From assembly GCF_030273315.1 (NCBI RefSeq), contig NZ_CP127174.1, positions 1,612,001 to 1,676,000 of the forward strand: a stretch of DNA of 64,000 nt, written 5' to 3'. The translations under genes and the position numbers were made by a program. The notes below the pieces were generated by a model. That model had not been told where the DNA came from. It saw only the letters and a list, made by a program, of their open reading frames with translations, and did no database searches. Origin of the DNA: Natrialbaceae archaeon AArc-T1-2. Its GTDB lineage: Archaea > Halobacteriota > Halobacteria > Halobacteriales > Natrialbaceae. Positions 1 to 64,000 of this stretch are shown one piece after another (position 1 is the first letter of the stretch; every line of letters starts with the position of its first letter).

Positions 1-680
1 GCTAGCCCGCTTCGTTCGAGGCCCGCTTCGGCGAGGACGATCGCGTCGTACTCGGTCTCGACCTCACGGCCCAGCGCCGCCTTCTCGAGTTCTGAGCGGT
101 CGTCGAACCACTCCTCGGCGGTGCGGTCGTCGTCTTCCTGGTTCGTTTCCCGCTCGTTCTCCGCTTCGATACGCTTCTGGTGGTCTCGCTGGAGCGTGGG
201 CGCGAGCAGCTTCTCGACGCGCGTGTCGACGTTCCCCCGGAGCGGTTCGACCTCGAGGTCCGGCCGCTCCGAAAGCAACTGTGCGCGTCGGCGCAGACTC
301 GAGGTGCCCACGGTCGCACCCTCGGGCAGATCCGCGAGGGCGTCGCCGGCGGGCGTCACCAGCGCGTCGGTCGGCTGGCCCCGTTCGGGGACGGCCGCGG
401 TGACGAGCTCGTCGGGCTGTTCGGTCGGCATGTCCTTCATCGAGTGGATCGCGGCGTCGACGTCGCCCTCGAGGACGCGTTCGTCGAGCTCCCGGACGAA
501 GGCCCCGGTCTTCCCCAGGCGGTGGATCAGTTCGTCTCGAACCTGATCGCCCGTCGTCTCGACGGTCACGAGTTCGACCTCGTACCGACGCTCCTCGAGT
601 GTCTCCCCGACGAGGGCGGCCTGTCGTCGGGCGAGCGTCGACCCCCGCGTCGCCAGTCGTAACGTCCCACGCGTTCGCAT
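1..680 (-). CDS. hemC: Hydroxymethylbilane synthase, 5' part (runs off left edge)
   Basis: This enzyme joins four porphobilinogen molecules into hydroxymethylbilane, the linear precursor of haem, sirohaem and cobalamin. From the ATG at 678-680, 226 codons are visible before the left edge cuts the gene. The N-terminus RLATRGSTLARRQA, then DAAIHSMKDMPTE (about residues 75-87) and SSLRRRAQL (about 127-135) are family signatures of the substrate- and cofactor-binding site. A charged insert at about residues 160-208, rich in E, D and R, looks like the lineage-specific insertion of halophile versions. The dipyrromethane-binding cysteine would lie beyond the edge and cannot be checked. No neighbour on its 5' side shares its strand. 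Confidence 0.95.
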   Translation of the reverse strand, partial: MRTRGTLRLATRGSTLARRQAALVGETLEERRYEVELVTVETTGDQVRDELIHRLGKTGAFVRELDERVLEGDVDAAIHSMKDMPTEQPDELVTAAVPERGQPTDALVTPAGDALADLPEGATVGTSSLRRRAQLLSERPDLEVEPLRGNVDTRVEKLLAPTLQRDHQKRIEAENERETNQEDDDRTAEEWFDDRSELEKAALGREVETEYDAIVLAEAGLERSGL

Positions 681-783
681 ACTCAGGTCTCGGCGCTTCG
701 GCGATTAAAAGCGCACGCTCTGGGTGCGAGCCAGCGCGTGGCCGACGTCAGGCTCAAAGCCCTCGCCTCGCTAGGTGACGGCG

Positions 784-2535
784 ATGAACGCCGACGCGGT
801 CCGTGCGCGTGCCGACGACCTGCCACGCGAGCCGGGCGTCTACCAGTTTCTCGACGGCGAGACGACGCTGTACGTCGGCAAGGCCGTCGACCTGCGCGAC
901 CGGGTGCGATCTTACGCCGACCCGCGCAGCGCCCGTATCCGTCGGATGGTCGAGCGCGCCGACGGCCTCGAGATCGCCGTCACCGATACCGAGACCCAGG
1001 CGCTGTTGCTCGAGGCGAACCTGATCAAACGTCACGCCCCCCGGTACAACGTCCGGCTGAAAGACGACAAGTCCTATCCGATGGTCCAGCTCACGGCCCA
1101 CGAGGCCCCCCGCATCGAGATCACCCGCGATCCCTCGGAGTCGGCGACCGTCTACGGGCCGTTCACGACCAAGGGTCGCGTCGAGACGGTCGTGAAGGCG
1201 TTGCGCGAGACCTACGGCGTGCGTGGCTGTTCCGATCACACGTACGCCGGGCGCGATCGGCCCTGTCTCGACTACGAGATGGGACTCTGTACCGCGCCCT
1301 GCACCGGGGAGATCGACCTCGAGAGCTACCGCGAGGACGTCGCCGCAGTCGAGCGCTTTTTCGAGGGCGAGACGGGCGTCCTCGCCGACCCGATCGAGCG
1401 ACGCATGGCGGCCGCCGCCGAGGACCGGCAGTTCGAGCGCGCGGCGAATCTCCGGGATCGGCTCGAGGCCGTCGCGGCCTTCCACGGCGAGGGCGGCGAG
1501 GCGGTCCAGTCGCCGGGGGACGAGCGGGCCGTCGACGTCCTCGGGGTCGCGATCGAGGGCGAGACGGCGACGGTCGCCCGACTGCGCGCAGAAGACGGCA
1601 AGCTCGTCGACCGGGAGCGACACGCCCTCGAGGCCCCGGGACGGTCGGACGGGGGCCGGGCCGGCGTCCCCGCCGTCCTCGCTGCCTTCCTCGTCCAGTA
1701 CTACGCCGAACGCGAGCTGCCCGACGCTCTCCTGTTGCCCGAACGCCACGGCGACGAGGAGATCTCGGCCTGGCTCGCGGCGGAGGGCGTTTCCGTCCGG
1801 GTGCCGGGCGCGGGCCGGGAGGCCAAACTCGTCGACCTCGCGCTGAAAAACGCCCGGCGCACCGTCGGCGGCCGCGACGAGTGTGCCATGCTCGCGGACG
1901 CACTCGAGCTCGCGGTCGGCCGCGTCGAGCGCATCGAGGGGTTCGACGTGAGCCACGCCCAGGGGACGTCGGCGGTCGGCAGCAACGTCACGTTCGTCGA
2001 CGGCAGCGCCCGAACGAGCGACTACCGACGCAAGAAACTCACAGACGTTAACGACGACTACGCAAACATGCGGGCACTGCTCGAGTGGCGTGCCAGCCGC
2101 GCCGTCGCGGGCCGGGACGACCGCCCCGATCCGGACTTACTCGTGATCGACGGCGGCGAGGGCCAGCTCGAGGCCGCCCGCGAGGCGATTGCTGACGCGG
2201 GCTGGAATGTGCCCGCCATCGCGCTGGCGAAAGCCGAGGAACGCGTCGTCACACCCAACCGCGAGTACGACTGGCCGGCCGACGCCCCACACTTACACCT
2301 CCTCCAGCGCGTGCGCGACGAGGCCCACCGCTTTGCGGTGCAGTACCACCAGACGATTCGCGACGACGTCTCGACGGTGCTCGACGACGTGCCCGGGATC
2401 GGCCCCAAGACGCGAACGCGCCTGCTCGGACGCTTCGGCAGCGTCGAGAACGTCCGCGAGGCCAGCCGCGAGGACATAGAGAGCGTCCCCGGCGTCGGCC
2501 CGAAAACTGCCGAGCGGATCGAGTCACGGCTGTGA
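784..2535 (+). CDS. uvrC: Excinuclease ABC subunit C
   Basis: UvrC makes the two incisions flanking a bulky DNA lesion in bacterial-type nucleotide excision repair, which haloarchaea acquired alongside UvrA and UvrB. The 583-residue protein has the N-terminal GIY-YIG nuclease region (PGVYQFL and YVGKA, residues 17-40), a UvrB-interacting UVR motif near residues 205-235, the RNase H-like second nuclease domain ([13 protein letters not shown] and [10 protein letters not shown]), and two helix-hairpin-helix motifs at the C-terminus (VPGIGPKTR and VPGVGPKTA). An in-frame GTG lies nine bases upstream at 775. I prefer the ATG because it gives the usual short N-terminus. uvrA and uvrB are not in the window. 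Confidence 0.95.
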
Positions 2536-2589
2536 CCGGTCGGTTCGCGGGAGAATAGCCCTATGTTCTTCGGTACCGTATCACAGCCC

Positions 2590-2886
2590 GTGTCCGAAGA
2601 CGACCAACTCGAAGACTTGCTCGACGAGCTGGACAGTCGCGGCGACCTCGAGACGGCGGAGCAGCGACTCTCGATCCGGATCGAACGGCGGCGCTACGAC
2701 AAGCCGGTGACGATCGTGGAGGGCTTTGACCTGTCCGACGACGAGTTGCAGTCGATCGCCTCCGATCTCAAGAAGGCCGTCGGCGCGGGCGGGACGGTCG
2801 ACGACGGCCGGGTCGAACTCCAGGGCGATCACCGTGCTCGCGTTCCCGAGTTGCTTCGCGAGCGGGGGTACGACGTCCGCGAGTAG
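2590..2886 (+). CDS. SUI1/eIF1-like translation factor (YciH type)
   Basis: The 98-residue protein has a SUI1 fold: an acidic N-terminal helix (EDDQLEDLLDELDSRGDLET), then the conserved RRYDKPVTIVEGFD strand-loop and GAGGTV...LQGDH near the end. Family members act on start-codon selection at the small ribosomal subunit. Haloarchaea carry two forms, and this one resembles the shorter YciH-like form without cysteines. An ATG at 2563 is in frame, but the sequence starting from the GTG at 2590 matches the family length, and the AT-rich stretch around 2556-2566 would be a TATA box about 27 bases before it. It follows uvrC on the same strand with a gap of 54 bases. Confidence 0.85.
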   Translation: MSEDDQLEDLLDELDSRGDLETAEQRLSIRIERRRYDKPVTIVEGFDLSDDELQSIASDLKKAVGAGGTVDDGRVELQGDHRARVPELLRERGYDVRE

Positions 2887-2969
2887 AATCGCCGATCGAT
2901 CAACTGGCGTTTCGCCGATACAACTGCTCTTGAGCGAACTCATTTGTGGATAGATACCAAAGCACGCGT

Positions 2970-3452
2970 ATGGAGATCCGACCGGCAACTCCTGACGACC
3001 GCGCGGCGATCCGTAACCTCGCCCGCGAGACCTGGCACGACACCTACGACGAACTCGACGCCGAGACGATCGACTCGACCGTCGACGACTGGTACGCCGA
3101 CGACGCTCTCGAGCGCGCACTCGACGAACCCGGCACCACCGTTCTCGTCGCCGCCGACGACAGCGAGATCGTCGGCTTCACACACGGCGTCGTCCAGGGC
3201 GACGAGGGCGACGTCTTGCGAATGTACGTCCATCCGGACCACCAGGGCGAGGGAATCGGCACCGCCCTTCACGAGCGGTTGCGTACGGATCTCGAGGACT
3301 TCAACATGAAACGGATGCGTGCGATCGACTTCGCCTCGAACGAAGACAGCCGCCGGTTCTACGAGAACCTCGGCTTCGAGCAGACCGACACTGGCGACGT
3401 CGAGATCGGTGGAGAAACGCACGAGGAGGCCGTCTACACGCTCGAACTGTAG
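2970..3452 (+). CDS. GNAT family N-acetyltransferase
   Basis: This 160-residue protein is a single-domain acetyl-CoA-dependent acetyltransferase. The N-terminus MEIRPATPDDRAAI is the usual first strand, and the acetyl-CoA loop is seen as RMYVHPDHQGEGIGTALHE (about residues 82-100), followed by the FYENLGF motif near residue 130. The substrate cannot be read from sequence. Closely related haloarchaeal and RimI-like enzymes acetylate protein N-termini or small amines. The ATG at 2970 is preferred over an in-frame GTG at 2946 because it places the first beta strand at the N-terminus. It stands alone between the SUI1-like gene and serA. Confidence 0.88.
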   Translation: MEIRPATPDDRAAIRNLARETWHDTYDELDAETIDSTVDDWYADDALERALDEPGTTVLVAADDSEIVGFTHGVVQGDEGDVLRMYVHPDHQGEGIGTALHERLRTDLEDFNMKRMRAIDFASNEDSRRFYENLGFEQTDTGDVEIGGETHEEAVYTLEL

Positions 3453-3542
3453 CTCACTCGAGACCGCCGACGAAACCGGCCGACAGCAGCAGGTCCGTAG
3501 GTTGGCAAACGTGGAACGTTCTGGCTCGCGGCAAACGGAAGC

Positions 3543-3550
3543 GTTTACCG
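3543..3550 (+). promoter_or_regulatory. TATA box of serA
   Basis: The stretch GTTTACC lies 24-30 bases before the serA ATG at 3573, the spacing of a leaderless archaeal transcript. No Shine-Dalgarno motif precedes the start. Confidence 0.55.
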
Positions 3551-3572
3551 TCTCGACCCCACTCTCTCGCGC

Positions 3573-5159
3573 ATGAAGGTACTGGTCACGGATCCCATCG
3601 CGGACGCCGGGATCGAGGTGCTGCGCGAGGCCGGCCACGAGGTCGAAACAGGCTACGAACTCGAGGGCGAGGCCCTCCTCGAGGCGGTTTCTGACACGAA
3701 CGCGCTGATCGTCCGCTCGGGGACGGAAGTCACTGCGGACGTACTCGAGGCCGCTTCGGAGCTCGTCATCGTCGGCCGAGCGGGAATCGGCGTCGACAAC
3801 ATCGACATCGACGCCGCCACCGACGAGGGGGTCATCGTCGCTAACGCTCCGGAAGGTAACGTCCGGGCGGCCGCGGAACACACCGTCGCGATGGCGTTTG
3901 CGACCGCCCGGTCGATCCCGCAAGCACACGTTCGTCTCAAAAGCGGCGAGTGGGCCAAGGGCGACTACCTCGGCACCGAACTCAACGGGAAGACGCTGGG
4001 TATCGTCGGCCTCGGCCGCGTCGGCCAGGAGGTCGCACGGAAGTTCGACTCGCTGGGAATGGACCTGGTCGCGTTCGACCCCTACATCTCCGAGGAACGC
4101 GCCGACCGCCTCGGGGCCGAACTCGTCGGTCTCGAGGACTGTCTCTCTCGGGCGGACTTCCTGACGATCCACACGCCGCTCACACCCGAGACGGAGGACA
4201 TGATCAGCGACGAGGAACTCGAGGCACTCGGCGACGGCTACCTGATCAACGTCGGCCGCGGCGGCATCGTCGACGAGGACGCCCTCGCTCGCAAGGTCGA
4301 CGACGGTACCGTCGCCGGCGCGGCGCTCGACGTCTTCGCCGAGGAGCCCCTGTCCGAGGACTCGCCGCTACTCGAGCACGAGGAGGTCATCGTTACGCCC
4401 CACCTCGGGGCTTCGACGGAGGCTGCCCAGGAGAACGTCGCGACCTCGACCGCCGAGCAGGTCGTCGCCGCACTCGAGGGCGAACCCGTCGCGAACGCCC
4501 TGAACGCTCCCTCGATCGACGAGAGCGCGTTCCCCCGCGTCGAACCGTACATCGAACTCGCCGACACCGCCGGCAAGGTCGCCGCCCAGCTGCTCGAGGG
4601 TCGCGTCGAGGGTGTCGAGGTGACCTACGAGGGCGAGATCGCCGAGGAGGACGTCGAACTCGTCACCGCAAGCGCCCTGAAAGGCGTCTTCGAACCGCTC
4701 GAGTGGCAGGTCAACGCCGTCAACGCACCCCAGATCGCCGACGACCGCGGCGTCGACGTCACCGAGTCGAAAACGCGCCAGGCCGAGGACTTCCAGAGTC
4801 TCGTCTCCGTGACCGTCTCCGACGGTGACGAGGAGGTCTCGGTCGACGGCACACTGTTCGCCGACGAGGATCCACGGATCGTCCGCGTCGACGGCTACCG
4901 CGTCGACGCCATCCCCCACGGGAAGATGGTCATCACGCGAAACACCGACGAACCCGGCGTCATCGGTCTCATCGGCTCGGTCATGGGTGAGCACGACGTC
5001 AACATCGCCGGCATGTTCAACGCCCGTGAAACTCACGGCGGCGAGGCCCTGACCGTCTACAACGTCGACAGCGAAGTCCCCGAGGCTGCGAAAGACGAAC
5101 TCGAGACCGACGAACGGATCATCGGCGTCCGATACATCACGCTGAACGGCCAGTCGTAG
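3573..5159 (+). CDS. serA: D-3-phosphoglycerate dehydrogenase
   Basis: SerA oxidises 3-phosphoglycerate to 3-phosphohydroxypyruvate with NAD, the first step of serine synthesis. The 528-residue length is that of the long (type 1) form. In order it has a substrate domain (MKVLVTDPIADAGIEVL), an NAD-binding Rossmann domain with GKTLGIVGLGRVGQEVA (about residues 137-153), the active-site region ending in VTPHLGAST (catalytic histidine, about residue 280), an intervening regulatory domain (about 320-440), and a C-terminal ACT domain (TRNTDEPGVIGLIGSVM) that usually senses serine. It is a single gene with its own promoter. Confidence 0.96.
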   Translation: MKVLVTDPIADAGIEVLREAGHEVETGYELEGEALLEAVSDTNALIVRSGTEVTADVLEAASELVIVGRAGIGVDNIDIDAATDEGVIVANAPEGNVRAAAEHTVAMAFATARSIPQAHVRLKSGEWAKGDYLGTELNGKTLGIVGLGRVGQEVARKFDSLGMDLVAFDPYISEERADRLGAELVGLEDCLSRADFLTIHTPLTPETEDMISDEELEALGDGYLINVGRGGIVDEDALARKVDDGTVAGAALDVFAEEPLSEDSPLLEHEEVIVTPHLGASTEAAQENVATSTAEQVVAALEGEPVANALNAPSIDESAFPRVEPYIELADTAGKVAAQLLEGRVEGVEVTYEGEIAEEDVELVTASALKGVFEPLEWQVNAVNAPQIADDRGVDVTESKTRQAEDFQSLVSVTVSDGDEEVSVDGTLFADEDPRIVRVDGYRVDAIPHGKMVITRNTDEPGVIGLIGSVMGEHDVNIAGMFNARETHGGEALTVYNVDSEVPEAAKDELETDERIIGVRYITLNGQS

Positions 5160-5163
5160 CCGA

Positions 5164-5307
5164 TCACCGACGGATCACGAACACCGCGATTCCGAGCACC
5201 AACAGCCCGATTCCCCACCACACCGAATCGCCGGGTAGCGCCGTCAGCGCCAGCGTGACGACGCCCGAGGTTATGAGCGACCAGCCGACCGTCGTTCGAT
5301 AGCTCAT
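5164..5307 (-). CDS. Small two-helix membrane protein (47 aa)
   Basis: I do not recognise this protein. It begins [17 protein letters not shown] and holds two hydrophobic segments (about residues 8-24 and 30-45) separated by LPGDSVWW, and it ends in a positively charged tail. Such two-helix hairpins are common, poorly characterised haloarchaeal membrane peptides. It converges with serA, with only 4 bases between the stops. Coding potential is supported by the clean hydrophobic pattern and high third-position GC, but the short length leaves doubt. Confidence 0.6.
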
Positions 5308-5496
5308 GGAACCACGTCATCGTCGAGCAGGACGTGTCTTGTGCCGGTCCTTGCAGCCCGTGGTCGTTTCCTCGTGCCGAACCGCCGAGACAACTGCGCC
5401 TGTCGTCCGGTCGAAGCCGAAGCCCTCTTCGAGCCAACCGCCTCCCGCCAGCGTCGCGGCAAAAGACCTATCGGCTCGACGGTCATCCTCACGACC

Positions 5497-5865
5497 ATGA
5501 ACGACGGCATTTCGGTCGATTTCGGCGAGAACGGGCTGGTCCCCGCGATCGCCCAGGACGTCGAGACCGACGAGGTGTTGATGCTCGCGTACGTCTCGCC
5601 CGAAGCCCTCGAGCGGACCCGCGAGACGGGACTCGCCCACTACTACTCCCGGAGCCGAGACGAGTTATGGCAGAAAGGCGCCTCGAGCGGGCACCGCCAG
5701 CACGTCGCGGAGATCCGGGTCGACTGCGACGAGGACACGCTGTTGTATCGCGTCGAGCAGGAGGGCGGTGCCTGTCACACGGGTCGCACCTCCTGTTTCT
5801 TCCGGACGATCGAGGGCGAGGACGTCGGCGAGCGCGTCTTCGACCCCGACGACGTCTACGAATGA
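5497..5865 (+). CDS. hisI: Phosphoribosyl-AMP cyclohydrolase
   Basis: HisI opens the purine ring of phosphoribosyl-AMP in the third step of histidine synthesis. The 122-residue protein contains the core [31 protein letters not shown] and the metal-binding cysteine segments IRVDCDED and [13 protein letters not shown]. This is the stand-alone form without the HisE pyrophosphohydrolase domain. The ATG at 5497 fits the family N-terminus. The open frame reaches further upstream, but that part has no family similarity. Its last bases overlap the next gene's start (ATGA), so the two are probably co-transcribed and translationally coupled. The other his genes in the window, hisB and hisA, lie 30 kb away. 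Confidence 0.95.
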
Positions 5866-6989
5866 GCGAGCGCGTTTCCCGCCCCCCAACCGTCGAACGC
5901 CTCGAGGCGGCACGCGAGCGACTGGCCGACGTCGAGGCACGGATCGACGACCACGGCGAGGAGACCGTCGAGCAGGCGGCCGAGGCCTACCGGCAGGCGG
6001 CGAAACTGCTCGAGGACTACGTCGACCGGGCGACCGGCACCGGCCGGGAGAACTTCAAAGCGTACATCGAACTCGAGGGCCAGTTCGCGACGCTGGTCGA
6101 GAACCTGCCAGCGGATCTGCACCGCCGTGGAGCGTTCGAGGACGCCCTGGACGCGATCGACAAGCGCCGACTCAGCGAGCACGATTTCGAACGCGCCGAG
6201 GCCGCCCTCGAGCCCGCCGAGACGTTCGCCGAACTGCTCGCCGAACGCGAGGCCGCCCGCGAGGAGCTCGAGACCGCTCGCACCGAGGCGAGCAGCCGGC
6301 TGCGGGAACTCGACGACGAGATCACAGCGCGCGAACGGCTGCTCGAGCTGTCGACCGTGGATCTGGACGCACCCGTCGGGCGGCTCCGCGAGCCGATCGA
6401 GACCTACAACGCGGCCGTCCGCGAGACGTTCCAGGAGTTTCGGTCCTCGGCCTCGGCACGCGAGGTCTTTGCCGTCCTCGAGCGCAGCCAGTGGTATCCG
6501 CTGGTGGAGTACGAGGCCCCACCCGACGAGCTCCGGGAGTACGTCCGGGAGAACCCGGCCGGCGAGTACACGATCCCCGAGTTGCTCGAGTACGCCGACT
6601 ACTCTCGATCGAAGCTCTCACACTACGTCGACGACGCCGACGAGCTCAAACGACGCGTGGCGACGAGACAGACGTTCCTCGAGGGAATCGACGCCGGGCC
6701 GCTGACGATCGCGTGGCCGCCCGAACCCGCGGACGTCCTCCGGTACCGTATTCGGGAGCTGCGCCCCCTCGTCGCCCGGATCGCGGACGAGGACGTCGTT
6801 TCCACCCTCCGGGAGGTCCGCGAGCTGACCCGCGACTCCGAGTACGAGCGCCTGCGGACGGCTGCTGTCGCGACCGACCGACTCGACGAGAACGAGCAAC
6901 GCCGACTGGCGAGTGGCGAGGTCGAGATCGAACTCGAAGAGCTTCGTGCCGAACGCGAGGCGATCGAGGCCACACTCGAGGACGGGTAA
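5862..6989 (+). CDS. Haloarchaeal coiled-coil protein of unknown function (DUF7118-like)
   Basis: The 375-residue protein is dominated by charged helices, with long coiled-coil stretches at about residues 15-50, 95-165 and 320-370, and no signal peptide or membrane segment. A more compact central part (about 195-260) contains [18 protein letters not shown] and [22 protein letters not shown], which reads like a small helical, perhaps DNA-binding, segment. From memory it fits a haloarchaeal family of unknown function (DUF7118). The start overlaps the hisI stop in an ATGA junction, which suggests joint expression but gives no clue to function. Confidence 0.8.
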
Positions 6990-6992
6990 CGA

Positions 6993-7991
6993 TCAATCGA
7001 CGACGGCCAGTCCCCGCGGCGTCTGGCGCTCGAGGTCGTCGCCCCACTCGACCGAGAGTCGCGTCCAGTCGTCGCCGAAGTCGTCGGTCCGGAACAGTCC
7101 CCGGTTGGTGACGGCGACGACCTCGCCGGGCTCGCCCGTCGTCGCGAACACTGCCCGGACGACGCCCTCTCCCGTAGGGAGGCCACGGTCCTCGAGGTGT
7201 TCCCAGCGCCCGCCGGATTTCCGGTAGACGTACGAGTCGGCCCGCTCGGGCGTGTGTGCAGACCGCGCCCCGCTGGCCGCGGAGACGAGCACGCGGTCGG
7301 GATCGCCGGGATCGGGAACGACGCTCCAGCAGTAGGTGTGCTCGAGGCCGTCCTGGGGGTGCTCCCAGCTCTCCCCACCGTCGTCGCTCTCGGCGTAGCC
7401 GTCGCCGGCCGCCGAGTACACCCGCCCCTCGTGGTCGGGGTGGGTCGCCAGGCTGTGGTTGTCCCGTCGCGAGCCCGGCGGTCGTTCTCGCCAGCTCTCG
7501 CCGCCGTCTTCGCTGACGACGAGCGCGCCGAGTTCGATGCCGACGTAGAGCCGCTCGGGATCGAACGGATCGACCTCGATCCAGCGGACGTGATGCGTCT
7601 GCGGCCGCGGCGGGAAGTACCACTCCGGTTCGGAGGGGAGGTCGGACAGCCCCTCGAGACGGTCCCAGGAGTCGCCACCGTCTCGCGAGCGGTAGATCCG
7701 ACTCGGTTCGGTTCCGGCGTAGACGACATCGGGGTCGTGCGGGCTTATCGCGAGGCTCATCACCGCCGACTCCCCGATGCTCGATCCGATCGACTCGAAG
7801 GAGTCGCCGCCGTCCGTGCTCCGGTAGAGGCCGGACTCGAAGGTGCCGACGAAGATCCGGTCGGGGGCGGCCGGCGAGACCGACACGCACTCGAGGTCGC
7901 GTCCCTCGAGGCGAGGGGTCGTCTCCCACCCCTCGCCGACGTCGGTGCAGACGAGCAGTCGGTCCCGCAGTGCTGCGTGGATCGTCGTCAT
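6993..7991 (-). CDS. Asp-box (BNR) beta-propeller protein
   Basis: The 332-residue protein carries six Asp-box repeats spread evenly along it: CTDVGEGW, STDGGDSF, SRDGGDSW, SEDGGESW, SDDGGESW and TDDFGDDW. These mark the turns of a six- or seven-bladed propeller of the sialidase/photosystem assembly factor (YCF48-like) superfamily. There is no signal peptide, and none of the sialidase catalytic arginine triad is evident, so it is more likely a cytoplasmic binding propeller than a glycosidase. The stop lies three bases beyond the stop of the convergent upstream gene, so the two share a terminator region. Confidence 0.82.
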   Translation of the reverse strand: MTTIHAALRDRLLVCTDVGEGWETTPRLEGRDLECVSVSPAAPDRIFVGTFESGLYRSTDGGDSFESIGSSIGESAVMSLAISPHDPDVVYAGTEPSRIYRSRDGGDSWDRLEGLSDLPSEPEWYFPPRPQTHHVRWIEVDPFDPERLYVGIELGALVVSEDGGESWRERPPGSRRDNHSLATHPDHEGRVYSAAGDGYAESDDGGESWEHPQDGLEHTYCWSVVPDPGDPDRVLVSAASGARSAHTPERADSYVYRKSGGRWEHLEDRGLPTGEGVVRAVFATTGEPGEVVAVTNRGLFRTDDFGDDWTRLSVEWGDDLERQTPRGLAVVD

Positions 7992-8052
7992 GGACGTCGG
8001 TACGGGAGCGGACGGGAGAAGCCTTCCTCCGGACGGCCGGGTTCCGATCGCG

Positions 8053-9252
8053 TCAGTTCGTCGTGATCACTTCGATGACGTCGCGGGGCTCGACCTCGTA
8101 GTCGGCCCCGAGCTGGCGGTTCGTCCGGCAGTCGATCGCGTGCAGGAAGCCGTCGCCGATGTCCGAGTGGAGGCTGTAGGCGAACTCCTCCGCGGTCGAC
8201 CCCTCGGGGATCAGGTAACAGTCGGGCAACACCTCGCCGCGTTCGTTGCCCAGGCCGTTCGCGCCGCCGGGGAAGACGGGGACGACGCCTAACACGTCAA
8301 ACAGCGCGGTCTCGAGCGCCGCCTGGACGCCCGTCGCGCCGTAGGCGTCGAGAAAGTCACGGATCTGCTCGAGACCCGCTTGCTGGTCGCCCGAGACGTC
8401 GCCCGTGATCTCGAACTCCTCGTCGCCGGGCCGGTAGTCGACGACGCCGGCTTTCTCGGCCGATTTCAGCGCCTTCTCGGCGTGGGCGCTACAGGGGACG
8501 ATCGTCAGGTGCTCGTAGTCGGGATCGGCCGTGATCTCCGCGTAGTTCTCCTGGGCCGCGGGCGTGTCCATCTTGTTCGCCGCGATCACCATCGGCTTGG
8601 TCTCGAGACGGATCTCCCGGGCCAGCGCGAGTTTGTCCGCGTCGTCCCACGCCGCGGGATCGAAGCCGACGTCGGTCCGGCGGATGAGGCGTTTGATCTC
8701 GTCTTCGCTCGTCTTGAACGCGCTCATTTGTTCGGCGAGCTCCTCCTCGATGGCGTCGTCTTCGGTCGTATAGCCCGACTCGTAGCGGTCGATGCCCTTC
8801 TCTAAGACGTCGAGATACCACTGGTCGAGTTCGTGCTCGAGGACGTCGATGTCCTCTCTGGGGTCGTGGCCCTCGGTCGACTCGCCCTCGAGATCGGTCT
8901 CGCCGGAGAAGTCGACGACGTGGACGAGGACGTCGGTTTCGTTCAGGTCGGTCAGGAACTGGTTGCCGAGTCCCGCGCCCTCGTGTGCGCCGGGGATCAG
9001 CCCGGCGACGTCGACGAGTTTCGTCGGGACGAAGCGGGTGCCGTCCGCACAGAAGCCGACCGACGGCGTACACTCCTCGTCGAACTCGGGGGCGGCACAG
9101 TCGACGCGGACGTAGGCCTCGCCGACGCTCGGGTCGATGGTCGTGAACGGGTAGGCCCCCTCGGGGACGTCGTTCATCGTCGCGGCGTTGAAGAACGTGG
9201 ACTTGCCGACGGAGGGTTTGCCGACGAGTCCGATCCGGTAGCTCGTACTCAT
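8053..9252 (-). CDS. ychF: Redox-regulated ATPase/GTPase YchF (OLA1) family
   Basis: The 399-residue protein is an Obg-like P-loop NTPase associated with ribosomes and oxidative stress responses. Walker A is GLVGKPSVGKST at residues 7-18, switch II is VDVAGLIPGAHEGAGLGNQ, the specificity loop is ANKMDTPAA, and a C-terminal TGS domain holds YSLHSDIGDGFLHAID. The archaeal form keeps the helical insert after the G3 motif (about residues 120-200). The start ATG at 9252 gives MSTSYRIGLVG. An in-frame upstream extension to 9309 lacks family similarity. It is transcribed alone. Confidence 0.93.
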   Translation of the reverse strand: MSTSYRIGLVGKPSVGKSTFFNAATMNDVPEGAYPFTTIDPSVGEAYVRVDCAAPEFDEECTPSVGFCADGTRFVPTKLVDVAGLIPGAHEGAGLGNQFLTDLNETDVLVHVVDFSGETDLEGESTEGHDPREDIDVLEHELDQWYLDVLEKGIDRYESGYTTEDDAIEEELAEQMSAFKTSEDEIKRLIRRTDVGFDPAAWDDADKLALAREIRLETKPMVIAANKMDTPAAQENYAEITADPDYEHLTIVPCSAHAEKALKSAEKAGVVDYRPGDEEFEITGDVSGDQQAGLEQIRDFLDAYGATGVQAALETALFDVLGVVPVFPGGANGLGNERGEVLPDCYLIPEGSTAEEFAYSLHSDIGDGFLHAIDCRTNRQLGADYEVEPRDVIEVITTN

Positions 9253-9352
9253 TACCCGTCCCTGGGTCGGCCGGCCTAAACGGGTTACTGTCCGCGCTCG
9301 CAGTGGCATGCCGTCCCGTATCGAGCGACGTCGACGCCGGGCCGGGAGCGGT

Positions 9353-9901
9353 TCACGTTGCCGCGAGTCGCCGGATCCGCGGATCGTCGAGGACGTAGAT
9401 CCCGCCGTAGACGAGCGCCAGGAACACGCTCAGCCGGATCAGCGTCGCGACGAAGACGGTGGCCGCGAACCGCCAGGGGTCGTCCTCGAGGACGCTGAAG
9501 GCGTACAGCGTCGCCGTCACGGGTAGAAACGGGATCGAGAGCGCGGCCGTCAGCCCGACGTAGCGGTACTTGCGGACGAACGCGACCGAGGATCGTCGTC
9601 GAAACCGTGCGTAGCCGGGAACCCGCTGGAACAGACGCGTCACGGGTGCGGCGTGGCTCACGCCGTACCCGAGCCGCTGGGCGAAGAGACTCCCGAACGC
9701 GTTCCCGCTCGCTGCGACGACCATCACGACCGCGAGAGCGGTCCGTCTCGGCAGGCCCAGGCTGAACACTGCGAGGAAGACGAACTCCGCGGGAAACGGG
9801 AGTGCCACGGCGAGGAGAACCGAGTAGACGAACACCGCGGCGAGGACCAACGACGTCGACTGGGTCGACGTGAGCTGTTCGATGACCCACTCCTGGACCA
9901 T
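9353..9901 (-). CDS. DedA/VTT-domain membrane protein
   Basis: The 182-residue protein has about four or five hydrophobic segments and the DedA/SNARE-associated (VTT) signature. The first segment is followed by LPFPAEFVFLAVFSLGLPRRTALAV, then a GNAFGS loop, and the downstream segment FVRKYRYVGLTAALSIPFLP matches the family's F...R...P element. DedA-like proteins act as lipid scramblases or proton-linked transporters in the cytoplasmic membrane. The substrate is not known here. It sits alone between ychF and an aminotransferase gene on the same strand. Confidence 0.78.
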   Translation of the reverse strand: MVQEWVIEQLTSTQSTSLVLAAVFVYSVLLAVALPFPAEFVFLAVFSLGLPRRTALAVVMVVAASGNAFGSLFAQRLGYGVSHAAPVTRLFQRVPGYARFRRRSSVAFVRKYRYVGLTAALSIPFLPVTATLYAFSVLEDDPWRFAATVFVATLIRLSVFLALVYGGIYVLDDPRIRRLAAT

Positions 9902-10020
9902 GTGCTACGTCCCGGCCGTCGCGTCGTGGTCGCCCAGCGATCGATGCACGTCCGAACCGTCGTATGCGCCCGATATTTACGTTTTGATGGGGCCGCGCCG
10001 ACGGACGTCTGACAGGTCGG

Positions 10021-11091
10021 TCACTCGAGGACGGCCTCGAGCGCGTCCATCGTCCGGTCGACGTTCTCGACGCGGGCGTTGTGGCCCATGTGGCCGATCC
10101 GGAGGACGTCGTCCTCGAGGTCGGACAGCCCCGTCGCGAGGACGACGTCGTGTTCCTCGTCGATCCGTTCCTGCAACTCGCGTGCCCGTCCCTCGACTTC
10201 GAGTGCGGTGACCGTCGGCGAGCACAGCGTCTCGTCGTCGGGGTAGAACTCGAGTCCCAGCTCGCGTGTCCGGTCGCGACACAGCTGGGCGCACGTCTCG
10301 TGGCGTTCGAAGACCGACGCGAGTCCCTCCTCGCGAAGCAGGTCGATCGCGGTATCGAGCGCATAGAGGGTCGCCGTCGGCATCGTGTAGGGGAACCACT
10401 CCTCTTCCAGCGCCGTCTTCCAGGGCTCGAGGTCGAGGTAGTTTGAACGCGTCTCGGTGGCCTCGATCCGGTCCCAGGCCCGGTCGCTGACCGAGAGCAC
10501 GGTCAGCCCCGGCGGCGCGCTGAAACACTTCTGGGTCGCACCGATGCAGACGTCGATGTGCTCGGTCGGCACGGGTGTGCCCCCGAGCGAGGAGACCGCG
10601 TCGACGACGCTCACCACGTCGTACTCGGCGAGCAACCCGAGAACGGGCTCGAGGTCGTTCAGGACGCCCGTCGGCGTCTCGCAGTGAACCATCGTCGCCG
10701 CGGCGAACTCGCCGTCCTCGAGTTCGGCCTCGACCGCCGCGAGGTCGAGCGGTCCGGCCCAGTCGGCCGCACAGACGACGGCCTCACCGCCGTAGGCCTC
10801 GACGAACCCCGCGAACCCCTCGCCGTAGATGCCGTTGGCGAGACAGAGCACGCGGTCGCCGGGTTCGATCAGCGAGGCGACCGCGGCCTCGAGCCCGAGG
10901 ATCCCCTCGCCGCTCAGGATCGCGAGGTCGTCGGAGCCGTAGACGGCCTCGAGTTTCTCGGTCAGCCCCTGGTAGAACTCGAGGAACTCGTCCTCGACGT
11001 CGGGATTCGGCGTCGGCTCGGCCAGCCGCTCGCGAACGGGGGCCGGCACCTCGGTCGGCCCGGGCGTCATGCGAAGTCGGTCGTCGCTCAT
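10021..11091 (-). CDS. Class V aminotransferase (alanine-glyoxylate/serine-pyruvate type)
   Basis: This 356-residue PLP enzyme belongs to the small-molecule class V aminotransferases. The N-terminal MTPGPTEVP is the typical opening, ILSGEGILGLEAAVASL binds the cofactor phosphate, SVVDAVSSLGG contains the aspartate that pairs with the pyridine nitrogen, and GATQKCFSAPPGL contains the Schiff-base lysine. Relatives transfer the amino group from alanine or serine to glyoxylate or pyruvate, and phosphoserine or sulfonate acceptors are also known, so the substrate is uncertain. The ATG at 11091 (MSDDRLRM) is preferred over an ATG nine codons upstream because the family starts here. Confidence 0.9.
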   Translation of the reverse strand: MSDDRLRMTPGPTEVPAPVRERLAEPTPNPDVEDEFLEFYQGLTEKLEAVYGSDDLAILSGEGILGLEAAVASLIEPGDRVLCLANGIYGEGFAGFVEAYGGEAVVCAADWAGPLDLAAVEAELEDGEFAAATMVHCETPTGVLNDLEPVLGLLAEYDVVSVVDAVSSLGGTPVPTEHIDVCIGATQKCFSAPPGLTVLSVSDRAWDRIEATETRSNYLDLEPWKTALEEEWFPYTMPTATLYALDTAIDLLREEGLASVFERHETCAQLCRDRTRELGLEFYPDDETLCSPTVTALEVEGRARELQERIDEEHDVVLATGLSDLEDDVLRIGHMGHNARVENVDRTMDALEAVLE

Positions 11092-11323
11092 AGCCACACC
11101 GCCACGCCACGGGCGCATAAAACGCTCGAGTCCGCTTTATTGGCCATCGAGAAATCCACCAACCAGCGTAGACGTTCAAAGAGCCGTGATGAATACAGAG
11201 CGCGAGTGTTACACGAGTCGAAAATCGGCTCGTGGAGGGGAATGATCGGTCAACACAGATGACTTGCTGAGCTAATGGTCATACAGGCAGCCGAAGGTTT
11301 GAGATAGATAATGGGTGCCGGGA

Positions 11324-11776
11324 TCAGCGTTCTCGCTCTTTTTGTTGACCTGTTGGATTGACATCTCGACTAGATCTCTTCGGACGATCCAGTTGCCAAT
11401 CTGGACCAGCTAGCATCTCATCAATCCGTTGTTCGAAGGTGTCTTCATCGATTTCGCCGGCCAGATACTGTTCTTTGATTTCAGAGACCGCGTCTTGTTC
11501 CCAATCGTCAGTATGCGGATCATCTTCTCGTGAACCCTCGTCGTTTCCTATGAACGCTATTATGAACGCTAGGACCGGTCCGAGGACGATGAGAAGGCCG
11601 ACGAGGGCGGCGATAACACCGAGGGTAACGCTACCGAGCTCGATTCCGACAGCGATACCTGCGAACACGACGCCGAGAACCATCGAAATTCCCGTCAGTA
11701 TTACCAAAATCCCGAGAAGAGCACTCACTACCGCTGCCCACGGAGGAAGGTCACGAAGCCAGGCGGGAGCTTCCAT
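11324..11776 (-). CDS. SHOCT-domain membrane protein
   Basis: The 150-residue protein has two long hydrophobic segments (about residues 14-38 and 46-76), an acidic linker, and a C-terminal SHOCT motif (EIKEQYLAGEIDEDTFEQRI, about 99-118). SHOCT is a short helical module found at the ends of many bacterial and archaeal membrane proteins and is thought to mediate oligomerisation. Codon use has noticeably more A and T at third positions than the flanking genes, and the surrounding 850 bases are similarly AT-richer, which suggests recent acquisition. Function is unknown. Confidence 0.82.
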   Translation of the reverse strand: MEAPAWLRDLPPWAAVVSALLGILVILTGISMVLGVVFAGIAVGIELGSVTLGVIAALVGLLIVLGPVLAFIIAFIGNDEGSREDDPHTDDWEQDAVSEIKEQYLAGEIDEDTFEQRIDEMLAGPDWQLDRPKRSSRDVNPTGQQKERER

Positions 11777-11989
11777 ACGGCATTCCTTTACGTCAACCGG
11801 TTTAGACTTTGGGGTAAGACAGTATCCAGAGTGGTCAGTATGGGTATTTGATGAACGGCTGATCGGTTATGCTGTATTTTCGGGTAGTTCATAGTCAGCT
11901 GGGCGAAATAAAGCCGGCAACCGTGCTGACTCATTCTCTGGGTGTTGCACGCTGTTTTTGCCAGTAGATGCATTAGACACTTTTCTGCC

Positions 11990-12640
11990 CTACTCCGAAA
12001 CGCACGACCCCTCTCGCCGTCGCAACCGACCACGAACGATCGGCTCCGCCGGGAAGATCCCCGCCTCGAGGCGTTCGATCTCGAGGACCTCGAGGTCGGG
12101 ATGACAGACGAACCGTTCGACGGTCTCACGCTCGAGGTTGCAGCCGCCGGCCAGCCGATTCCAGACGGGGTTGAGCAGTTCCTGGCCGCTCGCGCGCCAG
12201 CCGTCGGCGCGGACGTGCTCGAGAAAGCGCAGTTCCCCGCCCGGCCGGAGGACGCGGGCGACCTCCGCGAGGGCGGCGTCCGGATCGCCGATCGTACAGA
12301 AGACGAGACTCGAGAGTACAGCGTCGAAGGCGTCGTCGACGTAGGGAAGCGATTCGGCGCGGTCGCCTCGAAGGTGGACCTCGAGGCCGGCGTCGGCGGC
12401 TTTCTGACTCGCCCGTTTACGCATGTACGGATCGGGCTCGATCGCGTGGACCTCGCAGCCGTCGCCGTTGCGGGCGAGGTGGGGAAAGGTCGCACCCGTG
12501 CCCGCGCCGACGTCGAGTACGCGACCCGAGAGACCGCTCGCGAGGTACTGGCGGTGGCGAGCGAACAGGAACCGCTCGGGGACGACCCAGTCGTAGACGG
12601 CCGCGACGAGCGGGTGGGCAACCTCGTCCTGACGTGACAT
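11990..12640 (-). CDS. Class I SAM-dependent methyltransferase
   Basis: The 216-residue protein has a complete class I fold. Motif I is VLDVGAGTGATFPHLA (about residues 41-56), motif II ends in EPDPYMRKRA, motif IV is FDAVLSSLVFCTIGDP and the post-motif is VLRPGGELRFLEHVRA. The arrangement resembles the UbiE/thiol methyltransferase-like (METTL7) group that acts on small lipophilic or thiol substrates. The acceptor is unknown. The ATG at 12640 gives MSRQDEVAHP; an upstream extension to 12703 would run into the taw2 end. It probably follows taw2 and nmd3 in the same transcript, 73 bases downstream. Confidence 0.88.
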   Translation of the reverse strand: MSRQDEVAHPLVAAVYDWVVPERFLFARHRQYLASGLSGRVLDVGAGTGATFPHLARNGDGCEVHAIEPDPYMRKRASQKAADAGLEVHLRGDRAESLPYVDDAFDAVLSSLVFCTIGDPDAALAEVARVLRPGGELRFLEHVRADGWRASGQELLNPVWNRLAGGCNLERETVERFVCHPDLEVLEIERLEAGIFPAEPIVRGRLRRREGSCVSE

Positions 12641-12713
12641 GGTCGGCGAGACGGCAGGAGGGATGTTAGGTGTTGTCGTCTCGCCGACTCGATACGACGT
12701 CACCGTCTCGTTG

Positions 12714-13838
12714 CTACGACACCCGCACGTCGATTACGACGTGGGCGACGCCGGCGCTGTGACTCTTCACGCGGCGTTTCTCGAGCACCTCGAGCTCTCG
12801 TCTCTCGCGATCCGCGGCCCGCTCGAGGCGGGAACGCGGTCGCTCCCACAGCCGGGACTCGGGGGTGGCCTCGTGGTAGTGGACGACGCCGCCCGGCTCG
12901 AGCGCCGACAGCGCCGCGGGGAGGAACTCGTGGCCCTCGTCGGTTCGCGTTCCCCGTCCCTGTTCGTCGGTCCCGTCGGCGCTGCCGTAGTAGCCCATGA
13001 CGACCCGGTCGGCGGCGACCTCCTCGGCGAGGTCGCGACAGTCGGCGCGGTAGGCCTCGATCCGGTCGGTGACGTCGTTGAGGACGGCGTTCTCGAGCAG
13101 GTACCGGAACGCGGCCGGATTGATCTCGGTGGCCGTCACCGACGCGCCGGCCCGGGCCATCGGCAGGGTGAAGTAGCCGATGCCGGCGAACATGTCGAAG
13201 ACGCACTCGCCGTCCGCGACGACCTCGCCCATCCGGACTCGTTCGGCCTGGTTACCCGGCGAGAACATCACCCGTGCCGGGTCGAGCGCGTAGCGGGTCC
13301 CGTGTTCGGTGTGGATCGTCTCGGTGTCCCGTACGCCCGCGATCACGCGCCGTCTCGGCTCGCGGTGGGTGCCCGCCGCCCCGTCGTTTGCGATCCCCTC
13401 GTCTGCGAGCACCGTCTCGGCCTCGCCGTGCAGTTCCAGCAACGCCTCGCCGACGGCCGCCTCGTCGGGACAGCGCTCGGGCAGGCGGACGACCACGACC
13501 GACCCGACCACGGCCCAGGAGCCGGGTGCGCCCTCGAGGTCTGTCTCGCTCCAGCCCCGCTCGAGCAGCAGGTCCTCGAGGTCCCGGCTCCGGCGGTCGG
13601 GGTCGACCTGCCGGATCACCTCCCGGACCCGCGTCTCGGCGGGTGGGTCGGTCACCGGCAGGGCCACCGTCTCGGCGTCGTACTCGCGGACGCGCCGGTC
13701 GTCGTCGTAGACGCCCTCGGCCCGAAGCGACTCGATCGCGGTCTCAGAGCGCGGTTTCGCGACGACGACCGCGAGCGGACCCTCGCCCCGCGTCTCGAGT
13801 GCGTCGTCCGCGGGCGGGATCGCTCCGTCGTCAGTCAT
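12714..13838 (-). CDS. taw2: tRNA(Phe) 4-demethylwyosine aminocarboxypropyltransferase
   Basis: Taw2 (TYW2) moves the 3-amino-3-carboxypropyl group of SAM onto 4-demethylwyosine at position 37 of tRNA(Phe), part of wybutosine synthesis. The 374-residue protein shares the Trm5-type fold: an N-terminal domain, an RVMFSPGNQAERVRM segment, and motif I VFDMFAGIGYFTLPMARAG. What separates it from Trm5 is that the NLP motif is replaced by RVVMGYYGS, and the sequence continues HEFLPAAL...VVHYHEATPE as in the Pyrococcus TYW2 protein. It overlaps the nmd3 stop by eight bases, so translation is probably coupled. Other wybutosine genes (taw1, taw3, trm5) are not in the window. Confidence 0.85.
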   Translation of the reverse strand: MTDDGAIPPADDALETRGEGPLAVVVAKPRSETAIESLRAEGVYDDDRRVREYDAETVALPVTDPPAETRVREVIRQVDPDRRSRDLEDLLLERGWSETDLEGAPGSWAVVGSVVVVRLPERCPDEAAVGEALLELHGEAETVLADEGIANDGAAGTHREPRRRVIAGVRDTETIHTEHGTRYALDPARVMFSPGNQAERVRMGEVVADGECVFDMFAGIGYFTLPMARAGASVTATEINPAAFRYLLENAVLNDVTDRIEAYRADCRDLAEEVAADRVVMGYYGSADGTDEQGRGTRTDEGHEFLPAALSALEPGGVVHYHEATPESRLWERPRSRLERAADRERRELEVLEKRRVKSHSAGVAHVVIDVRVS

Positions 13839-14976
13839 CGCCCTCGTCGGGCAGGACGTGCAGGCCGGCCCGGCTCTTCAGCACCGGCACCGTCTCGGCG
13901 TCCGGATCGAAGTAGTCGGGTCGGGCGATCGTTTTCGCCTCGTAGGTCTCGGGGTCGAGCACCTGGACGGCGTGTTCGTCCTCGACGGCGACGACGGTCG
14001 TCTCGGCGGCGTCTGCGAGGGTGCCGAGTTTGCGGGCGTCGGGCGAGTTACCCTCCTCGTAGTCCGCCTCGTAGCGTTCGCCGGTGGTCACGCGCGTGCC
14101 CTTGAGGTTGCCGTGGGCGCTGCGGACGAGGACGGGGCCGCCGTCGTCTGCGAGGTCGATGACGTCACCGGGCGTGTACGGCGGGAGTCGCACCGCGAAG
14201 GTCACCCGGTAGACCTCGTTGCCGTCTTCGTCTTCGGTGACCAGCGTCTCCGAGTCCGAGACGGTGCCGCCGAACTCCTCGCGGATCTTGTTCGCGACCT
14301 TCTTGCCGATCTTGTTCGTCGAGACCTTCATGTCGAGGCCGTCGTCGGTCTCGCTCGTCTCGGTGACGAAAGCGTTGCGATCGCCCGTCGCCTCCATGTC
14401 GGCGACGATTTCGTTTGCGATCGCCTCGGCCCGTTCGCGTTCCTCGCTCGTCGGCGTGCGTCCCTCCGCACGGAGCTGGACGACGCTCGCGTAGTAGTCG
14501 CCTGCGATCCGACCACACCGCGAGCAGGTCTGCCGGGAAATCTTTACGGGGACGGTGACCTGTTCCTCGACGGGTGTCCCCCGGACCACGCCCGTGAAGT
14601 AACAGTGCATCCGGATCGTGTTCGGGTCGACCTGCTCGGGTTCGACCTGCCAGGCGACGTCGTCGACGTCGACGTGGACGCCGAGGGCCTCGCTTACCTC
14701 CTCGATCGCGACGTCGGTGTAATCTTTCGCGCCGACGTCGACCCACCGGTTGCCCCGATGGACGGCCCCACACTGGGAACAGACCAGCACGTCGATCCGC
14801 TCGGGCGCGTCGACGAACTCGAACTCCTCGAAGTAACAGGCGTCACAGACCTCGACGTCGGCCCCCGGCCGGAGCGGGTCGGTCGCCTCGCCGCTTTCGG
14901 ACGCGTCGCTCTCGGAGCGGTCGGGCATGGGCTCCCCACAGCGGGGACAGAACGCACGCGAACGCGACTCGGTCAT
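13831..14976 (-). CDS. nmd3: NMD3-family zinc-binding ribosomal protein
   Basis: This is the archaeal relative of NMD3, the eukaryotic adaptor for large-subunit export and maturation. Having no nucleus, archaea presumably use it in late 50S assembly. The 381-residue protein opens with FCPRCGEPM and continues with CDACY, CSQCGAVHRGNRW and CSRCGR, which form the treble zinc-binding N-terminal half. The rest contains STNKIGKKVANKI and an OB/SH3-like C-terminal part. The ATG at 14976 gives MTESRSRAFCPRCG, and a TATA box lies 25 bases upstream. It is the first gene of a likely nmd3-taw2-methyltransferase unit. Confidence 0.92.
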   Translation of the reverse strand: MTESRSRAFCPRCGEPMPDRSESDASESGEATDPLRPGADVEVCDACYFEEFEFVDAPERIDVLVCSQCGAVHRGNRWVDVGAKDYTDVAIEEVSEALGVHVDVDDVAWQVEPEQVDPNTIRMHCYFTGVVRGTPVEEQVTVPVKISRQTCSRCGRIAGDYYASVVQLRAEGRTPTSEERERAEAIANEIVADMEATGDRNAFVTETSETDDGLDMKVSTNKIGKKVANKIREEFGGTVSDSETLVTEDEDGNEVYRVTFAVRLPPYTPGDVIDLADDGGPVLVRSAHGNLKGTRVTTGERYEADYEEGNSPDARKLGTLADAAETTVVAVEDEHAVQVLDPETYEAKTIARPDYFDPDAETVPVLKSRAGLHVLPDEGDD

Positions 14977-15000
14977 TGTCCGTAGTTGCCGGCCAAACGG

Positions 15001-15007
15001 TTTAAAC
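15001..15007 (-). promoter_or_regulatory. TATA box of nmd3
   Basis: On the minus strand GTTTAAACC centres 25-31 bases before the nmd3 ATG (14976), which fits a leaderless transcript and supports that start over the longer frame to 15096. Confidence 0.6.
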
Positions 15008-15257
15008 GACGCGTTCGGATCCGCGTCAGCGCGTGCCTTTCGAGTATCCCGCCGTACGGGGGTCGTCTCCCTCTCGAAGCTGTCGGTCGCTCTCAAACCG
15101 TGCGAACTCCAGGCGAAACGAGGGGGTGCGGTTTCGACCGTGTCAGACGGCCGTCAGACGATCGAACCGCCACCCGTGCGTACTGTTACCGCTGAACGCT
15201 CCCTCCACGCGAAACGGGGGCGTTCGGATAAGGGCCTCGAGCGAGGGTCGTCTCGGT

Positions 15258-15268
15258 GATATTTATCC
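15258..15268 (+). promoter_or_regulatory. TATA box of htpX
   Basis: GATATTTATCC lies 24-34 bases before the ATG at 15292. This spacing decides the start: the ATG at 15271 and the GTG at 15256 would fall in or too near the promoter. Confidence 0.6.
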
Positions 15269-15291
15269 CGATGCGTCCCGTCGACACCCAC

Positions 15292-16161
15292 ATGGAGTGG
15301 CAACCGGACTGGGGGCTTCGTGTGCGGATGTTCCTGACGATGTTCCTGCTGTTTGCGTTGTACATCGTCTTCGCGGGCGTGATCACCGCCTACATGGGCG
15401 GTGGAATCGTCGTCTTCGCGCTCTTATTCGGCGGGATGTCGCTGGTCCAGTACTACTTCAGCGACACGCTCACGCTCAAGAGCATGGGCGCGACGACGGT
15501 CTCCGCGGACGAGTATCCGCAGCTGCACGCCTCGGTCGAACGACTCGCACAGCAGGCCGACCTGCCAAAACCGACGGTGGCCGTCATCGACTCGAACATG
15601 CCGAACGCGTTCGCCACTGGCCGCAACCAGCGCAACGCCGCCGTCGCCGTGACGACCGGGCTGATGCGCACCCTCGACAGGGACGAACTCGACGGCGTGC
15701 TCGCCCACGAACTCGCCCACGTCAAAAACCGGGACATGATGGTGATGACGTTCGCCTCGTTGCTCGCGACGATCGCGTTCATGGTGGTTCGCTGGGGCGC
15801 TTTCTTCGGCGGTCGCGGCCGCGGTGGTCGCGGCGGCGGTGGCGTCGTCGTTGCGATCCTCGTCTCGCTCGTCGTCTGGATCATCAGCTACATTCTCATC
15901 CGCGCACTCTCGCGGTACCGCGAGTACGCCGCCGACCGAGGGGCCGCTGCGATCACTGGCAGGCCGGCAGCGCTCGCCTCCGCGCTCGCGAAGATCTCCG
16001 GCGAGATGGAGAAGGTCCCCACAGAGGACTTACGCGAGGAAGCCGAGATGAACGCTTTCTTCATCATCCCGTTGCGCTCGGGAATCGGCCGGCTGTTCAG
16101 CACCCACCCGCCGACCGAGAACCGCATCGAACAGCTTCGCGAACTCGAGCGCGAGCTGTAG
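15292..16161 (+). CDS. htpX: HtpX-like M48 membrane zinc metalloprotease
   Basis: HtpX is an integral membrane protease that degrades misfolded membrane proteins. The 289-residue protein has two N-terminal membrane segments (about residues 9-45), the zinc motif LAHELAHVKNRDMM (about 139-152) with its third ligand expected in the downstream YREYAADRGAA stretch, and two further membrane segments flanking a glycine- and arginine-rich loop (GGRGRGGRGGGG). The C-terminal STHPPTENRIEQL is a family hallmark. The start at 15292 follows from the promoter position. It is transcribed alone. Confidence 0.93.
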   Translation: MEWQPDWGLRVRMFLTMFLLFALYIVFAGVITAYMGGGIVVFALLFGGMSLVQYYFSDTLTLKSMGATTVSADEYPQLHASVERLAQQADLPKPTVAVIDSNMPNAFATGRNQRNAAVAVTTGLMRTLDRDELDGVLAHELAHVKNRDMMVMTFASLLATIAFMVVRWGAFFGGRGRGGRGGGGVVVAILVSLVVWIISYILIRALSRYREYAADRGAAAITGRPAALASALAKISGEMEKVPTEDLREEAEMNAFFIIPLRSGIGRLFSTHPPTENRIEQLRELEREL

Positions 16162-16236
16162 TCCCGGTCACGCCGTCTCTCTCGGCCCGAGGTGCGATAG
16201 CTATATACGATTTCGGGATGCTAGCTACCGCGACAC

Positions 16237-16512
16237 ATGCATCCGTCCCGGCTGGTCGCACTGTGTTGCTGTACCATCGGCGTCCTCGTCGTCTCCCAGG
16301 CTGCAGTAGTGGGCCAGTTTCGACTCGACCTCGAGAGTGGACTGCGGCTGGCAGGCGGTGCGGGACTGGTTCTCGCCAGCCTGTATGCGGCTGCTCGCTC
16401 CGAGCGAGACCCGATCGTCACCGAGTACGGCCCGCGTACGTACCTGCTCGTCGCCGCCGCGTTCGTCTGGATCGCCGGGTTGTCGGTGCGGCTCGCTCTC
16501 ACCGTCTCCTGA
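16237..16512 (+). CDS. Small three-helix membrane protein (91 aa)
   Basis: I do not recognise a family. The protein has three hydrophobic segments (about residues 7-27, 36-51 and 69-90), with a short charged loop ARSERDPIVTEYG between the second and third. Three consecutive cysteines (residues 10-12) sit in the first helix, which is unusual for haloarchaeal proteins. A TATA-like CTATATACG lies about 30 bases before the ATG, supporting expression and this start. It does not overlap either neighbour. Confidence 0.7.
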   Translation: MHPSRLVALCCCTIGVLVVSQAAVVGQFRLDLESGLRLAGGAGLVLASLYAAARSERDPIVTEYGPRTYLLVAAAFVWIAGLSVRLALTVS

Positions 16513-16605
16513 ACGTCGTCGGCTTCCCTGTACGTTCTCCGGTTGTGCCTTCCCGTTTCTTCCCTGACCCAAGTCTTTACAATCTCGAGCGAGCCATCGA
16601 CTTAC

Positions 16606-17619
16606 ATGTCAGCCGACATCAACCGCGACGTCGTGTTGCCGCTCGACGAGTACGACAACATCGAGGAGGCCGTGTCCCTCGCCCAGCGAGCCGAAACGAT
16701 GGGGTACGGGGCTGTCTCTGTCGGGGAGACTGCAGGCCGGAACGTTCCACTCGTGTTGAGCGTCGTCGCCGAGCGCACCGACGAGATCGGTATCGCGGAC
16801 GACGTCATCTCGCCGTACTCTCGCTCGCCCGCCGCGATCGGCCAGACCGCGGTCACGCTGCAAGAGATCAGCGACGGTCGTTTCCGCCTGCGCATCGGAG
16901 CCTCCTCGCCTGCACTCGCCGAACGCTGGCACGGCCTCGAGTTCGACCGGCCGCTCCGGCGCGTCCGTGAGGCCGTCGAGATCGTTCGGCAGGTCCAGTC
17001 CGGACAGCGCCTCGAGTACGACGGCGAGATATTCTCTCCCGACGGGCTCACACTCGAGTGCGAACCGCCCGAACCGCCGGCTCCGGTCGACGTCGCCGCG
17101 CTCGGCCCCAAAGCGACCGAACTCGCCGGCCGCTTCGGCGACGGCTGGGTACCTCAGCTGTTACCGTACGAACAGCTCCAGGCACGCCTGGGTGATCTCA
17201 AACGCGGTGCCGAGCTGGGCGATCGCCAACTCGACGACCTGCGTGTGGCTCCGTTGCTTCGGTGTTGTGCCCTCGAGGACGGCGAGCGCGCCCGCGAGTA
17301 CGCCCGCTCACAGCTGGCCTTTATGATCGCCGTCTACGGTCCCTTCTACCGACAGGCGATCGCCGACGCCGGCTGGACCGAACTCACCGAACGAGTCCGG
17401 GATCGGTGGCACGAGTCGGGCCGAGAGGCCGCTGCCGCGGCGATCACCGACGACCTCCTCGAGGCAGTCGTCGCCGCCGGCACGCCCGCGGAGGTCCGCG
17501 ACCAGGTTGAACGCTTCGAGGCTATCGACGGCGTCGACGCGATCCAGGTCGCGTTCTGTGGCGGAATGAGCGACGACGAGCGGGATCGGACGCTCGAGGC
17601 GCTTGCACCCTCGCGCTGA
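16606..17619 (+). CDS. LLM-class F420-dependent oxidoreductase
   Basis: The 337-residue protein is a luciferase-like (bacterial luciferase superfamily) TIM barrel that uses coenzyme F420. It resembles methylenetetrahydromethanopterin reductase and the haloarchaeal branch of that family. Features are the N-terminal strand INRDVVLPLDEYDNIEEA, SVGETAGRNVP, ISPYSRSPAAIGQTAVTLQE, and RFRLRIGASSP with its GIGTG-like turn. The substrate is uncertain: haloarchaea lack methanogenesis, and several paralogues occur per genome. The ATG at 16606 is preferred because the 21 upstream codons have no similarity to the family. npdG, which exchanges electrons between F420 and NADP, is also in the window (31122-31790). 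Confidence 0.87.
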   Translation: MSADINRDVVLPLDEYDNIEEAVSLAQRAETMGYGAVSVGETAGRNVPLVLSVVAERTDEIGIADDVISPYSRSPAAIGQTAVTLQEISDGRFRLRIGASSPALAERWHGLEFDRPLRRVREAVEIVRQVQSGQRLEYDGEIFSPDGLTLECEPPEPPAPVDVAALGPKATELAGRFGDGWVPQLLPYEQLQARLGDLKRGAELGDRQLDDLRVAPLLRCCALEDGERAREYARSQLAFMIAVYGPFYRQAIADAGWTELTERVRDRWHESGREAAAAAITDDLLEAVVAAGTPAEVRDQVERFEAIDGVDAIQVAFCGGMSDDERDRTLEALAPSR

Positions 17620-17667
17620 CTGGAACCGTCGGCACACGACCTGTCCTGGCGTGAGCCCGAGCGGATT

Positions 17668-17676
17668 CTTTAAAGG
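17668..17676 (+). promoter_or_regulatory. TATA box of pspAB
   Basis: CTTTAAAGG lies 24-32 bases before the ATG at 17700, consistent with a leaderless transcript. Confidence 0.6.
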
Positions 17677-17699
17677 ACGACGATACCTTCGGTCGAGGT

Positions 17700-18305
17700 A
17701 TGGGACTACTGGACGGGCTCCGTGCCGTGCTGGGGTTGCGTGCCGAACGTGACGCCAAGCGCGACGCCGACCCTGACGACCTCTTCGGGATGAGCACCGC
17801 CTACATCACGATGGAGGCCGAACTCGGCTACGAGGCCATGGCGGAGGGCGCACTCTGTTTCTCAGGCGTCGACTCACACCAGTTTCGCGAGGCCGTCGAC
17901 GAGGTCGAGGCCATCCTCGAGGCGGGACGTGAGGAGACCGGCACCGACTTCACGGTCACCGAAGACGACCACGGCTACCACTGGGTCGTCCTCGAGGACG
18001 ACGACCCGGAAGATCTGATCACGAGCATGCACTTCGCCGCCGACACGTTCGTCGAACACGGCTACGGTTCGCGGCTGCTTGCGGCCGTTTTCGGCTACCG
18101 AAACGAGGACGGACCGGCTTACTGGATCTACTCGTTCCGTCGCGGTGCGTTCTACCCCTTCGTACCCCGGCCCGGCCGCGAGCGCGACTCGAGCACGGAG
18201 TTTACGCTCGAGGCGACGCTCGACGGCGAACTCGAGATCGAACGCGACAAGGAGTACTGGTATCCGCTGTGGCCAAGCGAGGGTGGGACGCGTCCCTGGG
18301 AGTAG
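17700..18305 (+). CDS. pspAB: PspA-associated protein PspAB
   Basis: The 201-residue soluble protein matches the PspAB family that accompanies PspA-type membrane stress proteins in actinobacteria and archaea. It begins with an amphipathic segment GLLDGLRAVLGLRAER, continues AYITMEAELGYEAMAEGALCF, and ends with EKEYWYPLW-like features (KEYWYPLWPSEGG). It is very acidic and has no membrane segment. Its biochemical role is not established; by association it helps PspA monitor membrane integrity. A pspA gene is not visible in this window, so its partner must lie elsewhere. Confidence 0.78.
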   Translation: MGLLDGLRAVLGLRAERDAKRDADPDDLFGMSTAYITMEAELGYEAMAEGALCFSGVDSHQFREAVDEVEAILEAGREETGTDFTVTEDDHGYHWVVLEDDDPEDLITSMHFAADTFVEHGYGSRLLAAVFGYRNEDGPAYWIYSFRRGAFYPFVPRPGRERDSSTEFTLEATLDGELEIERDKEYWYPLWPSEGGTRPWE

Positions 18306-18455
18306 CCGTCGGTCAGTCGGAGCGATCCAATCACTGCCCTCGCTCGCCGTTTCGAGCGGGGCCGACACTCGTCTTCGATGATAGTATCACGTCTTCCAAC
18401 CGAAACGACCCCGGTGCCGCCCGCCAGTTTCACTTTCACTCTCCTGTTAACGAGG

Positions 18456-18463
18456 GTTTATGG
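18456..18463 (+). promoter_or_regulatory. TATA box of radA
   Basis: GTTTATGG lies 24-31 bases before the radA ATG at 18487 and argues against a GTG/ATG start nine codons earlier. Confidence 0.5.
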
Positions 18464-18486
18464 GGGAGCCCGAGCAACGACCGACC

Positions 18487-19518
18487 ATGCCAGACGTAGA
18501 CCTCGAGACTCTCCCCGGCGTCGGACCGGCGACAGCGGACAAACTCCACGACGCAGGCTTTGACTCCTTCCAGAGCCTCGCCGTCGCTTCGCCCTCGGAA
18601 CTGTCGAATACGGCGGACGTCGGCGAGTCCACCGCCGCTGACATCGTCAACGCCGCCCGCGACGCCGCAGACGTCGGCGGCTTCGAGACCGGCTCGGCCG
18701 TCCTCGAGCGACGAAACGAGATCGGCAAGCTCTCCTGGCACATCGACGAGGTCGACGACCTCCTCGGTGGCGGCATCGAGACCCAGTCGATCACCGAAGT
18801 CTACGGCGAGTTCGGCTCCGGCAAGTCTCAGGTTACCCACCAGATGGCCGTCAACGTCCAGCTGCCAAAGGAGGTCGGCGGCCTCCACGGCAGCGCCATG
18901 TTCATCGACAGCGAGGACACGTTCCGACCCGAACGGATCGACGACATGGTCCGTGGACTCCCCGACGAGGCGATCGACGCCGCCCTCGAGGACCGCGAGA
19001 TCGAGGGATCGGCCGACGACGAGGCGGCCGTCGACGAACTCGTCGAGGCCATGCTCGAGAAGATCCACGTCGCGAAGGCGTTCAACTCCAACCACCAGAT
19101 GCTGCTGGCCGAGAAGGCCCAGGAACTGGCGAGCGAACACGAAGAGGCCGACTACCCGATTCGGCTGCTCTGTGTCGACTCGCTGACCGCTCACTTCCGG
19201 GCGGAGTACGTCGGCCGTGGCGAACTCGCAGAGCGCCAGCAGAAACTCAACAAACACCTCCACGACTTAGACAAGGTCGGCAACCTCTACAACGCTGCCG
19301 TCGTCGTCACCAACCAGGTGGCCTCGAACCCCGACTCGTTCTTCGGCGATCCGACCCAGCCCATCGGCGGCAACATCCTCGGTCACAAGTCGACGTTCCG
19401 GATCTACCTTCGCAAGTCCAAAGGTGACAAGCGGATCGTCCGCCTCGTGGACGCACCGAACCTCGCCGACGGCGAGGCAGTCATGCGCGTTCAGGACGAG
19501 GGGCTGAAACCCGAGTGA
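18487..19518 (+). CDS. radA: DNA repair and recombination protein RadA
   Basis: RadA is the archaeal Rad51/RecA recombinase that forms filaments on single-stranded DNA and drives strand exchange. The 343-residue protein has an N-terminal helix-hairpin-helix domain ([18 protein letters not shown]), a linker, the Walker A motif GEFGSGKSQ (about residues 106-114), and Walker [12 protein letters not shown]. The L2-type loop and C-terminal [17 protein letters not shown] are conserved. An insertion [17 protein letters not shown] near residues 168-184 is the acidic halophile insert. No intein is present, although haloarchaeal radA can carry one. Confidence 0.97.
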
Positions 19519-19552
19519 GGCGTCCCCAGGCGTCCTCGCCTGGTTCCGAGCA

Positions 19553-19945
19553 CTACCCGAGCGCTTCGAGTGCCGCCTGTCGCTTCCGGGCGACCGACTC
19601 GATTTGTGCTTTCTTGTCTTCGGGATCCTCGAGCCCCTCGAGCCAGTAGAGTGCGCTGTAAAAGGCCACGAGTCGGCCGATCTCGCGCTCCGTAAGCAGC
19701 CCAAGGTCTCCGGCTGCCGACTCGTAGAGCACGGGCGCCTCGACGCGTTCCGTGAGCCGTTCGTAGCCGCCGTCGGCGATCAGGTTGTCGACGTACTCGT
19801 AGGTTCGAAGCTCTTCGGCGAATGCCCGGCGGAGTCGCCGGGTGGCGTCGCGTTCGCGCTTCCAGTAGAGCAGATACGAGCCGACGGCGGTCGCGACCGC
19901 GCCGATGATCGCCCCGAGGACGAAGCCGACGGCCGTCTCGACCAT
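19553..19945 (-). CDS. Membrane-anchored hypothetical protein (130 aa)
   Basis: The protein starts with a glycine-rich hydrophobic helix (residues 3-27, VGFVLGAIIGAVATAVGSYLL), followed by a charged helical domain on the cytoplasmic side with LRRAFAEELRTYEYVDNLI and LGLLTEREIGRLVAFYSALY. The layout is that of a single-pass anchor with a helical bundle. I cannot assign a family or function. It converges with radA, with about 35 bases between the stops. Confidence 0.72.
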   Translation of the reverse strand: MVETAVGFVLGAIIGAVATAVGSYLLYWKRERDATRRLRRAFAEELRTYEYVDNLIADGGYERLTERVEAPVLYESAAGDLGLLTEREIGRLVAFYSALYWLEGLEDPEDKKAQIESVARKRQAALEALG

Positions 19946-20001
19946 GCCAGTCCGTTGGTCCCGCGGCGGGAAGGGGTTGGGCTTGCAGCGCCCAAAGAGT
20001 C

Positions 20002-20168
20002 ATACTGCCGGACAGAAGTTCGTGAACGAAAGAGACAGCCACCCGGACAGTAGACGTAACAGAGGGCGCGAAGAACGGGACTGCTGTCTCGTGATGAGCG
20101 CCCGGACACTGACACACAGCGGTCAATACTGGCGGGCGAAAATCTGTGAGATTTTCGTCCGTCAGTAT
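20002..20168. repeat. Palindromic element copy A with short terminal inverted repeats
   Basis: The left end ATACTGCCGGAC (20002-20013) and right end GTCCGTCAGTAT (20157-20168) are inverted copies, 11 of 12 matching. CGTGAACGA follows 7 bases after the left word (20021-20029). The same left word, and CGTGAACGA 6 bases after it, recur in a second copy at 27989. Its right end carries a strong hairpin. The last base of the element is the last base of the sufU stop codon. I infer a small non-autonomous or REP-like repeat family. Confidence 0.5.
20126..20168 (+). other. Hairpin of 19 bp with a 5-nt loop next to the sufU stop
   Basis: Arms 20126-20144 and 20150-20168 pair over 19 positions around TGTGA. 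Seventeen are Watson-Crick. The other two become G-U pairs in a plus-strand transcript but A-C mismatches in the sufU (minus) transcript. It may end or stabilise sufU mRNA, or be part of the repeat element. Confidence 0.55.
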
Positions 20169-20587
20169 CAGTCCTCGGTCGTCGTCTTCTCGACCTCGAG
20201 TTCGCCGCGGTAGATCTCCGCGCCGTCCTGGGCGACTTTCTCCGCGAGAACGGCACACTTGACGCGCATCGGCGAGATCTCGACGCCGAGCATGTCGATC
20301 ACGTCGTCGCGATCCATCTCGAGTAACTCCTCGACGGCCATTCCCTGGAGTTCGCTCGAGAGCATGCTCGCGCTGGCCTGACTGATCGCACAGCCGTCAC
20401 CCGAGAAGGCGACCTGCTCGATCGTCTCCTCGTCGTCGTCGAGTTTGACGTCCATGCGAATCTCGTCGCCACACATCGGATTCTCGCCGACGTGGCTGAA
20501 AGTGGGATCCTCGAGTTCCCCGTAGTTGCGGGGATTCTTGTAGTGATCGAGGATCTGCTGTCTGTACATATCGGAGCCGAGTCCCAT
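20168..20587 (-). CDS. sufU: SUF iron-sulfur cluster scaffold SufU/IscU
   Basis: SufU accepts sulfur from the cysteine desulfurase and takes part in assembling iron-sulfur clusters. The 139-residue protein starts MGLGSDMYRQQILDHYKNPRN and has the three conserved cysteines in ENPMCGD (C39), SGDGCAISQAS (C66) and RVKCAVLA (C111), with Asp41 next to the first. The long insertion of Gram-positive SufU is largely absent. The ATG at 20587 sets the family N-terminus; upstream in-frame codons do not resemble it. It follows sufS on the same strand after 96 bases, and together they form a minimal SufS-SufU pair. Confidence 0.93.
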   Translation of the reverse strand: MGLGSDMYRQQILDHYKNPRNYGELEDPTFSHVGENPMCGDEIRMDVKLDDDEETIEQVAFSGDGCAISQASASMLSSELQGMAVEELLEMDRDDVIDMLGVEISPMRVKCAVLAEKVAQDGAEIYRGELEVEKTTTED

Positions 20588-20683
20588 CTTGGATTCGCAT
20601 AGGAAAGTGCGCTGTAAAAGGGTTCCGGGGGAGGGTTCGCGTTCGCACGATCGGTGGCCGTTGGTCGGTGCCAAGCGGAGATC

Positions 20684-21976
20684 TCAGGCGAACAGCTCGC
20701 GAGCGTCCTCGAGCGCGTCGACGAGCACGTCGATCTCCTCGCGAGTGTTGTAAATGTAGAACGACGCCCGCGCGGAGGCTGCGACGCCGAGTTTGTCGTG
20801 CAGCGGCTGGGTACAGTGGTCGCCGGCCCGGATCGCGACGGCGTGGTCGTTCATGATCGAGGCGAGGTCGTGGGCGTGGACGCCCTCGAGGTTGAAACTG
20901 ACGAGGCCGCCCCGGTCGGGACCGGGTTCGGGACCGTAGATATCGACGTCGCCGACCTCGCTGAGTCGCTCGTAGGCGTACGTCGAGAGCTCTCGCTCGT
21001 GGGCCTGGACGTTCGCCATGCCGATCTCTTCGAGGTAGTCGACGGCGGCGTGGAGGCCGACGGCCTCGGCGATCGGCGGCGTGCCGGGTTCGAACTTCCA
21101 GGGAAGCTCGCCCCAGGTGGTGTCCTCGAAGGTTACCTTTCGGACCATGCCGCCGCCGTAGAGGTACGGCTCCATCTCCTCGAGCAGTTCCTTGCGGCCG
21201 TAGAGGACGCCGATGCCGGTGGGGCCGGCCATCTTGTGGCCGGAGAAGGCATAGAAGTCGGCACCGATCTCCTCGACGTCGACGGGCTGGTTGGGAACGG
21301 CCTGTGCGCCGTCGATCAGCGAGAGGGCGTCGTGGTCGTGGGCGAGCTCTGTCAGTTCCGAGACGGGATTGACGGTGCCTAAGGTGTTCGAGACGTGGAC
21401 CGCCGAGACGAGCGCCGTGTCGTCGGTGATACACTCCCGGGCGTGATCCATGTCCAGGCGACCATCCTCGTCGATCCGGATGTATTTCACGTCCGCACCC
21501 GTCCGCTGTGCGACCTGTTGCCAGGTGACGAGCGAGGCGTGGTGTTCCATCTCCGTCAACACGACCTCGTCGCCGGGACCGAGTTCGGAGAGTCCCCACG
21601 AGTACGCGATCAGGTTCTCGCTTTCGGTGGTGTTTTTCGTGAAGATGATCTCCTCGCGGCCGCCGCTTGCTCCGACGAACTCGGCGACGCGGTCGTGGGC
21701 GTCCTCGTAGGCGATCGATGCCTCCTGGCTGAGGTGGTGGATACCGCGATGGACGTTCGAGTTGTACCTCCGGTAGTAGTCGCTCATCGCCTCGACGACC
21801 GGCTCCGGGGTGTGAGTCGTCGCCGCGTTGTCGAGGTAGACGAGCGGCGTCCCATCATCGACGGCTTCGCCGTCTGCTCGTTGGGTCTCCGACCCAACGC
21901 TGAACTCGCGCTCGAGGATCGGGAAATCGGCCCGGATCCCTTCGACGTCGAGAGCTTCGACGTTCTGTCGGCTCAT
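20684..21976 (-). CDS. sufS: Cysteine desulfurase SufS
   Basis: SufS removes sulfur from cysteine as an enzyme-bound persulfide. The 430-residue class V PLP protein has LVYLDNAATTHTP near the N-terminus, TTESENLIAYSW, HHASLVTWQ, the Schiff-base lysine in FYAFSGHKMAGPTGIG, and the persulfide-forming cysteine in IRAGDHCTQPL near residue 390. The N-terminal part carries an extra acidic stretch (SVGSETQRADGEAVDDGTP), probably a halophile insertion. The ATG at 21976 (MSRQNVEALDVEGIRADFP) fits the family start. The adjacent sufU is its natural acceptor. Confidence 0.95.
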   Translation of the reverse strand: MSRQNVEALDVEGIRADFPILEREFSVGSETQRADGEAVDDGTPLVYLDNAATTHTPEPVVEAMSDYYRRYNSNVHRGIHHLSQEASIAYEDAHDRVAEFVGASGGREEIIFTKNTTESENLIAYSWGLSELGPGDEVVLTEMEHHASLVTWQQVAQRTGADVKYIRIDEDGRLDMDHARECITDDTALVSAVHVSNTLGTVNPVSELTELAHDHDALSLIDGAQAVPNQPVDVEEIGADFYAFSGHKMAGPTGIGVLYGRKELLEEMEPYLYGGGMVRKVTFEDTTWGELPWKFEPGTPPIAEAVGLHAAVDYLEEIGMANVQAHERELSTYAYERLSEVGDVDIYGPEPGPDRGGLVSFNLEGVHAHDLASIMNDHAVAIRAGDHCTQPLHDKLGVAASARASFYIYNTREEIDVLVDALEDARELFA

Positions 21977-22155
21977 TACCGAAGGGAAGGAACCGGAGAC
22001 AAAACACTCCTTCGGTCGCGACACCTCCGTCGGCCTGATCGCCATACTCGTCTACTACCATCTCCGTAGACCTCGTGTGACCGAAACGAGGCTCGACGAC
22101 GGGTTCCTCACGACCGAGACCAGCCCGTCACAGCCGAGCCAGCACTCGCCCGCCG

Positions 22156-22449
22156 TCAGTACAGCCGCAACAGCTGGGCGTGACGGGTCGTATCCACCTC
22201 GAGGACGTTCGTCTCGTCGACGAACCCCTCCTCGATAGCGAGTTCGACCGAGCGGGTGCCGACGATGTTGGCGATCGTCGCCCGCGAGAGGCTGTCGACG
22301 ACGGCCTCTCGACCGACCTCGTCGCCGCCGTAGAACTCCTCGGTGACCGTAAGCGAGACGTCTCCCTCCTCGAAGGTCTCCCCTAAAACGTCGCTGTCAC
22401 AGACTGCGACGAGCAACCCCTCGGCAGTCTCGCGTTCGTTGACGATCAT
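22156..22449 (-). CDS. DUF424 family protein
   Basis: The 97-residue protein MIVNERETAEGLLVAVCDSDVL continues with GETFEEGDVSLTVTEEFYGG and RATIANIVGTRSVELAIEEG, matching the small archaeal DUF424 family. The fold is thought to be alpha/beta, and its function is unknown. Its start overlaps the stop of the upstream TPR gene by four bases (ATGA), so the two are co-transcribed and translationally coupled. Confidence 0.85.
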   Translation of the reverse strand: MIVNERETAEGLLVAVCDSDVLGETFEEGDVSLTVTEEFYGGDEVGREAVVDSLSRATIANIVGTRSVELAIEEGFVDETNVLEVDTTRHAQLLRLY

Positions 22450-23225
22450 TCGAACGCGCGTTCGTTCCACTCGTCGGCCCGCTCGGTTCGCTGTTCCATC
22501 AGCTCCTCTTCGGCTCGCTCGCGAAGCTCTTCTGCCTGCTCGGAGATCTCTTCGGCCTCGTCGTATTCGCCGAGGTCTTCGAGAATGCGAGCTTTCTCGT
22601 CGAGGACCTGTGCGTTTCGCATCCCGAGGCGGATCGCGTTGTCGATACACTGGAGGGCGTCCTCCGAGAGTCCCCGTTCCTGCAGGAAAAAGGCCCGGTT
22701 GTACCAGGCCTGCCCGAACCGTTCGTCGATCTCGACGGCTCGCTCTGCGTGCTCGAGCGCTTGCGTGGTCTCGCCGAACTCCCACAGCGCGTACGCGAGG
22801 TTGGTCTCGGCCGTAGCGGCGTGTTCGCTCTCCTCGTCGGTCGCGATCGCCTCCCGGTATGCGCCGATCGCTTCGTCGTACTCCTCGAGTTCGGCGTGAG
22901 CGACGCCTTTGTTCACCCAGGCCTCCTGCTCGAGGGAGTCGTCCTCGGCGAAGCGAGCGGCTCGCTCGAAGGCCTCGGTCGCCTGCTCGAAGCGGTTGAT
23001 CTGCATGTAGTTAAGCCCCACGTCGAGCAACGCCTCGGCGTCGACCTCGTCGCTTGCGAGCTGGCGCTCGTCGAGTGCGTCGGCGACGACTCGGGAGTCG
23101 ACGGGATCGATCTTCGAGGGATCGACGTCTAGCTCCGGCGGATCCAGGTCAAACTCCTCGTAGGGGTCGTCGAACCCACCCCCCTCAGAGAACGCGTGAT
23201 CGCGATCGTCCTCTCGGTCGGTCAT
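22446..23225 (-). CDS. Tetratricopeptide repeat protein
   Basis: The 259-residue protein contains about five TPR units between residues 60 and 240. Typical repeats include ALLDVGLNYMQINRFEQATEA, AWVNKGVAHAELEEYDEAIG, ETNLAYALWEFGETTQALEH and AWYNRAFFLQERGLSEDAL. The N-terminal 50 residues are acidic and low in complexity (DDPYEEFDLDPPELDVDP), and the tail is a charged coiled coil. It is a protein-interaction scaffold with no visible catalytic domain. The ATG at 23225 starts at MTDREDDRDHAF. DUF424 overlaps its end, suggesting a shared role. Confidence 0.85.
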   Translation of the reverse strand: MTDREDDRDHAFSEGGGFDDPYEEFDLDPPELDVDPSKIDPVDSRVVADALDERQLASDEVDAEALLDVGLNYMQINRFEQATEAFERAARFAEDDSLEQEAWVNKGVAHAELEEYDEAIGAYREAIATDEESEHAATAETNLAYALWEFGETTQALEHAERAVEIDERFGQAWYNRAFFLQERGLSEDALQCIDNAIRLGMRNAQVLDEKARILEDLGEYDEAEEISEQAEELRERAEEELMEQRTERADEWNERAFE

Positions 23226-23676
23226 CGACGCGCAGTTGGGCTGCACGAGGGTTAAGGGCTACGCTCACGCCGGATCGGCGCGTTATCGAACGTACTTAAC
23301 TCTGTCCCCCATTTCGCCTTTCGAATAACGTACTATCTCGTTTACCTTCCAACGGTGGGAACGAACAGATGCAGCCGTCGTGTTCACCTCGATTGCACGA
23401 GCTGTGACGAAGATCACGGGGGTAATACGGCCACGCGGCCGGCCGACTGAGCATCGGCTCCCGACTTTTCCTCTCGCGGAACGAAAGATACGAACGTCGG
23501 AGAGTCCCGACGGGGTCGATCGAGTACGGTGACCGTTTACCACTTGCGGTGAGCGAAAGTGCCGGACGCAAGTGGGGCTTGAACGCTTCGAACGGAACTG
23601 AACGTTCGAACCGATCGAAGTGAACGGTCGGAACGAAGATCCACCTTTTTAATGAGTTCCACCATCGGTGGGTGTA
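23226..23676. other. 451-base intergenic region with inverted repeats
   Basis: No protein-like frame is convincing here. Near the TPR side, CGTTATCGAA (from 23281) is answered by TTCGAATAACG, an imperfect inverted repeat around a pyrimidine-rich centre. Close to the downstream gene, GAACG-type words recur several times (about 23581-23630) before a TATA box at 23645-23653. These could be regulator sites for the secreted coiled-coil gene. Confidence 0.45.
23645..23653 (+). promoter_or_regulatory. TATA box of the secreted coiled-coil gene
   Basis: CTTTTTAATG lies about 27 bases before the ATG at 23677, fitting a leaderless transcript and favouring this ATG over the GTG at 23668. Confidence 0.5.
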
Positions 23677-24420
23677 ATGACAGCGACCCGTGCTATGGTA
23701 CTCGTGTTTGCCGTCGTCTGCGGTCTCCTTTTCGCCCCGGTCGTCAGCGCAACGTTTGCGGGGCCCGTGGCAGACATCGATGGGGGAGCCAGCGACGAAA
23801 CAGAGACGGACGAGGGGATAGATGACGACGCCGCGCCGATGGGGGCCGAGGTCTCCTCGTTCATGCAGTCGAGTTCGTCGTCGACCGACGAGAGCGTCGA
23901 TTCGAAGCTGTTCGCTTCCGCGTACGACAACGCCGCCGACGATGACGACAGGGCGGACGTCGTCGCCGACAGGACAGACCAACTCGAGCGCCGACTCGCC
24001 GAGCTCGAGGACGAGCGCGAAACGCTTCGCGAGGAGAGAGACGAACTCAACCCGGTCGCCTACGACGCCCGAATGACGCGTCTCGCCGTCCAGATCAACG
24101 AGATCGAGCGAGCGATAAACGATACCGAAACCCGCGCCGAAAGCGCGGACCTCGAAACTGACCGGTTCGACGAACTGCGGGGCAACGCGGCGAACATAGC
24201 TGACAGAGAGGTGGCGTCGGCCACACGCGGGCTCGCCAGCGTCGATCCGCCGGGCGGACCGCCCGAGGATGGAGCGCCCGGACACGACGGCCAGCAGCAG
24301 CCAGCGACCGGCGTTGACGCATCTACCGCCGGTTCTGGCGGTGTCGATGTCGACGCATCCGACGAGAGTCAGAGTCAGAGCCAACCCGACGACCGCGACG
24401 ACCGCGACGACGACGCGTAA
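23677..24420 (+). CDS. Secreted coiled-coil protein (haloarchaeal DUF7096-like)
   Basis: The 247-residue protein begins with a Sec-type signal peptide (MTATRAMVLVFAVVCGLLF, cleavage probably near VVSA). The mature part is acidic and holds a coiled coil at about residues 100-165 (DQLERRLAELEDERETLREE) and a proline/glycine/glutamine-rich, then Asp/Arg-repeat tail (DDRDDRDDDA). From memory it resembles a haloarchaeal family called DUF7096 that sits beside an ArsR-type regulator, as here. It may be an envelope or cell-surface sensor. The function is not known. Confidence 0.72.
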   Translation: MTATRAMVLVFAVVCGLLFAPVVSATFAGPVADIDGGASDETETDEGIDDDAAPMGAEVSSFMQSSSSSTDESVDSKLFASAYDNAADDDDRADVVADRTDQLERRLAELEDERETLREERDELNPVAYDARMTRLAVQINEIERAINDTETRAESADLETDRFDELRGNAANIADREVASATRGLASVDPPGGPPEDGAPGHDGQQQPATGVDASTAGSGGVDVDASDESQSQSQPDDRDDRDDDA

Positions 24421-24476
24421 CCGTGCGATCTAGGGAGCAGACATCCTTTTCAGCGACGGCTACCAACGGTCGAGTG

Positions 24477-25133
24477 ATGGACTCTGCCGCGTTGCTGGAT
24501 CTGCTCGGGAACGAGAACCGGAGACGAATCCTCCAGTTACTGGCACGCAAGCCCTGTTACGTCACCGAGATCTCCGAGTACCTCGGCGTGAGTCCAAAGG
24601 CCGTCATCGAACACCTCCAGAAACTCGAGGACGCGGGTCTCATCGAGAGTCGCACCGACGATCAGCGACGCAAGTACTTTCACATCGCCAGACACGTCCG
24701 TCTCGAGGTCAACGTCTCGCCGTACGGCTTCGCGAGCAAGAGCGCCTACCCGGAGAACAACAGCTTCGACATCACGACCTGTCGACACATCTCTCTCGAG
24801 CTAGAGTACGACGAGGAAAACGACCTCGAGGAGCTTCTCGGCACGCTCGAACGTCTCGAACAGCTCGAAAACGAGCTGTCGCTGGCCCAGCGATGGGTGC
24901 AGGGACGGCTGTGTGACGTCCTCGACCAGATCTCGGAGACGGTGGGGACGGAACCGGAGAGTCGGATCTACGCCGACGTGCTCTCGAGCGTTCGCGAGGA
25001 GCCGAAAGCTGTCAACGCGCTCGCCCGCGACGTCGACGCGCCACGCGAGGTCGTCGCCGAGTTGCTCGAGACGATGGCCGACGAGGGAATCGTCCGCCGG
25101 ACCGAACGGGGCTGGGAGCTTACGGTCGACTGA
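24477..25133 (+). CDS. ArsR-type winged-helix transcription regulator with two wHTH domains
   Basis: The 218-residue protein has an N-terminal winged helix (DLLGNENRRRILQLLARKPCYVTEISEYLGVSPKAVIEHLQKLEDAGLI, residues 7-55) with wing SRTDDQRRKYF. A helical dimerisation segment follows (about 115-165), then a second winged-helix-like part (VLSSVREEPKAVNALARDVDAPREVVAELL). There is no obvious metal-binding cysteine cluster. The start ATG at 24477 follows the upstream gene's stop by 56 bases on the same strand, so it may regulate the secreted coiled-coil gene or its own unit. Confidence 0.85.
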   Translation: MDSAALLDLLGNENRRRILQLLARKPCYVTEISEYLGVSPKAVIEHLQKLEDAGLIESRTDDQRRKYFHIARHVRLEVNVSPYGFASKSAYPENNSFDITTCRHISLELEYDEENDLEELLGTLERLEQLENELSLAQRWVQGRLCDVLDQISETVGTEPESRIYADVLSSVREEPKAVNALARDVDAPREVVAELLETMADEGIVRRTERGWELTVD

Positions 25134-25724
25134 TCACTCGACATCTCTGACGAGCCCGTCGCGGAGGTCTCGCCCGAAGTAGTACGCGAGCAGACAGACG
25201 AGGAGGCCAGCGCCGGCCCCGACGGCGGCGACCGCCTCTCCCGAGCCAGCGATCGCGAGTACGGCGTGGTTGAGCACGGCGGCGACGCCGCCGACGGCGA
25301 CACCCGCCACCCCCATCTCGAGGTAGCGACGCTTCGAGCCGACGAGCCCGACGAGAAAGGCGACGGCGGCCATGCCGACGGTTCGTCCCCCGATCGGGAT
25401 CGCCACGCTGCCGGCGAGCAGTCCGGCTCCGAGCACGGCCACGAGGACGAGAAAGGCCGTCGGGGAGAAGTACGCCGACGGGGAGAGTCGCGAGCCGAGC
25501 GACCGGAGTCGCGACCCGCTCGCACTCGCCGACTCTCGTGGCTCCGACGACTCCCGCCACGACTGTGTCTCAGACGCCGATCCGAACTCGGTCGGGTCGT
25601 CGACGGTGCGGTCCCCGCGCTCGCTCGAGCCGTCGTCGCCGAGCAGTCGGTCGGTCTCCTCGAGCAGGTCGTCGGTCGAGCGGGCATCCCGGTTCGTCGT
25701 CACCTCGTCGGACCGGTCGCTCAT
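25134..25724 (-). CDS. Membrane protein with acidic cytoplasmic N-terminus
   Basis: The 196-residue protein has a disordered, Ser/Asp/Glu-rich first 75 residues with LLEETDRLLGDDGSSERGD, then about four hydrophobic segments (about 80-185) rich in glycine and alanine, and ends FGRDLRDGLVRDVE. I do not recognise a family. An ATG nine codons upstream at 25751 is also possible. A far longer open frame on this strand runs antisense through gatD and is not real. Its stop directly abuts the regulator gene's stop (convergent). Confidence 0.75.
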   Translation of the reverse strand: MSDRSDEVTTNRDARSTDDLLEETDRLLGDDGSSERGDRTVDDPTEFGSASETQSWRESSEPRESASASGSRLRSLGSRLSPSAYFSPTAFLVLVAVLGAGLLAGSVAIPIGGRTVGMAAVAFLVGLVGSKRRYLEMGVAGVAVGGVAAVLNHAVLAIAGSGEAVAAVGAGAGLLVCLLAYYFGRDLRDGLVRDVE

Positions 25725-25838
25725 GTACGTCCCGTAGACGTCTGACGGCATGGGCCTTTCCCTGTCGGCGACACGCCGCGTGACCGTGGGCTCACCCGAA
25801 AGGGTGCCTTCAAGTCCACCGCTGCGCAAGCACTCCGC

Positions 25839-27083
25839 ATGAATCCAGGTGACCGCGTCCGCGTCGAACGCACGGACCGGAGCTACGAGGGCGTGTTGCT
25901 CCCCTCGAGTGACGACGACCACCTCGTCGTCAAACTCGAGGGCGGCTACAACGTCGGCGTCGACCGCGAGGGAAGCGACGTCGAGGTACTCGAAGAGAAC
26001 GTCTACGACGTGACAGACACACAGAACGGCGACGGCGACTCGGAGATCGAGTTCGACGAGGAGCTGCCGACGATCTCGTTGATCTCGACGGGCGGTACGA
26101 TCGCCTCGACGGTCGACTACCGGACCGGCGCGGTGACCGCCCAGTTCGACGCCGAGGACGTCCTGCGTGCGGTGCCCGATCTGGCCGGCCGGGCGAACTA
26201 TCGCGGGCGCGTCGTCGCGAACATCCTCTCCGAGAACATGACTCCCGAGGTCTGGCAGGAGCTCGCCCGCGCGGTTTACGAGGAGATCGAGGCTGGCGCC
26301 GACGGCGTCGTCGTCATGCACGGCACCGACACGATGCAGTTCTCCGCGGCGGCGCTTTCGTTTACCCTCGAGACGCCGGTGCCGATCGTCTTCACCGGCA
26401 GTCAGCGATCGGCGGACCGGCCGTCCTCGGACAACGTGATGAACGCCGTCTGTGCCGTCGAGGCCGCCAAAAGCGACTGTGCGGAGGTGCTCGTCTGCAT
26501 GCACGCCACCGAGTCCGACGACCGGTGTGCGCTCCATCGCGGCACCCGCGTCCGGAAGAACCACACCTCCCGCCGGGACGCCTTCGAAACCGTCGGCGCG
26601 GAACCGCTCGGCGAGGTCGACTACGACTCCCTCGACGCGTCGTTCCATCGCGAGTACCGGGAACGGGGCGAGACGGACCTCGAGATCGCTCCCGACCTCG
26701 AGACCGACGTCGAACTGCTGACGTTCACGCCGGGAATGGATCCCGCCTTCCTCGACGTCGTGGAGAGTAAGGCGGGACTCGTTCTCGAGGGTACCGGGCT
26801 CGGCCACGTCAACACCGACCTCATCCCCCGAATCGAGGAACTGATCGACGACGGGACGACGGTCGTGATGACCAGCCAGTGTCTCGAAGGCCGGGTCTGT
26901 GACCGGGTCTACGACACCGGCCGGGACTTACTCGAGGCGGGCGTGATCGAGGCCGGCGACACCCTCCCCGGGACCGCGAAGGTCAAGCTGATGTGGGCGC
27001 TCGAAAACGCCGACGACCTCGAGGAGGCGATGAACACCTCCCTCGCCGGGGAGCTGACCCGCCGGTCGGTCCCCTGGGAGTAG
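25839..27083 (+). CDS. gatD: Glu-tRNA(Gln) amidotransferase subunit D
   Basis: GatD is the asparaginase-like half of archaeal GatDE. It releases ammonia from glutamine so that GatE can convert Glu-tRNA(Gln) to Gln-tRNA(Gln). The 414-residue protein has an N-terminal SH3-like domain (GDRVRVERTDRSYEGVLLP), then the asparaginase fold with ISTGGTIAST (about residues 87-96), the second catalytic motif VVMHGTDTM, FTGSQRSADRPSSDN, and the C-terminal VVMTSQCLEG. gatE is not adjacent. The downstream acetyltransferase starts four bases after its stop. Confidence 0.95.
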   Translation: MNPGDRVRVERTDRSYEGVLLPSSDDDHLVVKLEGGYNVGVDREGSDVEVLEENVYDVTDTQNGDGDSEIEFDEELPTISLISTGGTIASTVDYRTGAVTAQFDAEDVLRAVPDLAGRANYRGRVVANILSENMTPEVWQELARAVYEEIEAGADGVVVMHGTDTMQFSAAALSFTLETPVPIVFTGSQRSADRPSSDNVMNAVCAVEAAKSDCAEVLVCMHATESDDRCALHRGTRVRKNHTSRRDAFETVGAEPLGEVDYDSLDASFHREYRERGETDLEIAPDLETDVELLTFTPGMDPAFLDVVESKAGLVLEGTGLGHVNTDLIPRIEELIDDGTTVVMTSQCLEGRVCDRVYDTGRDLLEAGVIEAGDTLPGTAKVKLMWALENADDLEEAMNTSLAGELTRRSVPWE

Positions 27084-27087
27084 GGCC

Positions 27088-28011
27088 ATGAGCCTCGAGA
27101 TCCGACGCGCGACACACGACGACTACGAGGCGGTCGTGGAGCTGACGAGCGACGTCTGGGCCGACCGCGGCGGAGACTACATTCCGCGGATCTACCACGA
27201 CTGGCTCGAGGACGACGACGAACCCCACCGGAAGACGCTTCTCGCCGAGGTCGACGGCGAGGTCGCAGGTCTCGTCCAGGCGGTGATGCTCTCGTCCGAC
27301 GAGGCGTGGTTCCAGGGGATGCGGGTCGCTCCCGAGCACCGTCGCGTGGGCGTAAGCGAACGGCTCAACGACGCCTGTTTCGCGTGGGCTCGCGAACGAG
27401 ACGCGACCGTCGGTCGGATCATCGTCTTCTCGTGGAACGTCGCCGCTCTCGGGGCTGCCCGCGCCGGCGGCTACGAGCCGGTTACCGAGTTCCGGTGGGC
27501 CTACCCCGGTCCAGATCCCGACGCGACGGGACCGCTCGAGGTCGTCTCCGATCCGTCCGTCGCGTGGCGCTACTGGACCGACAGCGACGCCCGCACCCGG
27601 CTCCGTGGACTCGCGCTCGATCCTGACGAATCGTGGGCGTTGCGAGAGCTCACCCGTCGCGACCTCGAGCGACTGGCAGCGGAGACGGCCGTCTTCGCCG
27701 TCGTCGGCGATCGAGGCGTCTCGGGGATGACCTACCGGGTCCGGACGGTCGAACGCGAGGTCGACGGCGAGACCGAGACCTGGGCCGAGTACGGCGTCGG
27801 CGCGTGGGACGACCTCGAGTCCGCCCGAACGCTGTGTGCTGTCGTTTCCCGAGACGCCGGGGAACTCGCGGTCGACGGGGCGCGGATGCTACTCCCCGAA
27901 ACCGCCGCCTCCGTCACCGACGCGGCGTACGTCTGTGAGACCGTCTCCGAGGAGGCAGATTTCGTCCTCGAGGTCGACCTCACCGGTTATACTGCCGGAC
28001 GTACGTCGTGA
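27088..28011 (+). CDS. GNAT acetyltransferase, probably with a second degenerate GNAT domain
   Basis: The 307-residue protein opens with a GNAT domain: LEIRRATHDDYEAVVELT, then the acetyl-CoA loop GMRVAPEHRRVGVSERLND (about residues 72-90) and AALGAARAGGYEPV. A C-terminal half of about 150 residues probably folds as a second, catalytically weak GNAT-like domain. The substrate is unknown. It is four bases downstream of gatD and likely co-transcribed. The last eight codons and stop lie inside the left arm of a long inverted repeat (from 27984), so its C-terminus GYTAGRTS is supplied by that element. Confidence 0.85.
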   Translation: MSLEIRRATHDDYEAVVELTSDVWADRGGDYIPRIYHDWLEDDDEPHRKTLLAEVDGEVAGLVQAVMLSSDEAWFQGMRVAPEHRRVGVSERLNDACFAWARERDATVGRIIVFSWNVAALGAARAGGYEPVTEFRWAYPGPDPDATGPLEVVSDPSVAWRYWTDSDARTRLRGLALDPDESWALRELTRRDLERLAAETAVFAVVGDRGVSGMTYRVRTVEREVDGETETWAEYGVGAWDDLESARTLCAVVSRDAGELAVDGARMLLPETAASVTDAAYVCETVSEEADFVLEVDLTGYTAGRTS

Positions 28012-28073
28012 ACGATTCTCGCCGTCTCGGGGTGGCGAGAACCTTCACACAGTTACGTCCGACAGTATAACCG
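27984..28073. repeat. Long inverted repeat, palindromic element copy B
   Basis: Arms 27984-28023 and 28034-28073 (40 bases each) are inverted copies around a 10-base loop. The outer 20 positions differ at only one (19 of 20 match), and the inner part matches with a few changes and a one-base shift. The ends read ATACTGCCGGAC (27989-28000) and GTCCGACAGTAT (28057-28068), the same terminal words as at 20002-20168. It covers the stop codon of the upstream acetyltransferase and could also form a terminator hairpin. Confidence 0.65.
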
Positions 28074-28124
28074 TCCGCCACTGGACGGCGGAAGTCCTGG
28101 CGGCGACGGACGAAAACGCGTCCG

Positions 28125-28131
28125 TTTTACG
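28125..28131 (+). promoter_or_regulatory. TATA box of the DUF2103 gene
   Basis: TTTTACG lies 22-28 bases before the ATG at 28153, consistent with leaderless transcription. The gene therefore does not depend on read-through from the acetyltransferase. Confidence 0.5.
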
Positions 28132-28152
28132 TCAGCGACCCGAACGACCGAC

Positions 28153-28872
28153 ATGGAGTGTCGGCACTGCGCCTCGCCGCTCGAGAAGCCGGGAGACTTC
28201 TGTCTGGTCTGTCGGGAGGGAAACGCCGACACGATCGTTCTCGAGGCCGACCGAGACCGGGCGACGATCACGATACTCGACGGCGAGGACGTCGTCGGCG
28301 AGACGACGATCACGACGACGCCCGAGGACGACGAGGAGACGGTCGTCGTCGAGTTGCGAAACTTCGCGGGGCTAGTCGCCGACGAGATTCGACGGAAGCG
28401 ACCGGAGGAAATCTACGCCACGGGCGACCGGGATGTCGTCCGAGCCGTCAGGACCGACCTGCATCACTCGTTTTACCGCGTCGACGGCACGGATCCGGTC
28501 GAGACGGTCCTCGAGCGACGCGGCGATCGGGCACTCGACGTCGTCGAAACGCCGCCGGTCGAGAAGATCGGCGGCAGCCACTCGACGCTGATCGGCGGTC
28601 GAACGGGAATGCGCGCGATCCAGACCGTCGCGGGCCACCCACACGTCAAGAAGGTGATTCCGGGACCGATCGACGCCGGCGGGAAAGGGTCTCAGTCCGG
28701 GTTGCGAGCGAAGGTGACCCGCGCCGACGACGGCGGCAACGTCCGGATGATCCTGCGAAACGGCTCGAGCGTCCAGGAGAACCGGATCGTTACGACGGCC
28801 CGCGACCGACAGACGGGCGAACGCGTCCGCGAGGACCTAAACGACGTGCTCGCCGAGGCGGACCTGCGGTAG
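28153..28872 (+). CDS. DUF2103 family zinc-ribbon protein
   Basis: The 239-residue protein begins with a zinc ribbon, ECRHCASPLEKPGDFCLVC (four cysteines within residues 2-20), followed by a beta-rich domain and a C-terminal domain. The core segment GGSHSTLIGGRTGMRAIQ and HPHVKKVIPGPI matches archaeal DUF2103, annotated as predicted metal-binding proteins. GKGSQSGLRAKVTRADDGG and MILRNGSSVQENRIVT resemble nucleic-acid-binding loops. A role in RNA or translation is plausible because the ribosomal and RNA polymerase genes rpl37ae and rpoP follow, but this is inference. Confidence 0.82.
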   Translation: MECRHCASPLEKPGDFCLVCREGNADTIVLEADRDRATITILDGEDVVGETTITTTPEDDEETVVVELRNFAGLVADEIRRKRPEEIYATGDRDVVRAVRTDLHHSFYRVDGTDPVETVLERRGDRALDVVETPPVEKIGGSHSTLIGGRTGMRAIQTVAGHPHVKKVIPGPIDAGGKGSQSGLRAKVTRADDGGNVRMILRNGSSVQENRIVTTARDRQTGERVREDLNDVLAEADLR

Positions 28873-28897
28873 CCGGCTTTCGATCGTAACTCAACAC

Positions 28898-28907
28898 CTT
28901 TTTACGG
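28898..28907 (+). promoter_or_regulatory. TATA box of the rpl37ae cluster
   Basis: CTTTTTACGG centres about 29 bases before the rpl37ae ATG at 28932, at the start of a five-gene run on the same strand. Confidence 0.6.
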
Positions 28908-28931
28908 TCTCTGCGAGTACGGAACGGTACT

Positions 28932-29198
28932 ATGGCCGAACAAGGGAAACGAAAGGTCGGTAGTGCGGGTCGATTTGGCGCACGCTACGGTCGCGTCGCG
29001 CGTCGCCGCGTCGCCGAGATCGAAGACGACATGCGAAACTCGCAAGTCGACGGCGACGACGTCACCCGTCTCGGCACTGGCATCTGGAAGAACGAGGAAA
29101 CTGGCGAGGTCTTCACCGGCGGCGCCTACCGCCCCGAGACTCCCGCCGGAAAGGCCGTCACGCGATCGATTCGTGCTGCACTCGGCGACGACGAGTAA
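28932..29198 (+). CDS. rpl37ae: 50S ribosomal protein L37Ae, zinc-less form
   Basis: L37Ae is a large-subunit protein shared by archaea and eukaryotes. The 88-residue protein has the conserved N-terminus [23 protein letters not shown] and C-terminal [24 protein letters not shown]. The four cysteines of the usual zinc ribbon are all absent: the first pair is replaced around [17 protein letters not shown], the second around KNEETGEV. Length and remaining sequence are intact, so it looks functional rather than broken. It heads a cluster with rpoP, pcc1, pfdB and DUF3194. Confidence 0.9.
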
Positions 29199-29200
29199 GT

Positions 29201-29335
29201 ATGAGCTACAAGTGCTCTCGCTGCAAGCGTGACGTCGAACTGGACGAGTACGGCGGCGTCCGCTGTCCGTACTGCGGACACCGCGTCCTCCTGAAAGAAC
29301 GCAGCCGGGACGTGAAAGAAGTCGACGCCGAGTAA
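29201..29335 (+). CDS. rpoP: DNA-directed RNA polymerase subunit P (Rpo12)
   Basis: Rpo12 is the smallest archaeal RNA polymerase subunit, homologous to eukaryotic Rpb12, and helps assemble the Rpo3-Rpo11 platform. The 44-residue protein [17 protein letters not shown] has the zinc motif CSRC (C5, C8) and CPYC (C22, C25), then the basic tail [16 protein letters not shown]. The ATG starts two bases after the rpl37ae stop, so the genes are tightly coupled. It is short, but the zinc motif and position make the call firm. Confidence 0.95.
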
Positions 29336-29342
29336 CCGCCGC

Positions 29343-29606
29343 GTGTTCTCTCACGACGCGACACTCGAGTTCGCCTACGAAGAGGAGACTCGAGCACGCG
29401 TCGTCTACGACGCTGTCGCCCGCGAGATCGGCGAGATCGACGACGAACGGTCACGGGCGAGGATCGACAGGGACGGACCGGTCCTCACGCTCGCGGTCGA
29501 CGCGCGAGACCGGACCGCGCTCCGGGCTGCGTTGAACACCTGGTGTACGCTGATCGACGTTGCAGAACGGTCGACGGCGCTCGGTGGTCGGTTCGAAACC
29601 GGGTGA
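29343..29606 (+). CDS. pcc1: KEOPS complex subunit Pcc1
   Basis: Pcc1 is the dimerisation subunit of KEOPS, which makes threonylcarbamoyl-adenosine at position 37 of ANN-decoding tRNAs. The 87-residue protein has the family pattern [20 protein letters not shown] near the N-terminus and [20 protein letters not shown] with a long C-terminal helix. The start is a GTG eight bases after the rpoP stop, giving the expected N-terminus. Other KEOPS genes (kae1-bud32, cgi121) are not in the window. The position next to ribosomal protein and prefoldin genes is typical of archaea. Confidence 0.9.
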
Positions 29607-29711
29607 ACGCGACTGATCGCTACGCGAAGGTGGCATACTGCCGACAACACCCCGCTCGGGCATCGATCGCACTCGAGACGCGATGTCCTGGACGGTCGGT
29701 GACAAAGCTTG

Positions 29712-29720
29712 GCTTTATCA
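29712..29720 (+). promoter_or_regulatory. TATA box and Shine-Dalgarno of pfdB
   Basis: GCTTTATCA lies 24-32 bases before the pfdB ATG at 29744. A GGAGGG follows at about 29725-29730, so either leaderless or SD-led initiation is possible. Prefoldin can therefore be expressed apart from pcc1. Confidence 0.5.
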
Positions 29721-29743
29721 GTCCGGAGGGCGAGAGTCGAGAT

Positions 29744-30127
29744 ATGCAAGGTAATCTGCCGCCGGAAGCGCAGGAAAAAATCGAACAGCTGCAGGACCTC
29801 CAGGAGACGGCTCAGACCGTCGCCGCCCAGAAACAGGAAGCGGAGTCGACGCTCACCGACGCCGAGAACGCCCTCGAGGAACTCGACTCGATCGACGAAG
29901 AGACCACGATGTACCGACAGGTCGGCGAACTGCTCGTCGAAACCGAGTACGACGACGCCGAAGACGACCTCGAGGAGAAAGTCGACAACCTCGAGATCCG
30001 TCTCGAGACGCTCGAAAAGCAGGAAGAACGCGTCCAGCAGCAGTTCGAACAGCTCCAGGAAGAGCTCGAGGACCTACTCGGTGGCATGGGTGGCGGGATG
30101 GGTGGACCCGGTGCCGGCGGCGCGTAA
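29744..30127 (+). CDS. pfdB: Prefoldin subunit beta
   Basis: Prefoldin is a hexameric (two alpha, four beta) chaperone that captures unfolded proteins in its coiled-coil tentacles and hands them to the thermosome. The 127-residue beta subunit is nearly all coiled coil ([21 protein letters not shown] at the N-terminal arm, [20 protein letters not shown] at the C-terminal arm), with the short hairpin [18 protein letters not shown] between and a flexible [11 protein letters not shown] tail. The stop TAA overlaps the next ATG by one base. Confidence 0.94.
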
Positions 30128-30372
30128 TGCCAACCCAGCCGTCTGACGAAACGGTCGTCGAAACCGCCGCGGAGGCTGCCGAGGGGTTGATCTTCTCGCG
30201 GTACAAGCAGTCCGACGTCCGCGATATGGACGTCACTGTCACCTTCGAGGACGGCGTCCTCGAGGTCGACGTCTATCTCGACGCCCCAGACGACGACGTC
30301 GATCCCGAACGGGTCGCCGACGACGCGGCGCTGGCCGCTCGAGCGGCGGTCGACGACTTACTCGAGGGCTAG
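30127..30372 (+). CDS. DUF3194 family protein
   Basis: The 81-residue acidic protein SDETVVETAAEAAEGLIFSRY continues with the strand pattern VRDMDVTVTFEDGVLEVDVYL and RVADDAALAARAAVDDLL. It matches the archaeal DUF3194 family, whose members sit next to prefoldin beta and have no assigned role. Its ATG overlaps the last base of the pfdB stop, implying coupling. No membrane segment or metal motif is present. Confidence 0.85.
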   Translation: MPTQPSDETVVETAAEAAEGLIFSRYKQSDVRDMDVTVTFEDGVLEVDVYLDAPDDDVDPERVADDAALAARAAVDDLLEG

Positions 30373-30482
30373 ACTGAACCCGCCGCTTCGGTTTTTTGCG
30401 GTGAACGATCGACCCGTACGGATCGAGCCGTCGCTATCGGACCGCAAGCGCGGAAGGAAACGGGAAAAACGCAGACCGCCGA

Positions 30483-30644
30483 TTATGCGACGAACGTCAA
30501 CAACTGGACGAGCACGCCCAGCATGACACCGAAGGCGATGACCGTCTTCGGATTGATCTGGATCGCGTTCGAGTCCTCGGAGTCGAAGTACCGGACGAGT
30601 CCGGCACTGGACATCAGTCCGCCAGTGTTCTGTCCTCTGTCCAT
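30483..30644 (-). CDS. secG: Preprotein translocase Sec61 beta subunit
   Basis: This 53-residue tail-anchored protein is the small non-essential subunit of the SecYEG/Sec61 channel. It starts [20 protein letters not shown], where the SSAGL...YF pattern is the family signature, continues [17 protein letters not shown], and ends with one membrane helix (about residues 33-53) at the C-terminus. The start lies immediately next to the upstream region of the divergent thioredoxin gene. It is a single gene. Confidence 0.92.
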
Positions 30645-30782
30645 ATGCGACACACGGGGCTACCCGACACTAAATCTTTCGACACCCGATCCGAACTGTC
30701 GGCGTCTACTCGACGGATCGCGCTCGTCGGAGACCGATTCGGCGGGTGGGAAACCCTTATGCGCGATGCGACGGAACACCCA

Positions 30783-31061
30783 ATGAACGGTATGACTGTC
30801 ACGCTCAAGGACTTCTACGCAGACTGGTGTGGCCCCTGCAAGACCCAGGATCCGATCCTCGAGGAACTCGAGGAAGACTGGGAAGGAAGATTCGAAGTCG
30901 AGAAGATCAACGTCGACGAACAACAGGAGATCGCAAACGAGTACCAGGTACGATCGTTGCCGACCCTGATCGTCGAGAACGAAGACGGCGTCGTCGAGCG
31001 CTTCGTCGGCGTCACCCAGCGCGGTGACCTCGAGGACGCCCTCGAGTCCGCCGGCGCGTAA
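30783..31061 (+). CDS. Thioredoxin family protein
   Basis: The 92-residue protein has a thioredoxin fold with the active-site motif DFYADWCGPCKTQDP (cysteines about residues 15 and 18) and the cis-proline segment RSLPTLIVENEDG. It is shorter than classical thioredoxin because it lacks the first helix and strand, like several haloarchaeal small thioredoxins. The ATG at 30783 lies 20-29 bases after a CCCTTATGCG TATA-like box. A second ATG at 30792 is possible. It is likely a general disulfide reductase. Confidence 0.9.
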   Translation: MNGMTVTLKDFYADWCGPCKTQDPILEELEEDWEGRFEVEKINVDEQQEIANEYQVRSLPTLIVENEDGVVERFVGVTQRGDLEDALESAGA

Positions 31062-31121
31062 CTGATCGGCGCCGATCGCCGGCCGCCGACGTCGTGAAGA
31101 TCGTCGCTCGAGACCGACGGG

Positions 31122-31790
31122 TTATATGAACCGGATGCCGACGTCGTGAAGGTCGTCGGTGTACCGGCCGACGTTGATCAAAAGCGGTGTCAGACTCTCC
31201 ACCTCGGCGGCGTTTGCGAGCGGCCCGGCGTCGACGACCCGCAACCCTTCGATCCCCGTCGCGAGCAGTCGGACGGTCTCTTTTGCGTCTTCGTCGTCGC
31301 CGACGATGGGAACGTCGAGGTCGAACTCGAGTTCAAGGTTCGCCAGCCGATCGGCGGCGAGGTTGTGAAACGCGCCGACGACTGCGACGCCGTCGGGAGC
31401 GCGGTCTGCGACCAGCTCCGTCACGCTGCCGACGCCCGGCGGGTGGTAGTGCATCCCGTCGCCGTCGCTTTTCATGCCGACGGCCGGACTGACGAGGATC
31501 GTCTCGTCGTCGAGCTTTTCGGCGACGGCGTCGACGGTGTCGCCGACGTGATACGGCGGAACGGCGAGGACGACGACGTCCGCCCGGTCGGCCGCCATCT
31601 CGTTTGCAAACCCGTTGATCGTTCGATCGCGACCGCGGCTGTCGAGTTCGGTCTCGTACTCCTCGGCTGCTGTCCGGGCTTTCTCGGGATCACGGGAGCC
31701 GATCAGAATCTCGTGATCAGTGTCGTACGCCCACCGCAGGGCAAGCCCCTGTCCGATGTCTCCAGTACCGCCCAGTAGTGCGATTCGCAT
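31122..31790 (-). CDS. npdG: F420H2:NADP oxidoreductase
   Basis: NpdG moves hydride between coenzyme F420 and NADP. The 222-residue protein has the N-terminal Rossmann motif MRIALLGGTGDIGQGLALRW, the NADP phosphate-binding IGSRDPEKA, and the VVLAVPPYHVGDTV and ILVSPAVGMK segments of the family. The C-terminal AFHNLAADRLAN and VVDAGPLANAAEVESLTPL are also characteristic. The start ATG at 31790 puts the Rossmann strand first. The window also encodes an F420-dependent LLM enzyme (16606-17619) that could use the reduced cofactor. Confidence 0.92.
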   Translation of the reverse strand: MRIALLGGTGDIGQGLALRWAYDTDHEILIGSRDPEKARTAAEEYETELDSRGRDRTINGFANEMAADRADVVVLAVPPYHVGDTVDAVAEKLDDETILVSPAVGMKSDGDGMHYHPPGVGSVTELVADRAPDGVAVVGAFHNLAADRLANLELEFDLDVPIVGDDEDAKETVRLLATGIEGLRVVDAGPLANAAEVESLTPLLINVGRYTDDLHDVGIRFI

Positions 31791-31877
31791 GGTCGTTCCT
31801 GCGGCCGGGATGGGATTAAAGGGACCGGGGGCGGCCATCGTCGCCGCTACCTGGCACCGTCGTCCAACACGACGGGC

Positions 31878-32135
31878 TCACGGGGCGTCTTCGTCGTCGG
31901 GATTCATCGCTGCACCCAGTTCGCTATCGTAGGCCTCGCGTTCTCCCACCTCGCGGATCCGTTGGTCGAGTCGATCCGCGAGCGCCTGTCGGCGCGTCTC
32001 GTCGACTGCTGGCTCGGTACGGAGCTCGTGCACGTCGTCACGAGCCGACTCGAGGACGGCGAGTGCCGCCTCGTCCTCGAGGCCGGTCGCTCGATCGAGG
32101 GCGTGCGCGATTGGCTCGAGTTCGTCGTCGGACAT
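31878..32135 (-). CDS. Conserved haloarchaeal hypothetical protein (85 aa)
   Basis: The protein MSDDELEPIAHALDRATGL is acidic and helical throughout, with regularly spaced leucines and arginines (RRQALADRLDQRIREVGEREAYD) and an acidic tail (MNPDDEDAP). There is no signal or membrane segment. It looks like one of the small soluble haloarchaeal families without known function. The open frame extends far upstream across the transporter gene in another phase, but only this part has native-like composition. Confidence 0.7.
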   Translation of the reverse strand: MSDDELEPIAHALDRATGLEDEAALAVLESARDDVHELRTEPAVDETRRQALADRLDQRIREVGEREAYDSELGAAMNPDDEDAP

Positions 32136-32221
32136 ACGTCGCCGTCCACCGGCCACACCTATGAACGACGGCCCTGCGATGCCTGTGTCGGTACGGTACC
32201 GGTTCGGACGTTCGCGAACGT

Positions 32222-33340
32222 CTATCGACCATCCGCTCCGAAACGAGTCGAGACGAGCCAGTACGCGACCGTTCCGAGGACGAACGCGAGCCCCACGTTG
32301 CCGACTAGCCCGACGGCACCGACGACGAAGACGATAGCGAGTGCGGGCACCGTCTCGATCGGAGCCAGCGCGGCCCGGCCGAGCTCGAGGGCGACGACGA
32401 CGAGCAAGACGCCGAGTAAGGCAAGCGGAAACGCCGCGAGCAACGCGCCGGTGGCGACGAGCGCGAGCGCGAGATAGCCGACCCCGAGCAGGACGTTCGC
32501 GCCGCCGGTCCGAGCGCCGAAGGCGTACTTGCCGGCCAGTCCGCCGCTGCCATGACACATCGGCACGCCGCCGGCGGGGATTGCCGCCAGACAGGTGACG
32601 CCCATACTTTCGGAGAGGTCGTCCGCCGAGATTCGCCGATCGTAGAGGTCGGCACAGAGCAACGAGGTCGCAATCGCCGCGTTCCCGACGGTCATCCCCA
32701 GCTGGGCGACGGTTCCCTCGAGCGCGGCGATGCTCGCGGTCGGCGAGCCAGCCGGAAAGACCGCGAGTGCAGGCAGCGTCGGCGACGGAAGCCCCGCGAC
32801 GAGGACGGCGGCCACGCCGCCGACGCCTAACACGACGAGGACGCTCTCTTGCCGGTAGCCGACGACGGCGAGTGCGACCACCAGCGCGAGCCCGGCGGCG
32901 GCCACCGGCACGTTCCCGACCGAGAGCCCGACCGCCGCCTCGAGCAACAACAGCGCAACGGCGAGTTGAATCCCGCGGACGACGGGCTCGCCGACGACCT
33001 GCTGGAGGCGACCGATCAGCCCGAAGCGACCGGCTGCGAGGAGGACGACCCCCGCGAGCAAGCCGGCGGCGGCAAGTTCCGCATACGAGAGTACGCCGAC
33101 GATCGCCAGCCCGACGAGTGCCTTCATCGGCTCGACCGAGATCGGCATCCCGTAGTACAGTCCCCAGACGATCTGGAAGACGCCGAACCCGACGAGCACG
33201 TGGGGTAACGAGACACTCGTTGTCATCGCCAGCGCAACGATCAAGGGAAGAACCGTAACCGAATCTCCTAACGCCCCCGAGAGTTCCGACGACGAGAACT
33301 CGAGTTCGTGTTCTGTCCCGAACACCGACGAAATGGCCAT
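32222..33340 (-). CDS. MOT1-type molybdate/sulfate transporter
   Basis: The 372-residue membrane protein has about ten hydrophobic segments and the two signature regions of the SulP-related MOT1 family: ELSGALGDSVTVLPLIVALAM at residues 19-39 and GLYYGMPISVEPMKALVG at about 60-77. The second half has PMCHGSGGLAGKYAFGARTGG, the equivalent PxCHGxGG motif. MOT1 proteins take up molybdate with high affinity, and some take sulfate. It has no ATPase partner, as expected for a secondary carrier. Two GTAAC-N8-GTTAC repeats lie 40-88 bases upstream, so expression is probably controlled by a dedicated regulator. Confidence 0.85.
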   Translation of the reverse strand: MAISSVFGTEHELEFSSSELSGALGDSVTVLPLIVALAMTTSVSLPHVLVGFGVFQIVWGLYYGMPISVEPMKALVGLAIVGVLSYAELAAAGLLAGVVLLAAGRFGLIGRLQQVVGEPVVRGIQLAVALLLLEAAVGLSVGNVPVAAAGLALVVALAVVGYRQESVLVVLGVGGVAAVLVAGLPSPTLPALAVFPAGSPTASIAALEGTVAQLGMTVGNAAIATSLLCADLYDRRISADDLSESMGVTCLAAIPAGGVPMCHGSGGLAGKYAFGARTGGANVLLGVGYLALALVATGALLAAFPLALLGVLLVVVALELGRAALAPIETVPALAIVFVVGAVGLVGNVGLAFVLGTVAYWLVSTRFGADGR

Positions 33341-33379
33341 CGAAAGATGCTATGGCCCCCGGACCCTTCACTGTTGTTA

Positions 33380-33428
33380 GTAACGCCCGTGCGTTACTCT
33401 CTGACATGGGGTAACTGACATCAGTTAC
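33380..33428. promoter_or_regulatory. Two GTAAC-N8-GTTAC operators before the MOT1 transporter
   Basis: GTAAC (33380-33384) and GTTAC (33393-33397) flank 8 bases. GTAAC (33411-33415) and GTTAC (33424-33428) flank another 8. The two sites are 31 bases apart, close to three helical turns, so two dimers could bind on one face. A third, nested palindrome GTTAGTAAC sits at 33376-33384. They lie 40-88 bases before the transporter ATG. Confidence 0.6.
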
Positions 33429-33544
33429 TTCAGTTGCGCTTCGGCGCACGAGGCTAGTCCCGTACCGACGGCCGAGCGAGGCCGATGGATAGACGTCACT
33501 ACCGACGAGCCGAGTACAAAAACGGCGGCTCGAGGTCCCGCGAT

Positions 33545-33706
33545 TTACTGCGGTTCCGCGTCGCTCGAGTCGCCCTGTGGCGTCGCGACGACTTTCTTTG
33601 CCCACGCACTCGAGAGGTGTGGCGCGAGCGCGACTGCCACGAAAAAGAGCGTGGACACGGCGACCGTGATGGACGCGAGGATGGCAACGATGGTGGTGAT
33701 ACTCAT
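33545..33706 (-). CDS. Small single-helix membrane protein (53 aa)
   Basis: The protein MSITTIVAILASITVAVSTLF has one long hydrophobic helix (residues 4-30) followed by a short polar tail HLSSAWAKKVVATPQGDSSD. On its strand, an AT-rich box (AATACTAATATATT, about 33731-33744) lies about 25-38 bases upstream, as expected for a leaderless promoter. I do not recognise a family. It precedes the MOT1 transporter on the same strand but is separated from it by the operator region. Confidence 0.6.
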   Translation of the reverse strand: MSITTIVAILASITVAVSTLFFVAVALAPHLSSAWAKKVVATPQGDSSDAEPQ

Positions 33707-33854
33707 AATTCAACACGAGGTTTTTCGTACCAATATATTAGTATTACTGTTTTCTTGCTTCTTTGTGGATTGGTACCAATGATTCCGCGAGGGCGTGGGC
33801 TGTACCGACACCTACGCGGAGCTTCGGGGAGATGGCAGAAACCGACAGTTTTCG

Positions 33855-33877
33855 CACGGGCACGATGGGATTTGAAC
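33855..33877 (-). repeat. Exact 23-bp copy of the tRNA-Arg 3' end (att-like)
   Basis: These 23 bases are identical to 33972-33994, which hold the last bases of the tRNA-Arg gene (T-arm and acceptor 3' strand) plus two bases beyond. Such a direct repeat of a tRNA end is what site-specific integration leaves behind. The copies are only 117 bases apart, and no integrase is present. Confidence 0.55.
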
Positions 33878-33928
33878 GACGCCCGAGAACCTGCGCTTCG
33901 TGCAGAACCTCGGTCTAATTCAAATCCC
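33867..33928. repeat. Hairpin built from inverted tRNA T-arm sequence
   Basis: GGGATTTGAA (33867-33876) and TTCAAATCCC (33919-33928) pair perfectly. Inside, CCGAG/CTCGG (33883-33887, 33909-33913) and CTGC/GCAG (33891-33894, 33902-33905) pair around a 7-base loop. The left arm lies within a partial copy of the tRNA-Arg 3' end, and the right arm is an inverted T-loop fragment. I take it as a rearranged tRNA remnant. Confidence 0.45.
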
Positions 33929-33973
33929 CTGCGTACTGCGGTTCAGCACGCCTCGTAGTGCTCGGCGACTTCA

Positions 33974-34077
33974 CGGGCACGATGGGATTTGAACCCACGA
34001 CCGTCGGATGTCTTCCCCCATCGCACCTGCGATGAGGATAGAAGTCCGACGCTCTGTCCAGACTGAGCTACGTGCCC
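33974..34077 (-). tRNA. trnR-UCU: tRNA-Arg (anticodon UCU) with a 29-nt intron
   Basis: Read on the minus strand, the acceptor GGGCACG pairs with CGTGCCC and the discriminator is G. A D-arm GCTC...GAGC, anticodon stem TCGGA/TCCGA and T-arm GTGGG-TTCAAAT-CCCAT complete a 75-nt mature tRNA without encoded CCA. The anticodon UCU is at 34040-34042. A 29-nt intron (34010-34038) sits after position 37 and folds as CCTCATCGC/GCGATGGGG, the usual bulge-helix-bulge context for the archaeal splicing endonuclease. It decodes AGA/AGG arginine codons. The junction could shift by one base. Confidence 0.92.
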
Positions 34078-34379
34078 TCGAGTACGAATCGACGATCAAT
34101 TGGTATAAGCGGTGCGGATTATCCCGCCGATCATTCGTGAACGCGGAACGCAGTCACTCTGACGGTCGACTCGACGAGACCTCGAGGTGATCGTACTCGC
34201 GAACACGAGAAGTGACGAGCACAGCGAACGATACGTCCCGGCAGAAACTGGTGTGCTCGGAATTGCCCGACGTGGTCCCTCCGCAGATTCTCGTTACCGA
34301 TTGTGATAGTTCCAACGTATCAACATCTGTCTTCAGACGGTCGAAAAAAGAACGGTGCTGACCGCGTCAGCAGTCGTGA
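34078..34379. other. 302-base intergenic region
   Basis: Beyond the tRNA promoter I see no gene. The composition is mixed, and the 3' flank of the acidic lipoprotein (34311-34379) includes an A-rich stretch GAAAAAAGAACGG that could serve in transcription termination on the opposite strand. Confidence 0.4.
34101..34110 (-). promoter_or_regulatory. TATA box of tRNA-Arg
   Basis: On the minus strand GCTTATACCA lies 24-33 bases before the first base of the mature tRNA (34077), the expected place for a promoter giving a very short 5' leader. Confidence 0.6.
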
Positions 34380-34847
34380 TTACGCTCCAAGTCCGCCGTC
34401 CTCGTCATCTTCGTCCATCTCGTCGTCTTCGCCGTCACCGTCGCCCATCTCGCCGTCTTCATCGTCCATCTCGTCACCTTCATCGTCACCGAGGCCATCG
34501 TCTTCGTCGTCGCCGAGCCCGTCGTCTCCGTCATCCATCTCGTCGTCTTCGTCGTCGCCGAGATCGTCGTCTCCGTCATCCATCTCGTCGTCTTCGTCGT
34601 CGCCGAGACCGTCGTCTCCGTCATCCATCTCGCCGTCTTCGTCGTCGCCGAGACCGTCGTCTCCGTCATCCATCTCGTCGTCTTCGTCGTCCATCTCGTC
34701 GTCTTCACCGGGCTCTTCCTCACCACCGTCGTCGTCGCCGATCGGACCGTCGTCGTCGTTGTCCATACAACCCGCAATCGCTGCGATCGCACCGACGCCG
34801 AGCGCCTTCGTGAACCGACGTCTATCGAGGTTCGATGGGTCTGTCAT
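34380..34847 (-). CDS. Secreted acidic repeat lipoprotein
   Basis: The 155-residue protein has a Tat-type lipoprotein signal: LDRRRFTKALGVGAIAAIAGC, with the twin-arginine motif and lipobox AIAGC, so it should be exported folded and anchored by a lipid at the cysteine (about residue 27). The mature part consists almost only of Asp, Glu, Gly and Met, built from a 15-residue unit (MDDGDDGLGDDEDDE) encoded by 45-bp tandem repeats. It would be extremely negatively charged and disordered, perhaps binding cations or forming part of the cell-surface coat. Copy number probably varies between strains. Confidence 0.75.
   Translation of the reverse strand: MTDPSNLDRRRFTKALGVGAIAAIAGCMDNDDDGPIGDDDGGEEEPGEDDEMDDEDDEMDDGDDGLGDDEDGEMDDGDDGLGDDEDDEMDDGDDDLGDDEDDEMDDGDDGLGDDEDDGLGDDEGDEMDDEDGEMGDGDGEDDEMDEDDEDGGLGA
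34535..34715. repeat. 45-bp tandem repeats inside the acidic lipoprotein gene
   Basis: About four near-identical 45-base units lie in frame, each coding for the 15-residue unit. They differ at single bases such as GAGATC/GAGACC. The unit ends with CCGTCATCCATC, which makes the periodicity easy to see. This is a coding minisatellite, not a CRISPR array, because there are no spacers. Confidence 0.7.
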
Positions 34848-35211
34848 AGCGCAGTCGATCCAACGAGGAACCTCCCAATAATGTGGATGCTCCGTTCGCT
34901 CGATCAATTCCGATTCAGACGAATTATCGACTTTCCAACCTGGATATGCGAACAGTTGCAAACGCGACCGCCGTTTCTCCTCGTGCAACCGGGTTCTACG
35001 GCGCTCGTATCGTGTCAGAACGTTTCGTTTCCGAATGCTGCCGGGACGACGCTCGTACGGGCCGTTCGTCGTCCCCGAGGGGTTAGGTTTGCTCGCAGTA
35101 CACCCCCGTTAATGACGTTTCGATGGTCGAAATTCGCGCTCGAGAGCGGCTCCGGCGTGTGACGAGCGACGAACACAGCGCTTATACACGCTACGCCTGT
35201 ACCCTCTCCCG
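34848..35211. other. 364-base divergent intergenic region
   Basis: This region separates the acidic lipoprotein and the UPF0200 gene. It contains an AT-rich CCCAATAATG at about 34876-34885 (possible promoter for the lipoprotein) and the TATA box at 35181-35189 for UPF0200. The rest shows no coding pattern or recognisable RNA. Confidence 0.45.
35181..35189 (+). promoter_or_regulatory. TATA box of the UPF0200/UPF0201 pair
   Basis: CTTATACAC lies 23-31 bases before the ATG at 35212, a leaderless arrangement. Confidence 0.6.
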
Positions 35212-35781
35212 ATGCAGGTTATCGCAACCGTGGGACTTGCCGGCAGCGGCAAGAGCGAAGCTGCCACGGTCGCTCGCGAGGAGGGGATTCCGGTAGTGAC
35301 GATGGGCGACGTCGTTCGTCAGGAGACCAAAGACCGCGGACTCGACCCGACGAAAGACCACGGTACGGTTGCACAGGCGCTTCGCGAAGAAGACGGGCAG
35401 GCAGCGATCGCCGAACGGTCGTTGCCGATGATCGACGATCGTCTCGCAGACCACGAGGTCGTCCTCGTCGACGGCATCCGTTCGGACGCCGAGGTCGACG
35501 TCTTCGAGGAGCGATTCGGCGAGGACTTCACGCTCGTCAGCATCGACGCGCCGTTTGAACTCCGAGCCGAGCGGATCGACGCCAGAGGACGAGACGCGAG
35601 CCAGGACGACGGCGGCGAGGCACTCGCTGCCCGTGACGACAGAGAGCGAGGCTTCGGGATGGACGACGCCATGGAACGTGCAGACGTCGTCGTCGAGAAC
35701 ACCGGTTCGCTCGAGTCGTTTCACGACCGGATCCGATCGCTCATTCGCAAACATACGAGGACACGAAACGCAAACTCATGA
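35212..35781 (+). CDS. UPF0200 family P-loop kinase-like protein
   Basis: The 189-residue protein is an AAA/adenylate-kinase-like P-loop protein: Walker A VGLAGSGKSEAA at residues 7-18, then GIPVVTMGDVVRQE, a VVLVDGIRSDAEVDVF Walker B-like strand and a lid region with RDDRERGFGMDDAMERAD. It matches archaeal UPF0200, which is often labelled dephospho-CoA kinase-like, though the real substrate is not established. Its stop overlaps the next start (ATGA). Confidence 0.85.
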   Translation: MQVIATVGLAGSGKSEAATVAREEGIPVVTMGDVVRQETKDRGLDPTKDHGTVAQALREEDGQAAIAERSLPMIDDRLADHEVVLVDGIRSDAEVDVFEERFGEDFTLVSIDAPFELRAERIDARGRDASQDDGGEALAARDDRERGFGMDDAMERADVVVENTGSLESFHDRIRSLIRKHTRTRNANS

Positions 35782-36188
35782 CTGACATTTACCGCATCGA
35801 CGTCGAAATCACGGCACCGGTTTACGACACCGAGGTGACCTCCCGCGTCGCAGACGCCGTCGCGAACGTTTTCCCCGAGGCCGACCTCGAGGAGGCCCAC
35901 GGAGAGGTCCGCGGGACTGCACACTCCCTCGAGCACTTTTCCGAGCTGCTCCACCGCCAGGAAATTCTCGACACCGCCCGCGGGGAGTTCTTCACGAATC
36001 GCGAGAACGGTACGTTTACGTTCGCGCTGAAAAAACAGGCGGCGTTCGAGGGGCGGGTGAACTTCGCCGTCGGCGAATCCGACGAACTCGGCGAGATCAC
36101 CGTTCGCGTCCGGGTCGACGACCCCGACCTCGAGTCCTACGTCGACCACGTCGCGCCACCGACCGAGGACGGCCGGCCGATCGAGTGA
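35778..36188 (+). CDS. UPF0201 RNA-binding domain protein
   Basis: The 136-residue protein belongs to the archaeal UPF0201 family, whose fold resembles ribosomal L5-like RNA-binding domains. Features are YRIDVEITAPVYDTEVTSRV, AVANVFPEADLEE, the helix EHFSELLHRQEILDTAR, and TFTFALKKQAAFEGRVNF. Its function is unknown. The four-base overlap with the UPF0200 gene implies translational coupling. The pair is found together in many archaea, hinting that the kinase-like protein and this RNA-binding protein act together. Confidence 0.85.
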   Translation: MTDIYRIDVEITAPVYDTEVTSRVADAVANVFPEADLEEAHGEVRGTAHSLEHFSELLHRQEILDTARGEFFTNRENGTFTFALKKQAAFEGRVNFAVGESDELGEITVRVRVDDPDLESYVDHVAPPTEDGRPIE

Positions 36189-36782
36189 TCACTCCGAGAG
36201 CGTCCCTTTCGTGCTCGGCGTCCCCTCGCGGCGCTCGTCGATCCGGGTCGCGTCGTCCAGCGTTCGTGCGAGTGATTTGAAAAGCGCCTCGATCTCGTGG
36301 TGTGCGTTCTCGCCGTCGACCGACAGGTGTAGCGTCAGGCCGGCGTTGGTCGCGAGCGACTCGGCGAAGTGTCTGGCCATATCGCTCGTGAACTCGCCGA
36401 CGTGGGCCTGGGAGAACTCGCCGTCGAAGTAAAACCGTGGGCGGCCACTGACGTCGACGACCGTCGCGGCGACGGCCTCGTCGAGTGGGACCCGTCGATC
36501 CGCGTACCGGACGATGCCAGTGCGGTCGTCGAGCGCCTCGTCGAACGCCGTCCCGATGGCGATCGCGACGTCCTCGACCGTGTGGTGGTCGTCGACCTCG
36601 AGGTCGCCGTTGCACTCGAGTTCGAGATCGAACAGCCCGTGGCTGGCAAACGCCGTCAGCATGTGATCGAAAAAGCCGATACCCGTCTCGACGGCCGTCT
36701 CGCCGGTGCCGTCGACCGCGAGAGTGCACTCGATCGTCGTCTCTGCGGTCTCGCGCGTGACGGTCGCGGTTCGATCGCTCAT
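36189..36782 (-). CDS. hisB: Imidazoleglycerol-phosphate dehydratase
   Basis: HisB removes water from imidazoleglycerol phosphate in histidine synthesis. The 197-residue single-domain enzyme has the manganese-binding repeats [16 protein letters not shown] (about residues 36-51) and [14 protein letters not shown] (about 64-77) near the N-terminus and [19 protein letters not shown] at the C-terminus. It lacks the phosphatase domain of the enterobacterial fusion. The ATG at 36782 gives [15 protein letters not shown]. Its stop is next to the UPF0201 stop (convergent), and hisA follows 530 bases upstream on the same strand. Confidence 0.95.
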
Positions 36783-37039
36783 GGACGAACGAGGCGACCG
36801 ATGATACAAGGCGATTCCGCTCTCTGTTCCCGTCTCGCGAGCCCAGTTCGGCGTTCGTTCGTGTTAAAATACGAAACGCCCTCAGAACTCTGTATAAAAT
36901 TTTAGACCGCAGTAGCGGACGTTTCGAAACGACGTATGCGTCCCCTGTGATCGGTAAAACGGGTCGAAACGGATCGAATATTCACCGTATTATATGATGT
37001 CTGTAGTGAAAGTCACTGTTACACCGAAGGTGTCTCACA

Positions 37040-37309
37040 ATGTCAACACCCCCGCTTTCGGATGACACGGTCCCTCCCTCCGGCGCCGACGCCGACTCGG
37101 AGCCGTCACACCTGTACAGTCGATTCGTCGATTCGATCAGGGGTCCGATCCGGTTTCTCGCGTTCTGGACCGCGATCGCCCTCCCGTTCGTGTACGTTCC
37201 GCTCCTCGTTCGCGGGCTCGAGAATCCGACCGTCACCGTCGCCTTCCTGACGCTGCTCGTGGTAAATTCACTCGCACTCTACGTCGGCCACGATTACAAC
37301 CGGCCGTGA
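37040..37309 (+). CDS. Small two-helix membrane protein (89 aa)
   Basis: The protein has a polar, proline/serine/aspartate-rich first third, then two hydrophobic segments (about residues 38-56 and 63-82) separated by RGLENPTV, ending GHDYNRP. I do not recognise a family. AT-rich sequence CGTATTATATGATG at about 36987-37000 might hold its promoter, although it is some 40-50 bases upstream. It converges with hisA, with two bases between the stops. Confidence 0.68.
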   Translation: MSTPPLSDDTVPPSGADADSEPSHLYSRFVDSIRGPIRFLAFWTAIALPFVYVPLLVRGLENPTVTVAFLTLLVVNSLALYVGHDYNRP

Positions 37310-37311
37310 GT

Positions 37312-38037
37312 TTACTCCTCGAGTCGGTCGTGCGTTTCTTCGAGCGTGAACGCACCCTCGTACAGTGCGGTGCCGACGACAACTGCGGCCGCGCCGGCGT
37401 CGCGTAACGCGGCCACGTCCTCGAGAGACGCCACGCCACCGCTTGCGACGACCGGGACGTCGGTCGCGTCGACGAGCTCTCGGACCGGCTCCGTATCGAC
37501 GCCCTCGAGTCGCCCTTCGACGTCGACGTTCGTGAAGAGAATCGCCGCGGCACCGCGTTCTTCGTACCGCTTTGCGGCGTCGGCCGGCGTGATCCCTGCG
37601 CTTTCGGTCCAGCCCTCGACGACGACCTCGCCGTCTTTGGCGTCGAGGCTGACGACGACGCCGTCGGGATACTCGTCGCTGAGTTCGCCGACGAGTTCCG
37701 GATTCTCGACGGCCGCGGTGCCGAGGATGACGCGGTCGACGCCGCGTTCGAGCAGGTCGCGGGCGTCTTCGGCCGTCCGGATCCCGCCGCCGAGCTGGGT
37801 CGGAACGTCGACCGCGTCGACGACCGCGTCGATGGCTGTGGCGTTCGCTCGTTCGCCCTCGAACGCGCCGTCGAGGTCGATCAGGTGAAGCGTCTCCGCA
37901 CCCGCCTCGACCCAGCGTCGGGCGGCTTCGACCGGGTCGCCGTAGCGTTTCTCGGTGCCGCGTTCGCCCTGGACCAGCTGGACGACCTCACCGTCCTGTA
38001 CGTCGACCGCCGGGATGACCTCGAACCCCTCGTGCAT
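37312..38037 (-). CDS. hisA: Phosphoribosylformimino-AICAR-phosphate isomerase
   Basis: HisA isomerises the aminoaldose ProFAR to its ketose in histidine synthesis. The 241-residue TIM barrel opens FEVIPAVDVQDGEVVQLVQG, with the first catalytic aspartate, then LHLIDLDGAFEGERAN, GGGIRTAEDARDLLERG, and the second catalytic aspartate in ILFTNVDVEGRLEG, ending VASGGVASLEDVAALRDAG. Nothing indicates the bifunctional PriA type specifically. hisB lies on the same strand further downstream, but a small gene on the opposite strand separates them. Confidence 0.95.
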   Translation of the reverse strand: MHEGFEVIPAVDVQDGEVVQLVQGERGTEKRYGDPVEAARRWVEAGAETLHLIDLDGAFEGERANATAIDAVVDAVDVPTQLGGGIRTAEDARDLLERGVDRVILGTAAVENPELVGELSDEYPDGVVVSLDAKDGEVVVEGWTESAGITPADAAKRYEERGAAAILFTNVDVEGRLEGVDTEPVRELVDATDVPVVASGGVASLEDVAALRDAGAAAVVVGTALYEGAFTLEETHDRLEE

Positions 38038-38085
38038 GGAAGAGAGCGAGAGGCCGACGCGAGTAAAGGCGACGGTTCGTCTCGG

Positions 38086-39207
38086 TCACAGCCACCGTCG
38101 TGCGACGCTTCGATAGATCTCGTGACAGCGCTCGAGCACCGTCACCGAGACACTCTCGTCTTCCGTGTGGGCCTCGCCGGGTTCTGCAGCGCCACAGATC
38201 ACACAGTCGGTGCCCGCCGCCGCGAGCCAGCCGGCGTCGGTCGCGTGGGGTTTCGTCACGAGGGCGGGTGAGCCCGACTGCACTTCGCTTGCGGCCGCGA
38301 GCACCGTCTCGGCGAACGTCTCGTCCGTACACCGCATCGGCGGCAGGTCCTGGTCGACGGTCCACTCGACGCCGTCTATCCGTTCGACGCGCTCAAGCGG
38401 GGCACGTTCGCCGGGGACGGTTCGCTCGTCGACCGTGATCGTACATCGGTCGGGAACGACGTTCATCGCCGCGCCGCCGTCGATCTCGGTGACGACGACG
38501 CTGCCTTCGAGGCGGTCGCCGGCAACCGAGACGGCGGGGGCCTCGAGGCTGCGAACGAGGTCGACGGCGTCTGTCGCCCGATAGATCGCGTTCTCGCCGG
38601 CGTGGGGTTCGCTGGCGTGAGACGAGACGCCGTAGGCGGTGATCGTGCTCCCGCGTCGCCCCTTGTGAGCGACGGCGACGTCGGTGACGTCCGGTCCCGA
38701 ATACCCCGTCGATCCTTCGCCGACGACGGCGTAGTCGGGGACGAACCCGTGTTCGATGGCGTGTCGAGCGCCGACGCCGCCGACTTCCTCGCCGACGAAA
38801 CTCGCGAAGACGAGTTCCCGCGCAGGCTCGCCGTCTCTTCGATCGATTTCCGCGTTCGCGACGTCCCGGAAGGCGACGGTCGCCGCCGCGAGCGTGCCTT
38901 TCATGTCCGCGGTACCGCGGCCGTAGAGCCGCCCTGCGCGTTCCTCGAGGGCGTAGCCATCGCCGTCGATCTGCGTGCCGTCGGGGGCGACGACGTCGTG
39001 GTGACCGACGAACGCGAGCGTCGCACGGTCTTCGGTCTCGGCGCCGCAAGCTTCGCCAGTCCGAGCGAACACGTTCCCGATCTCGTCACGGAAGACGTTT
39101 GCATCCGTCTCGCGGCGGAGCCACCCCTCGAGGTAGTCGCCTGCAGCCGCCTCGTCGTCGTGACTCGGGATCGCGACGAGCTTGCGGGTCAGCTCGAGTA
39201 CTGTCAT
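38086..39207 (-). CDS. M20-family peptidase/deacylase (ArgE/DapE type)
   Basis: This 373-residue protein is a di-zinc amidohydrolase. The first metal motif is AFVGHHDVVAPDG (about residues 69-81), the bridging aspartate is in YGRGTADMKG, and the general base pair is ASFVGEEVGG. A lid/dimerisation domain (about 175-285) is inserted in the usual place (SSHASEPHAGENAIYRATDAV). The family includes acetylornithine deacetylase, succinyl-diaminopimelate desuccinylase and dipeptidases, and no neighbour identifies the substrate. The ATG at 39207 (MTVLELTRKLVAIPS) is the natural start; the 41 codons upstream do not match. Confidence 0.88.
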   Translation of the reverse strand: MTVLELTRKLVAIPSHDDEAAAGDYLEGWLRRETDANVFRDEIGNVFARTGEACGAETEDRATLAFVGHHDVVAPDGTQIDGDGYALEERAGRLYGRGTADMKGTLAAATVAFRDVANAEIDRRDGEPARELVFASFVGEEVGGVGARHAIEHGFVPDYAVVGEGSTGYSGPDVTDVAVAHKGRRGSTITAYGVSSHASEPHAGENAIYRATDAVDLVRSLEAPAVSVAGDRLEGSVVVTEIDGGAAMNVVPDRCTITVDERTVPGERAPLERVERIDGVEWTVDQDLPPMRCTDETFAETVLAAASEVQSGSPALVTKPHATDAGWLAAAGTDCVICGAAEPGEAHTEDESVSVTVLERCHEIYRSVARRWL

Positions 39208-39363
39208 ACGATACGGACCGATACCGCCTCGAGCGTGTTGACCCCATCGGCCGCTGACTGATACGGTCTGTTGTGACTCGTTCCCGGTGATCGTTCGAAC
39301 GGGGCAGCGATCACCGGGAACACGGTACAACGATCCGTATGACAGCTTCGGAACGGAAGACGC

Positions 39364-41022
39364 TTAGTCGGCTGAAAGCTGCTCGTACAGCGGTTTTTCG
39401 GTGATCTCTTCGGGTTCGGTGAGTCGGCTCACCGACTGGACGACCTCGTTGATGCTCGCAGACTGCTCTTGGCTGGCTGCGGCGACGGCCTCGGCCTCTC
39501 GTGCAACGCTGTCAGCCGCCTGGGAGACGTCCTCGACGGTCGTCGCGATCACCTCGACGCTTTCGGCCTGCTGGTCGGTCGCCTCGGCGACGTCGTCCAT
39601 GCCGCTTGCGGTCGTCTGTGCCGATTCGTGAATGGCATCGAGATCGTCGATAGTCTCGCGGACGAGGTCGGTTCCCTCGTCGACCCGGTCGACGGTTTCG
39701 TCCATCGCGTCGACCGTCTCGACGGCGCCTTCGCGGACTTCCTCGACCACGTCTTCGATCTCCTCGAGATCGTCGCGTGCGTTCTCCGAGAACGACATGA
39801 CCTCGTCGGCGATCACGCCCAGCGTGTCGGCGTCACCGCCGCCGCTGCGTGAGGCCTCGATGTTCGCGTTCGTCGCGAGCACCTTCGTTCGTTTCGCCAG
39901 TTCGTCGATCCGTTCGACGACCGCGTCGATCTCCTGGGTCCGTTTCTCGAGGTCAGCAGCCGCCGCACTGACCCGTTCGGTCGCCTCGTCGATCTCCTCG
40001 AGCGCCGACAGCGCCTCGTCGGCCGACTCGGAACCGCTCGCCGCCAGTGATTCCGTCCGCTGGCTCGCCTGATACGTCTCGTCGGCGACCGCCGACACCT
40101 CTTCGATGGCCGCGCTCACGTCCGACAGCTCCGTTGCCGCCCGGCCGACGTCTTCGGCCTGCTTGTCGGTCATTCTGCTGATCCGCTCGGCACGCGTCGC
40201 GACGCCCTCGCTCGCGTCGTGGAGCTCCTGGATCGGGGCTTCGACGTCCTCTTCGACTTCGGTTGCCAGCTCGTCTCGACGGCTGACCGCCCGCTCGAGG
40301 TCCTGGGCGTAGGCGTCGACGTACGTGTCGGCTGCGACCTGCAGATCGAGGTTGATGATCCGCAACACGGACAGCAACTCGTGCATCCCGTCGTCGATGG
40401 CGTCACGGACGGTCTCTTCGAGCACGTCGTCAATACCGTCCTCGAGGTCGTCGTCCTCGTCGTCGTCCCCACCGAGGATGCCCGACAGGAGTCCGCCCTC
40501 GTCGGCTGTCTGCTGGTCGTCGAGTTCGGCGAGTCGCTCGTCGATCGCTTCGACGACGCGATCCTGGATCCGGTCGTTCATGATCCGCTCGAAGATGAGA
40601 TCGTAGTAGACGCCGTACTGCCCCACGTACTGTTTCAGGGGCATGTCGAGCATCTCGTGGAGCTTGCCGATCCGAGCCCGGTTTTTGAAGTAGTCCCGGT
40701 CGTACTCACCCGTTGCAAGCGAGACGAGATACGCCTGCTGGGTCCGTTTGAGCTGGTCGATGTTCTTCGGCGACCGATCGACGATCTCGATCGCCTCGTC
40801 GTACTGGGTCAGATTCGCGTAGAAGTCGCCGGCGATCGCTTCGCGGTGGTCGCGTAACGGCTCTTCGAGGTTCGATAACCGCCGCTCGTCCCGTTCGTCA
40901 AAACCGATAAAGTCCTTTCGCCAGTCGATCTCGTCCTCGTCGAGGCCGATGTTCTCGACGAGTTCGTCCGTGTCGACGAACTCGTTGAATTCACCCTCCC
41001 CGAACGTTCGCTGTGGATCCAT
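39364..41022 (-). CDS. hemAT: HemAT-like globin-coupled aerotaxis transducer
   Basis: This soluble 552-residue chemoreceptor senses oxygen with haem. Residues about 30-175 form a globin-coupled sensor domain with the proximal haem histidine in RIGKLHEMLDMPLKQYVGQY (H122). An acidic linker (GGDDDEDDDLEDG) follows. The C-terminal half is a methyl-accepting transducer coiled coil ending in a signalling tip with LATNANIEASRSGGGDADTLGVIADEV. There are no membrane segments, as in Halobacterium HemAT. It would signal to CheA/CheW, none of which is in the window. It is transcribed alone. Confidence 0.92.
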   Translation of the reverse strand: MDPQRTFGEGEFNEFVDTDELVENIGLDEDEIDWRKDFIGFDERDERRLSNLEEPLRDHREAIAGDFYANLTQYDEAIEIVDRSPKNIDQLKRTQQAYLVSLATGEYDRDYFKNRARIGKLHEMLDMPLKQYVGQYGVYYDLIFERIMNDRIQDRVVEAIDERLAELDDQQTADEGGLLSGILGGDDDEDDDLEDGIDDVLEETVRDAIDDGMHELLSVLRIINLDLQVAADTYVDAYAQDLERAVSRRDELATEVEEDVEAPIQELHDASEGVATRAERISRMTDKQAEDVGRAATELSDVSAAIEEVSAVADETYQASQRTESLAASGSESADEALSALEEIDEATERVSAAAADLEKRTQEIDAVVERIDELAKRTKVLATNANIEASRSGGGDADTLGVIADEVMSFSENARDDLEEIEDVVEEVREGAVETVDAMDETVDRVDEGTDLVRETIDDLDAIHESAQTTASGMDDVAEATDQQAESVEVIATTVEDVSQAADSVAREAEAVAAASQEQSASINEVVQSVSRLTEPEEITEKPLYEQLSAD

Positions 41023-41186
41023 AGGATGGACATGTTCCGACTGTCTTTTAACTCTACCTGTGTCTTTTCGGACAGATAGACGCGGCCGAACGACGACTCG
41101 TTCGTGTCTCGTCCGCCGCCCGGACGAAATCTGGCAGGTGCGTATATTCGCGAGACAGTCCGGCGTTTCGCTGCTCGTCCCGCATC

Positions 41187-41194
41187 CTTATACC
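41187..41194 (+). promoter_or_regulatory. TATA box of pinA
   Basis: CTTATACC lies 23-30 bases before the ATG at 41217, consistent with leaderless transcription. Confidence 0.6.
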
Positions 41195-41216
41195 TGCACA
41201 CGACCAACGATTCGGT

Positions 41217-43085
41217 ATGAACGTCGTGCCGGATACGAGCGTGGTCATCGACGGCCGCGTCTCGGCGACGATCGAAGACGGGCAGTTCGAGGGAGCGACG
41301 ATTTCGGTACCCGAAGCCGTCGTCGCAGAGCTCGAAGCGCAGGCAAACGACGGCATCGAGACCGGATGGGACGGCCTCGAAGAGCTCCAGTGCCTCGCCG
41401 AACTCGCCGACGAGGGCGTCATCGACCTCGAGTACGTCGGCGACCGACCCAGCGCCATCGAGCGCGGCCACGCCTCCGAGGGCGAGATCGACGCGTTGAT
41501 CCGTGACCTGGCGGAGGATCTCGAGGCGACCTTCCTCACGAGCGACGTCGTCCAGGCCGAGGTCGCCGAAGCGAAAGGCCTCGCGGTCGAGCACGTCTCT
41601 CCCGAGGTCCGGGAGGTCGGGACGCTCACCGTCGAGAACTACTTCGACGAGGCGACGATGAGCGTCCACCTCAAGACGGGGATGGTCCCGATGGCAAAGC
41701 GGGGCGAACTCGGCGAGATGCACTACCAGGAGATCGCCGAGGACCCGCTCGAGGAGGAGACGATGGACGAGTACGCCCGCGAGGTCGTCGACGCCGCCAA
41801 GGAGTCTCCCGACGGCTTCCTCGAGCTCTCCGAACCCGGGATGAAGATCGTCCAGTTCCGGGACTACCGGATCGCGATCGGTCGACCGCCGTTTGCCGAC
41901 GGCATCGAGATCACGGCCGTTCGGCCGATCGCCCAGACCGACATCGAAGACTACGAAAACGCTGCAGAGCTCAAAGAACGGCTGCTCGAACGCCAGCGTG
42001 GCGTCCTCATCTCGGGCGCACCCGGCGCGGGGAAGTCGACCTTCGCCCAGGCGGTCGCCCGCTACATCTCCGATCACGACTACGCGGTCAAGACGATGGA
42101 GAAACCCCGGGACCTGCAGGTCGGCCCCGAGATCACCCAGTACACCGAACTCGCCGGCGAGATGGAAAAGACCGCCGACGCCCTGTTGATGGTTCGGCCC
42201 GACTACACGATCTACGACGAGGTCCGCAAGACCGACGACTTCGAGGTCTTCGCGGATATGCGACTCGCTGGCGTCGGCATGATCGGCGTCGTCCACGCGA
42301 CCCGCCCGATCGACGCCCTCCAGCGACTCGTCGGCCGGGTCGAACTCGGGATGATCCCCCAGGTCGTCGACACCGTCGTCTACATCGAAGCCGGGATGGT
42401 CGAGACCGTCTACGACGTCCGCACGGAGGTCAAGGTCCCGGCCGGACTCACCGAGGAGGATCTCGCTCGGCCGGTGATCCAGGTGACCAACTTCGAGACC
42501 GGCGAACCCGAGTACGAGATCTACACGTTCAACCGGCAAGTCGTCACCGTCCCGCTGAAAGAGGAAGAGGGTGGTCCCGGAGCCGAGTCCGGCGTCGACC
42601 GTATCGCCAAACAGGAGATCGAACGCGAGATCCGCTCGGTCGCCCACGGCTACGTCGACGTCGAGCTCAAGAGCCAGGACCGCGCGGTGGTCTACGTCGA
42701 GGAAGCCGACATCTCGAGTGTCATCGGCAAGGGCGGCGGCCGGATCACCGACATCGAGAACCGTCTCGGGATCGACATCGACGTCCGAACCCACGACGAG
42801 AACCCCAACTACGGGACCAGAACCGGCGGTGGCGGCGGAACCGGCGACGCCACAGGTCAGCCCGACGGCCAGCTCGTCACTCCCGAGATCACGTCGCGTC
42901 ACGTCGTCGTCCCCGTCGACGGCAACCACGGTGAGACTGTCGAGCTGCAAGCCGGCGGCGAGTATCTCTTCACCGCAACGGTGAGCCGCGGCGGGGAGAT
43001 TCAGGTCTCACGAGGCAGTGCAATCGCGGACGAACTTGAGCGTGCGATCGACCGGCAGGAACCGATCACGGTCGTTCCCTCCTGA
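41217..43085 (+). CDS. pinA: PIN-domain, PilT-like ATPase and KH-domain protein (PINA)
   Basis: The 622-residue protein joins three modules. Residues 1-130 are a PIN nuclease-like domain beginning MNVVPDTSVVIDGRVSATIE, with the conserved early aspartate. The centre is a secretion-type ATPase with Walker A ISGAPGAGKSTFAQAVA (about residues 262-278) and Walker B region VRPDYTIYDEVRKTDDF. The C-terminus carries a KH RNA/DNA-binding motif (DISSVIGKGGGRITDIENRLG, about 498-518). The Sulfolobus homologue PINA forms a hexameric ATPase that promotes Holliday junction migration with Hjc. A similar role in recombination is likely but inferred. Confidence 0.9.
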   Translation: MNVVPDTSVVIDGRVSATIEDGQFEGATISVPEAVVAELEAQANDGIETGWDGLEELQCLAELADEGVIDLEYVGDRPSAIERGHASEGEIDALIRDLAEDLEATFLTSDVVQAEVAEAKGLAVEHVSPEVREVGTLTVENYFDEATMSVHLKTGMVPMAKRGELGEMHYQEIAEDPLEEETMDEYAREVVDAAKESPDGFLELSEPGMKIVQFRDYRIAIGRPPFADGIEITAVRPIAQTDIEDYENAAELKERLLERQRGVLISGAPGAGKSTFAQAVARYISDHDYAVKTMEKPRDLQVGPEITQYTELAGEMEKTADALLMVRPDYTIYDEVRKTDDFEVFADMRLAGVGMIGVVHATRPIDALQRLVGRVELGMIPQVVDTVVYIEAGMVETVYDVRTEVKVPAGLTEEDLARPVIQVTNFETGEPEYEIYTFNRQVVTVPLKEEEGGPGAESGVDRIAKQEIEREIRSVAHGYVDVELKSQDRAVVYVEEADISSVIGKGGGRITDIENRLGIDIDVRTHDENPNYGTRTGGGGGTGDATGQPDGQLVTPEITSRHVVVPVDGNHGETVELQAGGEYLFTATVSRGGEIQVSRGSAIADELERAIDRQEPITVVPS

Positions 43086-43151
43086 GACGCGAGGGCGAGT
43101 GACCCTCTATCGTCAGCTCGATCTCCAAAATCAGTTCGAATCCCGCTCGAG

Positions 43152-43595
43152 TCAGGCGGCGGTGATCTGCTCGCGTTCGTCCTCGCTCGAGCGCTGATCT
43201 AGATCGGCCTGGAGCGCGGCGATCGCGTCTTCGGGGTCGGTTTCGGAGTCGAAGACCCGATCGAATCCGAGGTCGCGGAAGAACCGTTCGGTCTCTTCGA
43301 AGTCGTCCTGGCCGACCGCGAGGTTGCCGCCGATGTAGGTGACGACGTCTACGTCGGCCTCGGCGAGCTTCTGGGGGAAGCCCTCACAGTCCTGTTTGGC
43401 GTGGCCGTAAAGCGAGGAGACGAGTACAGCCTCGGCGTCGTGTTCTTTTGCGGCCTCAACGAACTCCTCCTGGGAGGTCTGTACACCCAGGTTCACGACG
43501 TCGAACCCGTTCGCCTCGAGGGCCTGTTCTAGAATCGTGATGCCGACGACGTGGGCGTCGGAGCCGATCACGCCGAGGATGACTTTCGTCGCCAT
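43152..43595 (-). CDS. glmS: Glutamate (methylaspartate) mutase sigma subunit
   Basis: GlmS/MamA is the cobalamin-binding small subunit that with the large GlmE subunit interconverts glutamate and 3-methylaspartate by a radical mechanism. The 147-residue protein has the cobalamin motif VIGSDAHVVG (D13-x-H15-x-x-G18, histidine as cobalt ligand), then VVNLGVQTSQEEFV, VLVSSLYGHAKQDCEG and TYIGGNLAVGQ. In Haloarcula this enzyme belongs to the methylaspartate cycle for acetyl-CoA assimilation. The large subunit and methylaspartate ammonia-lyase usually lie adjacent, but here neither neighbour is related. The ATG at 43595 fits the family start. Confidence 0.9.
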   Translation of the reverse strand: MATKVILGVIGSDAHVVGITILEQALEANGFDVVNLGVQTSQEEFVEAAKEHDAEAVLVSSLYGHAKQDCEGFPQKLAEADVDVVTYIGGNLAVGQDDFEETERFFRDLGFDRVFDSETDPEDAIAALQADLDQRSSEDEREQITAA

Positions 43596-43720
43596 GTCGG
43601 TATTCACCACCGAAGGAGAGGACCTACATAAACCTAATGATTCATAATCAACTATGCGACCGATCCGACGACGGTCCGGCGTCTACCGGCAGTCGCGACG
43701 GCGAACGGATCGAGAGACGA

Positions 43721-44122
43721 TCAGCGCTGATAGACCTCCGGGTTGCGCCACCAGAATAGCACCCAGCCGAGCAGGAAACCGCCGCCCATCGCGATCAGGT
43801 CCGACGCGATTCGTGGGAGGGCGGTGTCGACGGTCACCAAGAGAGCGATTGTCGATCCAACGATCGCCCCGAGCACCACGAAGAAGACGTCGCCCGCGAT
43901 CCACTCGCGAGAGCGTTCCCAGTAGTGTGCGTTCTCCTCTTCGTACCAGATCCGAAGGTAGATGATCACGGGTGCCATCGCGGTGATGACCGTGATGACC
44001 CGATACTCTTCCGGCAGCCCGACCGGCACCAGTACCACGGCGTTTACGATCTCTGCGAGCATCAACGCGACGAACAGCCCCACCACGAGCCATCCCCACC
44101 GCGGTAGCGTCTCTTTATCCAT
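43721..44122 (-). CDS. Four-helix membrane protein (133 aa)
   Basis: The protein has four hydrophobic segments (about residues 9-31, 42-57, 76-95 and 105-125) and short loops including YEEENAHYWERSREW. I do not recognise a family. On its strand GTTATTTT at about 44147-44154 lies roughly 25-32 bases upstream of the ATG, as a leaderless promoter would. It is preceded by a divergent or unrelated regulator gene and followed by glmS on the same strand. Confidence 0.75.
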   Translation of the reverse strand: MDKETLPRWGWLVVGLFVALMLAEIVNAVVLVPVGLPEEYRVITVITAMAPVIIYLRIWYEEENAHYWERSREWIAGDVFFVVLGAIVGSTIALLVTVDTALPRIASDLIAMGGGFLLGWVLFWWRNPEVYQR

Positions 44123-44204
44123 ACCCTGGATCGGTTACCGGTAGAAAATAACTGTGCCGTAATCGTTCGGTTCTCGCTCTCGCTTCGGAGACGTGACGCC
44201 GACG

Positions 44205-44498
44205 TTACTCCGCACAGCAGGCGTCCTCGCCGCTGTTCGATTCGTCGACGCCGCCGTCGGCAGTCATCGCTTCCTCGATACGGTAGAGACTCTGGCGTGC
44301 GTCGGCGAAGTAGATGTCTTCGTCGACGACGCCGATCCCCTCGAGTCGTTCGAGTGCGTACCGAACCGTCCGAGCGGACAGCATCGATTCCTCGACGATC
44401 TGCTTTTGGGTGAGCGGGCCATCGTACTCCAGTACCTTGAACACGAGTTTGGCACTCGGCGGCAGATCTGCGATCTTCTCCCCGTCAGTCTCTTCCAT
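44205..44498 (-). CDS. Small winged-helix transcription regulator
   Basis: The 97-residue protein is a winged helix of the MarR/TrmB-like kind: LPPSAKLVFKVLEYDGPLTQ, recognition helix LSARTVRYALERLEGIGVV, and wing DIYFADARQSLYRIEE. The acidic C-terminus ends with EDACCAE, two adjacent cysteines that could serve as a redox or metal switch. The target is unknown. Its own promoter has a TATA box 25-33 bases upstream of the start at 44498. Confidence 0.82.
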   Translation of the reverse strand: MEETDGEKIADLPPSAKLVFKVLEYDGPLTQKQIVEESMLSARTVRYALERLEGIGVVDEDIYFADARQSLYRIEEAMTADGGVDESNSGEDACCAE

Positions 44499-44522
44499 GT
44501 TACGGATCGAACGGAGCCAACA

Positions 44523-44531
44523 GTATAAAAG
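44523..44531 (-). promoter_or_regulatory. TATA box of the small winged-helix gene
   Basis: On the minus strand CTTTTATAC lies 25-33 bases before the ATG at 44498, an almost ideal archaeal TATA box. Confidence 0.65.
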
Positions 44532-44675
44532 TTGAGTCTTCCGTCAGCAGCGATACGCTCGCTCGTCGACACGATATTATCACTCGACAAAACGGTCGTT
44601 TCTGCACACGAGCGGATCTCGCTGTGGCGACGAGAGTGACGAGCCACGACGGAGGATACGTTGCGCGTTCGCCGA

Positions 44676-45335
44676 TCACGGCGGTGTGGCGACGACACCT
44701 TCGACGGGCAGTCCGTACAGACTCTCGGTCCGAACGGCTCGGATCTCGAAGTCCGCTCGCTCGAGGGCGGCCACGAGGTCGATCGGCCGACAGTCGAAGA
44801 CGTCCGGCCGGAGCCGATGGAGCCGGTCGTACAGCGACACGGCGAGGCGATCCTTCCGGGACAGCGAGAGCGCGCCGAGGCGGCCCTCGGACGTGAGAAC
44901 GCGTCGACACTCCCCGAGGACCGTCTGGCGGTCTGTCGACGACAGTAACTCGAGCGTGAACGACGACACCACCGCGTCGACCGAGTCGTCCGCGACGTGG
45001 CGCATGTTTCTGGCGTCGCCGTTGATCAGGAGCGCGCGGTCGCCGAACCCACGATCCTCGAGACGGCGTCGGGCACGATCGATCATCTCCGCCGAGAGGT
45101 CGAGTCCGACGACGGTGCCGTCGGCTCCCACCTGCTCTCCAGCCGTCACGAGGGCCGTTCCCGGACCACAGCCGACGTCGAGAACCGTTTCGCCCGGTTC
45201 GAGTTCGAGATCGTCGACGAGCCGGTCGACGTGTCTGCGCTCCAGTCTCGTGATGTAGCGGTCGTAGTAGGGTGCGAGCCGATCGTATCGCGTTCCGGCG
45301 TCGGCCTCCGAACGAGCGGACTCGAGGCGGTCCAT
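44676..45335 (-). CDS. Class I SAM-dependent methyltransferase
   Basis: The 219-residue protein has motif I ETVLDVGCGPGTALVTAGE (about residues 48-66), motif II TVVGLDLSAEMIDRARRR, a GDARNMRHVADDSVDAVVSS segment and LTSEGRLGALSLSRK as motif VI. It looks like the UbiE/MenG-like group with small organic substrates, but no substrate can be named. The start ATG at 45335 fits. A run of basic/aromatic residues AVSLYDRLHRLRPDVFDCRPID in the last third is typical for membrane-near methyltransferases. Confidence 0.87.
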   Translation of the reverse strand: MDRLESARSEADAGTRYDRLAPYYDRYITRLERRHVDRLVDDLELEPGETVLDVGCGPGTALVTAGEQVGADGTVVGLDLSAEMIDRARRRLEDRGFGDRALLINGDARNMRHVADDSVDAVVSSFTLELLSSTDRQTVLGECRRVLTSEGRLGALSLSRKDRLAVSLYDRLHRLRPDVFDCRPIDLVAALERADFEIRAVRTESLYGLPVEGVVATPP

Positions 45336-45390
45336 ACGTCACGTTCGCTCCGATCGCATCTAATACCGGCGACGAATCGGCTCGTCGGTA

Positions 45391-46680
45391 TCACGCCGAC
45401 CACTCCTCGAGTCGATCCGAGAGCGACTCGGAGACGTCGGTGAGATACACCGTTCCCCAGATCGCGACGACGATCGCGCCGACGAGGTTGAAGAGCAGGT
45501 CGACGATCGTGTCGTGAATGCCGTACTGGGCGAGCACCGCCGGGAGGTCGGCGTAGATCGCGAACTGGTCGATCGCGAACTCGAGCAGTTCCCAGACGAC
45601 GCCGGCCGCGAGGACGAAGACCAGGATGAGAACGACCATGAACGCCGGTGGGATGTAGACGTCGTCGGTGTGAAGCTCGACGGCTCGAAAGAACGCGTAT
45701 CCGGCGGCAGCGACGACCGACGCCGACAGCACGTGCGTGACGTTATCCCACGGATCGACCGCGTCGTAGAGGCCGGCCGAACCGAGCGCGTGCAAGAACA
45801 CTGCTGTCGTGATCCAGAGCACGAGCCCGGCGTCCATCGGAAGCTCGAGGTCACGTTCCAGGGCGGCGGGAACGAACGTGACGACGAGGGCGACGCCGGC
45901 GTTTGCGATCGTCGGGAGGTGAAGCGTCACGACTCCGTACGTGAAGACGACGACGAGCAGCCCCTGCATCCCGCGGACGAGACGTCGCTGGGTTTGCACC
46001 GAGAGATGGAGCCGTTCGGCGAGGGTCTCCCCGTCCGTGTCGGCTCTCTCCTCGAACGTCGACTGCGACGCGACGGCCGGTCGGTCGCTTCCCGGCGGGA
46101 TTCGGTTCCGAAAGAAGAGGGTGAACGCGACGCCTGCGAGCACGCCAGCAACCGTCGCGTAGGCGAACTCGATCATCACGACGGCGTTTATCACGTCCGG
46201 ATGGCGACCATCGAGTAGGAACGAGGTACCGAGCAGGACGTCGGCGAGCCACAGCGCGACGTTGTACATCGCCGCAGCGGCCATCGTCGTCAGCGTCACG
46301 AGGACGATCGCGAACGTCTGGTTCATCCGAACCGACGTGAACGCGTGGAGTTCGACGACGACGAGCAACGCGACGACGGCGACGGCGACGTAGGGTACGA
46401 CGTCCGTCGCGAACGGAACGCCGACGACGACGTCCCACAGGATCGGTACGCAGGCGACGGCGAGTAGATCCCACGGCAGCGTGACCGTCGGATCGCGAAA
46501 CGCGGCCGGCGGGACGACGGCGACACCGACGAGACACGCCGCGAGCACCGCCGTTCGTACGTCGCCGGCGAGGACGTGGTAGCTCGCGAGACCGACGAGT
46601 ACACAGACGAGTACCCAGAACGGAACGGCGTTTCGGCGACTCTCGCGCAAGACGCTGGCTAACCTGTCGCCGTCTGTCAT
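45391..46680 (-). CDS. Multi-pass membrane protein with YjdF-like (DUF2238) C-terminal domain
   Basis: The 429-residue protein has about ten hydrophobic segments. The N-terminal half (about residues 18-195) holds five or six helices and is not recognisable. The C-terminal half resembles YjdF/DUF2238 membrane proteins: DAVDPWDNVTHVLSASVVAAAGYAFF, FVLAAGVVWELLEFAIDQ, and QYGIHDTIVDLLFNLVGA. A cytoplasmic linker with ERADTDGETLAERLHLSVQTQRR separates the halves. The function is unknown; acidic and histidine residues facing the membrane core suggest a transporter or intramembrane enzyme. The ATG at 46680 fits. Confidence 0.78.
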   Translation of the reverse strand: MTDGDRLASVLRESRRNAVPFWVLVCVLVGLASYHVLAGDVRTAVLAACLVGVAVVPPAAFRDPTVTLPWDLLAVACVPILWDVVVGVPFATDVVPYVAVAVVALLVVVELHAFTSVRMNQTFAIVLVTLTTMAAAAMYNVALWLADVLLGTSFLLDGRHPDVINAVVMIEFAYATVAGVLAGVAFTLFFRNRIPPGSDRPAVASQSTFEERADTDGETLAERLHLSVQTQRRLVRGMQGLLVVVFTYGVVTLHLPTIANAGVALVVTFVPAALERDLELPMDAGLVLWITTAVFLHALGSAGLYDAVDPWDNVTHVLSASVVAAAGYAFFRAVELHTDDVYIPPAFMVVLILVFVLAAGVVWELLEFAIDQFAIYADLPAVLAQYGIHDTIVDLLFNLVGAIVVAIWGTVYLTDVSESLSDRLEEWSA

Positions 46681-46807
46681 GCAGTCGACTCGAGGTCATC
46701 GACCTATCTAACCGTTCGGGTGTGTGCGGTGTCGACCGACGGGTCTGTGAACCAATCACACAGTGTCCGATACGTTGATGGGATCGTGTCGCCTAGAAGA
46801 GGACACG

Positions 46808-47437
46808 ATGATGCTTCCGACCCACGCACTCTCGGGAATGGCGCTCGCGGCACCGGTCGCCGTCGTTTCCCCCGAGTTCGCGGGCGTCGCCTTCCTCGCG
46901 GGACTTCTCGGCGGCGTCGTCCCCGATCTGGACATGTACGCGGGCCACCGGAAGACGCTTCACTACCCCGTCTACTACACGATCGCCGCCGTCGTAGCGA
47001 CCCTCCTCGCAGCCGTCGTCCCGACGACGGTGACAGTCGCCGCGGCAGTGTTCCTGGCCGGGGCAGCGCTTCACTCCGTCACCGACGTCTTCGGGAGCGG
47101 CCTCGAGTTGCGACCGTGGGAGGGGACCTCCGATCGTGCAGTGTACGATCACGCTCGTGGCCAGTGGATCGAGCCGCGGCGGCTGATCCGATACGACGGC
47201 TCGCCCGAGGACTTCCTCCTGTCCGTGGGGCTTGCCGTCCCGCTGCTTGCTACCCTCGAGGGTGGATTCCGGACGGTCATCCTCGCAGCGCTTGCGGTCG
47301 GGTTCGTTTACACCGCCGTCCGTCGCACCCTCCCGACGATTGCGACGGTCCTCCTCGCTTACGTCCCGACGGCACTTCGCGAGTACGTGCCGGCGCGGTA
47401 CCTCGCGGACGACGGCAGGGCTGCTCGAGTTGGGTAA
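46808..47437 (+). CDS. YdjM-like membrane-bound metal-dependent hydrolase
   Basis: The 209-residue protein is a YdjM/LexA-regulated type membrane protein: the N-terminus MMLPTHALSGMALAAPVA has the conserved TH, followed by LAGLLGGVVPDLDMYAGHRKTLHYP, the metal-binding DLD...GHR...H motif, and LHSVTDVFGSGLELRPWEG later. About four or five hydrophobic segments are present. Homologues are predicted integral membrane hydrolases, some acting on phospholipids, but a biochemical role is not proven. The start could be either of two adjacent ATGs (46808 or 46811). Confidence 0.85.
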   Translation: MMLPTHALSGMALAAPVAVVSPEFAGVAFLAGLLGGVVPDLDMYAGHRKTLHYPVYYTIAAVVATLLAAVVPTTVTVAAAVFLAGAALHSVTDVFGSGLELRPWEGTSDRAVYDHARGQWIEPRRLIRYDGSPEDFLLSVGLAVPLLATLEGGFRTVILAALAVGFVYTAVRRTLPTIATVLLAYVPTALREYVPARYLADDGRAARVG

Positions 47438-47490
47438 CTGAAACACGAAAACGACGGTTCTGACGGCGGGACGGCCGTCGGTCAGACGGA

Positions 47491-49104
47491 CTACCCCTGC
47501 CCGACCATCTCCTCTTCGTCTTCCCACTCCTCTTCGCGGAGTTCGAACTTCTGGATCTTGCCGGTGGCCGTCTTCGGCAGTTCCTCGACGAACTCGACCC
47601 GGCGGACGACCTTGTAGTTCGCGAGCCGGTCGCGGGTGAACTTCGTCAACTCCTCTTCGGAGACGGGTGGGTTCTCGGGGTCGCCGTTTGCAGGGACGAC
47701 GAACGCCTTCGGCGTCTCGCCCCACTCCTCGCTTGGCGAGGGGATGACGGCGACGTCGCCGACGGCCTCGTGATCGAACAGGGTGTCCTCGAGTTCGATC
47801 GAGGAGATGTTCTCGCCGCCGGAGATGATGATGTCCTTGTCGCGGTCTTTGATGGCGACCATCCCGTTCTCGTTGACGGTCGCGAGGTCGCCGGTGTGGA
47901 ACCAGTCCTCACGCCGGCCGCTGAACGCCTCGTCGGTCTCGTCGGGTTTCTCCCAGTAGCCCTCCATGACCTGATTCCCACGGACGAGAATCTCGCCGAT
48001 CGTGTCGTCGTCCCAGGGCACTTCGGTACCGTCCTCGTCGACGACCTCGACCTGGGTCCCCAGTGGGGCGATCCCCTGGCGTTTTTTCAGCGCGAAGCGT
48101 TCCTCGCTGTCCTCGTCGATCAGCCGGCGGGTCGCGGAGGTGCTGATGAGCGGCCCGGTTTCAGTCGCCCCGTAGAGCTGACGGAAGTGCCAGCCGAACT
48201 CTTCTTCGACCATCTCGATGACGCTCTCGGGGGCGGCTGCGCCGGCGGCGGTGACCCGCATCGGGTTCTCGCCTTCAGTCGAGACGTCGTTGTTCTCGTA
48301 GTGCTCGCCGAGCATGCTCAACACCGTCGGGGCACAACAGAGGAACGAGACGTCCTCCCCGTTGATGGCCTCGAAGACGCCCTCGGGGTCGACACCGCGG
48401 GTACAGACGTGTTTCGCTCCGATGCCGGTGATGGCGTAGATGTGGCCCCAGCCGTTGACGTGGAACATCGGCAGCGTCCAGAGGTAGACGTCGTCGTCGG
48501 TGATCTCGTGGTGGATCGTCACGAGCTGGGCGTGTAGCGACTCGGTGCGATGGGTTCGCATGACACCTTTCGGATCGCCCGTCGTCCCGGAGGTGTAGTT
48601 GATCGTGATGATCTCGTCCTCTGTCATCTCTGGACGCTCGTAGTTGGGCTCGGTCTCCGCGAGAAGCTCGTCGAAGTCCTCCCAGTCGCCGGAAACGGCG
48701 TCTGTGTCGTTCGTGATGAACGTCTCGGTGGGAACCTCCTCGCGGACCTCCTCGATCTTCTCGGCGTACTCGTAGTCGGCGTAAATCGCCTTGACGTCGG
48801 CGTCGTTGAGCAGGTAGACGTAGTCTTCGGGGGTGAGCCGATAGTTGAGCGGCGTGTGGACCGCTCCGATCTGCATGATCCCGTAGGCGGCCTCGAGCTG
48901 GTAGTGGGTGTTCGGATCGAGCACGGCGACGCGGTCGCCTTTCTCGATGCCACGCTCTGCCAGTGCCGCCGAAACGCGGTCTGCACGGTCGCCGAACTCC
49001 TCGTAGGTGAACCGCTCACCCGTCGTCGCGACGATGGCCTCCTCATCCCCGTAGTACTTGCGTGCCCGGTCAAGGAAGTCGGTTACCAGCAGTGGAACCT
49101 CCAT
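47491..49104 (-). CDS. Fatty acyl-CoA synthetase (AMP-binding)
   Basis: The 537-residue enzyme activates a carboxylic acid with ATP and CoA. Motifs are ITINYTSGTTGDPKGVMRTH (A3, about residues 165-184), RQLYGATETGPL (A5), ENGMVAIKDRDKDIIISGGEN (A8 hinge) and the C-terminal KTATGKIQKFELRE with the catalytic lysine. It belongs to the medium/long-chain branch often found in haloarchaeal beta-oxidation. A TATA-like CAAAAAGTATC at about 49129-49139 on its strand lies 25-35 bases upstream of the ATG at 49104. No beta-oxidation genes are adjacent. Confidence 0.92.
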   Translation of the reverse strand: MEVPLLVTDFLDRARKYYGDEEAIVATTGERFTYEEFGDRADRVSAALAERGIEKGDRVAVLDPNTHYQLEAAYGIMQIGAVHTPLNYRLTPEDYVYLLNDADVKAIYADYEYAEKIEEVREEVPTETFITNDTDAVSGDWEDFDELLAETEPNYERPEMTEDEIITINYTSGTTGDPKGVMRTHRTESLHAQLVTIHHEITDDDVYLWTLPMFHVNGWGHIYAITGIGAKHVCTRGVDPEGVFEAINGEDVSFLCCAPTVLSMLGEHYENNDVSTEGENPMRVTAAGAAAPESVIEMVEEEFGWHFRQLYGATETGPLISTSATRRLIDEDSEERFALKKRQGIAPLGTQVEVVDEDGTEVPWDDDTIGEILVRGNQVMEGYWEKPDETDEAFSGRREDWFHTGDLATVNENGMVAIKDRDKDIIISGGENISSIELEDTLFDHEAVGDVAVIPSPSEEWGETPKAFVVPANGDPENPPVSEEELTKFTRDRLANYKVVRRVEFVEELPKTATGKIQKFELREEEWEDEEEMVGQG

Positions 49105-49216
49105 ACGTATTTGTGGGGGATAGATCGTGATACTTTTTGCGAAGTCTTGCCGTGTTCGACACAATAAATGGTGATGAATTTCGTTGCCACGAACGAAACA
49201 CGATCGTTTGGCCTCG

Positions 49217-50404
49217 TTAGAGCTGTTCCCAGGCGTCGTCGTCGTCGGGATCGGGCAACTCCTCGTCGGGAACGTCGGTCTCGTCGAACGCGTCCGCGGC
49301 GTCGAACGACGCGATCGGATCCGGTTCGTCCGCTCGGTCGGTGTCACTCACTCGTTTCTGTCGGCCGATCTCCGGGTACGGCCAGGTGGTCTCCTCCCAG
49401 GATCCCTCCGCGCTGTAGTAGTACACCACGTCGCCATTGACGACGGCGTACAGCTCCCGGTTGTCGTCGTAGACGACGCGTTCGTTCGTGTCGATCGCGA
49501 CGTCGACGACGTCCTCGAGCGAGTCGAGTTCGAGCTGGTGGTCTCCGATCCACATCGGAATCGTTCCCTTCGAGATCCACTCCGCGTACCGCTGTCGGTG
49601 GAGGGCAAGCCGTGCCTCCTCGGCGTCGACGTTCGACCGGCTGTAGACGAACCCTGCAGCGCCGATCGAAAACACCGCAAGCATCGCGATCGCCCCGACC
49701 AGTGCGGTGTTGGGCTGCTCTTCGACCGTGATTTCGGCGGTCTCGGTGTGTGTCTCTTCTGTCGACGGCGACGCCGCGAGCCAGTAGGCGTCGTCGGTCA
49801 GAACCAGCTCCGTCGCCATCGTCGGCTCGTCCGGGCTTCGCTCGTACCAGGCGTCGTCGTCGCTTTCGACGTGGACGTAGAACTCGAGGGCGACCTCGAC
49901 CGTTCCCACGCCCGCGATCGCCTCCTCGAGTTCGTCACGGCGGTCGGCGAGCTCGGAGACGTTCACCGTCGTCTCCGCGGCCGCCGTCCCATCCTCGACG
50001 GTCGCCGTCGCCCGATCTTGAAACGCCGTTTCGGTGTAGAACACGTCGTCGTCGTGGACCGCCTCGTACCGCACCTCGGTGTCGTAGACGACGGTGGATC
50101 CGTCGTCCGGCACGCTCGTCGTCTGCTCGATGGTCAGCTCCGGGGTGGCGTTTACCATGTAAACGGCGTTGTCCTCGAGCGTCTCTGACTCGTTCCAGAG
50201 ATCTCCGCCGACGACGACTGCACTCGTGTGGACGTCGCTCGTGAACTCCTCCTCGCCGATCTCCTCGGTGACCGTCCGCTCCGACGGCGTCGCGACGACC
50301 CAGCCGGCTGCGACGGCCGCGACCAGTCCGAGGAGCACGAACGTGACGAGCAGGACGCGGCCGTTCCGTGCGATCACGAGGTCGAGGCGGGGACTGTTTA
50401 GCAT
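49217..50404 (-). CDS. DUF5305 membrane protein of the SipW-linked locus
   Basis: The 395-residue protein has an N-terminal membrane helix (about residues 16-39), an outside domain of about 195 residues with regular beta strands (TVTEEIGEEEFTSDVHTSAV, VYMVNATPELTIEQTT, VVYDTEVRYEAV), a second helix (about 234-254), and a long acidic cytoplasmic tail with LHRQRYAEWISKGTIP. This matches DUF5305, which in haloarchaea accompanies signal peptidases. It is downstream of the signal peptidase gene on the same strand. A role in assembling or anchoring the secreted DUF1102-type proteins is my inference. Confidence 0.82.
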   Translation of the reverse strand: MLNSPRLDLVIARNGRVLLVTFVLLGLVAAVAAGWVVATPSERTVTEEIGEEEFTSDVHTSAVVVGGDLWNESETLEDNAVYMVNATPELTIEQTTSVPDDGSTVVYDTEVRYEAVHDDDVFYTETAFQDRATATVEDGTAAAETTVNVSELADRRDELEEAIAGVGTVEVALEFYVHVESDDDAWYERSPDEPTMATELVLTDDAYWLAASPSTEETHTETAEITVEEQPNTALVGAIAMLAVFSIGAAGFVYSRSNVDAEEARLALHRQRYAEWISKGTIPMWIGDHQLELDSLEDVVDVAIDTNERVVYDDNRELYAVVNGDVVYYYSAEGSWEETTWPYPEIGRQKRVSDTDRADEPDPIASFDAADAFDETDVPDEELPDPDDDDAWEQL

Positions 50405-50558
50405 TGTCTCCTCCTGTCGTGACGGCTCGAGAGACGGTCTACGGCAGCGAAGCGTTTTACCTCTGCACCCCCCCGACCGCGGCCGCGCTCACCACTCACG
50501 TGTACGTGTTCCACTCTCTCTCCCTGTCGTATAACCGTAGTGTTTGTATCACTGATTC

Positions 50559-51728
50559 TCATCGCCACTTTCGAAGTTTTCGACGGAGCCGCGTCACAAC
50601 CGGGACGTGATCGCCTGCGGATCGAAGTCGGAGCTCGCCGGAACCGAACAGCACCAGCACGCCGCCGACGACGACCCCGACGACGACGCCGTTGACCGCG
50701 GCGATCGCGACCAGCGGGTGGATCCCGTGGAGGGCGGCGAGCACCGACGGCGGTGCGACGAGCAAGTAGCGGTGTTCGGCGACGTCTCGCGTGTACTCGC
50801 CCGGTTCGTCGGGCGCGTGCAGGGTGACAGCCGCCTCGGCGTCCCCGCGGCTCCCGACCGTCAGCCGCTCGGGTTCGACCTCGACGCCGGAACTCGCCGG
50901 CTCGAGGACGGTCACGACCGGCACCAGGCCGGCGTTGTCCACGGTGTGGATGAGCGTCCCCGTCTCGCCGGGTGCGAGCACCTGCGGATCGTCGGTCGGG
51001 TCGTCGGTGCTCACGACGCCGTATTCGACGACGCCCGAGGGAAGCACCATCGCCGCGGTCCCGAACGTGACGAAGACGACGAGAATTACCGCGAGAACGA
51101 CCCGCACCGCCAGGACGTTCTCGCGGCTCGTCGACCGCCTGGCCTCGCGTTTCGCGGGCCCGAACCGATCGAGCAACACCCCGAAGCCGAGCAACGCGAC
51201 GCCGAGTCCGACAAGCAGCGAGCCGAGCCCGTCGCGCTCGAGCGTCGTCGTCAGCCCGAGCGTCGAGGCGAGCGCATCGTAGCCGCCCTCGAGGACGCCG
51301 TGGACGCCCATGACGACCGTCCCCAGATGGGGGACCGTCACGACCTCGCCGTTTACCTGCAGGGCGACGGCGACGATCCGGCCGTCGGTCACGGGCGGCT
51401 CCCCGCCGTCCTGGTCGGTGAAGGGATTGGCGTCGCCGGCCGTGACGTATCCCTCGTCGGTCTCGTCGACGACCCGGTGGGTCGTCAGTCCCCCGTCGTG
51501 TAGCTCCCGGGCATCGAAGACGACCACGTCACCCTCCTCGACCTCGCCGGCGACGACGCTCGGGATCGCGACGAAGCCGTCGCCGGCCGCCATCGTCGGC
51601 TCCATGCTGCCCGTGGCGACGTAGCCGAGCAAGATTGGCTGGCCGAGCAACTGCCCGAGCACCAGCAGGAGGACGACGACGACCGCGAGGCTCCCCAGCG
51701 CCTGCTTGAGTACCGACCGCTCGCTCAT
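50559..51728 (-). CDS. SipW-type signal peptidase I with C-terminal extension
   Basis: The 389-residue protein is an S26B-type (archaeal/ER/SipW-like) signal peptidase. A first membrane helix (about 12-35) precedes the catalytic serine in GYVATGSMEPTM (S41), the catalytic histidine in LTTHRVVDE (H84) and the downstream GDAN motif. These enzymes use Ser-His and an Asp, not the bacterial lysine. After the usual domain, a second and third membrane segment (about 168-235), an outside domain of about 100 residues (EYGVVSTDDPTDDPQVL, LTVGSRGDAEAAVTLHA) and a fourth helix are added. It very likely cleaves the secreted proteins encoded nearby. Confidence 0.88.
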   Translation of the reverse strand: MSERSVLKQALGSLAVVVVLLLVLGQLLGQPILLGYVATGSMEPTMAAGDGFVAIPSVVAGEVEEGDVVVFDARELHDGGLTTHRVVDETDEGYVTAGDANPFTDQDGGEPPVTDGRIVAVALQVNGEVVTVPHLGTVVMGVHGVLEGGYDALASTLGLTTTLERDGLGSLLVGLGVALLGFGVLLDRFGPAKREARRSTSRENVLAVRVVLAVILVVFVTFGTAAMVLPSGVVEYGVVSTDDPTDDPQVLAPGETGTLIHTVDNAGLVPVVTVLEPASSGVEVEPERLTVGSRGDAEAAVTLHAPDEPGEYTRDVAEHRYLLVAPPSVLAALHGIHPLVAIAAVNGVVVGVVVGGVLVLFGSGELRLRSAGDHVPVVTRLRRKLRKWR

Positions 51729-51865
51729 GCTGGTGTCAGCATCTCGCGGCCGACTCGAGTCGGCCGGCGACGGCGCGACTCGTCCCGTCCACGCCCCCTC
51801 GTTTCATTTCCACGAACTATCAGTCGTATATTACAATCCAACACGTCTAAACGTTACGGCCGGAC

Positions 51866-53065
51866 TCACTCGCTTTTCGGGTCGGTCCAGGTCGGATCCC
51901 ATACCGCTCGGTGGCGTTTCGCAATCGGGGCCAGAAACAACAACCCGGCCGCAAGCGGCGGGGCGACGGCCGCCGCGGTCGACGTCGAGAGCTCGCGGTC
52001 GACGACGGTGATCTCCTCGTCGTCGCTCACCGTCACCGTTCCCGCCACCGTGCCGTCGACCGCGAGTTCGTACGTGCCCGGCTCCTCGAGGACCCACTCG
52101 AAGCTCACCGTCGTCTCCTCGTCGGGCTCGAGGGCGAGCGTCTGGGTGTCGACGACGGTCCCGCCGACCGCGAACTCGGCCGTCGCCTCGCCGGCCCGGT
52201 CGCCCTCGTTCTCGTAGGTCGCCTCCACGACGACGGGTTCGCCCGGCTCGAGTTCGGCTGCGTCGACCGCGGCGTCCGAGAGGACGAGAGCGGGTCCGTC
52301 CTCGGCCACGTCGACCGTCTCGGCCTTCCCGTCGACCTCGAGTCCAACGGCACCCGGCTCGTCGAGCGTCCGCTCGAACGTCACCGTCTCGACCTCACGC
52401 GGTGCGATCGTCACCGACTCGCGGTCGACGACGATCCCGTCGACGGTCAACTCCGCGACGACCGTCCCCGACTCCCCGCCCGCGTTTCGGTAGGTCGCCG
52501 TCACCTCGAGGTCGTCCCCGACGAGCGGATCGGTCGGCGTCACCTCGAGGTCGGTCGCCTCGATCGACGCGGCGGAGGCCCCGTCTCGGGTTCCGCCTCC
52601 GGCACCGTCGTCGCTCTCGGGCTCCTCGTCGTCCTCGGACAGGACGTGCACCGTGAACGTCTCCGTGCCCGCGTCCGCGACGTGTGTGTCGACCGCGACG
52701 CCGACCGTAACGGTGTCGCCGGGGGCGGGCTCGAGTCTCGAGTCGTTCGTCACCTCGCTGCCGTCGGCGTAGAAGGCCACCCCGTCGACGTCGTGGTCGA
52801 TCCAGATTTCCTCGAGGTCGTCTGCGTCCTCGCCGACGGTGATCGTAAACACGTCCGCGAACGTCGTCTCGGCGTCGTCGTTCAACGCCCCGAACGCGAG
52901 CTCGAGTTCGCCGTCCTCGAGGGTGACGTAGTCGTCGTCGACGGGCTCGAGGACGACCTCGTCGCTGGCCGGATCCTCACCCACCGTGATCGCCGCGGTC
53001 GGGACTGCGAGCGCGAGGAGAAAGCAGATTGTGGCGGCGGTGAGCAGGATTTTGGTAGACGGCAT
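51866..53065 (-). CDS. Secreted DUF1102-like protein with CARDB repeats
   Basis: The 399-residue protein has a signal peptide (residues 1-25), then a DUF1102-like beta domain (FGALNDDAETTFADVFTITV, EIWIDHDVDGVAFYADG), a Glu/Asp/Gly linker and two CARDB-type adhesion repeats (about 160-250 and 255-345) with TATYRNAGGESGTVVAELTV and EATYENEGDRAGEATAEFAV. It ends in a membrane helix (about 363-380) and a basic tail, so it is anchored on the outer face. It lies between the signal peptidase and a DUF1102 protein on the same strand. I infer a surface anchor or adhesin for the filament-like DUF1102 proteins. Confidence 0.82.
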   Translation of the reverse strand: MPSTKILLTAATICFLLALAVPTAAITVGEDPASDEVVLEPVDDDYVTLEDGELELAFGALNDDAETTFADVFTITVGEDADDLEEIWIDHDVDGVAFYADGSEVTNDSRLEPAPGDTVTVGVAVDTHVADAGTETFTVHVLSEDDEEPESDDGAGGGTRDGASAASIEATDLEVTPTDPLVGDDLEVTATYRNAGGESGTVVAELTVDGIVVDRESVTIAPREVETVTFERTLDEPGAVGLEVDGKAETVDVAEDGPALVLSDAAVDAAELEPGEPVVVEATYENEGDRAGEATAEFAVGGTVVDTQTLALEPDEETTVSFEWVLEEPGTYELAVDGTVAGTVTVSDDEEITVVDRELSTSTAAAVAPPLAAGLLFLAPIAKRHRAVWDPTWTDPKSE

Positions 53066-53138
53066 TTCCCCAACACGTATTTGGCAAGTTGGTCTGAGGG
53101 GATTGGGGCCGGATTTCGCTTATAACTTCGTTAGTGGA

Positions 53139-53681
53139 TTACTCAGTATTAGTATCAAATGCGTAGATTGTTAGCTCCTGATTATCTTCACCTGGATCCG
53201 TCGTGGTATCCACTTCAACATTCACATCGACGGAATCCCCGTCGGAGAGCTCGTAATAGTCACCGCCGTTGGTCTCTGCTAGTGTGAACGTAACCTCACC
53301 CACATCATTAAACTCAACAGTTGCGGATTCGGAATGATCATCGCCCTCACGGTCACCGAAGCTCACTTCAATATCTTCATCATCAGCAGCGTTGTTAGTC
53401 AGGGTCAGCACACCCTCGACATTCGTGATTGCATTGTCGTTGAATCCATCAGTGTGATCCGAACCCTCAAGACTGATCTCGACGGCGTCTTCTTCTGCAC
53501 CATCAGCCGCATAGTCACTATCCACGGATATTCCGAGGAAAGCATCCTCGTCACCAGCAGTATCAACACTCACCGTTCGATTGGCTTCCACACTACTAAA
53601 CGCGCCCGTCCCGAGCGCGGCTCCGCCACCGGCGACGATCGTTCCCAATCCGATCAGCACATTGCGTCGGTTCATTGTCAT
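53139..53681 (-). CDS. DUF1102-type secreted filament subunit candidate
   Basis: The 180-residue protein starts with a Tat-compatible export signal (MTMNRRNVLIGLGTIVAGGG), and the DUF1102/SipW-type motif GTGAFSSVEANRTVSVDT follows, with AFLGISVDS after it. The rest is acidic, rich in Asn, Thr and Val strands, with no cysteine. It resembles the proteins cleaved by SipW-like peptidases and, by fold prediction I cannot run, the TasA/AbpA pilin group. GC content is clearly lower than in neighbouring housekeeping genes. An alternative ATG two codons later is possible. Confidence 0.82.
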   Translation of the reverse strand: MTMNRRNVLIGLGTIVAGGGAALGTGAFSSVEANRTVSVDTAGDEDAFLGISVDSDYAADGAEEDAVEISLEGSDHTDGFNDNAITNVEGVLTLTNNAADDEDIEVSFGDREGDDHSESATVEFNDVGEVTFTLAETNGGDYYELSDGDSVDVNVEVDTTTDPGEDNQELTIYAFDTNTE

Positions 53682-54562
53682 GGGTATGGTCTCCGTTCGG
53701 TCGTGGCTGGCACCCATCTCCGCCGGGTGCCGCCCGACCGTCTACTCCTACGTAGTGGCTACACCCCCTTTGTATTGAGTCTCGAGACCGTCTACAGACC
53801 GAGTAATACTCGAACGCTGAACGAAGAAACCGGTTTCAAGACCGTCTTGAACGGCCGAAATCGGCCGTCTCGAGCAGTTCGTGATCCTATCGGTACCGTG
53901 TCACATACCCTCGAGTCACAGTCGATTCCCGCCACGGTCGGTCGTGAGCTCGAGCGCTGCCGTCGGCGTGACTTCCAGCGGTAGCCCCCGACGCTCGAAG
54001 CCGACGGCAGCGCCGTCGAACGGGGCGATAGTGCGACGGTAAGTACACACCACGCACGTGTCACCCGCGTGTACGTTCTCTGACGCCCGTGCCTTCGTCG
54101 CTGGAACTGCGTCGAAAGGTGGCAGGTCCCAACCCCATCGACGCTCGGCGACGGCTGTGGCTGTGGTTCGCCAGACTCCTCGTTCCGACCCCGGCCAGGA
54201 CGATCCCCGGACACCCCCACGAGTTGGTGGTCACCCGTTCGTCGTATAATTTGTGGCCGAAATGGGGACAGCGTTCAGATTACGCGCTTTCGGGAGCAGA
54301 TCGATTGGGATCGATCGGGCCAGGGGTTTTCGTGGTGGTCGTGTCGACGACACATAACTCGGAGTAGTATCCGAGATGGCCGAAATGGGAGCCGATACCA
54401 CTGTGGGGACAGCCCCTGGCGGTCGAAACCGCCTTCAATCCGGGCTTGAGGACCGCTGTGAGGCCTGTCGTCGGCACAGGCCGTGCCTGAATGATATGTG
54501 ATATCGACTGACAGTACAGAACACTTATTCATCGTCCGTTCGTCAGTTCTAGTTGGGATCCG
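53682..54562. other. 881-base non-coding region between divergent filament-locus genes
   Basis: No convincing protein frame exists here. The right half (54249-54540) has repeated words: GCCGAAATGGG occurs twice (about 54254 and 54380) and TGGGGACAGC twice. A stem GGCCTGT/ACAGGCC is at 54462-54482 with a 7-base loop. Just before the regulator, ACTTATTC (about 54521-54528) is a TATA-like box. I looked for RNase P and SRP RNA core motifs and did not find them. It may be a control region or contain a degraded gene. Confidence 0.5.
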
Positions 54563-55099
54563 ATGGGGACACAGGGTGAGACACGTCCGGGACGCGGGGA
54601 GATCTTCGACCTGCTGAGTAACCACCGTCGCCGGTACGCGATCCACTACTGCAAACGCGAGGACGAGCCCGTCGAACTCGGGGACCTGGCCGAACACGTC
54701 GCCGCCTGGGAACTGGACAAGGAGATCGAGGAGCTGACCTCGAGCGAGCGAAAGCGCGTCTACACGGCCTTGCAACAGCAACACCTGCCCACGCTCGAGC
54801 GTGCGAACATGATCGAGTTCGAGGATCACACCGTCGAACTCACCGACGGGGCCGAACAACTCGAGGTCTATCTCGACGTCGTCCCCGAGGAGTCGATTCC
54901 CTGGGGGCTGTACTACGTCGGCCTCTCGGTGCTGGCTGGTGTGGTGATGGGTGGGCTCTGGCTCGAGGTCATCCCGACGGGGACGATTCCGGAACTGGGC
55001 TGGGCAACGCTGTTGATCGCGCTGTTTGCGGGATCGGCGATCGTCCACGTGGTTCAGAATCGACGGATGCGGCTGGGCGAGATGGAGAAACCACCGTAA
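54563..55099 (+). CDS. Membrane-tethered winged-helix regulator (DUF7344-like)
   Basis: The 178-residue protein has an N-terminal winged-helix domain (GEIFDLLSNHRRRYAIHYC, LGDLAEHVAAWE, RKRVYTALQQQHLPTLERA) matching the haloarchaeal DUF7344 domain. A linker and two membrane helices follow (about residues 117-135 and 146-163), with a basic end. Such proteins are thought to sense at the membrane and regulate nearby genes. The next gene begins two bases after its stop, and the divergent DUF1102 gene is on the other side, so it is the natural candidate regulator of this locus. Confidence 0.85.
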   Translation: MGTQGETRPGRGEIFDLLSNHRRRYAIHYCKREDEPVELGDLAEHVAAWELDKEIEELTSSERKRVYTALQQQHLPTLERANMIEFEDHTVELTDGAEQLEVYLDVVPEESIPWGLYYVGLSVLAGVVMGGLWLEVIPTGTIPELGWATLLIALFAGSAIVHVVQNRRMRLGEMEKPP

Positions 55100-55101
55100 T
55101 C

Positions 55102-55629
55102 ATGACACGAATACTCACTGTCGTCGCGGTCGGGTTGATCGTTCTGGGAGCGGTGGCTATGGCCGGGCCGACGTTCGGGTTTAGTACGATTGCATCTGAT
55201 CGAGGAGTGCAGGTAAGCACTGCCGAAGGAGAAGACGCGTACCTCGGCATGGTCTCCACTGATAACGAGATCGACAACGAAGACGGAGTTGAAGTCGCTA
55301 CGCTGTATAATAATCTTTATTCGGATATGGACTCAGTTGAGGTTGAAGTTGATATTGAGAATGACGACGATGAACTAGAAACTATCGATCCTCCTTCCGA
55401 GATTGGTGCAGAAGATGACGATGCAGTTGAGGTAGCATGTGAAGAGGTTCATGGCAACGGAGGGGAAGGTGAAGCCACTATTACTGTTACTGTTGAAGCA
55501 GTCGCTAACGGGGTAACGATTACAGATGCCTCGCTTGAGGATGAGTTTGAGTACGACTGCCACCCAGGGGATGACCCTCCCGAAGATCCCCCAGGTCAAG
55601 GGGATGACACTCCCGGTAACGGTCCTTAA
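55102..55629 (+). CDS. Second DUF1102-type secreted protein, low GC
   Basis: The 175-residue protein has a hydrophobic signal (MTRILTVVAVGLIVLGAVAM), then FSTIASDRGVQVSTAEGEDA and AYLGM, which align with the DUF1102 gene at 53139 (12 identical of 24 positions). The mature part is acidic and strand-rich (EVEVDIENDDDELET, TITVTVEAVANGVTIT) with two cysteines (CEE, DC), and it ends in a proline/glycine/aspartate-rich tail. Codon use is strikingly AT-rich compared with flanking genes. It directly follows the regulator, giving a two-gene unit. It is probably a minor or alternative filament subunit. Confidence 0.8.
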   Translation: MTRILTVVAVGLIVLGAVAMAGPTFGFSTIASDRGVQVSTAEGEDAYLGMVSTDNEIDNEDGVEVATLYNNLYSDMDSVEVEVDIENDDDELETIDPPSEIGAEDDDAVEVACEEVHGNGGEGEATITVTVEAVANGVTITDASLEDEFEYDCHPGDDPPEDPPGQGDDTPGNGP

Positions 55630-55691
55630 TACAATTAAGCTATAGGGAGTCTGTGATAATTGGCGATTTGTAAACATATTAATCCTCAATT

Positions 55692-55718
55692 TCTATGAGG
55701 TTATATAACATTCATAGA
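55692..55718. promoter_or_regulatory. 27-bp palindrome built around a TATA-like core
   Basis: TCTATGA (55692-55698) and TCATAGA (55712-55718) are perfect inverted repeats around GTTATATAAC (55700-55709), itself a palindrome. It lies in an AT-rich gap 98-124 bases before the EMC6-like gene and 63 bases after the DUF1102 stop. It could be an operator over a promoter or the end of the upstream transcript. Confidence 0.45.
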
Positions 55719-55815
55719 ATATTATGCCATCTCTGAATCGTACAACAGTGATCCAGAATACGCTCTTCGAGACCAACCCGAACGCCTTTTCACGTCCGCC
55801 CGCGGACAACGAGTC

Positions 55816-56142
55816 ATGTCGACGGAATCGATGAGCGACCGACGCGAGCACGTCCGCTCGGTCGGCGTAACGGCACTGTCGGCCCTGATCGGCGTCGGGG
55901 CGGCACTGCTGTCTGCGGCGATCACAGCAGACGCGCCGACGGCGGAGGCGGCAGCGACCGACACGACCGCCTACATCGTCGTTTTCACCGCGATCATCGC
56001 CCAGTTTCCCCTGTTGCAGCTGACGGGCGTCTACGACGACGAGGAGTTCGGCCCGAAACACTACCTGTTCCTCACCTTCATGACCTTCTCGCTGTGGTTC
56101 GTCGTGTGGGGGATCTTGCTCACCGTCGAGTACGGTGGCTAA
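55816..56142 (+). CDS. EMC6-like small membrane protein
   Basis: The 108-residue protein has three hydrophobic segments (about residues 15-36, 50-68 and 85-105) with the sequence EHVRSVGVTALSALIGVGAA and a later FGPKHYLFLTFMTFSLWFVVW. It matches the haloarchaeal EMC6-like family, related to the subunit of the ER membrane protein complex that inserts membrane proteins. In archaea this is a small protein of unproven function. It ends three bases before the start of RLI, so the two are co-transcribed, consistent with links to ribosome-associated processes. Confidence 0.8.
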   Translation: MSTESMSDRREHVRSVGVTALSALIGVGAALLSAAITADAPTAEAAATDTTAYIVVFTAIIAQFPLLQLTGVYDDEEFGPKHYLFLTFMTFSLWFVVWGILLTVEYGG

Positions 56143-56145
56143 TCC

Positions 56146-57960
56146 ATGGCCGAGGACAGTATCGCCGTCGTCGACCTAGAGCGGTGTCAGCCCGACCGGT
56201 GTAACTACGAGTGCAAGAACTACTGCCCGCCGAATCGCACCGGTAAGGAGTGTATCACGCTCCGTGGCGAGGAGACGGACCAGGGCCAGCCCGACCAGAT
56301 CCAGATCTCCGAGGAGATCTGTCTGGGCGAGAGCTGTGGCATCTGCGTCGAGAAGTGTCCGTTCGACGCGATCGAGATCATCAACCTGCCCCAGGAACTG
56401 CAGGACGACCCGGCCCACCGCTACGGCGAGAACGCCTTCTCGCTGTACGGCCTGCCGGCTCCACAGGAGGGGAAGGTGACCGGTATCCTCGGTCCCAACG
56501 GGATCGGGAAGACGACCGCCGTCCGCATCTTAGCCGGCGAACTCGAGCCGAATCTCGGTCGCCACGAGGAGTCGCCGGGCTGGGACGAGGTGCTCGAGGC
56601 CTATCGAGGCACCGAGTTGCAAGATTACATCGCGGACGTCCGCGACGGCGAGGTGACCGTCGCCCGCAAGCCCCAGTACGTCGACCAGATCCCCGAACAG
56701 TTCGACGGCAACACCCGGGAGCTGCTCGAGCGGACGAACGAACGCGGAGCGCTGGCGTCGCTGGTCTCCCGGCTCTCGATCGAGCCCGTCATGGACCACT
56801 CGATCGACGATCTCTCCGGCGGGGAGCTCCAGCGGGTCGCTCTCGCGGCGACGCTGGCTCGTGACACCGACTTCTACTTCTTGGACGAGGTTACCCCCTA
56901 CCTCGACATCGGTCAGCGCGTGACCGCCGCCCGGCTCATCCGCGAACTCGCCGAGGAGGAAGGTAAGTCGATGCTCGTGGTCGAACACGACCTCGCGATC
57001 CTCGACTTACTCGCGGATACGCTTCACGTCGCCTACGGTGAGCCCGGGGCCTACGGTGTCGTAACGACGCCGAAATCGGTCCGCAACGGGATCAACGAGT
57101 ATCTCTCGGGCTATCTGGAGAACGAGAACATGCGGATCCGTCCGAACCCGATCGAGTTCGAAGAACACGCACCCCGGACGGCGACCCACGGCGACGTCCT
57201 GATCGAGTACCCCGATCTCACCAAGAGCTACGGCGAGGGCGAGTTCAGCCTCGAGGTCGAGGGCGGCAAGATCAACGAGAACGAGGTGCTCGGCATCGTC
57301 GGGCCGAACGGGATCGGGAAGTCCACCTTCGCGAAGCTGCTGACCGGAAACCTCGAGCCCGACGAGGGCGACGCCGACCTCGACCTCGAGATTTCCTACA
57401 AGCCCCAGTACGTCACCATCGATCAGCATATGCGGGTCGACGCGTTCCTCTCCTCGATCACGGATCAGTTCGGTTCGTCGTACTGGAACACCGAGATCGC
57501 CCAGCCGCTGCAACTCGAGCGGATCATGGAACAGACCCTCTCGGATCTCTCCGGTGGGGAACGCCAGCGGGTCGCGATCGCCGCCTGTCTCTCCGACTCG
57601 GCGGATCTGTACCTGCTCGACGAGCCCTCTGCACACTTAGACGTCGAACAGCGCGTCCAGGCCACCAGTGCGATTCGCCGGTACGCCGAACAGCAAGACG
57701 CTACCGTGCTCGTGATCGATCACGACATCTACATGATCGACCTGCTCGCCGACCGGCTGATGGTCTTCGACGGCGAGCCGGCCGCTCGGGGTCACGCCGG
57801 GACGCCACAGCCGATGCGTGACGGGATGAACGAGTTCCTCGCGAACCTCGAGGTCACGTTCCGCCGGGACGAACGCACGTCCCGGCCGCGGATCAACAAA
57901 CCCGACTCGCAACTGGATCGCGAACAGAAACGCGACGGCGAGTACTACTACGCGCCCTGA
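56146..57960 (+). CDS. rli: Ribosome recycling ATPase RLI/ABCE1
   Basis: ABCE1 splits ribosomes after termination and works in initiation and recycling. The 604-residue protein has the N-terminal iron-sulfur domain with two clusters: CQPDRCNYECKNYCPP (about residues 14-29) and ICLGESCGICVEKCPFDAI (about 63-79). Two ABC ATPases follow, with Walker A GILGPNGIGKTT (about 106-117) and GIVGPNGIGKST (about 383-394), signature DLSGGELQRV and DLSGGERQRV, and D-loops. It is the longer half of an EMC6-like/RLI pair. Confidence 0.96.
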   Translation: MAEDSIAVVDLERCQPDRCNYECKNYCPPNRTGKECITLRGEETDQGQPDQIQISEEICLGESCGICVEKCPFDAIEIINLPQELQDDPAHRYGENAFSLYGLPAPQEGKVTGILGPNGIGKTTAVRILAGELEPNLGRHEESPGWDEVLEAYRGTELQDYIADVRDGEVTVARKPQYVDQIPEQFDGNTRELLERTNERGALASLVSRLSIEPVMDHSIDDLSGGELQRVALAATLARDTDFYFLDEVTPYLDIGQRVTAARLIRELAEEEGKSMLVVEHDLAILDLLADTLHVAYGEPGAYGVVTTPKSVRNGINEYLSGYLENENMRIRPNPIEFEEHAPRTATHGDVLIEYPDLTKSYGEGEFSLEVEGGKINENEVLGIVGPNGIGKSTFAKLLTGNLEPDEGDADLDLEISYKPQYVTIDQHMRVDAFLSSITDQFGSSYWNTEIAQPLQLERIMEQTLSDLSGGERQRVAIAACLSDSADLYLLDEPSAHLDVEQRVQATSAIRRYAEQQDATVLVIDHDIYMIDLLADRLMVFDGEPAARGHAGTPQPMRDGMNEFLANLEVTFRRDERTSRPRINKPDSQLDREQKRDGEYYYAP

Positions 57961-58611
57961 TTACGGCGTCGGACGCGCTTTGATCACGGCGAACAGCCCC
58001 TCGCCGTGGCCCTCCCGAACGTCGGCGTCCTCGAGGGAGGGTGCCTCGAGTGTGGCCGGTTCCTCGAAGACCGTCTGCCAGCGGCCCTCGAGTTCGAAGC
58101 CGGCCGCCTTGAGGGCGTCACACACCTCGCTCGCGGCCAGGAACTCGGCGTCGGCGTAGAACGGATTCTCGTCTTTGTGCTCCTCGTAGACCTGTCCGAT
58201 CGGACTCGAGCAATCCAGCGTGCCGATCACGCACACGCCGTCGTCGGCGAGCGCTCGACGGGCTTCCGACAGCGTCGCGTCGACGTCGTCGACGAAACAC
58301 AGCGTCGCGACGACGAGGGCAACCTCGAGGGTGTCGTCCGCGATCGGCAACTGCTCTGCGACGCCACGAACGGATTCGATGCCACGGTCGCGGGCGAACT
58401 CGAGGGGCGTCTTCGCGGGATCTACCCCGACGGGGATCGAGAGCGGAGCGGCGAAACGGCCGGTGCCGACACCGATCTCGGCGGCGTGGTCGAATGTCTC
58501 GGGAAGCGCCCGCTCGAGGGCGGCCTGTTCGGAGCGGTACGCGCCAGCGTTTGCCTCGTACCAGCCGTCGTACTCCTCGGTGAGGGTTTCGAATGGGGCG
58601 GTGGTCGACAT
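57961..58611 (-). CDS. Class I SAM-dependent methyltransferase
   Basis: The 216-residue protein has motif I FDHAAEIGVGTGRFAAPLSI (about residues 36-55) with GVDPAKTPLEFARDRG, motif IV VALVVATLCFVDDVDATLSE, and the post-motif ADDGVCVIGTLDCSS. It belongs to the MenG/UbiE-like group, and the substrate is unknown. The start ATG at 58611 gives MSTTAPFETLTEEYDGWYE. Its stop directly abuts the RLI stop (convergent). The archaemetzincin gene is 43 bases upstream on the same strand and may share its transcript. Confidence 0.88.
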   Translation of the reverse strand: MSTTAPFETLTEEYDGWYEANAGAYRSEQAALERALPETFDHAAEIGVGTGRFAAPLSIPVGVDPAKTPLEFARDRGIESVRGVAEQLPIADDTLEVALVVATLCFVDDVDATLSEARRALADDGVCVIGTLDCSSPIGQVYEEHKDENPFYADAEFLAASEVCDALKAAGFELEGRWQTVFEEPATLEAPSLEDADVREGHGEGLFAVIKARPTP

Positions 58612-58654
58612 CGACCGATACGTCTCGATGGAGCTACAAGAGTTCGGGGGTGGG

Positions 58655-59176
58655 TCAGTCGACGATCCGCCGACAGCTGCCACACAGGTTCTCCTCTTTG
58701 ATGTCGACCTCGCGGACGGTCGGAGAGAAGTTCATCACGCAACGTTGATTGTCACAGTGTTCGAGCCCCCGCGTGTGACCGATCTCGTGGACGATCTCCT
58801 TGCGGACGCGGTCTTCGAAGATGCTCGCGGCGCTTTTGTTCGAGAAGCCGCCGTCCGAGGAGGTCTGCAGCCGATAGGTCGAGACCACGCTGCCGCTGCC
58901 GTCCAGATATGCGAGTCCGAAGACGTAGTTCCGGCGACGGTAGTAGAGATCGTGTGAGGTGATCCCAATGTTTTTCTCGCCGCGGCCGACGCGTTCTGCG
59001 AGCTGGATGAAGTTCTCGGCGCAGTACTGGTTCCGGCCGGCGTCGTAGGCACCGTTTGGAACCGACTGGGAGTCGTTGACCGTGACCTCACAATCGTAGA
59101 CCGATCGCAGCCCCTCCGAGGCGGCTCGCTTGACCTCCGCGGGGACGTTGCCGACCGGCACGATGTCGACGAGCAT
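58655..59176 (-). CDS. amzA: Archaemetzincin zinc metalloprotease
   Basis: Archaemetzincins (family M54) are small zinc peptidases of the metzincin clan. The 173-residue protein has the family's extended active site VHEIGHTRGLEHCDN followed by QRCVMNFSPTVREVDIKEE and LCGSCRR, that is HEXXHX3GX3CX4CXM...CXXC, so a structural zinc site accompanies the catalytic one. The N-terminal VDIVPVGNVPAEVKRAASE is typical. Natural substrates are unknown. The ATG at 59176 fits family length. Confidence 0.93.
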   Translation of the reverse strand: MLVDIVPVGNVPAEVKRAASEGLRSVYDCEVTVNDSQSVPNGAYDAGRNQYCAENFIQLAERVGRGEKNIGITSHDLYYRRRNYVFGLAYLDGSGSVVSTYRLQTSSDGGFSNKSAASIFEDRVRKEIVHEIGHTRGLEHCDNQRCVMNFSPTVREVDIKEENLCGSCRRIVD

Positions 59177-59215
59177 GACAATACCTTTGGCCGCCCGAAG
59201 CTTAAACGTCCCGCT

Positions 59216-59644
59216 GTGGGGCGCTTCCGACGAACTGTCGAGGCAATCGCCGAGTATCTCGAGTCTTACGACCGGCTCGTCGAGGTCGGGGTCGGGAACA
59301 GGCCGGCCGTCGCAGCCGAACTCGTCGAGCGAGGCTGTGTCGTCACCGCGACGGACGTCCACCCGCGCGAGACGTCTGACGGCGTCACCTTCGTCGAGGA
59401 CGACGTCGTCGAGCCCGAGATCGACGTCTACGCGGACGCGGACGCGATCTACGCGCTGAACCTGCCGCCGGAGCTTCACCGGCCGACGCTTGCGGTCGCC
59501 CGCCGGGTCGACGCCGACTGCTGGTTTACGACGCTTGGTGGCGACCAGCCGGCGGTTCCGGTCGAGCGACGGACGATTCCCGGGGATACGCTGTACGTCG
59601 CTCGAGACGGCTCCGATAACGCGACGTCGACACACGGCGGCTGA
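59216..59644 (+). CDS. UPF0146 family protein
   Basis: The 142-residue protein is a small Rossmann-like member of archaeal UPF0146. It starts MGRFRRTVEAIAEYLESYDR and has the nucleotide-binding-like GVGNRPAVAAELVERGCVVTATDV, then ALNLPPELHRPTLAVARRVDA and GGDQPAVPVERR. The GVGN turn is reminiscent of a truncated SAM-binding motif, so methyltransferase ancestry is likely, but activity is unproven. The start is a GTG. It diverges from amzA, and the AAGCTTAAACG stretch at 59198-59208 may carry promoter elements. Confidence 0.82.
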   Translation: MGRFRRTVEAIAEYLESYDRLVEVGVGNRPAVAAELVERGCVVTATDVHPRETSDGVTFVEDDVVEPEIDVYADADAIYALNLPPELHRPTLAVARRVDADCWFTTLGGDQPAVPVERRTIPGDTLYVARDGSDNATSTHGG

Positions 59645-59694
59645 TGGACAGGGCCTTTTATGTTTGCTCGGCAAGAGCTTCAGGACGAGTCACG

Positions 59695-59919
59695 ATGGAC
59701 GCGTCCACGCTACAGTCGAAACTCGAGGAAGCAGGTGAGATCATGGTCGCTGTCGGGGAGTTCGAGGAACCGCTCGAGTTACACCTCCACGACACCGAGA
59801 TCGAAGAGGAAACGATCACGCTCGAACTCGCAGACGGCACACTCGAGTTCGACGCCGACGAGGTCACGGGCGTCTGGCACCACTGTCACTCGCTGGACGA
59901 TTACGGCCTCGGCGACTGA
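59695..59919 (+). CDS. Small acidic hypothetical protein (74 aa)
   Basis: The protein [20 protein letters not shown] continues [20 protein letters not shown] and ends [18 protein letters not shown]. It is acidic with a beta-strand pattern and a histidine/cysteine cluster (HHCH) near the end that could bind a metal. I do not recognise the family, although small proteins of this type are common in haloarchaea. A TATA-like CCTTTTATG at 59654-59662 lies 33-41 bases upstream, slightly farther than usual. Confidence 0.7.
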
Positions 59920-60002
59920 ACCGGTCTCGACCACCCGTTTTTGCAACCGCGATCGGACGGGAAGTCGACACGCCCAAAGCCTTTGCCCACTTCGTCCCCG
60001 CT

Positions 60003-60881
60003 ATGAACGCAGACGCCGTCGTCCTCGACGTAGACGGCGTGCTCGTGGACGTCGCCGACTCCTACCGGCGTGCGATCCTCGAGTCCGTCGAGTACGTCTA
60101 CGACCGGACGATTCGCAGAGACGACATCCAGCAGTTCAAAGACGCGGGCGGATTCAACAACGACTGGGAACTCACCGACGCCGCTGCCCTGTACGTGCTG
60201 GCGACCGCCGAAGGATACGGGGCGTCTATCGATGAATTCACCGACGCCATCGCAGCCGAGGGCGGCGGGCTCGAGGCCGCCGAGGCCGTCGTCCGGGCGG
60301 AACTCGACGCACGCACAGCCCAGCGGGTCTTCGAGCGGTGGGATCGCGACCGCCTTCGGGACGTCTTCCAGCAGCTCTACCTGGGCGAAGAGCTCTATCG
60401 TGCCCTCGAGGGCGGCGAACCCGACCTCGAGACGCGGGGGTTCATCCACGACGAGCCGGTGCTTCTCGAGGCGGACACCCGCGATCGGCTGACCGAGACC
60501 TACGACGTCGGCGTGTTGACGGGCCGACCGGAAGCCGAGGCGGAGATCGCCCTCGAGCGAGTCGGACTCGAGATCCCGCTCGAGCATCGGTTCACGATGG
60601 ACGACTGGGAGGAAGGGAAACCTCACCCTCGTGCGCTGACGACGCTTGCCGAGCGGTTCGACGCCGACGCCGTCGCCTTCGTCGGCGACACCTTAGACGA
60701 CGTTCGGACGGCGGTCAACGCGAGCGAGGCCGACCCGGCGCGGGCGTACCACGGCGTCGGCGTACTGACCGGCGGGTTGACCGGCGAGGAGGGTCGTCGC
60801 AAGTACGACCGCGAGGGTGCAAGCGCCGTCCTCGAGTCGGTCAACGACCTGCCGGACGCGCTCGAGTCCCGGTCCCGGTGA
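60003..60881 (+). CDS. HAD-superfamily hydrolase (TIGR01548-like)
   Basis: The 292-residue protein has the HAD motifs [15 protein letters not shown] (motif I, residues 6-20), LTGRPEAEA (motif II), the lysine motif in [12 protein letters not shown] (about 203) and [14 protein letters not shown] (motif IV). A helical cap with a long insert (about residues 25-130) follows the first aspartate. The pattern matches the subfamily called TIGR01548, whose members lie near histidine genes in some archaea and may be a phosphatase of that pathway. Here hisB/hisA are 23 kb away, so the substrate is uncertain. Confidence 0.86.
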
Positions 60882-60893
60882 GCGCAGTGCGTG

Positions 60894-61145
60894 TCACTCG
60901 ATCAATCCGGCCCGAACGGCGCTTTTGACGACGGCGTAACAACCCGCGGTGGCGAGCGCGGCGAGGATCACCGTCCCCTCGCCGGCACCGACCTCGAACA
61001 CCACGACGGAACCGATCACGAGCCAGAGCGAAAACAGCAGAACGTCCGTGGCAAGTCTCGAGAACGGCCGTCCCAGCCGGATCGAGTCGACGACGAGGAC
61101 GGCCGCGAACAGGCAGGTGACCGACCAGAGGACGGTGGCGATCAT
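60894..61145 (-). CDS. Small three-helix membrane protein (83 aa)
   Basis: The protein has three hydrophobic segments (about residues 3-21, 35-52 and 56-73) with a basic loop IRLGRPFSRLATD and a final AGLIE. I do not recognise a family. It converges with the HAD gene, with about 12 bases between the stops, and has no obvious functional link to it. Confidence 0.7.
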   Translation of the reverse strand: MIATVLWSVTCLFAAVLVVDSIRLGRPFSRLATDVLLFSLWLVIGSVVVFEVGAGEGTVILAALATAGCYAVVKSAVRAGLIE

Positions 61146-61346
61146 CGTCGTTCGTTCACATATCACATTCGGATATACAGTTCTTCCGGCGACCGTTACA
61201 CCTGGTCGTGGTCCGGTCACCGTCACTATGGTAGTGACTCGGCCGCGACGACCGCGCGATCGTTGTATCGACGGCCGTCTGCCGTCGGTAAAACGGCTCT
61301 TTTACCTTTAGGGCGTTTGATAACACTGGCTCGCGACGGTAGGCGT

Positions 61347-62111
61347 ATGAGACGACGACGGCTTCTCCTCGCAAGCGCCACCGCAGCGGCGGGTGCGTTC
61401 GCGGGCTGTCTCGGAAGCGCAGACGAAGGAACCCCCGCCAATCGCGACGAGAGCGACTCGCGAACGATCGCGGTCGACGAGTCCGGCACGGTCGAGACTG
61501 AACCCGATCTCGCGGTCGTCGGCGTCGCCGTCGAAGCGACCGGCGACGACGCGGACGCGGTCCGGGACGAACTCGCGACCCGATCCGAGGAACTCGAGGA
61601 CGCCCTGCTCGCGTTCGGGATCGACGACGACGATATCACGACGACACGGTACGACATTAGCGAACGCTCCCGCCCACCCCGTCCCGAGCCGTCCCCCGAC
61701 GACGTCGAGACCGACGACGGGCCGCGCTACGAGGGCGTCTACGCGTTCCGCGTCGAATTCGCCGACGTCGACGAAGTCGGCGCGCTGATCGACGCCGCGG
61801 TCGACGGCGGTGCAGACGATGTCGGGCGGATCGAATTTACTCTCTCCGAGGAGAGACGCGAGACGTTGCGCGAGCAAGCCCTCGAGGAGGCCCTCGCGGA
61901 CGCCCGGTCGGAGGCCGACGTAATCGCGGTCGAACTCGATGCCGACGTGATTGAGGCGAAACGGGTCGACGCCACGGGGGGACGGTTCCGTGCAACGTAC
62001 GCCGAAGCAGACGTTGCGGCTGACGACACAGCAGATACTCCCGAGACGGAGCTACACCCCGACGACGTGACGGTCAGCGCGAGCGTCACGGTCGAGTATA
62101 CGATCGCGTGA
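61347..62111 (+). CDS. SIMPL-domain (DUF541) lipoprotein
   Basis: The 254-residue protein starts with a Tat/lipoprotein signal: MRRRRLLLASATAAAGAF with lipobox GAFAGC, giving a lipid-anchored outside protein. The body matches the SIMPL domain: RTIAVDESGTVETEPDLAVVG and VAVEATGDDADAVRDELAT, then LLAFGIDDDDITTTRYDIS and AYAEADVAA-type strands. Bacterial relatives form large cage-like oligomers at the membrane, but the function is unclear. An acidic Pro/Asp-rich insert near residues 113-128 (RPPRPEPSPDDVETDDGP) is unusual. It has its own promoter region. Confidence 0.84.
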   Translation: MRRRRLLLASATAAAGAFAGCLGSADEGTPANRDESDSRTIAVDESGTVETEPDLAVVGVAVEATGDDADAVRDELATRSEELEDALLAFGIDDDDITTTRYDISERSRPPRPEPSPDDVETDDGPRYEGVYAFRVEFADVDEVGALIDAAVDGGADDVGRIEFTLSEERRETLREQALEEALADARSEADVIAVELDADVIEAKRVDATGGRFRATYAEADVAADDTADTPETELHPDDVTVSASVTVEYTIA

Positions 62112-62182
62112 CGAGAGCGCGATTACCGGGCCTGCCGTTTCGGACGCCCGTTTTTTGCCCCGTCGTGTCGTACGGCGGCAGT

Positions 62183-63721
62183 ATGCACGACGAGTTTACC
62201 CGCGGCTCCGGCAGCCTCCCCGGCGAGGCGACCTCGCCGTGGCTCGCGACGACCGCCGACGCGGGATACGATGCCCTCGAGGGCGATCTCGCGGTCGACG
62301 TCGCCGTCGTCGGCGCGGGAATTGCGGGGCTCTCGACTGCAGCGGTCCTCGACGAGCGGGGGGCGTCGGTCGCCGTCCTCGAGCGCGACCGGATCGCGAC
62401 GGGAATCACGGGCAAGACGACCGCGAAGGTGACGAGCCAACACGGGCTGATCTACGACCACGTTCGTCGTGAGTTCGGCCGAAAGCGAGCCCGTCAGTAC
62501 GCCGAAGTGAACGAGGCGGCGATCGAGACGGTCGCCGACAGAATCGACGACCTCGAGGTCGACTGCGGGTTCCGTCGAGCACCGGCGTACGTCTACGGCG
62601 ACGACCGCGACGCGATCGAACGCGAAGTCGACGCCGCCCAGGGTGCCGGCCTGCCCGCGTCCTTCGTCACCTCGGTGCCGCCGTTCGACCGAGCTACGTG
62701 TGCGGTCCGGTTCGAGGACCAGGCCTGTTTTCACCCGCGAAAGTACCTCCTCGCACTCGCCGACGCGCTGTCGGAGTCGGGCGTCGAACTCTACGAACAC
62801 ACCCGCGTCACCGACGTCGACCCCGGCTCTCCGTGTCGTCTCGAGACACCCGATGGGATGGTGACGGCCGACCACGTCGTCCTCGCGACCGGCTTTCCCG
62901 TCCTCGACCGGGCGGGGTACTTCGCCCGGCTGCACCCGAAACGGTCCTACGTCCTCGGGCTCCGGACCGACGCCGATCCGCCGAGCGGGATGTACTACGA
63001 CGCCAGCGAGCCCTACCGGTCCGTCCGTACTCACCGCGACGCGGACGGCACGCTCGTGCTCGTCGGCGGCGAGAACCACAAGACCGGCCAGGGCGGTTCG
63101 GCGGTCGAGCGGTACCGTCGCCTCGAGCGCTGGGCACGCGATCGGTTCCCGGTCGAATCGATCGACTACCGCTGGTCGACCCAGGACTACGTGCCGGCCG
63201 ACAAGGTCCCCCTGATCGGCCGGGCCGGTCCGACCGCGTCGAACGTCTACGTCGCGACCGGCTTTCGCGGCTGGGGGATGACAAGCGGCGTGGCGGCCGG
63301 CCGGCTGCTCGCCGACGCGATCGACGGCGTCGACCGTCCGGCGCTCGACCTGTACGATCCGCTCAGGTTCACCCCGAAGACCTCCGTCGCCGATACGGTC
63401 ACCGAAAACGCCGACGCGGCGAGCCAGTTCGCCACCGACTGGGCCCGGACCCTCCTCTCTCCCGACCGCGAGTCGATCGGCCGCGGCGAGGGACGAGTGA
63501 TTCGCGAACGCTCGAAGCCGATCGCGGCTGCCCGCGACGACGACGGCGACCTCCACACCGTCTCCGCCGTCTGTACGCACATGTACTGTCTGCTCGAGTG
63601 GAACGACGCCGAAGCGAGCTGGGACTGTCCCTGCCACGGCTCGCGGTTTTCCCCCGACGGCGAGGTGCTCGAGGGACCGGCGACCGACGATCTCACGGAC
63701 GTCGACCCCGGTCTCGAGTGA
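62183..63721 (+). CDS. FAD-dependent oxidoreductase fused to a Rieske domain
   Basis: The 512-residue protein joins a DadA-like FAD domain with a C-terminal Rieske iron-sulfur domain. The dinucleotide fold is DVAVVGAGIAGLSTAAVLDE (about residues 35-54); a GITGKTTAKVTSQHGL loop and GFRGWGMTSGVAAGRLL (about 360-376) complete FAD binding. The Rieske cluster is bound by CTHMYCLLEW (the C-x-H pair) and SWDCPCHGSRFSPDG (the C-x-x-H pair, about 475-490). Relatives oxidise amines, with electrons passed through the 2Fe-2S centre. The true substrate is not known. The ATG at 62183 starts MHDEFTRGSGS. Confidence 0.9.
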   Translation: MHDEFTRGSGSLPGEATSPWLATTADAGYDALEGDLAVDVAVVGAGIAGLSTAAVLDERGASVAVLERDRIATGITGKTTAKVTSQHGLIYDHVRREFGRKRARQYAEVNEAAIETVADRIDDLEVDCGFRRAPAYVYGDDRDAIEREVDAAQGAGLPASFVTSVPPFDRATCAVRFEDQACFHPRKYLLALADALSESGVELYEHTRVTDVDPGSPCRLETPDGMVTADHVVLATGFPVLDRAGYFARLHPKRSYVLGLRTDADPPSGMYYDASEPYRSVRTHRDADGTLVLVGGENHKTGQGGSAVERYRRLERWARDRFPVESIDYRWSTQDYVPADKVPLIGRAGPTASNVYVATGFRGWGMTSGVAAGRLLADAIDGVDRPALDLYDPLRFTPKTSVADTVTENADAASQFATDWARTLLSPDRESIGRGEGRVIRERSKPIAAARDDDGDLHTVSAVCTHMYCLLEWNDAEASWDCPCHGSRFSPDGEVLEGPATDDLTDVDPGLE

Positions 63722-63805
63722 TGCGGGTTCCCAGAGAGTGACCGGTGCTCAGTTCGGTCGGCCAGCAGTCGACCGCCAGCGTCCTCGGTACGCCGTTTCT
63801 GGCAG

Positions 63806-64000
63806 CTATCGATGCGATCGATTCTCTCCCCGGTCGGCACTTTTTCCAAGCCCCGGGTAGTCCGCGATGATCCCGTCGACGCCCACACGGCGGAGTTCGT
63901 CGAACTGCACCCACGTCTCGACGGTCCAGACGTTGACGGTTCGTCCCTCCTCGTGAGCGACCTCGAGGACGTCGACCGACGGCTCGCTTGCCGGATAGCC
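63806..64000 (-). CDS. Glycerophosphodiester phosphodiesterase, C-terminal part (runs off right edge)
   Basis: Sixty-five codons are visible from the right edge to the stop TAG (63806-63808). The sequence HEEGRTVNVWTVETWVQFDEL and GVDGIIADYPGLG is the end of a GDPD TIM barrel, which hydrolyses glycerophosphodiesters to glycerol 3-phosphate and an alcohol. The terminal residues KSADRGENRSHR are unremarkable. The catalytic histidine and the metal ligands lie beyond the edge. Its 3' end converges with the Rieske oxidoreductase. Confidence 0.85.
   Translation of the reverse strand, partial: GYPASEPSVDVLEVAHEEGRTVNVWTVETWVQFDELRRVGVDGIIADYPGLGKSADRGENRSHR

Follow-up and report, generated by a model that had tools for sequence, protein, structure and literature searches.

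A very probable Tafi pilus (Tat-fimbria) locus with a single pilin gene in a Natrialbaceae haloarchaeon

Tafi fimbriae, named after their Tat export route, were described in 2025 (Galeva et al., iScience 28:111793, as cited in PMC12687288). A solved Tafi pilus of Natrinema sp. J7-2 is available in the PDB (9P0A), for which our literature search found no publication; its pilin is nearly identical to a protein of Natrinema gari (6e-84). The tafi families TafA, TafC, TafE, and TafF of Haloarcula are represented by NF052520–NF052523, and the Haloarcula reference loci contain all four over the cut-off, together with the same DUF7344, SipW, and DUF5305 genes as the locus studied here. More distant systems include the AbpA pili of Pyrobaculum calidifontis (7UEG), which are donor-strand fibres, AbpA itself being TasA-related (PMC9674648). 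The anchoring and direction of donor-strand fibres were stated to be unknown for archaeal threads (PMC9715654).

The locus lies in a window of 64,000 nucleotides from Natrialbaceae archaeon AArc-T1-2. As originally predicted, six genes sit together at 49217–55629, and all six reading frames are open. Genes for a DUF5305 membrane protein, a SipW-type signal peptidase, a CARDB protein, and a pilin occupy the minus strand, while those for a winged-helix protein and a TafC-like protein are divergently located on the plus strand. A survey of gene neighborhoods, suggested along with the original prediction, recovered the uninterrupted series pilin-CARDB-SipW-DUF5305 from 19 of 20 orthologous loci, the remaining one being cut by a contig end, and hence the clustering is a conserved unit and not a matter of chance. 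Among loci from named genomes, the gene order is intact in 27 of 60. A scan for sigma-70 promoters yielded no match, as expected for an archaeal host.

Taken as a whole, the locus very probably encodes a Tafi pilus, and the evidence for this comes from homology, gene order, signal type, the predicted pilin fold, the membrane anchor of the CARDB protein, and the absence of a donor motif from the latter. The novelty initially attached to the fibre does not hold, as this kind of fibre is already known from the 2025 description and the 9P0A structure. The Natrinema gari locus (ABCE-EMC6-TafC-HTH // pilin-CARDB-SipW-DUF5305-AMP ligase) has the same order as the window. Like the tafi clusters of Haloarcula, the window brings together, in a single cluster, a Tat pilin, TafC- and TafF-type proteins, a DUF7344 winged helix, DUF5305, and a SipW-type peptidase. 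In contrast, Haloarcula has separate tafA and tafE genes in place of the single pilin gene of the window, the peptidase and DUF5305 are placed differently, and the protein at the TafF position in the window carries CARDB repeats.

The Tafi-type pilin (53139–53681, minus strand) is encoded by a single-copy gene in its genome. It matches the NCBIfam families TafE (3.2e-21) and TafA (9e-16) and was assigned to the TafA/TafE family, although both scores are below the equivalog cut-offs. The Natrinema gari relative of the 9P0A pilin is also below these cut-offs, with 77 (TafE) and 53 (TafA) bits. Among PDB sequences, 9P0A is the best match (phmmer, 1e-16; profile, 5.8e-21), and, judged by sequence and by its place in the locus, the gene corresponds to the one that encodes the 9P0A-type pilin in Natrinema gari. 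Codon use of both pilin genes is atypical, and for this reason both were missed by a gene finder.

The AlphaFold2 model of the pilin (pLDDT 81) has the fold of the solved Tafi pilus: Foldseek ranks 9P0A first (E 2.8e-4), with a modest whole-model TM-score of 0.49. The following ranks are taken by SafA donor-strand pilins; bacterial Saf/chaperone-usher pilins have a similar incomplete Ig-like fold, but the Pfam search detected no chaperone or usher family among the six proteins. AbpA is found at rank 8 (E 6e-3, probability 0.93, TM 0.37/0.32), a weak but specific match, although it is not among the hmmsearch matches of the pilin profile at E 1. The original prediction of a TasA/AbpA-like pilin, with a proposed structure search of this protein, thus stands for AbpA by fold, but not for TasA: the latter is absent from the 50 best Foldseek matches, and TasA/camelysin has no Pfam or NCBIfam match at E 1. 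On these grounds, strict TasA membership was rejected. The DUF1102 label given earlier to proteins of the window also has to be dropped, as none of them matches Pfam PF06510 even at E 1 and the own-genome search yielded no match; the N-terminal domain of a Halorubrum TafF/CARDB relative does match this family (2.9e-6).

The pilin starts with MTMNRRNVL, a Tat signal. The originally proposed export, cleavage, and polymerization as surface fibres was right in outline, i.e., a beta-sandwich fibre, but missed this route. According to the orthologue alignment, the signal peptide covers residues 1–27, MTMNRRNVLIGLGTIVAGGGAALGTGA (53601–53681, minus strand). In its twin-arginine motif, MTMNRRNVLIGLG, R5 is invariant and R6 nearly invariant among 27 orthologues, and RR or RK is present in 165 of 172 pilin family members, several of the seven exceptions being mis-anchored motifs. 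The N-terminal extension AFSSVEANRTVSVDTA (53556–53603, minus strand) is the presumed donor segment, based on conservation and low pLDDT: its A, F, V, A, and R show little or no variation across 60 homologues, and residues 1–20 of the mature pilin model form a low-confidence extension (mean pLDDT 49–58). F28, situated just after the presumed cleavage site, is invariant. The Tat signal and post-signal motif are near-identical to those of Natrinema sp. J7-2, also a member of the Natrialbaceae, and the predicted fold is shared, whereas the mature sequences have drifted apart, with 22% of the residues identical in the alignment produced by Foldseek.

The second gene on the plus strand, at 55102–55629, encodes a short form of a TafC-like protein, a putative minor subunit, identified by alignment and a TafC match of 8.8e-13, below the cut-off; the genome has no second TafC match at full strength. 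The protein has a Sec-type signal, the motif GFS..ASDRGV..AYLG, and conserved cysteines. A post-signal motif was originally ascribed to the secreted proteins in general; it is indeed common to the pilin (AFSSVEANRTVSVDTAGDEDAFLGI) and the TafC-like protein (FSTIASDRGVQVSTAEGEDAYLGM), with a profile-profile probability of 96% over 29 columns, but the CARDB protein lacks it. The short form distinguishes the window from the Natrinema Tafi system, and a Gly/Pro/Asp-rich tail replaces the C-terminal binding domain, whereas TafC of Haloarcula has a Laminin_G_3 domain. A broken gene is a disfavored explanation, since the closest homologue has a similar short tail. The adjacent gene (54563–55099, plus strand) encodes a DUF7344 winged-helix protein (Pfam, 1.1e-27), a putative regulator with two C-terminal transmembrane (TM) segments.

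The SipW/ER-type signal peptidase (389 aa; 50559–51728, minus strand) matches the archaeal signal peptidase I model TIGR02228 over the cut-off (7.4e-15), while its score against the Bacillus SipW equivalog is below the cut-off (2.7e-7; 30.4 of 190 bits), and it has no matches among PDB sequences. The predicted catalytic motifs were confirmed by homologue alignment: Ser41 in GSMEP (codon 51606–51608, minus strand), His84 in TTHRVV (codon 51477–51479, minus strand), and also D99 are each retained in 99% of 101 homologues, so that the enzyme has a conserved Ser-His dyad. The C-terminal extension (residues ~168–389) contains four further hydrophobic segments with a domain of approximately 100 residues between them. 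The DUF5305 protein (49217–50404, minus strand; Pfam PF17231, E 2.7e-49) is the only copy in its genome. TM segments were detected at the N-terminus and at residue 235, and the AlphaFold2 model (pLDDT 91, pTM 0.58) consists of a TM helix, a long-stranded extracellular beta-sandwich, a second TM helix, and a conserved cytosolic alpha/beta domain. The fold search retrieved just generic Ig-like domains with low TM-scores.

The CARDB protein (51866–53065, minus strand) combines a Sec-type signal peptide, an N-terminal pilin-like domain, two CARDB stretches (Pfam, 1.5e-15), and a C-terminal TM anchor at residues 364–382 (51920–51976, minus strand), with an equivalent TM segment in all 47 of 47 homologues. 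The N-terminal domain (52625–52990, minus strand) aligns to columns 17–156 only of the pilin profile (hhalign, 98.2%, E 3e-14), and this alignment identifies it as homologous to the pilin, without the N-terminal donor segment. The protein occupies the position equal to that of Haloarcula TafF (NF052523); given this equivalence, and as relatives match the same domain profile, it was rejected as a novelty of Natrialbaceae. A pilin-like domain lacking the donor segment, combined with a conserved anchor, suggests that the CARDB protein may be a cell-anchored, acceptor-only base that fixes fibre polarity.

From these data we infer the following course of assembly. The pilin would fold in the cytoplasm before its export through the Tat pathway, and Sec-type signals would direct the export of the TafC-like subunit and of the TafF-like CARDB protein. 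Cleavage of the pilin around GTG-A-F-S by the dedicated Ser-His signal peptidase would release the segment AFSSVEANRTVSV. By analogy with known donor-strand fibres, this segment would act as the donor strand that is inserted into the neighboring pilin to fill its incomplete beta-sandwich, producing a thin fibre; very probably, the pilin proteins are secreted, peptidase-processed beta-sandwich pilins that polymerize. Owing to its donor-less domain and membrane anchor, the CARDB protein would most likely receive the first donor strand and hold the fibre to the cell, with the donor tails facing the cell. For the TafC-like protein, whose C-terminal domain is exchanged between species, the role would be that of a minor subunit, probably at the tip. 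DUF5305 would be a membrane partner that the system cannot do without, perhaps serving in regulation or as a platform for assembly, and the DUF7344 membrane protein probably regulates expression. Tentatively, one may combine two proposals, namely, that the TafF-like acceptor-only anchored pilin sets both base and polarity without an usher, and that the peptidase and DUF5305 together form the assembly site. To the latter, the peptidase would bring its extra extracellular domain and DUF5305 its membrane-tethered Ig-like domain.

A fibre of reversed polarity, in which the TafC-like or another subunit sits at the cell and the CARDB protein is a tip, chaperone, or cell-wall adaptor, seems rather unlikely. 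A donor-like motif is kept in TafC, TasA fibres are initiated by TapA through donation of a strand (PMC10151520), and for the Sulfolobus threads, themselves of unknown polarity, a cap with a donor strand and without an acceptor was proposed (PMC9715654). Yet the conserved C-terminal anchor of the CARDB protein and its missing donor motif better suit a cell-bound acceptor, and the swappable terminal domains of TafC (lectin-like, bactofilin-like) suit a tip.

That the proteins are monomeric or S-layer-associated, with no fibre in this strain and the single pilin gene with its atypical codon use a remnant, is very improbable. Such decay might be read from the single pilin gene, the family scores below the cut-offs, the absence of a separate TafA, and the GC3 of 0.45–0.49 in the pilin genes; but low GC3 is general for pilins of this type, the frames and the locus are intact, the motifs are conserved, and the Natrinema protein that is nearly identical to the solved pilin scores equally below the TafE and TafA cut-offs, although this pilin type does form a pilus. 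Least probable of all is a biofilm matrix fibre of the TasA type, taken strictly, made of Sec-exported, SipW-cut camelysin/TasA homologues as in tapA-sipW-tasA: the two systems share a dedicated SipW-like Ser-His peptidase and a Phe directly following the presumed cleavage position (TasA: PMC10269814; here F28), and AbpA is among the fold matches, but the window differs from the Bacillus system in its negative TasA family and fold searches, Tat instead of Sec pilin signal, far better Tafi matches, and added DUF5305, DUF7344, and anchored TafF-like proteins.

The Tafi reading thus adds a complete single-pilin locus from a Natrialbaceae genome that is not among the strains studied so far, and haloarchaea widely carry the module. 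Of 243 haloarchaeal genomes, 157 contain TafE-type genes, and 153 of these have DUF5305 as well; four have TafE alone, 15 DUF5305 alone, and 71 neither, and the Fisher test applied to this co-occurrence ignores phylogeny. With its donor-less pilin domain on a membrane anchor, the TafF-like protein makes the anchoring and direction of the fibre directly testable.

The six genes at 49217–55629 lie where the original prediction placed them and belong to an already known system, the Tafi fimbriae. By Pfam and NCBIfam profiles, the minus strand encodes a DUF5305 protein (49217–50404; Pfam, 2.7e-49), a SipW-type signal peptidase (50559–51728; archaeal signal peptidase I, 7e-15), a CARDB protein (51866–53065; CARDB, 1.5e-15), and a small secreted protein, the pilin (53139–53681; TafE, 3e-21; TafA, 9e-16). 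The plus strand encodes a winged-helix membrane protein (54563–55099; DUF7344, 1.1e-27) and, starting 3 bases past it, a second small secreted, TafC-like protein (55102–55629; TafC, 9e-13). The earlier label DUF1102 had to be abandoned, as the Pfam profile matches none of the window's proteins. The 881-base gap between the divergent halves (53682–54562) holds no convincing gene; several relatives have an extra TafC-like gene there.

Tafi fimbriae were reported by Galeva et al. (2025, iScience 28:111793); PMC12687288, which cites this work, presents them as thin appendages with Tat-exported components and TafA as the core. The sole phmmer match of the window pilin (1e-16) is PDB entry 9P0A, the Tafi pilus of Natrinema sp. 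J7-2, which is also the best match of the pilin family profile (5.8e-21) and the first-ranked Foldseek match of the AlphaFold2 pilin model (pLDDT 81; E 2.8e-4). The Natrinema gari pilin (locus L179) is close to the 9P0A sequence (6e-84 over the 142 residues compared), and its locus has the same gene order as the window. Hence, judged by sequence and place, the window pilin is the counterpart of a kind of protein known to assemble into pili. In Haloarcula loci TafA, TafC, TafE, and TafF (NCBIfam names) all pass the cut-offs, and the Taf genes are accompanied, as in the window, by winged-helix, SipW-type, and DUF5305 genes.

The source genome (3.36 Mb, 3 contigs) contains single TafE/TafA-type, full-strength TafC, and DUF5305 matches and two signal peptidases, the second outside the locus at C1:1430921. 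The nearest pilin orthologues belong to other Natrialbaceae, including Natronorubrum, Natrinema, and Haloterrigena. The order pilin–CARDB–SipW–DUF5305 is unbroken in 19 of 20 orthologous loci of this family, the exception being truncated by a contig end, with the winged-helix gene on the opposite side; EMC6-like and ABCE genes border the unit there, likewise in the window. Among 243 haloarchaeal genomes, TafE-type genes occur in 157, DUF5305 in 168, and both in 153 (Fisher test, phylogeny ignored, 6e-41). The pilin profile also matches 23 non-haloarchaeal genomes (best E 5e-15), among them G348, G383, G496, and G500; all are small and come from archaea of the same phylum, 22 in family f21 and one in f41.

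Third-position GC is 0.49 in the pilin gene and 0.45 in the TafC-like gene, versus 0.80–0.90 for the remaining genes of the cluster. Among relatives, it is lower in the pilin than in the peptidase gene in 58/71 loci, and lower in TafC in 33/33. Recurrent horizontal replacement or differing codon selection are possible explanations.

The pilin carries the signal MTMNRRNVLIGLGTIVAGGGAALGTGA. Of 172 pilin family members examined, 165 have RR or RK, and mis-anchored motifs account for several of the other seven. RR is absent from 39/47 TafC-like and 45/53 CARDB proteins; thus, by these sequence counts, the subunits of one fibre seem to use two export routes. Elsewhere in the window, a small protein (34380–34847) begins with a Tat lipobox-like stretch (LDRRRFTKALGVGAIAAIAGC) and continues into a low-complexity, highly acidic tract.

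The original interpretation is upheld in part. That the locus works like TasA/AbpA, as initially proposed, is a fair description; that the pilin is TasA proper is rejected, as it has no match to TasA families in Pfam or NCBIfam, and TasA is absent from the first 50 fold matches of its model. The AbpA pilus is match 8 (E 6e-3, TM 0.37/0.32). There is still one link to SipW biology: in TasA, which the Ser-His peptidase SipW cleaves, P2' of the cut site is Phe (PMC10269814). Gly-Ala-Phe occupies pilin residues 26–28 in 27/27 orthologues, and Gly-Phe is mostly kept at the corresponding place in TafC-like proteins, so that the inferred cleavage before Ala/Gly would place Phe at P2' in both, as in TasA.

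Peptidases of this family (~390 residues) have several extra hydrophobic segments with a domain in between. The uncharacterised C-terminal extension of the window peptidase carries N265, G267, Y321, and H337-P338, common to about 100 homologues. The high-confidence DUF5305 model (pLDDT 91) comprises a TM helix, an extracellular beta-sandwich, another TM helix, and a cytosolic domain, and its fold search gave generic matches. An assembly role for DUF5305 or the peptidase extension is a guess.

Profile-level likeness of the TafC-like protein to the pilin is confined to the first 29 mature residues, and it has conserved cysteines. Its C-terminus varies among species: Haloarcula has Laminin_G_3 (L087:11543-12682), Natrinema mahii and Natronoglomus have a bactofilin-like beta-helix (L112:5972-7078, L119:4867-6516), and the window protein ends in a short tail rich in Gly, Pro, and Asp. 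Such variation would suit an exchangeable fibre tip.

The N-terminal domain of the CARDB protein matches the pilin profile (98.2%, E 3e-14) from pilin column 17 onward only, the pilin N-terminal extension being missing or shortened; residues 1–20 of the AlphaFold2 pilin model have a mean pLDDT of 49–58, in keeping with a free donor segment. The Haloarcula gene at the CARDB position is TafF, whose relatives match the CARDB N-domain profile, and a C-terminal hydrophobic segment is present in 47/47 homologues checked. We infer that the CARDB protein would be a membrane-anchored, acceptor-only fibre base, which is useful since the polarity of archaeal threads is stated to be unknown (PMC9715654). 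This anchor and polarity hypothesis and the breadth of the Tafi module across haloarchaea are the remaining points of interest.
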